NCBI GenBank assembly: GCA_030445695.1
Contig: JASUTF010000006.1
Location: 1-34,665, forward strand
DNA length: 34,665 nt
Direction of reading: 5' to 3'
Source: Candidatus Iainarchaeum sp.
GTDB lineage: Archaea > Iainarchaeota > Iainarchaeia > JAADDC01
Part shown: positions 1-34,665 of the stretch, piece after piece
How positions within the stretch are numbered: the first letter of the stretch is position 1
Layout: every line of letters begins with the position of its first letter
Notes under the pieces: model-generated
The model's input: the letters and a program-made list of their open reading frames with translations, nothing else
What the model was told of the DNA's origin: nothing
Databases searched by the model: none
Position numbers and translations under genes: made by a program

Positions 1-86
1 ATGAACCAGGAGTAGGCCACTACTGCGGCGGCGATGGCTACTGCCACCATAAGGACCGTGGCTATAACCGGTGATACACCTTTCAT
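1..86 (-). CDS. N-terminus of archaeal type IV pilin/archaellin-like protein (partial, runs off left edge)
   Basis: Reverse complement gives MKGVSPVIATVLMVAVAIAAAVVAYSWF, a class III signal peptide-like N-terminus, preceded by GAGGTGAT ribosome-binding site. Not in the supplied ORF track because it is truncated. Confidence 0.85.
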   Translation of the reverse strand, partial: MKGVSPVIATVLMVAVAIAAAVVAYSWF

Positions 87-130
87 CCGTAATCACCTCG
101 GCAGAAAAAGGAAAAGTACATATAAAAATG

Positions 131-190
131 TTGCTCAGTTCACCTCCTTATCATCACGGGTCAGCCTGCCCGTTCAGTCATCATCGCTCT
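131..190 (-). ncRNA. C/D box guide sRNA
   Basis: Minus strand reads gcg-ATGATGA(C)-ctgaacgggcagg-CTGA(D')-ccc-GTGATGA(C')-taaggaggtgaa-CTGA(D)-gc. All four boxes match consensus, with 13- and 12-nt guides and a 3-nt D'-C' spacer. TATA-like ggttataacc at 209-218 lies about 25-30 nt upstream; T-rich tract follows. Confidence 0.88.
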
Positions 191-208
191 AAAAAGATGA
201 AAACAAGT

Positions 209-218
209 GGTTATAACC
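209..218 (-). promoter_or_regulatory. TATA-like element upstream of the C/D sRNA
   Basis: ggttataacc located at archaeal TATA spacing from the predicted sRNA 5' end. Confidence 0.45.
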
Positions 219-2976
219 GGATCAGGGTGTAGTGCCCCTTGAAGATGGGGAGAAGGGGCTTCTTTATCTCGACAGCAAGCTCGCCTGTCTCCGCTATCCT
301 GTCCATTGCCTTCTTAACGACGTCTTCCCTTATCCCCAGCTCCTCTGCGATCTCGTCAGATCTCTTCTGCTCGCCCCTCTTCATCTTCTTAACAATCTTG
401 GCTATCTGGGCAGCAGTGGCGAGGATTAGATCGCGCTCGGCCACCGTGGATAACTCCTCCTTTGCGGCACTGCCTTTCTTCTCCTTAGCCGCGGATTCGA
501 CCTCGTCCACCTTCTTCTGCAGCCGTTTCACCAGACGCTCTATCTCCTTCATGGTCTTCGCGGTCCGTATTATGCGGTCAGAGTGGGTGGCAACGATGTG
601 CGCGTGCGGTGACCCCGTCTTCTCGGCGAGGGCTACTGCCGAGGACTTTATCTTCCTCGCGTGTGCCTCTTTGGCGTTCGCCACCGCCTTGACGTGGGTA
701 GCCGTGTGCGTGACGGGGATGACCAGACGCTTCACGTCCGAGTGGTGGTCTAGCACAGCGGCATGATGAACATTGCCCTTCTTGACCGCCTCTACCTCTG
801 CCTCCACGAGAGCACGGAGTTTCTTAATCTTCGAGCGGATCTCGTCCAGCTCGTCCGCCAGCCCTGCCTCGCGAACCTCGCGGACGTATGCCCGCAACGC
901 CTCTATATCCTTTATGATCTCCTTGAGTTCCTTCTCGTCCAGAATCGCGCGGGCGTTCTTCACGCTATCGGCAACGCTGTCCACCGCCCTGTATATGTCC
1001 TCCAGCTTCGACTTCACCGCCTTGACGTCTGCATCGGATATGACGGAAGATATCTGTGCTATCTGCTCCTCGATGTCGGCCAGTTCCCTGTTCGCTGACT
1101 TCTGATCTGCCCTGCCCTCCTCCACCGCCTTGTGGAGCTCCTCAATACGTGAGGATAACTCGGCGAGCTTCGAAGTGACGTCGTGCTTCTTGACCGCCTC
1201 CAGGATGCCAATAAGTTCCGAGTGAATGATGGATAGGGAATCTTTGAGTGCCTGCAGCTGCTTTGACACCTCGGAGTCGCGGTGCTTCCTGAGCTCGCGG
1301 GAAGCGGACTGGATCGCCTCGCGGAGGTTCTCTATCTCCTTCTCTATGTGCTTCTGCAGCTCTGCCAGCTTGGCAGGCGTTGTGGAGACGGACTCCTCCA
1401 CCTTCGCCAGATGCTCGTCAAGGGCCCGGAAGCGGGCAATGAGATCCGCCACGTCCCCCGAGTGCTTCTTTAACAGGGTGCTGTTCCTGTGAATGAGATC
1501 GGTGATGGAGACGAGCTTCTTTGACAGTTCGGACAGCTCCTCGCGAACCGCCTGAACCGTAGATGGCGTAACGTCCTCCTTCAACAGGTTCTCCAGCTCC
1601 TCCATGCGTTCGTCGATATGCTTGACGTAGTCCTCGAACAGCTTGTGCTCCGCCTCCTCCTGGGCAGAGATGTGGGCGATAGCCTCGGAAAGCGATGAGA
1701 ACATGCCCTGCAGGTACTGGTGGAGCTTTGCAATGCGCTCCTCGTCTTCCTTCGAGGCGGTGGACTGTAGCTGGTGAAGCGTCTGGATGATCTTTTCGGT
1801 GCGTTTTGCGAGCTTCTGGATTGCCTCCTTCCTCTCGTCCAGAGATCCCGCGATGGCCTGCTGTACCGCCTCAACGGCAAGGTTCAGCGACTCCAGTTCC
1901 TTCTCGAGGAGTTCGAACTGCTTCTCCATCCACTCCCTGTCCTTGTCGCGTGCGGCAACCAGTTTCTTTACCTCTGCAAGCTCCGCCTTTAGCTCATCTA
2001 TTTCTGAGAGTTTCTCTTCGACCTCCTCCACTTTCGAAACGATGGAGGTGGTACTCTTCTGGAGTTCCTCGGATATCTCCTGCGGGACGGATGTGATCCC
2101 CGTCTCCAGACGTGAGGTGTGCTCCTCGATGAGGGAAGACACGTTTTCGGGAACGTGATCCACAGCGATCACGAGGGTGTCGATCTTGGCACGAAGATCT
2201 TCAATCTCCTTCAACTGCGACTCTATGTCGGAAAGCTTAGATCGTAATTCCTCAACCGCAGATGTGATCTCAGGGAGCTTGGAACGGATCTCTTCAAGTT
2301 TCTCGGGTGTAGTGGCCACCTTACCCGTGTCCTCGGCAACGCGTTCGAGGGTCTTCTGGACCTCCTCGAGGGTGCGGACCTTTTTATACACGGCGGCCAG
2401 ACGCCGGGACAGGATCTTCGTTTGCTCGTCCATGGCTGTCTGGAGGGATGAGCGGAGCGAAATGACCTGGTCGTACATCTCTGCGTTCTTCTTGTAAAGG
2501 TCGTCAAGGCCGTCGAGCTTGTCCAGCTTCTCCGCCTGTTCCTCTAATCGCGCCATGCGTTCAGAAATGGATGGAAGAATCTCGGCGAGTTTGTCTATCT
2601 TCGGGGTAACGTCGGACAGAGAGCGTGTTACAGAGGATGAGACAAACGTCTTTAACTCTTCGATGCTGGAACGCACCTTTTCGAACTCAGGAGAGACGGC
2701 GTCCAGCTTCTTCTGGAGCTCCTCCAAAGAGCGTAGTTTCTCCTCTATCTCGGAAACGGAATGTGATATTTCCGTGAGAAGTGCCCCGTATTCCTCCTCT
2801 TCGCCAGGTTCCTGGGCCGCACGCAGGAGAAGTTCGACGAGAGCGTCCACCTTTCGCAGAAGCTCCTTGCTCTCCGCTGCAAGGCGGCGAATATCCTCAA
2901 GCTTCTCCATCTTCTCGTCTTCCTCGAGTGAGTTATAGAACTCTTCCAGTTTCAGTTCGAGCTCGTCGGAGCTCAT
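211..2976 (-). CDS. Very long coiled-coil protein with His-rich segment and C-terminal winged-helix-like domain
   Basis: ORF 211..3033; start MSSDELELKLEEF at 2976 preferred (TATA-like tttatat lies just upstream near 3030-3040). Heptad-rich E/K/L sequence; C-terminus AEELGIREDVVKKAMDRIAETGELAVEIKKPLLPIFKGHYTLIRL resembles winged helix. Confidence 0.8.
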   Translation of the reverse strand: MSSDELELKLEEFYNSLEEDEKMEKLEDIRRLAAESKELLRKVDALVELLLRAAQEPGEEEEYGALLTEISHSVSEIEEKLRSLEELQKKLDAVSPEFEKVRSSIEELKTFVSSSVTRSLSDVTPKIDKLAEILPSISERMARLEEQAEKLDKLDGLDDLYKKNAEMYDQVISLRSSLQTAMDEQTKILSRRLAAVYKKVRTLEEVQKTLERVAEDTGKVATTPEKLEEIRSKLPEITSAVEELRSKLSDIESQLKEIEDLRAKIDTLVIAVDHVPENVSSLIEEHTSRLETGITSVPQEISEELQKSTTSIVSKVEEVEEKLSEIDELKAELAEVKKLVAARDKDREWMEKQFELLEKELESLNLAVEAVQQAIAGSLDERKEAIQKLAKRTEKIIQTLHQLQSTASKEDEERIAKLHQYLQGMFSSLSEAIAHISAQEEAEHKLFEDYVKHIDERMEELENLLKEDVTPSTVQAVREELSELSKKLVSITDLIHRNSTLLKKHSGDVADLIARFRALDEHLAKVEESVSTTPAKLAELQKHIEKEIENLREAIQSASRELRKHRDSEVSKQLQALKDSLSIIHSELIGILEAVKKHDVTSKLAELSSRIEELHKAVEEGRADQKSANRELADIEEQIAQISSVISDADVKAVKSKLEDIYRAVDSVADSVKNARAILDEKELKEIIKDIEALRAYVREVREAGLADELDEIRSKIKKLRALVEAEVEAVKKGNVHHAAVLDHHSDVKRLVIPVTHTATHVKAVANAKEAHARKIKSSAVALAEKTGSPHAHIVATHSDRIIRTAKTMKEIERLVKRLQKKVDEVESAAKEKKGSAAKEELSTVAERDLILATAAQIAKIVKKMKRGEQKRSDEIAEELGIREDVVKKAMDRIAETGELAVEIKKPLLPIFKGHYTLIRL

Positions 2977-3057
2977 TTTCTTCTTCTTTTTCGTCTCCGC
3001 GGAGGCCACGAAGAAAAATGGCATAACCCACATATAAATATGTCAGAAAGGGCGAAA

Positions 3058-3747
3058 CTACCGCCCGGTGGTTTCATAAAGTTCCAGCAGTTCCCGTGGC
3101 TCCAGCTCAAAGGGCCGCCGATCGTCATCAAAACCCATATTGGACAACCGCTTCCTCTTGTTCTGGAAAATGCACTGGAGGAACCTGTAATAACCTTCAA
3201 CGTCCCCGTATTCCCGAACCCTTTTGAAGAAGAAGCCGGCCATGCTCCCGCGGGGATGCGGATAAAAAGCATCGGAGGGGAGGCGGTAAGCGTCAACAAC
3301 TTCGTAGAACGTCTGGACAAGTGCCGAAAGGGCGGAGTACTCTTTCCAGCCCGGCTCTGCAGTAACGGAAAGTACCACGCTCTCCCTTGCCACGCCAAAC
3401 ACGTGTTCAAACCCCAGAAGAACGGCTCTCGTGATGACGTCCCTTGTCCGCTCCGGGGGTGCCTCGACGAACACGTTTACACCTGAGGGAAACTCTTCGG
3501 GCTCGCTATCGGGGACGGAAACGTGCGGGTACTCCTGGCGGAGAGCGGAGCGCATGGGCTCGGCGTCCAGGGCCGTGCCACCGACGTATCTGAAGACGAA
3601 ACCGGGAAAGGCGTGGGGGAAGACGACGTCGCCGTGCCCCGCGAATTCCTCTATGAACTCGGTGTCCACGAGTACCTCCTTGCGCAGGAGAGAAGGAGGG
3701 ATACGGTATTTGATCATCAGTTTCCTCAGGTCGGGGACGAGGAGCAC
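3058..3747 (-). CDS. KsgA/Dim1-family protein with degenerate SAM-binding motifs (predicted inactive methyltransferase)
   Basis: C-terminal half collinear with KsgA: ESVVLSVTAEPGWKEYSALSALVQTFYEV...AFYPHPRGSMAGFFFKR...IFQNKRKRLSN. Immediately downstream of DUF655, as in the conserved L21e-RpoF-DUF655-KsgA order. Motifs ExGPGxG and N(I/L)PY not found. Confidence 0.75.
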   Translation of the reverse strand: MLLVPDLRKLMIKYRIPPSLLRKEVLVDTEFIEEFAGHGDVVFPHAFPGFVFRYVGGTALDAEPMRSALRQEYPHVSVPDSEPEEFPSGVNVFVEAPPERTRDVITRAVLLGFEHVFGVARESVVLSVTAEPGWKEYSALSALVQTFYEVVDAYRLPSDAFYPHPRGSMAGFFFKRVREYGDVEGYYRFLQCIFQNKRKRLSNMGFDDDRRPFELEPRELLELYETTGR

Positions 3748-3751
3748 GGGA

Positions 3752-4297
3752 TCACCGGCCGGGCGGGCGTGCGAAGAGATAGTACTTGCAGGGCTCTGTG
3801 AGCTCTTTCATGATGCGGTGGACGATGATGCGGACCGGGTCACCAAGCAGCGGCACCCTCTTCCTTATGTCCTCGAAGGACTTGAAGGGCTCTCGCTCGC
3901 GCTCGTCGAGGATGTGGAACAGGTGCTTCTTCCCTATACCGGGGAGGAGTTCAAGGGAGTGGAGGCGGATCGTGATGGGCCGTGCCTCGTTGAAGAAACG
4001 CACGTACTCTTCCTCTCTCTCAAGGACTATTCTCCTTATCGCCTCCTCGAGGTTGGACTTCGCAAGAGAGGTGAGATCATCGTAGCGGATCCTCCCCTTT
4101 ATGACCTGGACCTTTGGACGCTCGCCCTTCCCTATGTACAGTTTTTCAAAAATCTGGATGTCTGCACCGGGCTTTGGGACCAGTTCAAGAAGGGTATAGT
4201 ACTGAGTACCGAGAACCTGGGCGATAGGTGTAGCCCGCGGGTCTGCGGGCTTCCCCATTGGAAGATAGTCCAAGACGAGGGCGTAGTCCTCCTTCAT
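3752..4297 (-). CDS. DUF655 family protein (HhH-containing)
   Basis: MKEDYALVLDYLPMGKP..., HSLELLPGIGKKHLFHILDERE (HhH), located between RpoF and KsgA-like gene. Confidence 0.9.
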   Translation of the reverse strand: MKEDYALVLDYLPMGKPADPRATPIAQVLGTQYYTLLELVPKPGADIQIFEKLYIGKGERPKVQVIKGRIRYDDLTSLAKSNLEEAIRRIVLEREEEYVRFFNEARPITIRLHSLELLPGIGKKHLFHILDEREREPFKSFEDIRKRVPLLGDPVRIIVHRIMKELTEPCKYYLFARPPGR

Positions 4298-4305
4298 GTC
4301 CTCCC

Positions 4306-4623
4306 CTAATCCTGAAGTGCCTCGAGAATCTTGTCATAGAGATCCTCTGTGACTCCCTCTTCCTTGGCGAGCACGGTGTAGAGGTCTATCCTGTCCCTTG
4401 GCCAGATGTTCACGATCTTTACGGCAAGTTCCTCTGAAAGACCCAGTTCAACGAGCTTCTTAACGGCATCCCTTGCCTTCTCTGCGTCCACGTGGGCGAC
4501 ACGCTTCACGTACTCCGCGGTCGCCTTCTGCTCGTATGTGGGCTCTCCCTCGATGGATGCGACGATCTCCCCTGCCTCCGGGACGGTGACGGGCTTGGAG
4601 GAAATGAGTTCCTTGCCTATCAT
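4306..4623 (-). CDS. rpoF: DNA-directed RNA polymerase subunit F (Rpb4-like)
   Basis: MIGKELISSKPVTVPEAGEIV...VKIVNIWPRDRIDLYTVLAKE; synteny with L21e. Confidence 0.9.
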   Translation of the reverse strand: MIGKELISSKPVTVPEAGEIVASIEGEPTYEQKATAEYVKRVAHVDAEKARDAVKKLVELGLSEELAVKIVNIWPRDRIDLYTVLAKEEGVTEDLYDKILEALQD

Positions 4624-4916
4624 GCGTTCACCCTCTTGAGGTGTATGGGCAGGGCAAGCACGATCTTCTCGGCGTTGCCGTCGCGTATCTTCACTTTATA
4701 CGCAGCGCCCTGGGAGCCGACCACCACACCGACGCGCCCGTTGAAGCGCGGGTGCGGGCGGCCCCGCTGGATGCTGGGATGGATGTCTATGACCACTCGG
4801 TCGCCCTCGTGCAGGATCTGAAGCATCCTGGATATGGTAACGGGCGGTGTCTTTCCTCTCCACTTCCTAAGCTTGTGACGTGTCTTCCTGTGGAATCCGG
4901 CTGTCTTGCGCACCAT
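4620..4916 (-). CDS. rpl21e: 50S ribosomal protein L21e
   Basis: GFHRKTRHKLRKWRGKTPPVTISRMLQILHEGDRVVIDIHPSIQRGRPHPRFNGRVGVV. Confidence 0.95.
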   Translation of the reverse strand: MVRKTAGFHRKTRHKLRKWRGKTPPVTISRMLQILHEGDRVVIDIHPSIQRGRPHPRFNGRVGVVVGSQGAAYKVKIRDGNAEKIVLALPIHLKRVNA

Positions 4917-4963
4917 GGCAATCCCTTAAAAGATCCTTATGGGAAGGTATTAAATAGATACGT

Positions 4964-5338
4964 ATGGCATTCGGTGCGACATACGAGCTGGCCATCGTCC
5001 TCTTCGTGGTGGTGTTCGGGCTCCTGTTCCTCGTCCTCGACTGGACCTTTCTCTACCAGCCCTTCCTTGAACTGACAATATTCTTCGGGATCTTCGTGTT
5101 CCTCTACGGGTTCGCGAAGAAGAGTTACGATACGGTCTTCAGCGGTATCCTGCTCATGATTGTGGCCCTTGCAATGCTGGCAGCCCGCCCCGGGATCGCA
5201 CCTACGGCACCTGGCATGAGCACGGTTCTGAACGTCACGTGGCCCATTACAACACTCATGACGACGTTCTACTCGCTGGGTCCGATACCACTGGCCCTGT
5301 TCATCCTTCTCCTGGCATGGATCCTGTCCAGAAGTTAG
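4964..5338 (+). CDS. Small polytopic membrane protein, unknown function
   Basis: 124 aa, four hydrophobic segments (LAIVLFVVVFGLLFLVL..., LTIFFGIFVFLYGF, ...). Confidence 0.7.
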   Translation: MAFGATYELAIVLFVVVFGLLFLVLDWTFLYQPFLELTIFFGIFVFLYGFAKKSYDTVFSGILLMIVALAMLAARPGIAPTAPGMSTVLNVTWPITTLMTTFYSLGPIPLALFILLLAWILSRS

Positions 5339-5343
5339 AAGGG

Positions 5344-5423
5344 TGTGGCCGGCCCTCCGAGCGGGGGTTCATGGCGTCAGCTTACACACCGACCCTCCAC
5401 CCCGCGGCTCTTAAAGCCGGCCA
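5344..5423 (-). ncRNA. H/ACA guide RNA (single hairpin)
   Basis: Minus strand: UGGCCGGC-uuuaagagcc-GCGGGGU-ggag...RUGAa-type K-turn...CCCCCGC-ucggagg-GCCGGCC-ACA. Lower stem GGCCGGC/GCCGGCC, upper stem GCGGGG/CCCCGC, ACA 14 nt after upper stem. Shares GCGGGGTGGAG..CGGTG.GTA.GC with 30039-30118. Confidence 0.72.
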
Positions 5424-5460
5424 GTATCATTCTGCCACGCACTTAATAATAAGGTTCGGT

Positions 5461-5769
5461 ATGCACACCCCGCAGGATTTTTACGATTTACAATCCGAAC
5501 GGCACACTGAAAAAGAGCGGTTACGTTTTCTCAACATGCTGTCATGGGGGCAGGTGAGGCGGAGCTATGGGCTGGAGATAACGAGCGAACCGGTGATGCG
5601 CGAGAAGCGTGGGCGTAAAATCGTGTTCTGGTTCCGGAGCGACGGTAATGGAACCGTAGCTGACCTTGCCGTTGTCCTCAGGAACAAGGGGGCACCCGTA
5701 GAACTTGTTTGGGACGAAAACGAGGGGTTAATAGGGATTTGCATCGACAGGAGCGCCCTCGTCTCCTGA
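5461..5769 (+). CDS. Hypothetical protein (about 102 aa)
   Basis: In-frame ATG at 5461 (MHTPQDFYDLQSERHTEKERLRFLN...); upstream part of ORF 5239..5769 overlaps other features and is unlikely to be coding. Confidence 0.55.
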   Translation: MHTPQDFYDLQSERHTEKERLRFLNMLSWGQVRRSYGLEITSEPVMREKRGRKIVFWFRSDGNGTVADLAVVLRNKGAPVELVWDENEGLIGICIDRSALVS

Positions 5770-5855
5770 TTCAACAACAATTACCCATCCTAAATAAATT
5801 TTTCTACATAACACGGATTCCTAACCGCCACCCGTTTTACAAGCAACAGAAGCGG

Positions 5856-5874
5856 GAAGTGGGCCCGCCCGGAT
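5856..5874. repeat. 19-bp direct repeat of the tRNA-Val 3' end (distal copy)
   Basis: gaagtgggcccgcccggat, identical to 5999-6017. Confidence 0.95.
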
Positions 5875-5883
5875 CGCGAAGCC

Positions 5884-5992
5884 CATTTCATTGAGCCGCG
5901 AACGCGGCCACGGGTTCTACGAACCCGTACCCACAACTGAGTACAAGGGGGCCGAAGATCCCCTGAATACGAATTCGCAGCTAAATGAAATG
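5884..5992 (-). ncRNA. Candidate structured RNA closed by long imperfect inverted repeat
   Basis: Arms 5884-5901 (catttcattgagccgcga) and 5975-5992 (tcgcagctaaatgaaatg): 16 Watson-Crick pairs plus one GU on the minus strand out of 18. Inside: hairpins 5910-5928 (acgggttc/gaacccgt) and 5927-5944 (gtaccca/tgagtac). Confidence 0.45.
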
Positions 5993-5998
5993 TGCAGA

Positions 5999-6017
5999 GA
6001 AGTGGGCCCGCCCGGAT
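5999..6017. repeat. 19-bp direct repeat, tRNA-proximal copy (overlaps tRNA-Val 3' end)
   Basis: gaagtgggcccgcccggat. Confidence 0.95.
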
Positions 6018-6076
6018 TTGAACCGGGGACCTTCGCCTCGTCAAGGCGACGTCATGCCGGGCTAGACCACGGGCCC
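6003..6076 (-). tRNA. tRNA-Val (anticodon GAC)
   Basis: GGGCCCG TG GTC..GAC TCGCC-TTGACGA-GGCGA AGGTC CCCGG-TTCAAAT-CCGGG CGGGCCC A; anticodon loop TTGACGA; CCA not encoded. Confidence 0.95.
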
Positions 6077-6117
6077 GCCCCATACCGGGGCAACACACCA
6101 AAGAGGAGGGAAATGTT

Positions 6118-6654
6118 TTAAGCGGAGGCCTCGACAACCACACGCTCCATGTGGTAGTCGCCGGGTAGCTTCATCTCGCCGCGGCGGAAGGCCTCCTTGA
6201 CGACAGCGTCTGCGGGCTTCGGCAGCCACACCTCGAATATGCGGAGACCGGGGCGCGCCTGCACCGCGCGACCTATGGGCTTGCCGAACGCCTTGCTCAT
6301 ACCCTTCTGAAGACGGTCTGCACCAGCGCCCGTGAGCTGCTTGTTCTCACGGAGCACGTGGTGCGGATAGACCATGAGACGGAAGTAATACGTGTTCTTG
6401 CCGAGCTTACGCTCAAGGTACCTGTTTATTGCCATACGCGCGGCCTCAAGGGCGTTTTCACGGATCTGGAGCTTGCTATCGCAGACGAGGAAGTAGCGGA
6501 TCTTGTACTCCGGGAGCGGCTGGCCCGTTCTGAATCTGCGGATTCTCAATCCAGGTACACCACCGATGTAGTTCCTCTCGGGTCTGCGAACTGCGAGCCG
6601 CGTGTAGGGCCGCTTGTGCCTCCTGTAACAGCGTGCAGGTCTTAGAGACGCCAT
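6118..6654 (-). CDS. rpl10e: 50S ribosomal protein L10e
   Basis: MASLRPARCYRRHKRPYTRLAVRRPERNYIGGVPGLRIRRF...; the 548-aa ORF reported to 7764 has a spurious N-terminal extension. Confidence 0.95.
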   Translation of the reverse strand: MASLRPARCYRRHKRPYTRLAVRRPERNYIGGVPGLRIRRFRTGQPLPEYKIRYFLVCDSKLQIRENALEAARMAINRYLERKLGKNTYYFRLMVYPHHVLRENKQLTGAGADRLQKGMSKAFGKPIGRAVQARPGLRIFEVWLPKPADAVVKEAFRRGEMKLPGDYHMERVVVEASA

Positions 6655-6756
6655 GACCATCACCAAAAGACGCTGCAATATTTCAGGGGGGAACGCTTTA
6701 AATCGTTTATGAGGACTGCCGACAGCCATAAAAATGAGGGGGGCATTTGAATAGCG

Positions 6757-8058
6757 ATGAGATGGATCCTTCCGATCATCCTCCTGGCACTCCTTTCCGT
6801 GGCGCAGGCATACGTCCTCGTATATGCAAACGGCTTTGATTACAGGCAGAACTACGGGAAGGACGTATATGTGGAAGCGGGCACCCCCGAACAGATCGTG
6901 TCCACATGGCAGGACTGGGGCTTTGAGGACGTGGTCCTGTCCAACAAGATTGACACGGCTGCCGACGGGATCATAATCCTTGGCTGCACAGACCTGGACG
7001 AAGAGGACATGAAAAAGCTCGATGAATACGTGAAAAACGGCGGCCGTGTCGTGCTCGATCTCTACTGCCCGGGCCGGCTGGACGACTTCGTATACCAGTA
7101 CGGAATCATCCGCTCGGACAAGCCATACCAGGGGACGATACTGCAGACGCTCAAGCTCCCCTACGTGGAGGTGAAGGGATACCCCGTGGACAAGCCCATC
7201 GTCATGAGGGAGACGCCCGTAAACTCGAAGTATGTGGGGATGACATACGTCGGCCCCGCGTTCACCGCAACGAGTGAGGTATTCTCCGACGTGTTCCTCA
7301 CGCCCACGGGGCAGTCCGTGGCGTTCATCGGGCGTATCGGTTCTGGAACCGTGTACGTGACGGGCTGTCTCCTCTGTTCCAACCAGCTGCTCATGGCGAA
7401 CATACTGGACTGGGTAGGGGACGGGAAAATTGACTTCCCCGCGTTTGAGGTGGACCGGCGCATATATCCCCCGATAAAGAAGGTGGGGGAGCCGTTCTAC
7501 GACGAGATACGCATAACAGTACCTCCCGAGGAGGCGCAGTCGCTGGAGATCACCGTGGCATACCCATATAACGAAGAGGGATTCTGCAAGCTGACACCGG
7601 TGCAGCAGAGGGAACAGCAGGGCAACACGGTAATCTTCAAGTTCGAGTACTACCCGGAGGACAAGATGAACTGCCAGCTGGCCCCTGTAATGGTCTCTAT
7701 AAACTGGATAAGCCCGAAGGGCAAAATCCTGCGAGAGTTCACGGTACCGGGGGAGTATATCCAAGTAATAACCACCGGCTACTTCGTCCCGCCCAGCAAG
7801 CTCCCCTACGCGGTGGCCGCGATCATTGTCATCGTGGCGAGTTTTTCCATCGTGCTCTGGACATACAGGGAAAGGAAAAAGGTCAAGGAGATGCGCCTGC
7901 GACTCGAGGCACTTGAGGAGAGTTTAAAGGACTTGCAGAAGAAGTTCATGACACGTCAGATAACGGAAGACGTGTATAAACGGCTAACAGAGAAGTACCT
8001 TGCCGAGATGGAGGAACTAAAGACAAAACTGAAGATGCTGGAGAAGGAGAAGAAGTAA
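6757..8058 (+). CDS. Secreted/type I membrane protein with GATase-like ectodomain and cytoplasmic coiled coil
   Basis: Signal peptide MRWILPIILLALLSVAQA; C-terminal TM PYAVAAIIVIVASFSIVLWTY followed by coiled coil; LDEYVKNGGRVVLDL motif resembles GATase-like beta-strand. Confidence 0.75.
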   Translation: MRWILPIILLALLSVAQAYVLVYANGFDYRQNYGKDVYVEAGTPEQIVSTWQDWGFEDVVLSNKIDTAADGIIILGCTDLDEEDMKKLDEYVKNGGRVVLDLYCPGRLDDFVYQYGIIRSDKPYQGTILQTLKLPYVEVKGYPVDKPIVMRETPVNSKYVGMTYVGPAFTATSEVFSDVFLTPTGQSVAFIGRIGSGTVYVTGCLLCSNQLLMANILDWVGDGKIDFPAFEVDRRIYPPIKKVGEPFYDEIRITVPPEEAQSLEITVAYPYNEEGFCKLTPVQQREQQGNTVIFKFEYYPEDKMNCQLAPVMVSINWISPKGKILREFTVPGEYIQVITTGYFVPPSKLPYAVAAIIVIVASFSIVLWTYRERKKVKEMRLRLEALEESLKDLQKKFMTRQITEDVYKRLTEKYLAEMEELKTKLKMLEKEKK

Positions 8059-8060
8059 AA

Positions 8061-9035
8061 TCATTCCCTCTTTTTCTTCACATAGAGATACGCAAAGGCC
8101 ACCGCGAGGACGGCAAGCACGAAAAGAAGCAGTATGACAGGGTCGAGCCCCTGCTGCATCTGCACCGGAATTGTCTGTTCAAAGTGGGAGCAGCCAGGGA
8201 CGTCGGCGGATATGACCACGGAACGGAGATTATCCGCATACGGGGCAAAGAAGGAGTAATACATGTCGGTGGAGGAGTGCTGGGGTGAGAGGGACTGGTT
8301 ACCCACGCGGACGGTGAGGTTCGGTATTAGAACGGGTTTTCCATCATCGCCGAGTATGCGGAAGCGCCCGGTCAGGTAGTCCTTCCCCTCGAGCTTCGTC
8401 CTCCTGGCGGAAAAGTCCGCAACGGAAAGGGAGCAGGATGCAAAACGAATACTGACGTCAGCTGCAGGGATTTCGGATGCGTCGTCCACCTGGTAATGGC
8501 GTATATCGATCTTCCCGTTCTCCGCCCGCAGATACATGCGAAGAACGGGGTCGGGATTAAGGAACACGACACCGCCGTGAACGGACATGTACGTCTGTGC
8601 AACGTCCTTGGGGATCTCTTCGTCGATGGAGACGTAGCCAATGCCCTTTGCCGTATAGACCACAAACAATTCGTTGGTATCGGGTACGACATAAGCGATC
8701 CGGACAACCACTACACCGTTGAGCTCGTAAATGTTCAGATCTGCCGGCCAGTACTTAACATTGGTACCCGAGTATCTGACAGCAATTTTAACACCGCGGG
8801 ACAGAAAAGCACGTGGAATCTCACCCGTGCAAAGGTAAGAACCGATGGACTGATCAAAGGGAACCAACCGGGCCGCCTCAACATTGGGGCTTACATACAG
8901 TTCCTCAGCTGGAAAAGACGGCTTCACGATGCAGATCACATCACCTTCTGACGAGGCCGCGGCGTGAGAGGATGTAATAAACAGTGCGCTCAGGAATACC
9001 CATGTCACGAGCAATCTTGGAAGCGGACTCCCCAT
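8061..9035 (-). CDS. Secreted, C-terminally membrane-anchored protein of unknown function
   Basis: Signal peptide MGSPLPRLLVTWVFLSALFITSSHA; C-terminal TM DPVILLLFVLAVLAVAFAYLYVKKKRE. Start at 9035 chosen over ORF start 9122. Confidence 0.65.
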   Translation of the reverse strand: MGSPLPRLLVTWVFLSALFITSSHAAASSEGDVICIVKPSFPAEELYVSPNVEAARLVPFDQSIGSYLCTGEIPRAFLSRGVKIAVRYSGTNVKYWPADLNIYELNGVVVVRIAYVVPDTNELFVVYTAKGIGYVSIDEEIPKDVAQTYMSVHGGVVFLNPDPVLRMYLRAENGKIDIRHYQVDDASEIPAADVSIRFASCSLSVADFSARRTKLEGKDYLTGRFRILGDDGKPVLIPNLTVRVGNQSLSPQHSSTDMYYSFFAPYADNLRSVVISADVPGCSHFEQTIPVQMQQGLDPVILLLFVLAVLAVAFAYLYVKKKRE

Positions 9036-9306
9036 GTGTATATCTTGTGCACACCTCGTTAATAACATCTTCGGAATACTTGGGCGGTCTCCCACGGGAG
9101 CGACCGGTGGGGATGACCTCAACCCCCACTGCCGCGAGGGCTTCCAGCACCCGCTTTGAGGTCATCTTGTAGATGCTCTGGGGCACAAGTATACGCTTCA
9201 GTTTCGGGAACCGCTGCAAGAGCTGGGTGGCAAGGTTTGCGGAGAGGCGGCGGGGCACGTAGACCTCTTCGGCATCAGGAGGGTAATTATTCAGCATTCC
9301 GATCAC
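8941..9306 (-). CDS. DUF1699-like domain fused to resolvase-type HTH
   Basis: LLQRFPKLKRILVPQSIYKMTSKRVLEALAAVGVEVIPTG followed by SRGRPPKYSEDVINEVCTRYTHGESASKIARDMGIPERTVYYILSRRGLV (Hin/resolvase-like HTH). Confidence 0.65.
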   Translation of the reverse strand: MIGMLNNYPPDAEEVYVPRRLSANLATQLLQRFPKLKRILVPQSIYKMTSKRVLEALAAVGVEVIPTGRSRGRPPKYSEDVINEVCTRYTHGESASKIARDMGIPERTVYYILSRRGLVRR

Positions 9307-10501
9307 CCCGCAGGAACTCCACGAAGCGACGCACGCGGGAGTCCTCGGAAAGCGCTGCCCTGACCACTTCCACAGCCCTCGAGAGATCCTGAACGGGTAT
9401 GCCGTAGCGCTGAGATAGCGTCGGGATGTCCTCTCCGCGCCTTATGTGGAGGAGGGCAACACCCACGTGGGCAGAGGGTATATGCAGCACGGACTCCAGA
9501 TACACCTTTTCCTTCAGCAGCTCGCCCCGCGCACCGAGCAGGTCCATAACAGGCTCCGGCGTGACTGGCAGGCCGGGGAAGATAGGAGCGTTGCGCCGCA
9601 GGCGTTCAGGAGTGAGCAGGTAGTAGTGGAACAGGAAGTCGCGAAGTTCTGACATAAGGACATCCCTCACGCGGGAAAAGCGGAAAGCACGGCGGCGACG
9701 CAGACCCTCGATGACCTCTGGATCCACATCACCGTCCTTCAGAAAGCCCGCCTCCTCAAGTTCCTGTAAAAGCTCCCAGAGACGGTCAGGGTTCTCCCTT
9801 ATGCGTTCCAGGTCATACTTCCGCACAATGGCCTCGTACTGGAGTATACGGTCGTAGTTTCTCACGTGTTCCCTTTCCTCGCGTAGTATGCCTTCCCACT
9901 CCCTGTAAAGTGCCTTCCTGAGCAGCGTGGAGATGAGCACCTCCGTGGAAACACGGTCCCCGAATATACCCTTCTCCGCACGCCTCGCCTCGACGTAGCC
10001 CTCCTCGTCCACCTCCACACGCTCTTCTCTGACGCCCAAGTACTCCAGAACGTCGCGGAACACCGCAAGAACCGTGCCGCCGTACTTCTCAAGCGACGCG
10101 AGGTATTCCCCGCCATAGGGCAGGTATGGAAGGAGCTCGTGAAACATTCCGTGCTCGTATATGCGGAGGGCTACCCTGTTGGCTATGTATGCCGCCCGGG
10201 CACGGTCATAGGTGATCCTCCTGAGCCCATAGGCGTAGCGAAGTGCCCTGAGCTCTGGTATGATCTCCCGGAGATCCTCCCTGTCCAGCCGCTTCATGGC
10301 GTCGTGAAGGGCGCGCATGAGATCCATCACAGCGAAGCGAGGGTTCTGGAAGTGGAACGCGGACATCTCTTCACGGAAGAACAGGAGCTTTCGGACGCGT
10401 TCCCTTGCTTCGTCGGCATCCCTGGGCGGTTTTTCCTCTATCCCGTCAAGATATGCGTTCACCGCCCGCACGAGATCCGACGCGCTCGTGAACTGCTCCA
10501 C
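9287..10501 (-). CDS. Hypothetical protein, 404 aa, HTH-like C-terminus
   Basis: Long ORF in archaeal operon context; C-terminal DIPTLSQRYGIPVQDLSRAVEVVRAAL HTH-like. Confidence 0.75.
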   Translation of the reverse strand: MEQFTSASDLVRAVNAYLDGIEEKPPRDADEARERVRKLLFFREEMSAFHFQNPRFAVMDLMRALHDAMKRLDREDLREIIPELRALRYAYGLRRITYDRARAAYIANRVALRIYEHGMFHELLPYLPYGGEYLASLEKYGGTVLAVFRDVLEYLGVREERVEVDEEGYVEARRAEKGIFGDRVSTEVLISTLLRKALYREWEGILREEREHVRNYDRILQYEAIVRKYDLERIRENPDRLWELLQELEEAGFLKDGDVDPEVIEGLRRRRAFRFSRVRDVLMSELRDFLFHYYLLTPERLRRNAPIFPGLPVTPEPVMDLLGARGELLKEKVYLESVLHIPSAHVGVALLHIRRGEDIPTLSQRYGIPVQDLSRAVEVVRAALSEDSRVRRFVEFLRGDRNAE

Positions 10502-10555
10502 GTTACCACCTGGAAGGGAGGGAATATAAAAACATACGAAAAAAATATGCAGGGA

Positions 10556-11710
10556 TCACGGGAGGAACGCCTTCGCCTCGAGTTTTGCAGGCGTGTACTC
10601 CTTTGTTATGAAGCGGAAGTACTTTGATGACCCTGCTTCCAGCTCCATCTTAAACCCTTCCTTCTCCATCAGGTCAAACTCCCTGTGCCACTCCTTGTGC
10701 TTGAACCATGGGTATCTCCGCATCTCTTTTAGGCGTTTCCTGTCCTGATCCGTGAGTTTTATCTTTACCTCCTTACCGAACTTGAAGTCGTGGTAATCGC
10801 TTATTGTAAGACCAAGGAACCGGGAATCGGGCGTTGCAAGCGTGGGGGAGAGATAGGAAAGGTTTATGGAGCCCTGCTTGTAGACAGAGTAGATATACCA
10901 CCCCCACGGGTCGGCGTCGGTCATCACGTAGACGGGGAGTTTGTGCTCGTAGTGGAGGCGGTGGACTATGCGGCGGGTCGCACGGTCCGGCTGACCACTA
11001 CCCGTAACAATTATGCAGTTGTGCTTGTTCCAGAACCGGTCCTCGTGGAAGCGTGTCCAAACGGCGTCTTTCTCTATGACGAGGACGAACTCCGCCTCTA
11101 CCTTCTTGATTCGGACGCGTTCCGGTTCTGCGATGGGGGGGATCGCCCAGCCGCCCATACCCACGTTCTCTCCGTCCGTCTCCACGATTCTTGGCGGCCC
11201 TCCGTCCGGGTCGGGCACTACCTCCTCTATCTGGATGGGGCCTGCCAGCTTGCCCTTGCCTCCCTTTGAGAAGACGTGCATCTGCTCCCTGACGAATCCG
11301 AGCATCGTCTCAAGATCCTCGATGGCCTTGTCCGACTCGCGCTGCTCGTCAACCGTGTTCTCCTTTGTGCCGGGGATCGTGTGCTTTATGCGGTAGTAAA
11401 CGTCACGGAGCGACGTGGTAATGCCCTCCGAGACGAGGTCCTTTATGGTGGATGCCACAAGGGCCGTCTGGAGGAACTTCTTCGCGTGACCCACGTTGAG
11501 GAACTCTCTCTTTGCAACACGCTCGCCCATCTGGATGATTCCCTTCTCCTCATCGAAGAACACGTTGGAAAACGTCCTTACGGGGACTTCCATATACACC
11601 TTCTTCTCCGCCTGGGCTGCGTTGACTATCTTCTCGGCCCACTCACGGAGCTTCTTTAGGATAACCTCGTCCGTTTCCTTCAACAGGGTGGTTATGTCCT
11701 TCTCGCTCAT
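10556..11710 (-). CDS. top6A: DNA topoisomerase VI subunit A
   Basis: TSLRDVYYRIKHTIPGTKENTVDEQRESDKAIEDLE; Toprim VYVMTDADPWGWYIYSVYKQGSINLSYLS. Confidence 0.96.
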   Translation of the reverse strand: MSEKDITTLLKETDEVILKKLREWAEKIVNAAQAEKKVYMEVPVRTFSNVFFDEEKGIIQMGERVAKREFLNVGHAKKFLQTALVASTIKDLVSEGITTSLRDVYYRIKHTIPGTKENTVDEQRESDKAIEDLETMLGFVREQMHVFSKGGKGKLAGPIQIEEVVPDPDGGPPRIVETDGENVGMGGWAIPPIAEPERVRIKKVEAEFVLVIEKDAVWTRFHEDRFWNKHNCIIVTGSGQPDRATRRIVHRLHYEHKLPVYVMTDADPWGWYIYSVYKQGSINLSYLSPTLATPDSRFLGLTISDYHDFKFGKEVKIKLTDQDRKRLKEMRRYPWFKHKEWHREFDLMEKEGFKMELEAGSSKYFRFITKEYTPAKLEAKAFLP

Positions 11711-13269
11711 TCTTCAGCCCCCACTCCAATCTTCGCCTCGAGTTCACGCAGACGCCTGTAGCGTTCCTCTAGGGCAGCGGAAAGGACTGCCTGAACATCT
11801 TCCGGCTTCTTCTCGAGGATCTTCGCCAGGGCAGCGGAGAGTTCAGGCAGGTAGTGGTCCAGTATCCTCTTCTTGGCAAGTAACTCCTTTATCTGGGATA
11901 CCTTTGATGTATACTCACGGACGCGACGTCCTGCCTCCATCAACGCGTTCCTTATCTCGGCAACAACCTCGGGGACGTCTGCTATCGCCTGCTTACCGGC
12001 AGAGACGTAGGGGATGTGCGTCGATACGATGTTCACGAATATTACCATGTTCGCCTCGTTTAGCGACGGGACTCCGTAGCGTTTCCAGTCAATGGACTGG
12101 ACGGCCTGCGTTATCGCACAGGCGCCCTGTTCAAAGAGGAGGGGTGCCCTGTTCGCGTAACGCATGAGCTCAAAGCCCTGAATGTCGCCGTCCATGGCCA
12201 CACCAACCTCGACGAGGAATGGGATACCACCAGAATATACCTTCGGCTTCCTGGTCACCGTGGCCACGTAACGCGGCTTCAGGTTCGCCCGCAGGGACTT
12301 CTTTATCTGATCCTCGCCGATGGAGATGAGGACGTCCGTTGAAGGTGACCGGAACTTGAGCTGCTTCAGCGCACTGACGATCTTCTCCGCCTCGTGCCAC
12401 TGAAGGTCCGCCGGACTCTTCTCGAGCAGGGATCTGCCCACGAGTTTCTCCAGTTCCTTCACGGACTTGTCGCCAAAGGCCTCCAGCTCGTTTTTGAGCA
12501 TGGATGAGACCTTCCTTGCCTTGGTTACGTAATGGGCGATGGTCATGAGGTCGTCCACCGTGATCCCCAGGGGGTGCGGCTTGCCCTCCTTCGCCATGCG
12601 GACGACCTCAAAGGACGTCCTATACCAGACGGTCCTCGTCCCGTCCGGCTCCACGAGCGTGATCTGCGCGTGGGGGTTGGCGATGGCAGTTCTCCGGATG
12701 TACTCGTATGCAGAGTATTTGGAGTGGTTATACGTTACCTCCTTCATCTCCGCCGTGACTTCCGTGCCCCTCCACTCGCCCTCGTAGCTCTTCCTGTTCT
12801 TAACGATGGGCTCATTTCGCTTCACATCGATCATCACGTCCATTTCCCATATTACGCCGTCTCCCCTGCTCGTCTTCACGTGAACTGGTTTGCCCGTCGT
12901 CATCTGTGCAAACATGGTTACGCCCGCGGCTCCGATACCCTGCTGGCCACGGGTGGGGATCATGCGGTGGAACTTCGTGCCCGCCAGGAGCTTCCCGAAG
13001 ACCTTGGGGACAATGTTGGGAGGGATTCCAGGGCCGTTGTCGCGCACCTTCAGGACGTAATGGTCATCTCCTACCTTGTCTATCTGGACGTAGAGCTCCG
13101 GTAGTATCCCTGCCTCCTCGCACGCGTCAAGTGCGTTCGAAACGTACTCGTGAACCGCCGTTGTGAATGAACGTATCTTGCTTGAGAACCCCAGCATCTG
13201 CTTGTTCTTCTTGAAGAATTCGGCCACAGAATGCTCCTTAAATTCCTTGAAAAGATCCTTCTCGGCCAT
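11707..13269 (-). CDS. top6B: DNA topoisomerase VI subunit B
   Basis: GHKL ATPase motifs: EYVSNALDACEEAGILPE, VRDNGPGIPP, TRGQQGIGAAGVTMFAQ; 4-bp overlap with top6A. Confidence 0.96.
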   Translation of the reverse strand: MAEKDLFKEFKEHSVAEFFKKNKQMLGFSSKIRSFTTAVHEYVSNALDACEEAGILPELYVQIDKVGDDHYVLKVRDNGPGIPPNIVPKVFGKLLAGTKFHRMIPTRGQQGIGAAGVTMFAQMTTGKPVHVKTSRGDGVIWEMDVMIDVKRNEPIVKNRKSYEGEWRGTEVTAEMKEVTYNHSKYSAYEYIRRTAIANPHAQITLVEPDGTRTVWYRTSFEVVRMAKEGKPHPLGITVDDLMTIAHYVTKARKVSSMLKNELEAFGDKSVKELEKLVGRSLLEKSPADLQWHEAEKIVSALKQLKFRSPSTDVLISIGEDQIKKSLRANLKPRYVATVTRKPKVYSGGIPFLVEVGVAMDGDIQGFELMRYANRAPLLFEQGACAITQAVQSIDWKRYGVPSLNEANMVIFVNIVSTHIPYVSAGKQAIADVPEVVAEIRNALMEAGRRVREYTSKVSQIKELLAKKRILDHYLPELSAALAKILEKKPEDVQAVLSAALEERYRRLRELEAKIGVGAEE

Positions 13270-13329
13270 TCTCGAACACCCACCAGCGTGTCAGCCCCAA
13301 CAAAGATGAAACAAAGTGTTTAAATACGA

Positions 13330-13917
13330 TTAGTCCTCCAAAACAAAGCCCAGGTCCCTAAGAAGCTTGCGCTGCTTTCTCTTGCGCTGATTTATTTCTA
13401 AATCCCTGAATACAACGTTGTGCGGTGACCCCTCCCCCACCAGCCGTTCTATGGCACGGGTGGCCGTCTCGATGCCCTCCTCGTCGCCGATTATGGACAC
13501 GGTCTTCCCGTAGACGCGTATCTTCGTACCGGTGAGCACTTCGAGCTTCTTCCGGGCTGAGCCCTCCCTTCCAATGAGGCGGGCCTTCTGGCGGCGCAGG
13601 GCGGAACGGGATCGCCCCACGAGATCCGTAAGGTCGATCACCTCAAGGTAACGATCATCTGCAAAGAGTTCCATGGCACTCCTGTCGTCGAAGCCCCTCC
13701 CGATGGCCTTGACGACGAGGGTTGCCTTGTAGAAGTTCTCAGGAAGTGTCTTCTCGTTGCCCACTATTTCCACTTCCCCGGACTCGGAGTCCACATTGAT
13801 CTTGACGTCCGCTGCACGCTCTATCTTCTTCCTTGTCCGCCCCTTCTTGCCGATGACTGCGCCTATGCGCTCCTTGGGCACCTTCACCACATCACGCATC
13901 TTGACCTCATCATCCAT
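13330..13917 (-). CDS. KH-domain protein, Dim2/Pno1-like
   Basis: MDDEVKMRDVVKVPKERIGAVIGKKGRTRKKIER...GREGSARKKLEVLTGTKIRVYGKTVSIIGDEEGIETATRAIERLVGEGSPHNVV; directly downstream of RIO kinase. Confidence 0.92.
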   Translation of the reverse strand: MDDEVKMRDVVKVPKERIGAVIGKKGRTRKKIERAADVKINVDSESGEVEIVGNEKTLPENFYKATLVVKAIGRGFDDRSAMELFADDRYLEVIDLTDLVGRSRSALRRQKARLIGREGSARKKLEVLTGTKIRVYGKTVSIIGDEEGIETATRAIERLVGEGSPHNVVFRDLEINQRKRKQRKLLRDLGFVLED

Positions 13918-14683
13918 CTCCCTTCCCCCTCGTTTCAAGGATTGTGAGCAACTCTTTAACCGTATACTCCTTGCCAAGATCGGAGAGCATCGCCCTAAGA
14001 CGTTCAATATCGCGGCGGAAGAACTCCAGTGACATGGGGTGCTCCCACGGGACGCCCTGACCAAGATCTATGATGACGGGGCGGTCCTGACGTATAAGAA
14101 TGTTATACTCGGAGAGATCCGCGTGAACGATGCCTGCACGAAAGTACATCCTGCCAAGGGAGTCCAGAAGGGTGTCCACGAATCCGTCCACGTCATCGGG
14201 CGTGACGTCCTTAAGGCGAGGGGCGGGAATGCCATTTTCACCCACGAACTCCATCACGAGCACGTTGTCCCTGGATATGATGGGGTAGGGGACGGAAGCA
14301 CCCGCACGGAAGCACGCCTCCAGGTTCTTGTACTCCTTCTTCGCCCATACGCGTATGATGGATCTCCTGTTCCTCTTCACCCGGAAGAACCGGGGGTCTC
14401 CGTCGAGGTACTTCCACATGTGCCGGAACTCGGACGTCTCCACGCGGTAGATCTTGACCGCCACGTACTCACCCGACGGATCCACAGCACGGAAGACGTT
14501 GGCCTCCTTGCCCGTGGATATGACGTTCTCCAGCCGGACAATATACTTCTGCTCCATGAGCTTGTAGAGCGTTCTTAGCGTGAGAACGTCAAATACCTCG
14601 TTCCGGACCTTTCTCATCTCCGCGGATCGCTCTCCGTTCTCCCACCGCGCTATGAGCTCCTCAACGCGACGGATGTCATACAT
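13910..14683 (-). CDS. rio1: RIO1-type serine kinase
   Basis: ISTGKEANVFRA, YVAVKIYRVETSEFRHMWKYLDGDPRF, IVHADLSEYNILI, VIIDLGQGV. Confidence 0.95.
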   Translation of the reverse strand: MYDIRRVEELIARWENGERSAEMRKVRNEVFDVLTLRTLYKLMEQKYIVRLENVISTGKEANVFRAVDPSGEYVAVKIYRVETSEFRHMWKYLDGDPRFFRVKRNRRSIIRVWAKKEYKNLEACFRAGASVPYPIISRDNVLVMEFVGENGIPAPRLKDVTPDDVDGFVDTLLDSLGRMYFRAGIVHADLSEYNILIRQDRPVIIDLGQGVPWEHPMSLEFFRRDIERLRAMLSDLGKEYTVKELLTILETRGKGDG

Positions 14684-15027
14684 CAGAACACCATGCCAAG
14701 ATACGGCTCGAGGGCCTTCAGATAGCCCTTCTCCCGGAGCTTCTCCACCTCAACGGGGGAGTACTTGTAGATAACGTCGCACTTGTCCTTCTCGTACTGC
14801 CAGAGCTTGACGATGACGACGTCGCCGACGCGGATCCACATCCTCCGCCTGAAACGGCCGGGGATGCGGGCGAGCCGTTCCTTCCCGTCCTCACAGATGA
14901 CCTTGAGGTGTGGGCCGCCCACCTTCATGTCCACGATGGCGAACATCTCCTCCTCTTCATGGTTGGGCTTCTTTATGCGTGAAACGTCAATCTCCTGCTG
15001 TTCTCCCTGAACCCTCTTCTTTGCCAT
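14683..15027 (-). CDS. eif1A: Translation initiation factor aIF-1A
   Basis: OB fold EMFAIVDMKVGGPHLKVICEDGKERLARIPGRFRRRMWIRVGDVVIV. Confidence 0.95.
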   Translation of the reverse strand: MAKKRVQGEQQEIDVSRIKKPNHEEEEMFAIVDMKVGGPHLKVICEDGKERLARIPGRFRRRMWIRVGDVVIVKLWQYEKDKCDVIYKYSPVEVEKLREKGYLKALEPYLGMVF

Positions 15028-15060
15028 GTAGTAATTTTACCGGCACTTGTTTAAAAGGCA

Positions 15061-15357
15061 TCAAAGGCGGTAGACGTTGAGGTGGGGGACACCCTCCACC
15101 CGCTTCACGAAGCGCCACTCGGCAAGGCCCATGTCCACGGCAACCGAGATGCAGCCCTCTCCCACCAGCGACACAATATCCGCCTCTGCCAGGAGCTCCC
15201 GGAGACGCCCGGCATCCGCCTCTTCTCCGCCGTAGTAGGACCGTGAAACGTTCAGAACGACCTCTCCTTCACGGAAAACACGCCCAAGGAGTTCAGAGTC
15301 GCAAACGGCCAGAACGGTCGCCTCGGGAGTCCGGTAAAGCTTGAAGCGAAAGTTCAT
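15061..15357 (-). CDS. DUF424 family protein
   Basis: MNFRFKLYRTPEATVLAVCDSELLGRVFREGEVVLNVSRSYYGGEEAD...NIVSLVGE-like; start at 15357 chosen. Confidence 0.8.
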   Translation of the reverse strand: MNFRFKLYRTPEATVLAVCDSELLGRVFREGEVVLNVSRSYYGGEEADAGRLRELLAEADIVSLVGEGCISVAVDMGLAEWRFVKRVEGVPHLNVYRL

Positions 15358-15388
15358 GTTTATAAACATAAGCTGCAAACTTATAAAC

Positions 15389-15604
15389 ATGGGGGTAAAA
15401 ACCATCACAATAAAGGATGACGTGTACAAGAAGCTCCTGGCTATTAAGAGAAAGGATGAAAGCTTCTCAGACGTTCTGGAGCGGCTAACAAGAAAAGTAA
15501 GCATAGATAGGTTCTTTGGAGTGCTTTCGAGTGAGATAACAGAGGAGGACGTGAAAAAGTGGAAAGAGGAGCGCAAAAAGGAGTGGATACGCCATGATAG
15601 CTGA
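15389..15604 (+). CDS. vapB: VapB-type antitoxin
   Basis: MGVKTITIKDDVYKKLLAIKRKDESFSDVLERLTRK; 11-bp overlap with downstream PIN gene. Confidence 0.85.
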   Translation: MGVKTITIKDDVYKKLLAIKRKDESFSDVLERLTRKVSIDRFFGVLSSEITEEDVKKWKEERKKEWIRHDS

Positions 15605-15953
15605 TACGTCCGCGTTAATAGATCACCTCCGCGGCGTGGCAAATGCATCTAGCGCAGACGCAACTACGGTTATTACCGCCTTTGAGCTGCTGAAATGGGG
15701 AAGACCCGGAGCGAGGGCAAAAATAAAGGCAATGCTCAGCAACTTGCACATATATGAGCTGGACCTGGAAAGCGCTGAGATCGCTGCCGATATATATCTG
15801 GCATTAAAGGAAAACGGAGCAATGCTTGCTGTTCCAGACATTTTGATAGCAGCAATAGCCGTCAGGAACGGCGAGGCGGTTCTCACATCTGACCGCGACT
15901 TCAAAAAGATAGAAGAAGTTTTTGGAGCCCCTAAGACGATTCTACTACGTTAG
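15594..15953 (+). CDS. vapC: VapC-type PIN-domain toxin
   Basis: MIADTSALIDHLRG...VPDILIAAIAVRNGEAVLTSDRDFKKIEEV. Confidence 0.9.
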   Translation: MIADTSALIDHLRGVANASSADATTVITAFELLKWGRPGARAKIKAMLSNLHIYELDLESAEIAADIYLALKENGAMLAVPDILIAAIAVRNGEAVLTSDRDFKKIEEVFGAPKTILLR

Positions 15954-16375
15954 AGCTCAGGGATCGGGGATACAGCACCGCACGCCTCGCATTTGAGCAT
16001 CCTGACACCACGAAGCTCTATGAAGTGTGTGTCCGGCTTGCCACACACGGGACAGAGCACGTAGTCCTTCGCGTACTGCTCTACCTTGCGCTGGATCGTG
16101 GCGGGACCGAAACGGCCCTTCAGGCGGATGGCAGAGCCCTCTATGGACCCCGTGGTACCCATCTCCCTCGTGATGTACTTGAAGAAGTGGTTAAGATCAC
16201 GGCGGAATATCTGGGCGATCTGTGCGGCGTTGCGTATGAGCGTGGTCTTCCCGTGTATCTCGACCGCCGCTCGCGGCATCTCGAAACGCATGGGCTTCTT
16301 CGCCTCTTCTGGCAGCTTCTCGTAAAGGCGGTCCAGCAAGCGTTCGTACTCCAGTTCCTCTGGCAGTTTTACCAT
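15950..16375 (-). CDS. eif2B: Translation initiation factor aIF-2 subunit beta
   Basis: YERLLDRLYEKLPEEAKK...FPCP zinc ribbon YVLCPVCGKPDTHFIELRGVRMLKCEACGA. Confidence 0.95.
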   Translation of the reverse strand: MVKLPEELEYERLLDRLYEKLPEEAKKPMRFEMPRAAVEIHGKTTLIRNAAQIAQIFRRDLNHFFKYITREMGTTGSIEGSAIRLKGRFGPATIQRKVEQYAKDYVLCPVCGKPDTHFIELRGVRMLKCEACGAVSPIPEL

Positions 16376-16878
16376 TCATCTCCCTCCAGATCAAGTGTTT
16401 CTACCTCTATTTCCTCCTCTTCTTCCTTCTTCTCGCCTTCCTCACGGCGACGGGGCGGGGCAGGGACGACCTCCTCCACGCTCTCCGCTCCAAGCACGAA
16501 GGCAAGGTTTTCGAGACGGCGGAGCAACTCAACTTTAGGCCCGACGATCTTTAAAACCTCCCCCACGATGCCCACTTCGTCGTTGCGCATACGCAGGCGG
16601 CCCACCACGTCCACGGTGTCCCCGATCTCCACTTCCCGGGCGGCGTCGGCGAGGGGGTCAAAGAAGACAACGGACACCGTTCCGGTAAGGTCGTCAAGGG
16701 TGAGGCGCACGTACTCGTCGCCGACTATCTTGTTCACCACTATGCCCCAGACGTGCACCCGCTTTGCAAGGACACCGTTCTCCATGCGGAAGAACTGGAT
16801 CCCGTCCTTCTCCTCAGGAACGGCGGAGGCGATGAACGAAAGGGGGACATGATAGGCAACGGCACGCATCATAATCAT
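16369..16878 (-). CDS. OB-fold nucleic-acid-binding protein (RPA-associated type)
   Basis: KRVHVWGIVVNKIVGDEYVRLTLDDLTGTVSVVFFDPLADAAREVEIGDTVDVVGRLR; acidic C-terminus. Exact start uncertain (16911 to 16869). Confidence 0.75.
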   Translation of the reverse strand: MIMMRAVAYHVPLSFIASAVPEEKDGIQFFRMENGVLAKRVHVWGIVVNKIVGDEYVRLTLDDLTGTVSVVFFDPLADAAREVEIGDTVDVVGRLRMRNDEVGIVGEVLKIVGPKVELLRRLENLAFVLGAESVEEVVPAPPRRREEGEKKEEEEEIEVETLDLEGDEW

Positions 16879-16916
16879 ATGGGCGTTGAGATTTAAAGGG
16901 GGGGCTTCCATTTATG

Positions 16917-18116
16917 GGCATGAAGATTCAGGACGCCAAAGTTCGCATCGTTCTGAACTCGAAGGCACAGCCCACGCTCGAGGTCATCTTCAGGGGAGCG
17001 GGGTGGCGGGTGGAGGCGTCTTCCCCCTCAGGAACGTCCGCGGGCAGCCATGAGGCGCAGGCGTGGCCCCGCGCGAAGACGGTGGACGAGGCCGTCAGGA
17101 AGTCCGCCGAGATCCTCGTGAGAGACGTGTTCCCGGAGATCGTCGGAAAGGATCTGGAGCCCGCAGAGGTCGACGAGCTCCTGGAAAAAATAGACGGGAC
17201 GGAACGCTTCGAGAGGATAGGCGGAAACGCTGCCCTCGCCGTCTCCATAGCGGCGGTAAAGGGGTTTGCGTGGGAGAACGAGCTGGAATACTTCGAAGCG
17301 GTGGCGGAAGCATACGGTTTCGAGCCGCGACCCGTAAAGCCGCTGGAGAACTTCATAGGTGGGGGAGCACACGGGGGTGCCACGGACATCCAAGAATTCT
17401 TGATGGCCCTGAACGCGGAGGACATGCGAGAGAACATCCTCGTCCTCTCCTGGGCCTACAGGGAACTGAAGGAGATGCTGAAGGAGAGGGACCCGAGGTT
17501 CGAGGGGACCCTGACGCTGGAGAGTGCATACGTGACGTACCTCTCCACGGACGGAATTCTTGAGACGCTGGGGATCATGCGGGACATTCTGCACGACGCC
17601 GGCTACGAGGCAGCCCTGGGGATCGACGCGGCGGCAAACGAGATGTGGGACGGGGAAAAATACGTCTGGCGGAAGGAGGGCGTGGAGAGAACGACGGAGG
17701 AGCAGGCAGCCCTCATGGAGACGCTGGCGGAGAGGTACGAGTTGGCATACATGGAAGACCCGTTCCACGAGGACGCGTTTGACGAATTCAAGGCCCTGCA
17801 GTCAAAGGTGCGAACGGTCATCACGGGAGATGACCTCTTTGTCACCAACGCGAAACGCATAGAGCGGGGCAAGGGGATAAAGGGTGCTCTGATAAAGCTG
17901 AACCAAGCGGGGAGCGTTTCAAGAACCGTGGAGGCGGTGAAGGCGGCCAGAAGGCAGGAGATGGTCGTTACCGTGTCCCACCGCTCCGGGGAGACGGACG
18001 ACCCGTTCCTCTCGCACTTCGCTGTGGGCGTGGGCGCCGACTACGCGAAGATAGGTGCCGCGGGAATACGGATCGTGAAACTGAACGAGCTACTGCGTAT
18101 CAGCGAACTGCTTTGA
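16917..18116 (+). CDS. Divergent enolase
   Basis: YMEDPFHEDAFDEF, VITGDDLFVTN, ALIKLNQAGSV, VSHRSGETDDPF, DYAKIGAAG; divergent N-terminal NSKAQPTLEV. Confidence 0.88.
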   Translation, partial: GMKIQDAKVRIVLNSKAQPTLEVIFRGAGWRVEASSPSGTSAGSHEAQAWPRAKTVDEAVRKSAEILVRDVFPEIVGKDLEPAEVDELLEKIDGTERFERIGGNAALAVSIAAVKGFAWENELEYFEAVAEAYGFEPRPVKPLENFIGGGAHGGATDIQEFLMALNAEDMRENILVLSWAYRELKEMLKERDPRFEGTLTLESAYVTYLSTDGILETLGIMRDILHDAGYEAALGIDAAANEMWDGEKYVWRKEGVERTTEEQAALMETLAERYELAYMEDPFHEDAFDEFKALQSKVRTVITGDDLFVTNAKRIERGKGIKGALIKLNQAGSVSRTVEAVKAARRQEMVVTVSHRSGETDDPFLSHFAVGVGADYAKIGAAGIRIVKLNELLRISELL

Positions 18117-19451
18117 CCTCTTCTTCCTATACTTCTTCCACAGGTAGAGCGCCTTCAGGGCACGGACCGCGTCCTCAGGGGCGTCGTATGCCGGAATCCC
18201 TGCCGAGTTGAGGGCACGTATGGCCTCCTCCGTGCGTTCCCCACCAACCATGGCAACTACAAGGGGCTTTCTACCGTCGTAGGTGCGTTTTATCCCCTCC
18301 GCAAGTTCCAGGGGGTCGCAGACGGCCGTCTCACAGTACAGTAAAGCCATCGAGTGGATGTTCGGGTTCGCCTGAGCGATCTCCAGTGCACCCATGTAGG
18401 AATCCACGTCCGCCATACCCGTTATGTCCACGGGGTTGCGGAAGGAACCGAAGGGGGGCATTACCCGCCTGAACGCCGCAAGATCGGGGCCGTCATAGAG
18501 TTTTACCCCTTCCTCCTGGGCGGCGTCAGTTGCAAGGACTCCGATGCCCCCGCCGTTGGTTATGATAACCGTGTTCTCGCCCCTTGGTTCTGGGAGTTCT
18601 GAAAGTGCCCTCGCCATCACGAAGGCGTCCCGGACTGTCCTGGCCCGGATCACACCGACCTGACGGAAGACGCCGTCATAAACAAGGTCCGAACCCGCCA
18701 GGGAGCCAGTGTGGGACGCGGCGGCCTTGGCACCGCGCTCAGAGCGGCCCGCCTTTATCACAACGATGGGCTTCCCGTTCCGCCTCACTGCCTCCATGAA
18801 CGCCCTCCCGTCGTGAACCCCCTCCATGTATATGACGATGACCCTCGTCTCCGGATCGGAGTCGAAGAAGTCCAGGAGATCCTCGTCAGAAACATCCGCC
18901 TTGTTCCCCACGGAAACGATCGCTGAAAGGCCTATCTCCTCCGTCTGGGTCCAGCCCATGAGGGCAATGCCCAGCGCACCGGACTGCGATATAAGGGCGA
19001 TCTTGCCCTTCTGTATGTTCTCCGGACCGAAGGTGGCGTTCAGCCGGGCGGGGGTGTAGGCAACCCCGAAGATGTTGGGGCCCAGCACGCGCATACCGTG
19101 CTTCCTTGCGATCTCAACCACGCGCTCCTCCAGCTCCCTGTTCCCCACCTCCCTGAACCCGGAGGATATGATGGCGACCCCTTTAACGCCCTTCCTGCCG
19201 CACGACTCGAGCACCTCAGGAACAAGGGGGGCGGGGACGGCAACCACGGCGAGGTCCACATCACCCGGGATCTCCTCCACGCTCCTGTAGACCTTTTTGC
19301 CCAGAATCTCGCCGCCCTTGGGATTTACGGGGTAGACCTTCCCCTTGTAGCCGTAGGAGAGGATGTTCCGGAGTATCTGATGCCCGATCTTCGAGGGGCT
19401 GTGAGATGCGCCGATCACCGCGACGCTTTGCGGGCGGAAAAAGAACTCCAT
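18090..19451 (-). CDS. Acyl-CoA synthetase (ADP-forming) alpha subunit
   Basis: FFRPQSVAVIGASHSPSKIGHQILRNILSYGYKGKVYPVNPKG; KAGRSERGAKAAASHTGSLAGSD; stands alone without adjacent beta subunit. Confidence 0.93.
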   Translation of the reverse strand: MEFFFRPQSVAVIGASHSPSKIGHQILRNILSYGYKGKVYPVNPKGGEILGKKVYRSVEEIPGDVDLAVVAVPAPLVPEVLESCGRKGVKGVAIISSGFREVGNRELEERVVEIARKHGMRVLGPNIFGVAYTPARLNATFGPENIQKGKIALISQSGALGIALMGWTQTEEIGLSAIVSVGNKADVSDEDLLDFFDSDPETRVIVIYMEGVHDGRAFMEAVRRNGKPIVVIKAGRSERGAKAAASHTGSLAGSDLVYDGVFRQVGVIRARTVRDAFVMARALSELPEPRGENTVIITNGGGIGVLATDAAQEEGVKLYDGPDLAAFRRVMPPFGSFRNPVDITGMADVDSYMGALEIAQANPNIHSMALLYCETAVCDPLELAEGIKRTYDGRKPLVVAMVGGERTEEAIRALNSAGIPAYDAPEDAVRALKALYLWKKYRKKRSKQFADTQ

Positions 19452-19494
19452 GCATAAAAATGGGGATCGCAGTTAAAGGGGTTATCGTTGCCAC

Positions 19495-19520
19495 GATCCG
19501 GTGGTTATCTCACCGGGATC
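19495..19520. repeat. Inverted repeat in divergent promoter region
   Basis: gatccggtg-gttatct-caccgGgatc (9 pairs with one bulged G), between acd (-) and the gene starting at 19583 (+). Confidence 0.6.
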
Positions 19521-19582
19521 CGCCGTTCATTCCGGGCGTCCGCTGAGTATATTTATACGGAGATTACCGCAAAATATTATTG

Positions 19583-20122
19583 ATGTTCGTAATAGCCCGT
19601 GACAGGCGGGCGGGCAGGTCCACGGTTCACTACCTTCCGGACGGAGGAGTGGTGAGTATAGACGACGCAACGCTGCTCGCCCGCATGGGCGACACGGTCA
19701 TTGTCCAGACGGGGAGGGACAAGTACACGGTGAACGCACCCGGCTCCGTAAACATGACGGAACGCGTCCTCCACTTCGTCCCCTTCCACAAGCTTCTCGA
19801 GCCGGAGGAGAGCGGAGACGTCATTGACAATCTGAGGCGTCTCGAAGAGATTGCGTGGAGCGAGGAAATGCCCGACGAGGTGCGCAGGTTCGTTCGGCTC
19901 TACGCGGCGCTCTACGGCCTGAAGATACTGGACAAGGTGCCTGCGAGCTTCAAGGAGTCCGTTGCCCTCACGGTCTCCCGCCTGTCCGGGGAGCCCATAG
20001 GGAAGCTCATATCCGAGAAGGAGGCGGTGATGAGAAACCTTCAGGAGGAGCTCGAGAACGCCCTCCGGAGCATGAGGCCGGAGCACCTGAACGCCGCGGT
20101 GAACGCCGTCATCGCGGTTTAA
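19583..20122 (+). CDS. Hypothetical protein
   Basis: ATG 19583, TATA-like gtatatttatac about 30 nt upstream; MFVIARDRRAGRSTVHYLPDGGVVSIDDATLLARMGDTVIVQTGRDKYTV. Confidence 0.7.
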   Translation: MFVIARDRRAGRSTVHYLPDGGVVSIDDATLLARMGDTVIVQTGRDKYTVNAPGSVNMTERVLHFVPFHKLLEPEESGDVIDNLRRLEEIAWSEEMPDEVRRFVRLYAALYGLKILDKVPASFKESVALTVSRLSGEPIGKLISEKEAVMRNLQEELENALRSMRPEHLNAAVNAVIAV

Positions 20123-20663
20123 CGATCGCCTGCATTCTCTGAACGACGATATCCGCCTCGGGATAGATCTTCGTTAGTACAAGACGCATCATAGCGGGCA
20201 TGTGTTCGGGGTACCCCTCTATCCGCGTCAGGAGCGTGTCCTGCTTTATCACGTCCCTCGTCCCCTGCCGCAGTTCTATGGTCGGTATAACCGCGGACTC
20301 CGCCAGGCAGTCAGTAGCCGAAAGGTTCAGGGAGTTGGAATCGTAGCCGCGTTCCGAGTTCACGTCTATGACGAAGGACGCACGGATGCACTCGTTTCCC
20401 TCCACCGTCTGGACAATCACTTCCTTTCCCGCGGCCAGCAAAGCCATTTCAGCATACGTAACGGCAGAACTCACAGGCGTCATGTTCGTGAAGGGCATGT
20501 AGAGGCGTATAATTATTCTGTCCGAGCCGATGACGGACGCTGCAAAGTCAGGGTCCGAATGGACCTCTACCGTGTCGCCACCGCCCCTTGGGACGATTAA
20601 ATACGCGGCAACGGCAACGACCATGAGAACGGCAATGAGGATGTACTTATCACGCTTATCCAT
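20109..20663 (-). CDS. Membrane-anchored extracytoplasmic protein, unknown
   Basis: N-terminal TM YILIAVLMVVAVAAYLIV; 184 aa. Confidence 0.7.
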   Translation of the reverse strand: MDKRDKYILIAVLMVVAVAAYLIVPRGGGDTVEVHSDPDFAASVIGSDRIIIRLYMPFTNMTPVSSAVTYAEMALLAAGKEVIVQTVEGNECIRASFVIDVNSERGYDSNSLNLSATDCLAESAVIPTIELRQGTRDVIKQDTLLTRIEGYPEHMPAMMRLVLTKIYPEADIVVQRMQAIVKPR

Positions 20664-20744
20664 GTTCTACACACGGAAGGAAGATCTTAAAATTCAGTTA
20701 GAGCGAAACAAAAACAAAAGTAAAAAGGGGAAGGCCCGAGGCCT

Positions 20745-23099
20745 TCACTGGACGTTCTCCTTGAGCCATGCGATGAAGTTGCGTGCTGCGCTGCGGGTGT
20801 CCTGTGCCTCCCAGCCGGCCACCAGGATGATCTCCTGGCCGTCCACCGTGTAGAGGCCGATGATCTCCTTGTCCTGCTCGAGCTCGCTCTCGATGTCCGG
20901 GTATGCGTCCTTGACCTTCGCTGCGATCTGGTTGGCGTTCCAGCCACCGACCACGATGAGGTTGCCGGTGCTGTCCGCCTCCGTGTCGAGGATTGCCATG
21001 CCTACTGGGTCGAAGTCAAGCTTCTCGTAGTAGGTGCCCTCGACCTTGGAGACGCCCTCGATGCCCTCGATCTTGACCTCGTAGTCACCGATCTGCACTG
21101 TGTCGCCGACCTTGGCCTCGGCATGGCCTGCCTCCTCGACCTTTGTCGGCTCACCGATGAAGAACTTCAGCTTGCGCTGCTCGGTGGGCACGGAGACCTC
21201 GACCTTTCTTGTACCGCTGATGTAGAGCTCGGTACCCCAGGAGGACACACCGTTGACCGGGTCGTCGCTGTCGCTGTCAGAGTCGAACTTGTAGGTATTA
21301 GCATAGACAATGTCCGTGTCCTCGAAGTCAATCTTGTCAATGACGTAGACGTTCGTGTCAACTTCCTTGAGCACTGGTGTGATTACCATTGATACATTGC
21401 TCCAAGATGTACCGCTTGCCTCGACGACGTTGAACTCGACAATACCTGCAGAACCGTCGCTGGGATCTGTGTCAGTGACGAGGTCTATGTAGTACGGCAG
21501 CTTGCTTGACGGTGCATTATACTCGGGATTGTTGGTCTTCAGCGTGTAGTATACCTTGTTGTTCGTGGTGTCCACAATCACGAAGTAGTTGAACTCGTCA
21601 GAACCGTCGCTGTCCACGTCAAAGCCGAGTGTTTTATAGTACGCGCCGGTGCTGCCAAACTGAGCCAGCTCCACGTCGAGGTCATCTATCTCGCCGTCAA
21701 GGTCCGCGTCGTAGTCGATCTTGGGGGGGCTGCTGCTGGTGTTGACCTCCATCTTGACGTCCTTGTCGTCGATGAGGTCGTATATCGTGAAGTCCACTCC
21801 GCTTGTGAAGGACTTGTTGCCGTAAAGCGCAACGGTGTGGTCTCTGCCGTCCACGTCGCGGACAGTCGCCTTGTCACCGTCAATGACGAACTTCACCATC
21901 GGCTTGCTCTGGAAGCCCTCGAAGGCAACACCGTACTTCTCACCCGGGAACCACATGACTTCACCGGGCTTGAGGCCCTTCTCCGCACTGAGGTATGTGC
22001 TGTCCTCGTCGCCAGTGTATGCGACCTCAAACGTTATGCGGTCAGGGTCAACTTTCGTTGCTGTCAGTGTCCAGCCCTCGACAGGCTCGTCCTGCTCGCC
22101 AGAACCCTCGTCCAGCGTGAGCGTCTTGCTTGCGAGCTGGAACTTTGCAAACTTCTTCTCTGTACCTGCGAAGACCGTCTCCACAGAGATCTCGTCCTCG
22201 AGCTCACCATCGAAGTCCGTGGAGTTGTCACCCTCGACCTCGAGGACGTCGTCAGCGACCTTGCTACCGTCCTTGTAGAGCTCAACGAAGACGGACTTGT
22301 TGTCGGGGTCGATGTCAACGACCTTCAGTGTGTAGCCACCTTCAAGCTCTGTCTCACCGCCAACGGGTATCGTCTCCTCGCGCTCGGACAGTGTCAGCGT
22401 CACAGAGCCGGAGTTTCCGCTATCGGGGACAACCTTGGAGATCTTGTACGTCTTGCCAAGAATTTCAACCTCGATGCCCTTGAAGTTGTCGCTGTTGTAC
22501 TCTTTCCCGCCTGTGAAGTCGAGACCTGTAATATCAACTACGAACTTCACTGCATTTGCCTGCGTGTATGCGCGAAGCTCGGAGACCTGGGAGTCCTCTG
22601 GCTGGTAACCCTCCGCGTTGAAATAGCTCACGTCGATGCTCTCAGAAATGTATGCTTCCTCGTCCTTCCAGTCACTGCTCTCCTTGACCCTGTAGGATAC
22701 CTCCTCGTTGTCCTTAAGAGAAGGCACATCTGTTGCCGTTACCGTTATGGAAGACTTAATCTCCGCATCTGCAGGATCAAACACGACCTCTTCTCTGTCG
22801 CCGTGACCGCCGGTGACGATCTCGCCAGGAACGCTGAGCTTCACAGTTGCATCCTCAACGCTGCCGCCCTGGATCTCCGCCTCCTTGTAGGCGAGACCGG
22901 CGATCGCTGCCGCGATCTCTGCAGCTGCAACTACGTCGCTTGCGATAGCGTTTGCACCGACAACAACCTTGGACTGGAGGTACCAGTCGCGGTCTGTGGG
23001 CAGTGTGTCGCTGTGCATTGCCGCAAACGCCACTGGGACTGCCGCAACCGCAGCGGCAACACCCAGGGCCGCAAGCTTCCTAACCTTCATACTCTTCAT
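20745..23099 (-). CDS. S-layer protein
   Basis: Signal peptide MKSMKVRKLAALGVAAAVAAVPVAFA; acidic 784 aa; C-terminal NLIVVGGWNANQIAAKV...EIILVAGWEAQDTRSAARNFIAWLKEN resembles archaeal S-layer C-terminal domain. Confidence 0.88.
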   Translation of the reverse strand: MKSMKVRKLAALGVAAAVAAVPVAFAAMHSDTLPTDRDWYLQSKVVVGANAIASDVVAAAEIAAAIAGLAYKEAEIQGGSVEDATVKLSVPGEIVTGGHGDREEVVFDPADAEIKSSITVTATDVPSLKDNEEVSYRVKESSDWKDEEAYISESIDVSYFNAEGYQPEDSQVSELRAYTQANAVKFVVDITGLDFTGGKEYNSDNFKGIEVEILGKTYKISKVVPDSGNSGSVTLTLSEREETIPVGGETELEGGYTLKVVDIDPDNKSVFVELYKDGSKVADDVLEVEGDNSTDFDGELEDEISVETVFAGTEKKFAKFQLASKTLTLDEGSGEQDEPVEGWTLTATKVDPDRITFEVAYTGDEDSTYLSAEKGLKPGEVMWFPGEKYGVAFEGFQSKPMVKFVIDGDKATVRDVDGRDHTVALYGNKSFTSGVDFTIYDLIDDKDVKMEVNTSSSPPKIDYDADLDGEIDDLDVELAQFGSTGAYYKTLGFDVDSDGSDEFNYFVIVDTTNNKVYYTLKTNNPEYNAPSSKLPYYIDLVTDTDPSDGSAGIVEFNVVEASGTSWSNVSMVITPVLKEVDTNVYVIDKIDFEDTDIVYANTYKFDSDSDSDDPVNGVSSWGTELYISGTRKVEVSVPTEQRKLKFFIGEPTKVEEAGHAEAKVGDTVQIGDYEVKIEGIEGVSKVEGTYYEKLDFDPVGMAILDTEADSTGNLIVVGGWNANQIAAKVKDAYPDIESELEQDKEIIGLYTVDGQEIILVAGWEAQDTRSAARNFIAWLKENVQ

Positions 23100-23129
23100 A
23101 TTCCATCACCTTTTTGCCCAATCTATTTT

Positions 23130-23144
23130 GGGGGCTAGACCCCC
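23130..23144 (-). promoter_or_regulatory. GC hairpin in S-layer mRNA 5' leader
   Basis: ggggg-ctaga-ccccc, between TATA-like gctatttaaac (about 23168-23178) and GGTGATG ribosome-binding site (about 23102-23110) on minus strand. Confidence 0.6.
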
Positions 23145-23455
23145 TCGAATGGTAAGAGTGTTTTGCAGTTTAAATAGCTTACCGCTCGGAGGTCTCACCA
23201 AACGGAAAGAGGGTAAGGGGAATTCAACCAACGGGAGAGGGACTTCCGTCGATCGTCGAAAAAATGCAATTTTTTTACGATATCAAAGGGGCATAAAAAT
23301 GCCAATCACAGGATCTAAAGCGTGAAGAGCGGGTAAAACAGGGGATACAGCAATCATAACGGAAATCGCCGCAAAAAATGAATGGGGGAAGGCGTTTTAA
23401 TGACCCAGTAGAGAATCAAAGAGATGGTGGGAGAAAACGGGAAAATAAAGGCAGG

Positions 23456-23653
23456 TCAGGCCGACTGACCCTGTTTCTTCAGAACCCGGGTGATTCTGCC
23501 GGCAATGACGTTCCTGACGTATTTGGACGGGCGGACGCCCAGCGCGTCGAGGACCTTCTTGTTGTGCTCAAAGTCCGGCTTGAAGAGGTCCGGGTACTTC
23601 TCGAGGAGCTCATCGACCACCCTGCGTAGACGCTTTGAAACCGCCTTACCCAT
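23456..23653 (-). CDS. rps17e: 30S ribosomal protein S17e
   Basis: MGKAVSKRLRRVVDELLEKYPDLFKPDFEHNKKVLDALGVRPSKYVRNVIAGRITRVLKK. Confidence 0.93.
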   Translation of the reverse strand: MGKAVSKRLRRVVDELLEKYPDLFKPDFEHNKKVLDALGVRPSKYVRNVIAGRITRVLKKQGQSA

Positions 23654-23656
23654 GAT

Positions 23657-23857
23657 TCACACCCCTATTCTTTCAACACGACCGTCTGGATACTCCACCA
23701 AGATGACGAAGGGCAGGACGCCCTTCTCCAGCTCGATCTTGGCAAGTGTGTATGGATCCTTCACGCCCTCGGGTACCTCAACCAGTGGGGGAGCTCCAAG
23801 GGCAAGCTGGAGAGCGCGAGCAGAAAGTACTCTAGCCCTCTCGAAACGCGTGAGCAT
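23657..23857 (-). CDS. rpoK: DNA-directed RNA polymerase subunit K (Rpb6)
   Basis: MLTRFERARVLSARALQLALGAPPLVEVPEGVKDPYTLAKIELEKGVLPFVI. Confidence 0.93.
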   Translation of the reverse strand: MLTRFERARVLSARALQLALGAPPLVEVPEGVKDPYTLAKIELEKGVLPFVILVEYPDGRVERIGV

Positions 23858-24873
23858 ACTGGATTATCTGCATACAAACGTTTATATGTGTTGGGATCGC
23901 GACGGTACATCTCCCACCCCGTGAGGAAGTTCTCCCTCCCAACGGGCGTGAGGACGTTCGTGGACGCGAGGAAGGGAGCGAGGGAGAGCACGATGCGGGA
24001 GATGGCCTCGATGTATGCGTATGCGGAAATCACCTCGGAGGAAGACGAGCGCAGGGCGTATTCCTCGATGGTGCTTCCCCTTACCCGGATTCTCCTTAGC
24101 ATGTGGTTGAAGATGCCAAACAAACGTCCAACCGCCCTCTGAAGCACGCCGGGGCGTTCGGAGGAGAAGACAGGGACAACAACGTCGTAGTCCAATCCCA
24201 GCAGTTCCGCGTCGGCGAGGGGGAGCACGCCGGACCGGCCGACAGGCACAAGGCCTTCAAAGCGTTCACGGAGAACAGGATCGGTAGAGGGGAAGTTGAA
24301 AGGAATGTCCACGCTGACACGGACGCGGGAGGCCGGCAGGAGCCGGCCCCCTTTAAAAGAAAGGGTGGTGGGGTCGATGTTCAGATCGAGAACGACACGC
24401 AGGGCCTCAGACGGGACCCTGACGCGGCGAACATGGGAAAGATCAACGGCCACGCGGTGCTGGAAGTATACGTTCTCGAGGAAGACGCGGGGGACCGGTC
24501 CGTGATCCGTCCGCAGCAGGAAGGTCAGGGCGTCCCTCCAGGAGGAGAGGGGAGGAAGACGCAGGGAAGGCATGCCGTCCACTATCTCCGTGCCGATGGA
24601 TATACCCTTGTCCAGCAGGAACTGCCGCTCCGGCTCAATGAAGAGGTATGCGTTTGTCATCCTGGAGATCTCGCGCTGGAGGTCAATGAGGTAGTCCACG
24701 TCCCCCCTTACCTCGAAGGAGTATGCGTGTTCCACACCGGAGGGCGGCTCTGAAAGGTATGGGAGGATACGAGGGTCAAATAGTATGGCCGGCTCGTAAG
24801 GGTATTCCAGCGTATCGGATTCTGTGTGGACGTAGACCGTCCCGTCGTCGTATTCGACACTCTCCACCCTCAC
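23761..24873 (-). CDS. Hypothetical protein, 370 aa
   Basis: Long ORF, start MRVESVEYDDGTVYVHTESDTLEYPYEP; overlaps rpoK by 97 bp in a different frame. Confidence 0.7.
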   Translation of the reverse strand: MRVESVEYDDGTVYVHTESDTLEYPYEPAILFDPRILPYLSEPPSGVEHAYSFEVRGDVDYLIDLQREISRMTNAYLFIEPERQFLLDKGISIGTEIVDGMPSLRLPPLSSWRDALTFLLRTDHGPVPRVFLENVYFQHRVAVDLSHVRRVRVPSEALRVVLDLNIDPTTLSFKGGRLLPASRVRVSVDIPFNFPSTDPVLRERFEGLVPVGRSGVLPLADAELLGLDYDVVVPVFSSERPGVLQRAVGRLFGIFNHMLRRIRVRGSTIEEYALRSSSSEVISAYAYIEAISRIVLSLAPFLASTNVLTPVGRENFLTGWEMYRRDPNTYKRLYADNPVCSRVSRGLEYFLLALSSLPLELPHWLRYPRA

Positions 24874-24962
24874 GGGATGACAACAGAACCCCCATTTAAA
24901 AGGAAGGGGAAGGGCGTTCTTTCCCCTGATCCGCTAATAAGGATTTACACTCATATACATGC

Positions 24963-25193
24963 ATGAGGGCATACGTGCTGGTCCGCCTCCACAGGGGCGA
25001 GCGGGAACTCGTGGATTACATGAGGAAACAGGATCACGTGGAGAGGGCGGACATCGTTTACGGGGAGTACGACGTCGTGATCATAGCAAACGTAAAGGAC
25101 ATACGGGAACTCTCCCACCTTGTGCTGGACGACATAAGGAAGAGGTTTGACGTGGAGAGGACCTCCACGCTCATCGTAACGGAATCAGAGTAG
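24963..25193 (+). CDS. Lrp/AsnC ligand-binding (RAM) domain protein, stand-alone
   Basis: MRAYVLVRLHRGERELVDYMRKQDHVERADIVYGEYDVVIIANVKDIRELSHLVLDDIRK. Confidence 0.85.
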   Translation: MRAYVLVRLHRGERELVDYMRKQDHVERADIVYGEYDVVIIANVKDIRELSHLVLDDIRKRFDVERTSTLIVTESE

Positions 25194-26705
25194 TTCCAGG
25201 TCCTCCTCCACGCGCTTCTGCCTTTCCTCAAATTCCTTTGCCATCTCGATCAGGTCCTTCTCGTACTTGGACTCTACGGAGCGGCGCTCGCGGATCTTAA
25301 AGAACACGGGGAAGTTGACTGCCGCCCCGACGATTATGGCCTCACCGGGCCGGAGGTTTGTTATCATGCGCTCGGAACGGGAGTCAATACCTTCTGACGA
25401 CTCCGCAACGTGATTCAGGTCGTAGGGGTTTGTCATCCGCATGATTATATGCGTGTTGCACTGGGAGAGGGCGGTGGAAGAAAGTTTAACTGGGCGCTGG
25501 GATATGAGGCAGAGTCCCACGCCGAACTTCCTGCCCTCGCGGGCGATGGTCTCGATAACACCGCGGGCGGGAACGTCCTCCCTTGAACGCTCCGAAGGGA
25601 CGAAGTTGTGGGCCTCCTCCACGATAACGAGCGTTGGGGGAATTCTGCCCATGCGACGCAGATCAAAGATGCGTTTTGCGAAGTAGGTCACCACGAACTG
25701 GCGTTTCTTGGCGTCCACCGTGTTGGAGAGGTCAAAGACCACCAGTTTGCCCGGGGCAAGGATGGACTCCACGGAGGGGCGCTCAACGGCGTCGAAGAGC
25801 CGGGTCGCCTCCAGGGAGCGGAGCCAGGAAACCAGTGGGATCTTCATGTTCTCCTTTATCTTCGGATCCGTCTCCACGCGGGCGATGATGTCCTCAAGGC
25901 CGTAGGGGCCGTTGCCGGCATCCATCTCCTCGCGGAGCTGGTGTATTATGCGGTCGAGTTCGCGGATCTGGGCGGAGGAGAGGTTTGGCAGGAAGTAGAG
26001 GAAGTCGTAGGCGTTGAGAGATGGGACGGGGATGCGCATCTGGTCGATGGGTATGACTTCAGTCCTGTCCGAGTAGTCCCGGTGCGTTCCGTCGTTCACC
26101 GGCTCCTTGAAGCCCACGTACTCGCCATGGACGTCAAAAACGACGACGCCAAGGCGCCCCTGCTCTGGCTTGCGGTCAAGAAGCTCCTCGATGATAACGG
26201 ACGTCGTATACGATTTCCCCGCGCCGGACATGGCGAGGATGGCGAAGTGCTTCTGGACAAGGCGGGAGACGTCAAGGGTAACGGGGACGTTGTGGAACTG
26301 CAGGGTGCCTATATTTACCCCATCCTCTTTGAAACCCAGGAACTTCTTCAGGCGTTCGGGATCCGGGTCGTAGACGGGCGCTCCCGGGGAAGGGGGAACG
26401 GTGGGTCTCTCCGTGTGCTCCCCGGTCCAGACGACCATGGGGCGGGCGATCCCAACGAGGAATTCCCACTCGTCCACCGGGAAGTTCTGGGACATGGAGG
26501 AACGCATCTCGTACTCACGGACCACTTCCGGCTGGCCGAAATACCTGTTGGTCTTTATGACGTCCTCGACGAGTGCGAGCATCCTCCCCTGCGGTGAATC
26601 GATCTCAACATACTGCCCCTGATGAACCACACCATCGGTAATGACGAAGTCCACCCTCGTGGGGGAGGGGCTTTCCTCCGTGGATATGACCACACCTTTC
26701 TTCAT
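25185..26705 (-). CDS. herA: HerA-type DNA translocase/ATPase
   Basis: Walker A AILAMSGAGKSYTTSVIIEELL; Walker B TLVIVEEAHNFVPS; SQRPVKLSSTALSQCNTHIIMRMTNPYDL. Confidence 0.95.
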   Translation of the reverse strand: MKKGVVISTEESPSPTRVDFVITDGVVHQGQYVEIDSPQGRMLALVEDVIKTNRYFGQPEVVREYEMRSSMSQNFPVDEWEFLVGIARPMVVWTGEHTERPTVPPSPGAPVYDPDPERLKKFLGFKEDGVNIGTLQFHNVPVTLDVSRLVQKHFAILAMSGAGKSYTTSVIIEELLDRKPEQGRLGVVVFDVHGEYVGFKEPVNDGTHRDYSDRTEVIPIDQMRIPVPSLNAYDFLYFLPNLSSAQIRELDRIIHQLREEMDAGNGPYGLEDIIARVETDPKIKENMKIPLVSWLRSLEATRLFDAVERPSVESILAPGKLVVFDLSNTVDAKKRQFVVTYFAKRIFDLRRMGRIPPTLVIVEEAHNFVPSERSREDVPARGVIETIAREGRKFGVGLCLISQRPVKLSSTALSQCNTHIIMRMTNPYDLNHVAESSEGIDSRSERMITNLRPGEAIIVGAAVNFPVFFKIRERRSVESKYEKDLIEMAKEFEERQKRVEEDLELL

Positions 26706-26714
26706 TCACACCAC

Positions 26715-27719
26715 CTAAAACGGCTTGTTGGAACCACGCATGCGGAAGAGGTTGTACTCCACGCCCAGGCGCTTCTCCAGATACTCGCGAATATACGCCA
26801 TGGATCGCTTGGCAAGGCGGGCACGCACGTCCGCCTCGAGGAGGAAGGGTGGAATCGTGAACGTGCGGTTGACGGATGAAAGGGGGAGAAGTAAAGAGGC
26901 GAGGTGGTATCCAAGGTCCGGGCCTTCTGCGTAGAACTCCACACGGAAGGGACGGTCGTAATCGGATGCCTTCATGTAGAATACCCAGACGTTCTTCGCT
27001 ATCTCCTCGCCAAGGTCCTGAAGCGTGGCCTGGTCCTCGGGACGGTCCGCATACGGTATCGGCGTGGTCATCTCGCCCACGTTCATGGCATACTTCAGCC
27101 AGACGGAGTCACGCAGATGCGGGCCGCCAAGGTATGAGGCGACGCGGTTGCCCTTGGAGTCCTTGACTATGCCTGCCAGGACGACCCCTCTTCTTTTACA
27201 CTCGGCATAAAGTTTTCTATACCTTTCAAGCACTTCGCTGTAAAGATCTTTGAGCTCCGAAGACCCGCCCCGCGGTTTGTCCACGAGCTGGGGGAGTATG
27301 GAGCCGTCAAGGAAGAGGTAGTTCATTTCAACGTTCTTCACGAAGTCAAGGGCCGTCCCTATCTCCACGAGGAGCCGGGTCAAAGAGCGCAGGGGCCCGA
27401 CGTTCTCCTCCTCTACGGGCATATCGTATGTGAATATGCGGGGATCGGGCATGGCAGATGGATAGTAATCAACGCCTGTGAGCGTGCCGTTCTCGTATGT
27501 GTACCGAACGCCGACCGCCCTGACGATGATGAGTTCAAATCCCTGGTACTCCTCGGAAAGAAGCCCCCCGTCCACGGCCCCGAACCGGCCGGACACGACT
27601 GCTGGATCCACGCGGACAAAGAAGTCCTCGTGCTCCTTTCTGATGGCAAGTGCCTTGGATCGCCGGTCCTCTTCCCGCGATACGATCCTGCGTGCCAGCT
27701 CCTCCAGACGGTCAATCAC
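26715..27719 (-). CDS. nurA: NurA 5'-3' nuclease
   Basis: SGRFGAVDGGLLSEEYQGFELIIVRA; FLDGSILPQLVDKPR; VLAGIVKDSKGNRVASYL; directly upstream of herA. Confidence 0.92.
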   Translation of the reverse strand: MIDRLEELARRIVSREEDRRSKALAIRKEHEDFFVRVDPAVVSGRFGAVDGGLLSEEYQGFELIIVRAVGVRYTYENGTLTGVDYYPSAMPDPRIFTYDMPVEEENVGPLRSLTRLLVEIGTALDFVKNVEMNYLFLDGSILPQLVDKPRGGSSELKDLYSEVLERYRKLYAECKRRGVVLAGIVKDSKGNRVASYLGGPHLRDSVWLKYAMNVGEMTTPIPYADRPEDQATLQDLGEEIAKNVWVFYMKASDYDRPFRVEFYAEGPDLGYHLASLLLPLSSVNRTFTIPPFLLEADVRARLAKRSMAYIREYLEKRLGVEYNLFRMRGSNKPF

Positions 27720-27751
27720 GAGATAAAAGGGGAGGGGATCATTATAAATGC

Positions 27752-28438
27752 GTGGAAGGGTCCTTTCCCCTGAAGCTGGTAAAGGGGTACCCGGCGGCCG
27801 TCTACAGGAAGACGCTCATCGTCGCAGACCTACACATAGGCATCGAGCGGGAGTTCTGGAGGAAGGGGATCCGCGTCTCGGGGCTGTCAAGGAAGACGGG
27901 GGAGCTCCTGGAAGAGGTGCTCGACATCACGAAGCCGAAATGCACAATCGTGGCGGGGGATCTGAAGCATAACATACCTGACTTCACGCAGAGGGAGGCG
28001 GAGGAGGTAAAGAGAGTCACGGAGTTCCTCGCGTCGCAGGGGGAGTTACTCATCATCAAGGGGAACCACGACGGAGATCTGGAGAAAATAATCCCGTGGG
28101 CCCATATTGCTCCGGGCTCCGGGATCAAAGAGCGGGACATTTACATCCTTCACGGCCATGCAAACCCCTCCATGGAAATTTACGAGGCAAAAGCGGCAGT
28201 TATGGGCCATCTGCACCCGGCAATAACGCTAAAGCACCGCTTCGGGGTCGTAAAGAAGAAGGTGTTCCTCACGGCGGAGTGGCAGGGTATCCCTGTCGTT
28301 GTCCTCCCCGCTTTCTCTCCCCTGATCGACGGAATGGACGTTACACAGGCGGAAAACCTCATCGGACCAGTCGCCAAGCAGTTTGAACGTGCAGATGCAT
28401 ACCTTATGGACGGGACGTATGTGAGAAGGGTTTTATAG
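27752..28438 (+). CDS. Metallophosphoesterase (ICC/SbcD-like)
   Basis: LIVADLHIGIE, IVAGDLKH, IIKGNHDGD, YILHGHANP, VMGHLHPAI; GTG start at 27752 chosen. Confidence 0.9.
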   Translation: MEGSFPLKLVKGYPAAVYRKTLIVADLHIGIEREFWRKGIRVSGLSRKTGELLEEVLDITKPKCTIVAGDLKHNIPDFTQREAEEVKRVTEFLASQGELLIIKGNHDGDLEKIIPWAHIAPGSGIKERDIYILHGHANPSMEIYEAKAAVMGHLHPAITLKHRFGVVKKKVFLTAEWQGIPVVVLPAFSPLIDGMDVTQAENLIGPVAKQFERADAYLMDGTYVRRVL

Positions 28439-28458
28439 TTGGAACGCGATCTTCGTTC

Positions 28459-29328
28459 ATGGCAGAAGAAATGAGAAGGGCCGTAAAGGACATGCTGGAG
28501 CTTAGCAAGTTCTACGAAAGAGAGACGAAAAGAGGCCCAGAAATCATGGAAATACGAGAAGGCAGCAAAAAGCACAAATTCGTAGAGTTCCTGAAAAAGA
28601 TGATGGACAACATCCCCGAGGAGGAATTGGAGACATTTTACGAGCACGCAGATCTTCTCGCGGCGGGTCTACAGAACCTTAGGAGCCACCACATCCCGGG
28701 CTGGTATTTTAAGGGTGACGAACTGCCCTTCGATGCGCAGGAAAGGATCAAGAAGATGGTGGCTAACCTTGGGCGGCTACGCCCCGTTCTCGAGAACGTT
28801 CCGAAAAAGTACAGGAAAGATGCTCTCGCCGTGTATATTCAGGTCTCTCTCCTCCATCCCGTAGGGCCCGAAAAGGGCCTAGAACTCCTATCCAAGATAG
28901 CAGAAAGGGGAAAGTGGAATCGCCTGAAAACCATATGGAGCATTGGATTAGTAAGCAGGAACTCGACACATCACCTTGAGGAAATAATATCCAAGGATAT
29001 GCTGGGCGAACACGAGGAAGAAATACTTGACAAGCTCGAAGAGGCGGTCTGGAGGATCCACGAATCTCGCAAACATAAGGAACCTCATCAGATCGCAATG
29101 AAAGTAACATCGGCGCTGAGCAAAGTGGAGGATCCGGCCCTTCTAAAGGTAAAGATCCCGGAGTCAAGAAACGGAAAAGAACCTACCCTGCTGGAGGAAA
29201 TAAAATATCACCTGGGCAAAATGGCGGAGGAGCCCGAACATGCGGACTATCACGCACAGAAGATACAAAAAGCGGTGGGCACCGCTATCGACAAAATAAT
29301 ATCGCAAAGAAGGAGGAAACGCGGATGA
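28459..29328 (+). CDS. Hypothetical alpha-helical protein, 289 aa
   Basis: MAEEMRRAVKDMLELSKFYERETKRGPEIM...; 4-bp overlap with pth2. Confidence 0.7.
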   Translation: MAEEMRRAVKDMLELSKFYERETKRGPEIMEIREGSKKHKFVEFLKKMMDNIPEEELETFYEHADLLAAGLQNLRSHHIPGWYFKGDELPFDAQERIKKMVANLGRLRPVLENVPKKYRKDALAVYIQVSLLHPVGPEKGLELLSKIAERGKWNRLKTIWSIGLVSRNSTHHLEEIISKDMLGEHEEEILDKLEEAVWRIHESRKHKEPHQIAMKVTSALSKVEDPALLKVKIPESRNGKEPTLLEEIKYHLGKMAEEPEHADYHAQKIQKAVGTAIDKIISQRRRKRG

Positions 29329-29669
29329 AAATGGTGTTCCTCGTCCGGACAGATCTGGGCATGGGGAAGGGGAAGACGGCGGCACAGGTGGCCCACGCGG
29401 CCGTTGAGCTCTACAAAAAAGCGCTGCACAAGTGTCCAGACAAACTGAGGAAATGGGAGGAAGAAGGGGCAAAGAAGGTGGTTCTGAAGGTCTCCTCAGA
29501 GGCGGAACTGATGGAATACTTCAAGAAACACGCATCTGACTTCTGCTCTGTCCTCATAAGGGACGCGGGACACACGCAGATACCGCCGGGAACGATAACG
29601 GTGGCGGGATTCGGCCCGGACGAGGATGAGAAGCTGGACAGGGCGTTCGGACACTTAAAGCTCCTCTAG
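29325..29669 (+). CDS. pth2: Peptidyl-tRNA hydrolase (Pth2)
   Basis: MVFLVRTDLGMGKGKTAAQVAHAAVELYKKA...VLIRDAGHTQIPPGTITVAGFGPDEDEKLDRAFGHLKLL. Confidence 0.96.
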   Translation: MKMVFLVRTDLGMGKGKTAAQVAHAAVELYKKALHKCPDKLRKWEEEGAKKVVLKVSSEAELMEYFKKHASDFCSVLIRDAGHTQIPPGTITVAGFGPDEDEKLDRAFGHLKLL

Positions 29670-30008
29670 GTATTCTCGGACAGAAGAATAGAACTCCCTG
29701 AGGAGAGGAAGGGCCGTTCCGAGAAGGGAGGCAACGCGAACCGGGTTCTCGACCTCCCCCGACTGCACGGAAGCGTTCAGGTGAATGATCTGAGAGGCGG
29801 TCTTCGGACGTTCTGAGAAAATTATGCGCACGCCCTCCTCCCAGTCGCCACGGGGAGAAACAGAGGAGGCAATGAAGCGAACATCGGAAAACGCGTCACG
29901 GAGAACGTCCATGACCAGGGGGTAGAACGTGTCCATGGAAAAGGAATCCGCCTGCATCTCGCGAAGGGCATTTATGAGGAGGTAGAGGTGCTTCAAGCGT
30001 GTTATCAC
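29655..30008 (-). CDS. Hypothetical protein
   Basis: GTG start at 30008 (VITRLKHLYLLINALREMQADSF) preferred because the extension to 30068 runs into the H/ACA-like RNA; TATA-like tttaaatat at about 30031-30038. Confidence 0.6.
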   Translation of the reverse strand: MITRLKHLYLLINALREMQADSFSMDTFYPLVMDVLRDAFSDVRFIASSVSPRGDWEEGVRIIFSERPKTASQIIHLNASVQSGEVENPVRVASLLGTALPLLREFYSSVREYLEEL

Positions 30009-30038
30009 GCCAAGAATGGAGGGAAAGAGATATTTAAA

Positions 30039-30118
30039 TGTGCCCGTCCCCGCAAGACGGGGCTTCACTCCGCCGGCCTACGCACCGGCGCTCCACCCCG
30101 CAGGACGTGTGGACGGGC
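30039..30118 (-). ncRNA. H/ACA guide RNA (single hairpin)
   Basis: Minus strand: GCCCGUCC-acacguccug-CGGGG-uggag..CGCCGG/CCGGCG..gugaag-CCCCG-ucuugcgg-GGACGGGC-ACA. ACA is 16 nt after the upper stem. Same length and shared GCGGGGTGGAG..CGGTG.GTA.GC as 5344-5423. Confidence 0.75.
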
Positions 30119-30120
30119 GG

Positions 30121-30172
30121 TCCGCATAATCCCGGGACATCACCAATCAGTTCCCGGGGTCTCTTCATCCCG
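30121..30172 (-). ncRNA. C/D-like or K-loop element (degenerate C/D sRNA candidate)
   Basis: Minus strand: cggg-ATGAAGA-gaccccgggaa-CTGA-ttg-GTGATG-tcccgggattatg-CGGA. D'/C' good, C and D degenerate; guides form CCCGGGA/UCCCGGG stem. Leader ttttctacgggatgaaga resembles that of 30199-30253. Confidence 0.42.
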
Positions 30173-30198
30173 TAGAAAATGGAGCGGAAGGTAAGAAA

Positions 30199-30253
30199 AG
30201 GTCAGCCCTGCCTGGGTTCATCACCTTCAGCAGTGGCTAAGGTCATCATCCCG
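30199..30253 (-). ncRNA. C/D box guide sRNA
   Basis: Minus strand: cggg-ATGATGA(C)-ccttagccactg-CTGA(D')-agg-TGATGA(C')-acccaggcaggg-CTGA(D)-cc; two 12-nt guides; TATA-like ataaatttt at 30271-30281 about 25 nt upstream. Confidence 0.87.
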
Positions 30254-30324
30254 TAAAATACAGAGAAAGGGAAAATTTATGGTATGCCCAGAATGCATAT
30301 ATAGAATAAATCCCTTCCTTGATT

Positions 30325-31143
30325 ATGGCCACTGTTCACGAGCTTTACCACAGGATAAAGGAATTCAAGCCCATGGTAGAGGAACACCCAGAGGTAAAGC
30401 AAGGAAATGCTCTCCGCATATACGCTCTCTCAAAAACGTTCCACCCGTCTGCGGAGAAAAGGTTAACAGAAACCTACGAGGACCCGATAGCAGGCACGGT
30501 TGAGATGAAACCCATGCCAAGGGACCTGGCAGAAAGAATGCGAAACATGCTCGGCGCAATGGGAATTACACAGGTCAAAGACGTAATATTTGCCATACCC
30601 AAAAGGGACGACCCAGTACAAACCAAGCATATTGTAATAAAGCTTCCAGAACCACCAGGACTTGAAAAATTCTCGATAGAAGTTTCCTGGACGGGCAATG
30701 AAGATCCGGACATGAGAATTGTGGCGGAGAAGACTCTAAAAGAATACCACCCAGAAGTACGGATGCATATAGAGCCCAACAGCATAGAAATCCGTGCAAA
30801 CAGCTGGGAAGAGGAAAAAATACGCAAGATCGCCCAGGAAGAATTCCAAAGAGTGCTTGAAAGGCTTCTCGAGCACAACGAAGGAAAGGGTCTCCCATAT
30901 CACGTAGAAATTCACTCCAACGTAGACATATCCGAAAAACGGCCCATATCCTTCAGCCTGCAGGGGAAGAAAAGAGGAACACGGATCCATGCAGAGTATA
31001 ACTACTGGAAGGGGCTAAACTCACTGGAGGAAAGGGCCAAAAAAGAAAAACTAGAAGAGGTCGGACAAAGGATGGTGCAACTCATGGAGGCAGCGGAACA
31101 GGCACACCGATCAATATTGAACAGAATACGGAGCAAGAGATGA
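30325..31143 (+). CDS. Hypothetical protein, about 272 aa
   Basis: ATG at 30325 (MATVHELYHRIKEFKPMVEE...); TATA-like gcatatatagaa upstream. Confidence 0.7.
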   Translation: MATVHELYHRIKEFKPMVEEHPEVKQGNALRIYALSKTFHPSAEKRLTETYEDPIAGTVEMKPMPRDLAERMRNMLGAMGITQVKDVIFAIPKRDDPVQTKHIVIKLPEPPGLEKFSIEVSWTGNEDPDMRIVAEKTLKEYHPEVRMHIEPNSIEIRANSWEEEKIRKIAQEEFQRVLERLLEHNEGKGLPYHVEIHSNVDISEKRPISFSLQGKKRGTRIHAEYNYWKGLNSLEERAKKEKLEEVGQRMVQLMEAAEQAHRSILNRIRSKR

Positions 31144-31179
31144 GACGAGAATAAAACCACTTTCTCCATCAATATACCC

Positions 31180-31965
31180 GTGCCGAGGAGAAAGACGAAG
31201 AACCCGGAGAAGAGGGTACTGAAGATCATAAGGGATGCAGACGTCATTCTGGAGGTCCTTGACGCGAGGTTTCCTGACCTCACACGCCTTCCGGACTACG
31301 AGGCACTCATAAGGAAGATCGGAAAACCGCTCATAATCGTCCTGAACAAGGCAGATCTCGTGCCGAAGGAGTGGGCGGAGGACTGGAAGAGAATCCTGGA
31401 GAGGAAGGGGTTCCCCGTTGTTTTTGTATCCTCAAAGATGCGGTGGGGGACGAGAATACTCAGGAACACGATAAAAGAGGTGGCACCCAAGTTCCCTGTT
31501 CTCGTGGGCGTGATCGGCTACGCAAACGTGGGAAAATCGTCGCTCATAAACATCCTGAAGGGGAAGACGGCGGCGCAGGTGGCCCCCATACCCGGTTGGA
31601 CAAAGGGTGAGCAGATCGTGAGGATTTCGAGGAAGATCTACCTCATCGACACGCCTGGAATAATTCCAATGCGAGATCCCACAAAACTGGTGCTCATCGG
31701 CTCCTACGACCCCAACAGAATGGAAGACCCTGAGCTGGCGGCGGAAATACTTGTAAGGGCCCTCCACGCGATGGACCCCGGGTTCCCCCCAACCCTCGAG
31801 GAGTATGCCAGCCAGAAAAACTTCCTGCAGAAGGGTGGGGTACCGGACACGCACCGCGCGGCCATAGATATTCTCACGAAATGGCAGAAGGGAAAGATCG
31901 TCCCAAAAAGCACGGACTGGTTGAAGAAACTGGAAGCAGAGGTAAAGGAAAAGAGCGAAGATTAA
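31180..31965 (+). CDS. Circularly permuted GTPase (YlqF/MMR1-HSR1 family)
   Basis: Motif order G4 (LNKADLV) then G1 (GYANVGKSSLIN), G3 (DTPGIIP); GTG start. Confidence 0.93.
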   Translation: MPRRKTKNPEKRVLKIIRDADVILEVLDARFPDLTRLPDYEALIRKIGKPLIIVLNKADLVPKEWAEDWKRILERKGFPVVFVSSKMRWGTRILRNTIKEVAPKFPVLVGVIGYANVGKSSLINILKGKTAAQVAPIPGWTKGEQIVRISRKIYLIDTPGIIPMRDPTKLVLIGSYDPNRMEDPELAAEILVRALHAMDPGFPPTLEEYASQKNFLQKGGVPDTHRAAIDILTKWQKGKIVPKSTDWLKKLEAEVKEKSED

Positions 31966-31990
31966 AATCCTGGGCTCCCAATTATTAGCG

Positions 31991-32305
31991 ATGGATACTT
32001 ACAGGGCGGTCATCGAGGATCTCAAGAGAAACTTCGGGAGGGTGTTGATATTCGGCTCAAGGGCAAGAGGAGATGCGCTAAAAACGTCAGATCTGGACAT
32101 AGTCGTAGTGGACCCATCATTCCGCGGCATGAAATATTGGGAAAGAATAAGGGCCGTTCGCAAAACAATATACCATATCCTGGAGAGGCATCCAATAGAT
32201 GTAGATATAATTGCATTGACCCCGGAAGAGTTCGAAGAGCTGCAGAAAAGTAGAACAAACATCATAGGATACACGACGGAAAGAGGCGAGCTTGTTGAGA
32301 CCTGA
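31991..32305 (+). CDS. MNT-type minimal nucleotidyltransferase
   Basis: IFGSRARGDALKTSDLDIVVVD (GSx10DxD). Confidence 0.9.
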   Translation: MDTYRAVIEDLKRNFGRVLIFGSRARGDALKTSDLDIVVVDPSFRGMKYWERIRAVRKTIYHILERHPIDVDIIALTPEEFEELQKSRTNIIGYTTERGELVET

Positions 32306-32666
32306 AACAAAAGAGTGGATACGGCTGGCGCAACGAGATTTTGATGCCGCACAGGTACTATTCGGGCGCCAAATATATGACCTAGCGGTGTTTCACGCAC
32401 ACCAAGCCGTGGAAAAAGCACTAAAAGCACTGTGGATTGAGAAATACAGAGAAGAACCGCCAAAAACGCACAACATCCAGTACCTCGCAAAAGAGCTCGG
32501 CCTTAACGTGAGAAGCGCAGCGGCAGAAATCGCGGACGCGTACTACGTGACAAGATACCCTGTGCCCGGGGTAGGAACGATAGAGATGGATAGAGCAACT
32601 GCGGAGAGAAAGATGAACGCTGCGAAAGAAATATACGACAAAATAATAAAGATCCTTCTAAAATAA
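32292..32666 (+). CDS. HEPN-domain protein (partner of MNT)
   Basis: TTG start; EWIRLAQRDFDAAQVLFGRQIYDLAVFHAHQAVEKALKALWIEK; 14-bp overlap with MNT gene. Confidence 0.88.
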   Translation: MLRPETKEWIRLAQRDFDAAQVLFGRQIYDLAVFHAHQAVEKALKALWIEKYREEPPKTHNIQYLAKELGLNVRSAAAEIADAYYVTRYPVPGVGTIEMDRATAERKMNAAKEIYDKIIKILLK

Positions 32667-33053
32667 AACGGACTGCTGCCCGAGAATGACGTCGAGGGTG
32701 GTGGTTAGCCGCCTCACGTCCTCGAGGCGTATGCCGTAGTGCTTCTCCTTCTCCTCCAGATACTCCAGCGGGATGAAGAACCAACCCTCCCGTGGATACT
32801 TCCACGCGATGAAAACGGGGGTATTCGCCCGTTTAGACCATTCCAGCATCTTCTCATACTGCTCCCGGCGGACAAAGAGTTCTTCGCGGCTCCATGCCTT
32901 GCACTCAAAGGCGACGGCGCGGCCATTGATGATCGCAACCACGTCAGGGGAGTATGAGTTCCCCGAGCCGGCGGAACGTACCACCGCAGCACCCTTTGAC
33001 CAGAGCAAACGCATAAGTTCCCTTTCGGCATTGGCACCCTTCCTGTAGGTCAC
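32658..33053 (-). CDS. hjc: Holliday junction resolvase Hjc
   Basis: MTYRKGANAERELMRLLWSKGAAVVRSAGSGNSYSPDVVAIINGRAVAFECKAW. Confidence 0.93.
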   Translation of the reverse strand: MTYRKGANAERELMRLLWSKGAAVVRSAGSGNSYSPDVVAIINGRAVAFECKAWSREELFVRREQYEKMLEWSKRANTPVFIAWKYPREGWFFIPLEYLEEKEKHYGIRLEDVRRLTTTLDVILGQQSVLF

Positions 33054-33146
33054 AGGGATAATAAAGAGGGGGAGAACATAAGCTTATCGGCGGATGACGA
33101 ACGCCCCCTTCACCATTTAAAAATAAAACCACGCCCATTGTATCGG

Positions 33147-33204
33147 CTGCGCCGAGGGTGGCCGCTCGACAAAACATGAAAAGCGGTCAACCAGGCGCAG
33201 TACA
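33147..33204 (+). ncRNA. Candidate structured RNA / leader (possible small H/ACA-like hairpin)
   Basis: CTGCGCC/GGCGCAG outer stem, inner TGGCCGCT/AGCGGTCA stem, then T-ACA; TATA-like tttaaaaata about 25 nt upstream. Confidence 0.33.
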
Positions 33205-33231
33205 TCCTTCCCTTCACGCGTGGTGTTCATC

Positions 33232-33660
33232 ATGCTCACCCAGGTCGCCGATAAGCTTCTAGAAGAGCTTAGCGATCCCTCTGCCGATTTTGTGGTTGTG
33301 GTGGAGGGAAAAAAGGACGTGGAGGCACTACGGCGGCTTGGGATTCTACGCGTGGAGATGCTGAACCACTATCCGAGCGTAGTGGATATGGCAGACGCCC
33401 TCGCCGAGAAGGGGATAAAACGCGCGGTAATCCTGACGGACTACGACAGGACGGGAAAGGCGCTGGCATACAAACTCGGTGCCGCACTGATGTCCGCAGG
33501 AATACACGTCGACTGGAAGGCGAGGGCCAAAATACGGAGAGAGTTTCACGTTACATACATAGAAAACCTCGACAGGATCGTCGAGGCAATGGAAAGAGGT
33601 GAGAAGAATGGGAAAAATATATATCGACTCGGTAAAGTATCTCATTCACGCAAACATTGA
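33232..33660 (+). CDS. Small Toprim-domain protein
   Basis: FVVVVEGKKDVEALRRLGI...AVILTDYDRTGKALAYKL; adjacent to dnaG. Confidence 0.88.
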   Translation: MLTQVADKLLEELSDPSADFVVVVEGKKDVEALRRLGILRVEMLNHYPSVVDMADALAEKGIKRAVILTDYDRTGKALAYKLGAALMSAGIHVDWKARAKIRREFHVTYIENLDRIVEAMERGEKNGKNIYRLGKVSHSRKH

Positions 33661-34665
33661 AGTTAAGGGCCTTGTTGATAAACCAGACGTCATCGGTGCC
33701 ATTTTCGGCCAGACGGAGGGTCTTCTGGGCGATGAGCTCGAGATGCGCGAACTCCAGAAGACGGGGAGGATCGGGCGCATAGAGGCAGACCTCCAGCACA
33801 AGAACGGGAAGACCACAGGAACCATCATAGTTCCGTCCGGTCTCGGCATGGTTGAGACGGCAATCATTGGTGCAGCCCTGGAAACGGTGGATCGTGTCGG
33901 CCCATACGAGGCGAAGATCAAGGTAGAACGCATAGAGGACACGCGAGACGTCAAGAGGAGATACATCATAGAACGTGCAAAGGAGCTCCTGAACAGGATG
34001 CTCGAAGAGGAGATACCCGACACGAAGGAGGTCATAGAGAAGGTAAAGAGCGATCTCCGCATAAGCGAGGTGACTGAGTACGGACCGGAGCGGTTGCCGG
34101 CCGGTCCGGAGATAGATGAAGCAGAGGAGATCATCGTGGTAGAGGGCAGGGCCGACGTGCTGAACCTCCTTAAGCACGGAATCAAGAACGTGATCGCCAT
34201 AAACGGCAACCGCGTGCCCAAGACCATCATAGACCTGTCCAAGCAGAAGACAGTAACGCTGTTCGTGGACGGCGACCGCGGAGGCGATTTAATCATCAGG
34301 GAGATGCTACAGAAAGCGGACGTGGACTTCATAACGAAGGCACCCGACGGCAAGGAGGTAGAAGAACTCACGCAGAAGGAGATCCTCAAGTGCCTGAGGA
34401 GAAAGATACCAGCAGACGAGTACGCGGCACACGTCGGTGCCAAGAGGGAGGCAGCGAAGACAAGGGCACGTCGCGTCGTGAAGAAGGAGGAAAAGCAGGA
34501 AGAGGAGAAACCGCCAGTGCCCGAGGAGTATCTAAAGACCTTCGAGGAGATCAAGGGCTCTCTCACCGCGAAGATACTGGACGAGGAAGGCAACGTCCTT
34601 GCGGAAGTGCCAGTCAGGGAGATCTGGAAGCAATTGAAAGAAATGGAGAAGGCACACGCCATCAT
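33608..34665 (+). CDS. dnaG: Archaeal DnaG-like primase (partial, runs off right edge)
   Basis: [61 protein letters not shown]...[27 protein letters not shown]...[13 protein letters not shown]. Not in the ORF track because it has no stop in the window. Confidence 0.96.
   Translation, partial: [352 protein letters not shown]

Follow-up and report, generated by a model that had tools for sequence, protein, structure and literature searches.

Archaeal dual-guide C/D box sRNAs (Rfam sR families, snoPyro_CD; Dennis et al. 2015) assemble with L7Ae, Nop5 and fibrillarin, and methylation falls on the target nucleotide that pairs at the fifth position from box D (PMC4644070, PMC5539422). The gene described here, which lies in a window of 34,665 nucleotides (the whole stretch of DNA analyzed) from Candidatus Iainarchaeum sp., resembles them in size, box order, spacing and D+5 register. 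It likewise carries two guides for 16S rRNA sites in a genome encoding fibrillarin and Nop5. What separates it from these RNAs is its D guide, which targets the anti-Shine-Dalgarno (anti-SD) tail of 16S rRNA. Two further systems share single properties with this locus. The sR15 and sR17 sRNAs of N. equitans also join distant parts of 16S rRNA by the two guides of one molecule, and chaperone roles have been proposed for them (PMC4644070). However, they grip both strands of helices 28 and 30, while the present guides would join helix 44 to the free 3′ tail. In the l7ae leader of Sulfolobus, a k-turn adjoins an SD-like sequence as well, and L7Ae masks the SD within its own leader (PMC5539422). 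There, a single k-turn acts in cis, whereas the present locus contains a complete double-guide sRNA that is not followed by an ORF in the home genus. In the literature consulted on archaeal 16S rRNA methylation, helices 3, 18 and 27 appear as hot spots, modification is sparse in helix 44 and the anti-SD is not mentioned. A literature search for C/D sRNAs with a Shine-Dalgarno target yielded no report, the supplementary target lists of Dennis 2015 and the Pyrobaculum study of Lui 2018 not being covered. The RNA belongs to a known kind, as every testable defining feature of a C/D box sRNA is met, and its anti-SD target is apparently unreported. Since an earlier listing in the two uncovered sources cannot be excluded, the novelty of the target is probable, not proven.

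A sequence-only reading of the window had proposed a complete C-D′-C′-D sRNA with a TATA-like element of its own. The sRNA was borne out by the anatomy observed, and a TATA-like sequence is present (Table 1). The gene runs on the minus strand from about 187 to 133 and has textbook archaeal boxes, whose layout (ATGATGA-13-CTGA-3-GTGATGA-12-CTGA) conforms to the order and spacing of C/D box sRNAs. In the 5′ to 3′ direction, AGCG precedes the C box. The TTATAA element shares bases with the coiled-coil gene's stop codon. Together with the T run, it would be compatible with a promoter and a terminator belonging to the sRNA itself. A scan for bacterial-type promoters and terminators gave no match, but such a scan is uninformative for archaea. 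The strand, the C1402 target of the D′ guide, the conservation of the locus and the placement of the guide as a possible SD of the next gene in the sister genus (see below) had not been part of the sequence-only reading.

Table 1. Features of the sRNA locus and its flanks (positions in the window; guides and boxes in the orientation of the sRNA; rRNA positions in E. coli numbering)
Feature	Position	Strand	Basis
C/D box sRNA gene body, about 55 nt	133..187	-	box anatomy; Rfam archaeal C/D full-length alignment (133-188); BLAST similarity in relatives
C box ATGATGA	178..184	-	sequence; invariant in 8 family members
D′ guide CTGAACGGGCAGG; core ACGGGCAG pairs with 16S CUGCCCGU, D′+5 = C1402	165..177	-	8 bp with own 16S
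D′ box CTGA	161..164	-	sequence; family variants CTGA or CCGA
D′-C′ spacer CCC	158-160	-	sequence
C′ box GTGATGA	151..157	-	sequence; family consensus NTGAKGA
D guide TAAGGAGGTGAA; AGGAGGTGA pairs with 16S 3′ tail UCACCUCCU, D+5 = C1535	139..150	-	9 bp contiguous, own 16S
D box CTGA	135..138	-	sequence; invariant
sRNA terminal GC	133-134	-	sequence
TATA-like element TTATAA, centre about 26 nt upstream of the putative 5′ end	211..216	-	sequence only
T run, possible transcription end	124..128	-	motif alone
Coiled-coil gene, 940 aa	211-3033	-	flanks the sRNA, same strand
Archaeal pilin-like gene (MKGVSPVIATVLMVAVAIAAAVVAYSWF...), downstream, truncated by contig end	1..86	-	own SD GAGGTGAT at 99-92

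Several archaeal C/D families of Rfam align end to end with positions 133-188, namely sR3 (E=4.9e-7), sR17, sR1, sR14, sR2 and snoPyro_CD. None of the Rfam families reached its gathering score here (sR3: 32.4 bits versus a threshold of 41; sR1, sR2 and sR17 lower). The sR families share only the box frame with the sRNA but not the guides, and GGAGGUGA is absent from the consensus guides shown in the matching families. Across the own genome, the C/D pattern gave 19 matches compared to none for the reversed control. Adjacent genes for fibrillarin (PF01269) and Nop5 (PF01798) were detected on locus L090 of the same genome by a search that did not include L7Ae. A second C/D box sRNA of the window, located at 30202-30248 on the minus strand (TGATGACCTTAGCCACTGCTGAAGGTGATGAACCCAGGCAGGGCTGA), possesses guides that match rRNA only weakly (7 bp). 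Elsewhere in the genome, four C/D pattern matches, two per strand, form an sRNA cluster within 270 bp (G000:C10:1736-2002).

To identify the rRNA targets, the guides were aligned to rRNA of the organism itself. The genome contains a single 16S gene ending in ...GGACGGATCACCTCCTctgg (...GCGGACGGATCACCTCCTctggtgg), and nine contiguous Watson-Crick pairs are formed between its 3′ end and the D guide (UCACCUCCU:AGGAGGUGA). The complementarity to the anti-SD tail claimed from the sequence was thus upheld by this alignment, and it is also supported by the orthologs of the family and the recurrence in a second phylum described below. By contrast, the 16S end ...CCUUA and the 11 bp that the claim implied must be corrected: the pairing comprises nine and not 11 bp because the own 16S end differs from this idealised one. 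The nucleotide of the D guide adjoining box D is unpaired, which is the usual pattern among the other guides of the genome. Counting five positions from box D leads to C1535 within the anti-SD, in agreement with the methylation site predicted earlier (the number was derived by manual count from the E. coli 16S 3′ end). Pairing of the D′ guide extends over 8 bp and involves CUGCCCGU, part of the 5′ strand of helix 44; the nucleotide selected is C1402, a decoding-centre cytidine that bears a 2′-O-methyl group in bacteria and eukaryotes. Both guides are paired at the +5 position, so that the rRNA complementarity expected of a C/D box sRNA is present. Yeast snR70 and human SNORD43 guide 2′-O-methylation at the C1402-equivalent position. 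The D′ guide would therefore act on the nucleotide equivalent to that of these snoRNAs, though the RNA is a different one. We know of no link between C1402 and a 3′-tail guide in eukaryotic snoRNAs, and eukaryotic 18S rRNA lacks an anti-SD.

As a yardstick for the pairing, 34 guides were parsed from the C/D pattern matches of the own genome and scored against its 16S rRNA or the 23S rRNA of the relative G001, the own genome lacking 23S. Of these guides, 74% had pairing scores of 8 or higher, compared with 22% after shuffling. The commonest pattern of strong guides consists of an unpaired position -1 followed by about 10 pairs, and the anti-SD guide is built alike. Its 9 bp lie inside the range of real guides, yet 6% of the shuffled guides scored equally somewhere in rRNA. 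For the D′ guide, an alternative match of 8 bp exists in the 23S rRNA of G001, but variation at position -1 favours the 16S site.

Conservation of the sRNA was observed in the own family, where an ortholog is present in eight of ten genomes; the two genomes without a copy (G003, G004) are both incomplete assemblies. BLAST searches with positions 125-215 retrieved two members of the same genus (G001, G002) and three further members of the family (G006, G007, G009), and the matches end at the ends of the sRNA. The 15-base pattern of guide plus box D (AAGGAGGTGANCTGA) was found in seven of the ten family genomes, and the class's remaining 83 genomes lack it. The D core AAGGAGGTGA is invariant in 7/10 family genomes. 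In the eighth ortholog (G005), a deletion of one nucleotide in the D guide would move the target to C1536. In the family alignment, the flanks and the D′-C′ spacer drift, in contrast to the C box, the two guide cores and box D, which are retained. The D′ core A[C/T]GGGCAG is retained in seven of eight members, the U variant giving a G:U pair. By contrast, the unpaired position -1 varies in both guides, and at the D′ guide all four bases occur. All five 16S genes of the family that were read contain CUGCCCGU and the anti-SD, whereas most other members of the class that were read have CCGCCCAU at the D′ site. Thus, the D′ guide suits the 16S rRNA of its own lineage. Two side observations were made in the family. 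Comparison of 16S genes (L134-L143 versus L001 and L050-L053) showed variation of the decoding centre, with U at E. coli position 1400 in the family (CUGCCCGU) and A at 1405 in most other class members read (CCGCCCAU), both sites being otherwise very conserved. Genome G002 (L043) contains a degraded second copy of the 3′ half of the sRNA (CGGGAGGTGAGCTGAGCAAC), located about 85 nt past the intact guide and just before the pilin gene, which apparently arose by a duplication after which one copy decayed.

Outside the family, 85,488 species genomes were scanned with a pattern composed of a C box, a C′ TGA, GGAGGTGA, one base and CTGA. Of the 35 loci obtained, six belong to the own family, five to Thermoprotei/Thermofilum/Thermoproteales and one to Methanolobus, the remainder being bacterial. 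The bacterial loci and the Methanolobus locus were rejected as anti-SD sRNAs on account of their unconvincing C/D context. In the Thermofilum class, however, AAGGAGGTGANCTGA recurs in the same register in 13 of 81 genomes (control: none). All 13 copies are interpretable as C/D RNAs: eight satisfied an automatic check of the C and C′ boxes, which only 0.7% of random positions pass, and the other five have variant boxes when inspected by eye. In three of these five, the anti-SD guide stands ahead of the first D box, in the D′ position, in what appears to be a tandem sRNA cluster. Six matches in the rest of the Thermofilum phylum were discarded, since none of them showed C/D anatomy and most resemble ribosome-binding sites or coding sequence. 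Where a 16S gene was found, the tails in the Thermofilum class read CACCTCCTT, and pairing with the guide ranges from 10 bp (G147) to 12 bp (G127). The partner guides, which are unrelated, and the gene neighbours vary among these loci, from which it follows that the anti-SD guide module either moved or evolved repeatedly. Concerning the neighbours, a small protein of unknown kind (KPYPxNxDI...VWRxYxxLVxxGxIxD) is encoded near the anti-SD sRNA at L059, L063, L066 and L067, at differing distance and strand. At L058 and L062, the sRNA is located beside ORFs that, on the basis of sequence motifs alone, resemble the SAM-cycle enzymes methylthioadenosine phosphorylase and adenosylhomocysteinase. A translation initiation factor suspected at L066 and L067 from the start of the protein was not confirmed; the ORFs code for small proteins of unknown kind and the functional link was dropped.

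The core of the sequence-only reading, a C/D box sRNA with a D guide directed to the anti-SD and C1535 as predicted site, is supported, as it survived every test run. The consequences suggested along with it, altered initiation, a mark of 3′-end maturation or masking of the anti-SD, are inferences. We consider it likely that the RNA functions as a dual-guide sRNA directing 2′-O-methylation of C1402 and C1535, probably in late 30S assembly. L7Ae, Nop5 and fibrillarin would bind the sRNA and form an sRNP whose D′ guide pairs with CUGCCCGU of the 5′ strand of helix 44 and whose D guide pairs with the 3′ tail (UCACCUCCU), upon which fibrillarin would methylate the cytidine in the decoding centre and that in the anti-SD. 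Because the D duplex covers the entire anti-SD, the sRNP could not occupy a subunit engaged in SD-dependent initiation and would have to act earlier, most likely in late 30S assembly before the tail joins initiation. The bound particle would mask the anti-SD transiently, as a by-product, and keep the base of helix 44 away from the tail. A ribose methyl group left on the anti-SD would be the lasting effect and should stiffen the tail, pre-organise it for pairing with mRNA and shield it from hydrolysis and nucleases. What the sequence establishes is the anatomy of the gene with its pairing and register, its conservation and its recurrence. For these uncultivated archaea no RNA or methylation data exist, so that expression of the sRNA and methylation rest on inference; assembly of the sRNP, its timing and any effect on initiation are likewise inferred.

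It is conceivable that the sRNP mainly serves as an assembly chaperone or mask: it would grip the 16S tail together with the base of helix 44 and withhold the anti-SD until cleavage of the 3′ end, methylation being incidental or absent. The 16S stretches tied together by the guides are separated by about 130 nt, and chaperone functions of this type have been put forward for sR15 and sR17 of N. equitans (PMC4644070). Helix 44 and the tail may be bridged in the Thermofilum class too, since the D′ guide of L065 and that of L067 can each form 8 bp with the upper helix 44 of G127 (used as proxy genome for L065). Nevertheless, we regard this explanation as unlikely because 20 genomes share a fixed register of one free nucleotide followed by CTGA, a constancy needed for methylation but not for masking. 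This count has to be qualified as the search pattern itself imposed the register and other registers were not counted. With the same reservation, the common register favours the methyl group as the object of selection, although selection on methyl and on masking cannot be told apart from the sequence. A trans-acting regulator, by which the sRNA or sRNP on the anti-SD of mature 30S subunits competes with SD-led mRNAs and favours leaderless ones, would agree with the guide being a perfect SD mimic and with 30S complexes of S. solfataricus, in which an mRNA with an SD-like stretch binds the free tail (PMC11698992). We judge it highly improbable, however, as the sequence gives no sign of regulated expression and a D′ guide directed to the decoding centre suits assembly better. 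That an ordinary sRNA acquired an SD-like string between its C′ and D boxes by chance can practically be dismissed: GGAGGTGA is common in prokaryotic genomes and the genome-wide scan did yield chance matches in bacteria, but chance accounts neither for the conservation in the family, with absence elsewhere in the class, nor for the recurrence with C/D anatomy in a second phylum.

The guide might instead be kept as the Shine-Dalgarno sequence of a leader, in which the boxes form an L7Ae k-turn that controls the next gene. Use of the guide as ribosome-binding site of a translated leader had been named beforehand as a result that would refute the sRNA, and this result was not obtained in the home genus (g1), where no conserved ORF starts within SD range (5-13 nt after GGAGG). 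In this genus, the pilin gene is served by a separate SD located about 50 to 125 nt downstream and starts with AUG; since it has its own SD GAGGTGAT, the GGAGGTGA of the sRNA is not its ribosome-binding site. SD-like strings were found near 13 of 34 long ORFs of the window, albeit by a crude scan with uncertain starts and without a null, for which reason the count was given no weight. The situation is different in the sister genus g2 (L046-L049; G007, G009, G006, G008), in which an ORF resembling geranylgeranyl reductase follows directly after box D. This identity was deduced from motifs, Pfam giving only sub-threshold matches to FAD-binding and lycopene-cyclase domains. The ORF has no AUG, GUG or UUG, and the residue expected to be Met is encoded by ATC, ATA, ATA and ATT in the four species, 10 nt past GAGG. 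In g2, the D guide may therefore double as SD for a conserved non-AUG start, or translation may begin at a CTG within box D. ORFs whose 5′ ends overlap sRNA genes are a known minority arrangement (PMC7994747). In g1, the pilin gene stands between the sRNA and the reductase gene downstream, so the sRNA kept its place and it is the pilin gene that was gained or lost. A ribosome-binding site was hence rejected for the home genus and remains a possible second use in g2. As a general explanation, a leader is very unlikely despite the Sulfolobus precedent (PMC5539422), because it would not need the D′ guide core, which is conserved as well, and because most Thermofilum-class copies have no ORF positioned for use of the guide as SD.

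Methylation guided by a C/D box sRNA remains the preferred reading. The anti-SD is usually regarded as an unmodified and always accessible stretch of 16S rRNA. The findings suggest that some archaea mark this mRNA-recruiting site chemically or cover it temporarily. It is possible, though doubtful at present, that a dedicated sRNP gates or tunes the anti-SD, methylation of C1535 or timed masking shifting the acceptance of SD-led versus leaderless mRNAs, and that this arose more than once in archaea (in a DPANN family and in the Thermofilum class). A guide conserved in the same register in two distant archaeal groups suggests that in some archaea an sRNP acts on the tail, which may carry a ribose methyl group. 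Hence, the anti-SD guide bears on the balance between SD-led and leaderless initiation in archaea and on how the 16S 3′ end is kept inert during assembly.

Follow-up and report, generated by a model that had tools for sequence, protein, structure and literature searches.

The KsgA/Dim1-like gene in the stretch of DNA analysed here (the window; 34,665 nucleotides from Candidatus Iainarchaeum sp., contig JASUTF010000006.1) is probably a pseudoenzyme that has been kept as a methylation-independent assembly factor of the small ribosomal subunit. KsgA occurs in nearly all life and is one of the very few assembly factors common to all domains; opinions differ on whether methylation or a checkpoint function is what has been conserved. 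The open reading frame of interest encodes 229 amino acids on the reverse strand, from a GTG start at 3747 to a stop at 3058. It follows the genes for L21e, Rpo4/RpoF and DUF655 on the same strand, with a gap of 4 nt after DUF655:

4620 to 4916, reverse strand: ribosomal protein L21e (PF01157, E 5e-25)
4306 to 4623, reverse strand: RNA polymerase subunit Rpo4/RpoF (PF03874, E 2e-10)
3752 to 4297, reverse strand: DUF655 protein, the upstream operon neighbour (PF04919, E 2e-67)
3058 to 3747, reverse strand: KsgA/Dim1-derived putative pseudo-methyltransferase (profile matches, fold)

The Pfam matches of the upstream genes confirmed the canonical L21e-RpoF-DUF655-KsgA order claimed in the preliminary description of this DNA. 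This is the operon position of KsgA in archaea, and the same neighbourhood is kept in relatives. Directly downstream lies a gene for a 940-residue, largely coiled-coil protein (211-3033, reverse strand), whose Pfam matches resemble generic coiled-coil noise; a 953-residue counterpart stands behind another KsgA-like orthologue (L015, 5232-8093). Elsewhere in the window, the genes for the A and B subunits of topoisomerase VI adjoin and overlap (10556-13269, reverse strand), and a HerA-like ATPase (DUF87) is encoded beside a NurA nuclease (25185-27719, reverse strand).

The sequence taken alone matched PF00398 over residues 119-204 (E 2e-5), that is, in the C-terminal half only, and the whole protein was matched to KsgA when its relatives were used as a profile. 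The single sequence also matched TIGR00755 (ksgA; E 9e-12), scoring 45 bits against a family cut-off of 171, and the PDB entry 3fyc (E 5.6e-5). With hhalign, the family profile of the order aligned to 13 archaeal KsgAs over 224 columns (99.1%, E 1.3e-18), and the best PDB match of the family profile was the archaeal KsgA 8x3w (E 2e-10, residues 6-201). AlphaFold2 gave a confident model (pLDDT 96.8) from an alignment of four orthologues and 17 archaeal KsgAs, for which the top 50 Foldseek matches were all KsgA/Dim1/TFB1M-type structures. The model from five orthologues alone was weak (pLDDT 66.8, and below 50 over residues 1-65 in the N-terminal half), but its top 50 matches were likewise only KsgA-type structures; thus, the fold assignment is not solely a product of the added KsgAs. 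The predicted fold comprises the Rossmann domain and the C-terminal helical domain of KsgA, the latter shortened. The full-length profile homology and the KsgA-type fold place the protein in the KsgA/Dim1 (RsmA) family and uphold its proposed orthology, and structure prediction, which had been suggested as a check, kept the fold and left out the SAM loop.

We compared the motifs in an alignment of the window protein with KsgAs (alignment A3), in which the following features were found:

3664 to 3687, reverse strand: LRKEVLVD, replacing the N-terminal GQxFLxD motif; KEVL invariant in the order
3589 to 3627, reverse strand: VVFPHAFPGFVFR, replacing motif I (VLEIGPGxGxLT), with a 6-residue gap after PG; AFPG invariant in the order
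3454 to 3474, reverse strand: VFVEAPP, replacing motif IV (VSN[LI]PY); E95 in the Asn column, invariant in the order
3328 to 3360, reverse strand: AEPGWKEYSAL, retained KsgA segment (AxPGxxxYSRL)
3241 to 3270, reverse strand: AFYPHPRGSM, retained KsgA segment (AFxPxPKVDS)
3139 to 3171, reverse strand: IFQNKRKRLSN, retained basic helix of KsgA (LFxxRRKxLxN)
3067 to 3084, reverse strand: ELYETT, new C-terminus, with the remainder of the usual helical domain missing; TT invariant in the order

In motif I, EIGPGxGxLT has become PHAFPGF (within VVFPHAFPGF), and the gap removes the SAM-binding loop and leaves the PG of the ExGPG strand, so that the SAM-binding ExGxGxG of an active KsgA is absent. 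In the model, strand 1 (residues 41-44) is kept and helix A is reduced to a 4-residue turn (50-53). Instead of the N(L/I/V)P(Y/F) of motif IV, we found E95-A-P-P in g1 and E-P-D-Y in most of g2, and RKEVL occupies the place of GQxFL. Beyond the basic helix, the C-terminal helical domain is much shorter. Every segment quoted in the preliminary description was present in the reading frame, and the loss of methyltransferase motifs that it had reported was borne out by both the alignment and the model. To judge from these replacements, the reduced KsgA is very probably catalytically dead, and it presumably neither binds SAM nor methylates helix 45 (h45).

The reduced reading frame was found in all ten genomes of the window's order, one copy being truncated by a contig end, and the orthologues share 36-69% identity with the window protein. 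The nine alignable sequences have 31 invariant columns, among them the new features KEVL, AFPG, E95 and the C-terminal TT. Motif I and motif IV were absent in every member with a readable region, so the search for relatives with complete motifs, proposed earlier as a check, returned none within the order. An intact KsgA was looked for in the ten genomes and found in none of them; the chance that one is hidden in the missing part of all ten is about 7e-9 if the gaps are independent. In the window genome, the only other PF00398 match (C4:8946-9257, L001) is confined to the generic SAM-binding half, and its sequence suggests a protein-L-isoaspartate methyltransferase (PCMT) rather than a KsgA. 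Both a second KsgA in this genome and a split gene with its N-terminal half at C4 were ruled out by the PCMT-like character of this match. Moreover, dN/dS was 0.27-0.28 in the three pairs whose dS is unsaturated (near 1.2); it was also low in the remaining pairs of the order, where dS is saturated. Purifying selection acts on the reduced gene across the order.

The rRNA target is also intact. In the order, the 16S 3' end was read for five members, all of which have the h45 loop GGGGAACC, and the substrate adenines are present as GTAGGGGAACCTGC in h45 of the window's own genome (L181). The same GGGGAACC was seen in every 16S 3' end read, motif-I-less lineages included, apart from the variant GGTGAACC in G016, which still contains both target adenines. 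An altered target rRNA was thus ruled out as an explanation.

Searches by class and by phylum gave the same 93 genomes (apparently Diapherotrites/Iainarchaeota). In the 75 readable KsgAs outside the window's order, the Asn column of motif IV held Leu (39), Phe (20), Ser (5), Ala (4), Thr (3), Ile (2), Val (1) and Asn (1). Sequences within the phylum are not independent, so one or a few ancestral changes are the best interpretation of these counts. The usual motif IV of these KsgAs is [L/F/A/S/T/I]-P-P-Y or F-[I/V/L]-P-Y; motif I is usually intact alongside it, as is a GQxF-like motif. The sole Asn belongs to a second KsgA copy in G027 (C49, L111) with a canonical NLPF; in the protein tree it falls among KsgAs from other archaea, the other copy of G027 being phylum-type and Asn-less, and is probably foreign, by contamination or horizontal transfer. 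No native KsgA in the 93 genomes keeps the Asn, and most keep motif I. Ser occurs at this position in some amino-methyltransferases, so the SPPY forms could, by analogy, be active.

Among DUF655-adjacent KsgAs in other archaea, nearly all readable motifs have Asn; one Bathyarchaeota record has TPPY beside DUF655. Micrarchaeota encode KsgA in 77 of 79 genomes and have Asn in 27 of 29 readable motifs, the exceptions being L254 and L250 with ALPY and FLPY. In the Nanoarchaeota-type phylum, 27 of 121 genomes gave a KsgA match at the cut-off used, with Asn in 28 of 29 readable motifs. Since Asn is nearly universal in the other groups, its wholesale loss is specific to the window's phylum among the groups sampled. 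Elsewhere in DPANN, the KsgA gene has often been lost outright.

G013 and G014 (f3), G015-G018 (one f4 genus) and G091 (f23) are without motif I as well. In a 16S tree that took in the window's order, f4/g7 and f3, their nearest relatives were G092 (f24), G019 (f4/g8) and G082 (f18), all of which keep motif I. As each of the three motif-I-less lineages is nearest to one that keeps the motif, motif I was lost at least three separate times. We also built a KsgA protein tree to place the reduced protein; its long branches attract each other, and the loss count therefore rests on the 16S tree. Furthermore, in G010 (f2; L180, 1378-3178), L21e-Rpo4-DUF655 is followed by a short reading frame and a gene that appears RIO-type kinase-like, without KsgA, and no KsgA was seen beside DUF655 in G076. 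The genomes are incomplete, so gene loss in these two is likely, short of proven; some lineages of the phylum have thus likely lost KsgA. Insertions of about 750 bp, possibly introns, were noticed in the 16S rRNA genes of G091 (L212) and G017 (L218), two lineages whose KsgA is without motif I, which may be a coincidence.

The window's case stands at the extreme of a series of losses seen across the phylum, whereas the preliminary description had presented it as isolated. A stepwise retirement of KsgA catalysis across the whole phylum, with the assembly role persisting, can be put forward only tentatively. An ancestral loss of the motif IV Asn would have left the enzyme inactive or altered and the protein persisting for assembly; the SAM site would then have been lost independently in several lineages and the gene in others, and one lineage might have arrived at a minimal, self-releasing assembly factor.

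How could a dead KsgA still serve assembly? With the SAM site (the loop of motif I, plus helix A) and the motif IV Asn lost, h45 methylation would have ended, and the folded core would have been kept together with the basic, rRNA-facing segments of the C-terminal half. The reduced protein would most likely still bind the immature small subunit on its platform/helix-45 side, act there as a placeholder delaying subunit joining or premature initiation, and depart without a methylation step. In other members of the KsgA family, the C-terminal domain adds much of the rRNA interface. The C-terminal region of TFB1M contacts h23, h24, h27 and h45 (PMC9200640). From the short C-terminal domain we infer weaker binding at the place of KsgA, and the shortening may weaken the grip enough for methylation-independent release. 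In E. coli, KsgA is established to have a part in 30S assembly besides methylation, and its catalytically dead E66A variant does not leave pre-30S, blocks its maturation and is detrimental (PMC9032327). Similarly, KsgA E84A of H. volcanii remains on 30S with or without SAM (PMC7897474). Release is driven by methylation, so dead mutants remain stuck on 30S and do harm for that reason; a natural dead KsgA would thus need a changed release mechanism, a step that the preliminary description had left out. The assembly-factor-only role proposed there is plausible, with small-subunit binding and methylation-independent release as its presumed properties.

Four other readings were weighed. The protein might serve solely as a partner or subunit, placing some other, unrelated methyltransferase on h45 in the way that METTL14 positions METTL3; METTL14 carries an EPPL motif, which the invariant Glu in the Asn column of motif IV recalls. 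No candidate partner was found, however, the only other PF00398 match of the genome being PCMT-like, and we consider this reading very unlikely. We give still less credence to a gene in decay or a sequencing or assembly error. In the relatives, the gene does evolve faster than its neighbour DUF655 (in the nearest one, for instance, identity is 69% as against 82%), and KsgA seems to have disappeared from other lineages of the phylum; on the other hand, the frame is open in ten genomes, the nine sequences share their invariant columns, and dN/dS lies well below 1. Error as such is ruled out by the agreement of the ten genomes.

A still-active h45 methyltransferase with a divergent SAM site would fit the conserved h45 adenines and the Rossmann core, which is predicted to be intact. 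It is nevertheless highly improbable: the protein has neither the glycine loop nor most of helix A, Glu stands in place of the motif IV Asn, GQxFL is gone, and human DIMT1 is inactive when its NLPY is changed to AAAA (PMC8463865). A KsgA derivative neofunctionalised off the ribosome, as a transcription-associated or other nucleic-acid-binding factor, has a precedent in the same family in yeast mitochondrial Mtf1 (sc-mtTFB; PMC2614427). The motifs invariant only in the order and the neighbouring gene for an RNA polymerase subunit are in keeping with such a change, which we regard as unlikely. The neighbourhood is the ordinary one of archaeal KsgA and the retained segments are those that face rRNA in KsgA. 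Moreover, mtTFB acquired its function along with N-terminal-domain insertions (PMC2614427), whereas the window protein shows relative deletions.

The assembly-factor pseudoenzyme that we favour can be set beside known systems. With archaeal KsgA/Dim1 (RsmA; P. horikoshii DIMT1, M. jannaschii Dim1) it shares the operon position, the fold, the C-terminal-half segments and, likely, the rRNA-facing surface, but it is without the SAM loop, the motif IV Asn and GQxFL, and its C-terminal domain is shorter. Other Diapherotrites KsgAs, such as those of G073, G019 and G092, have also replaced the motif IV Asn and, unlike the window protein, have kept motif I, the GQxF-like motif and full length. Like E66A and E84A, the window protein would be a KsgA without catalysis; those variants stall on 30S and are harmful, whereas a whole order has fixed the natural protein, whose C-terminal domain is reduced. 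Mtf1 shares a non-enzymatic job in the KsgA family with our reading, but it is organellar and gained insertions, whereas the window gene is a single-copy orthologue with deletions in a ribosomal operon. Nanoarchaeum equitans is likewise a DPANN-type archaeon with a small genome whose ribosomes are predicted to lack h45 dimethylation; guide sRNAs directed at h44/h45 have been proposed for it. It is said in work by Seistrup and colleagues from 2017 to have no RsmA/Dim1 homologue, whereas here a degenerate orthologue under selection is present throughout the order. KsgA-dependent methylation is absent in N. equitans (PMC7897474). In the open-access literature on KsgA pseudoenzymes and on KsgA in DPANN, we found no description of such a case.

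A KsgA gene in a genome cannot be taken as a sign of h45 dimethylation. A dead KsgA fixed in one lineage, together with intermediate and gene-less sisters, makes the question of release testable: which changes in the protein or the ribosome let KsgA work without its chemistry? If true, the stepwise retirement would be a natural experiment in which the chemistry of KsgA is separated from its ancient role in assembly.
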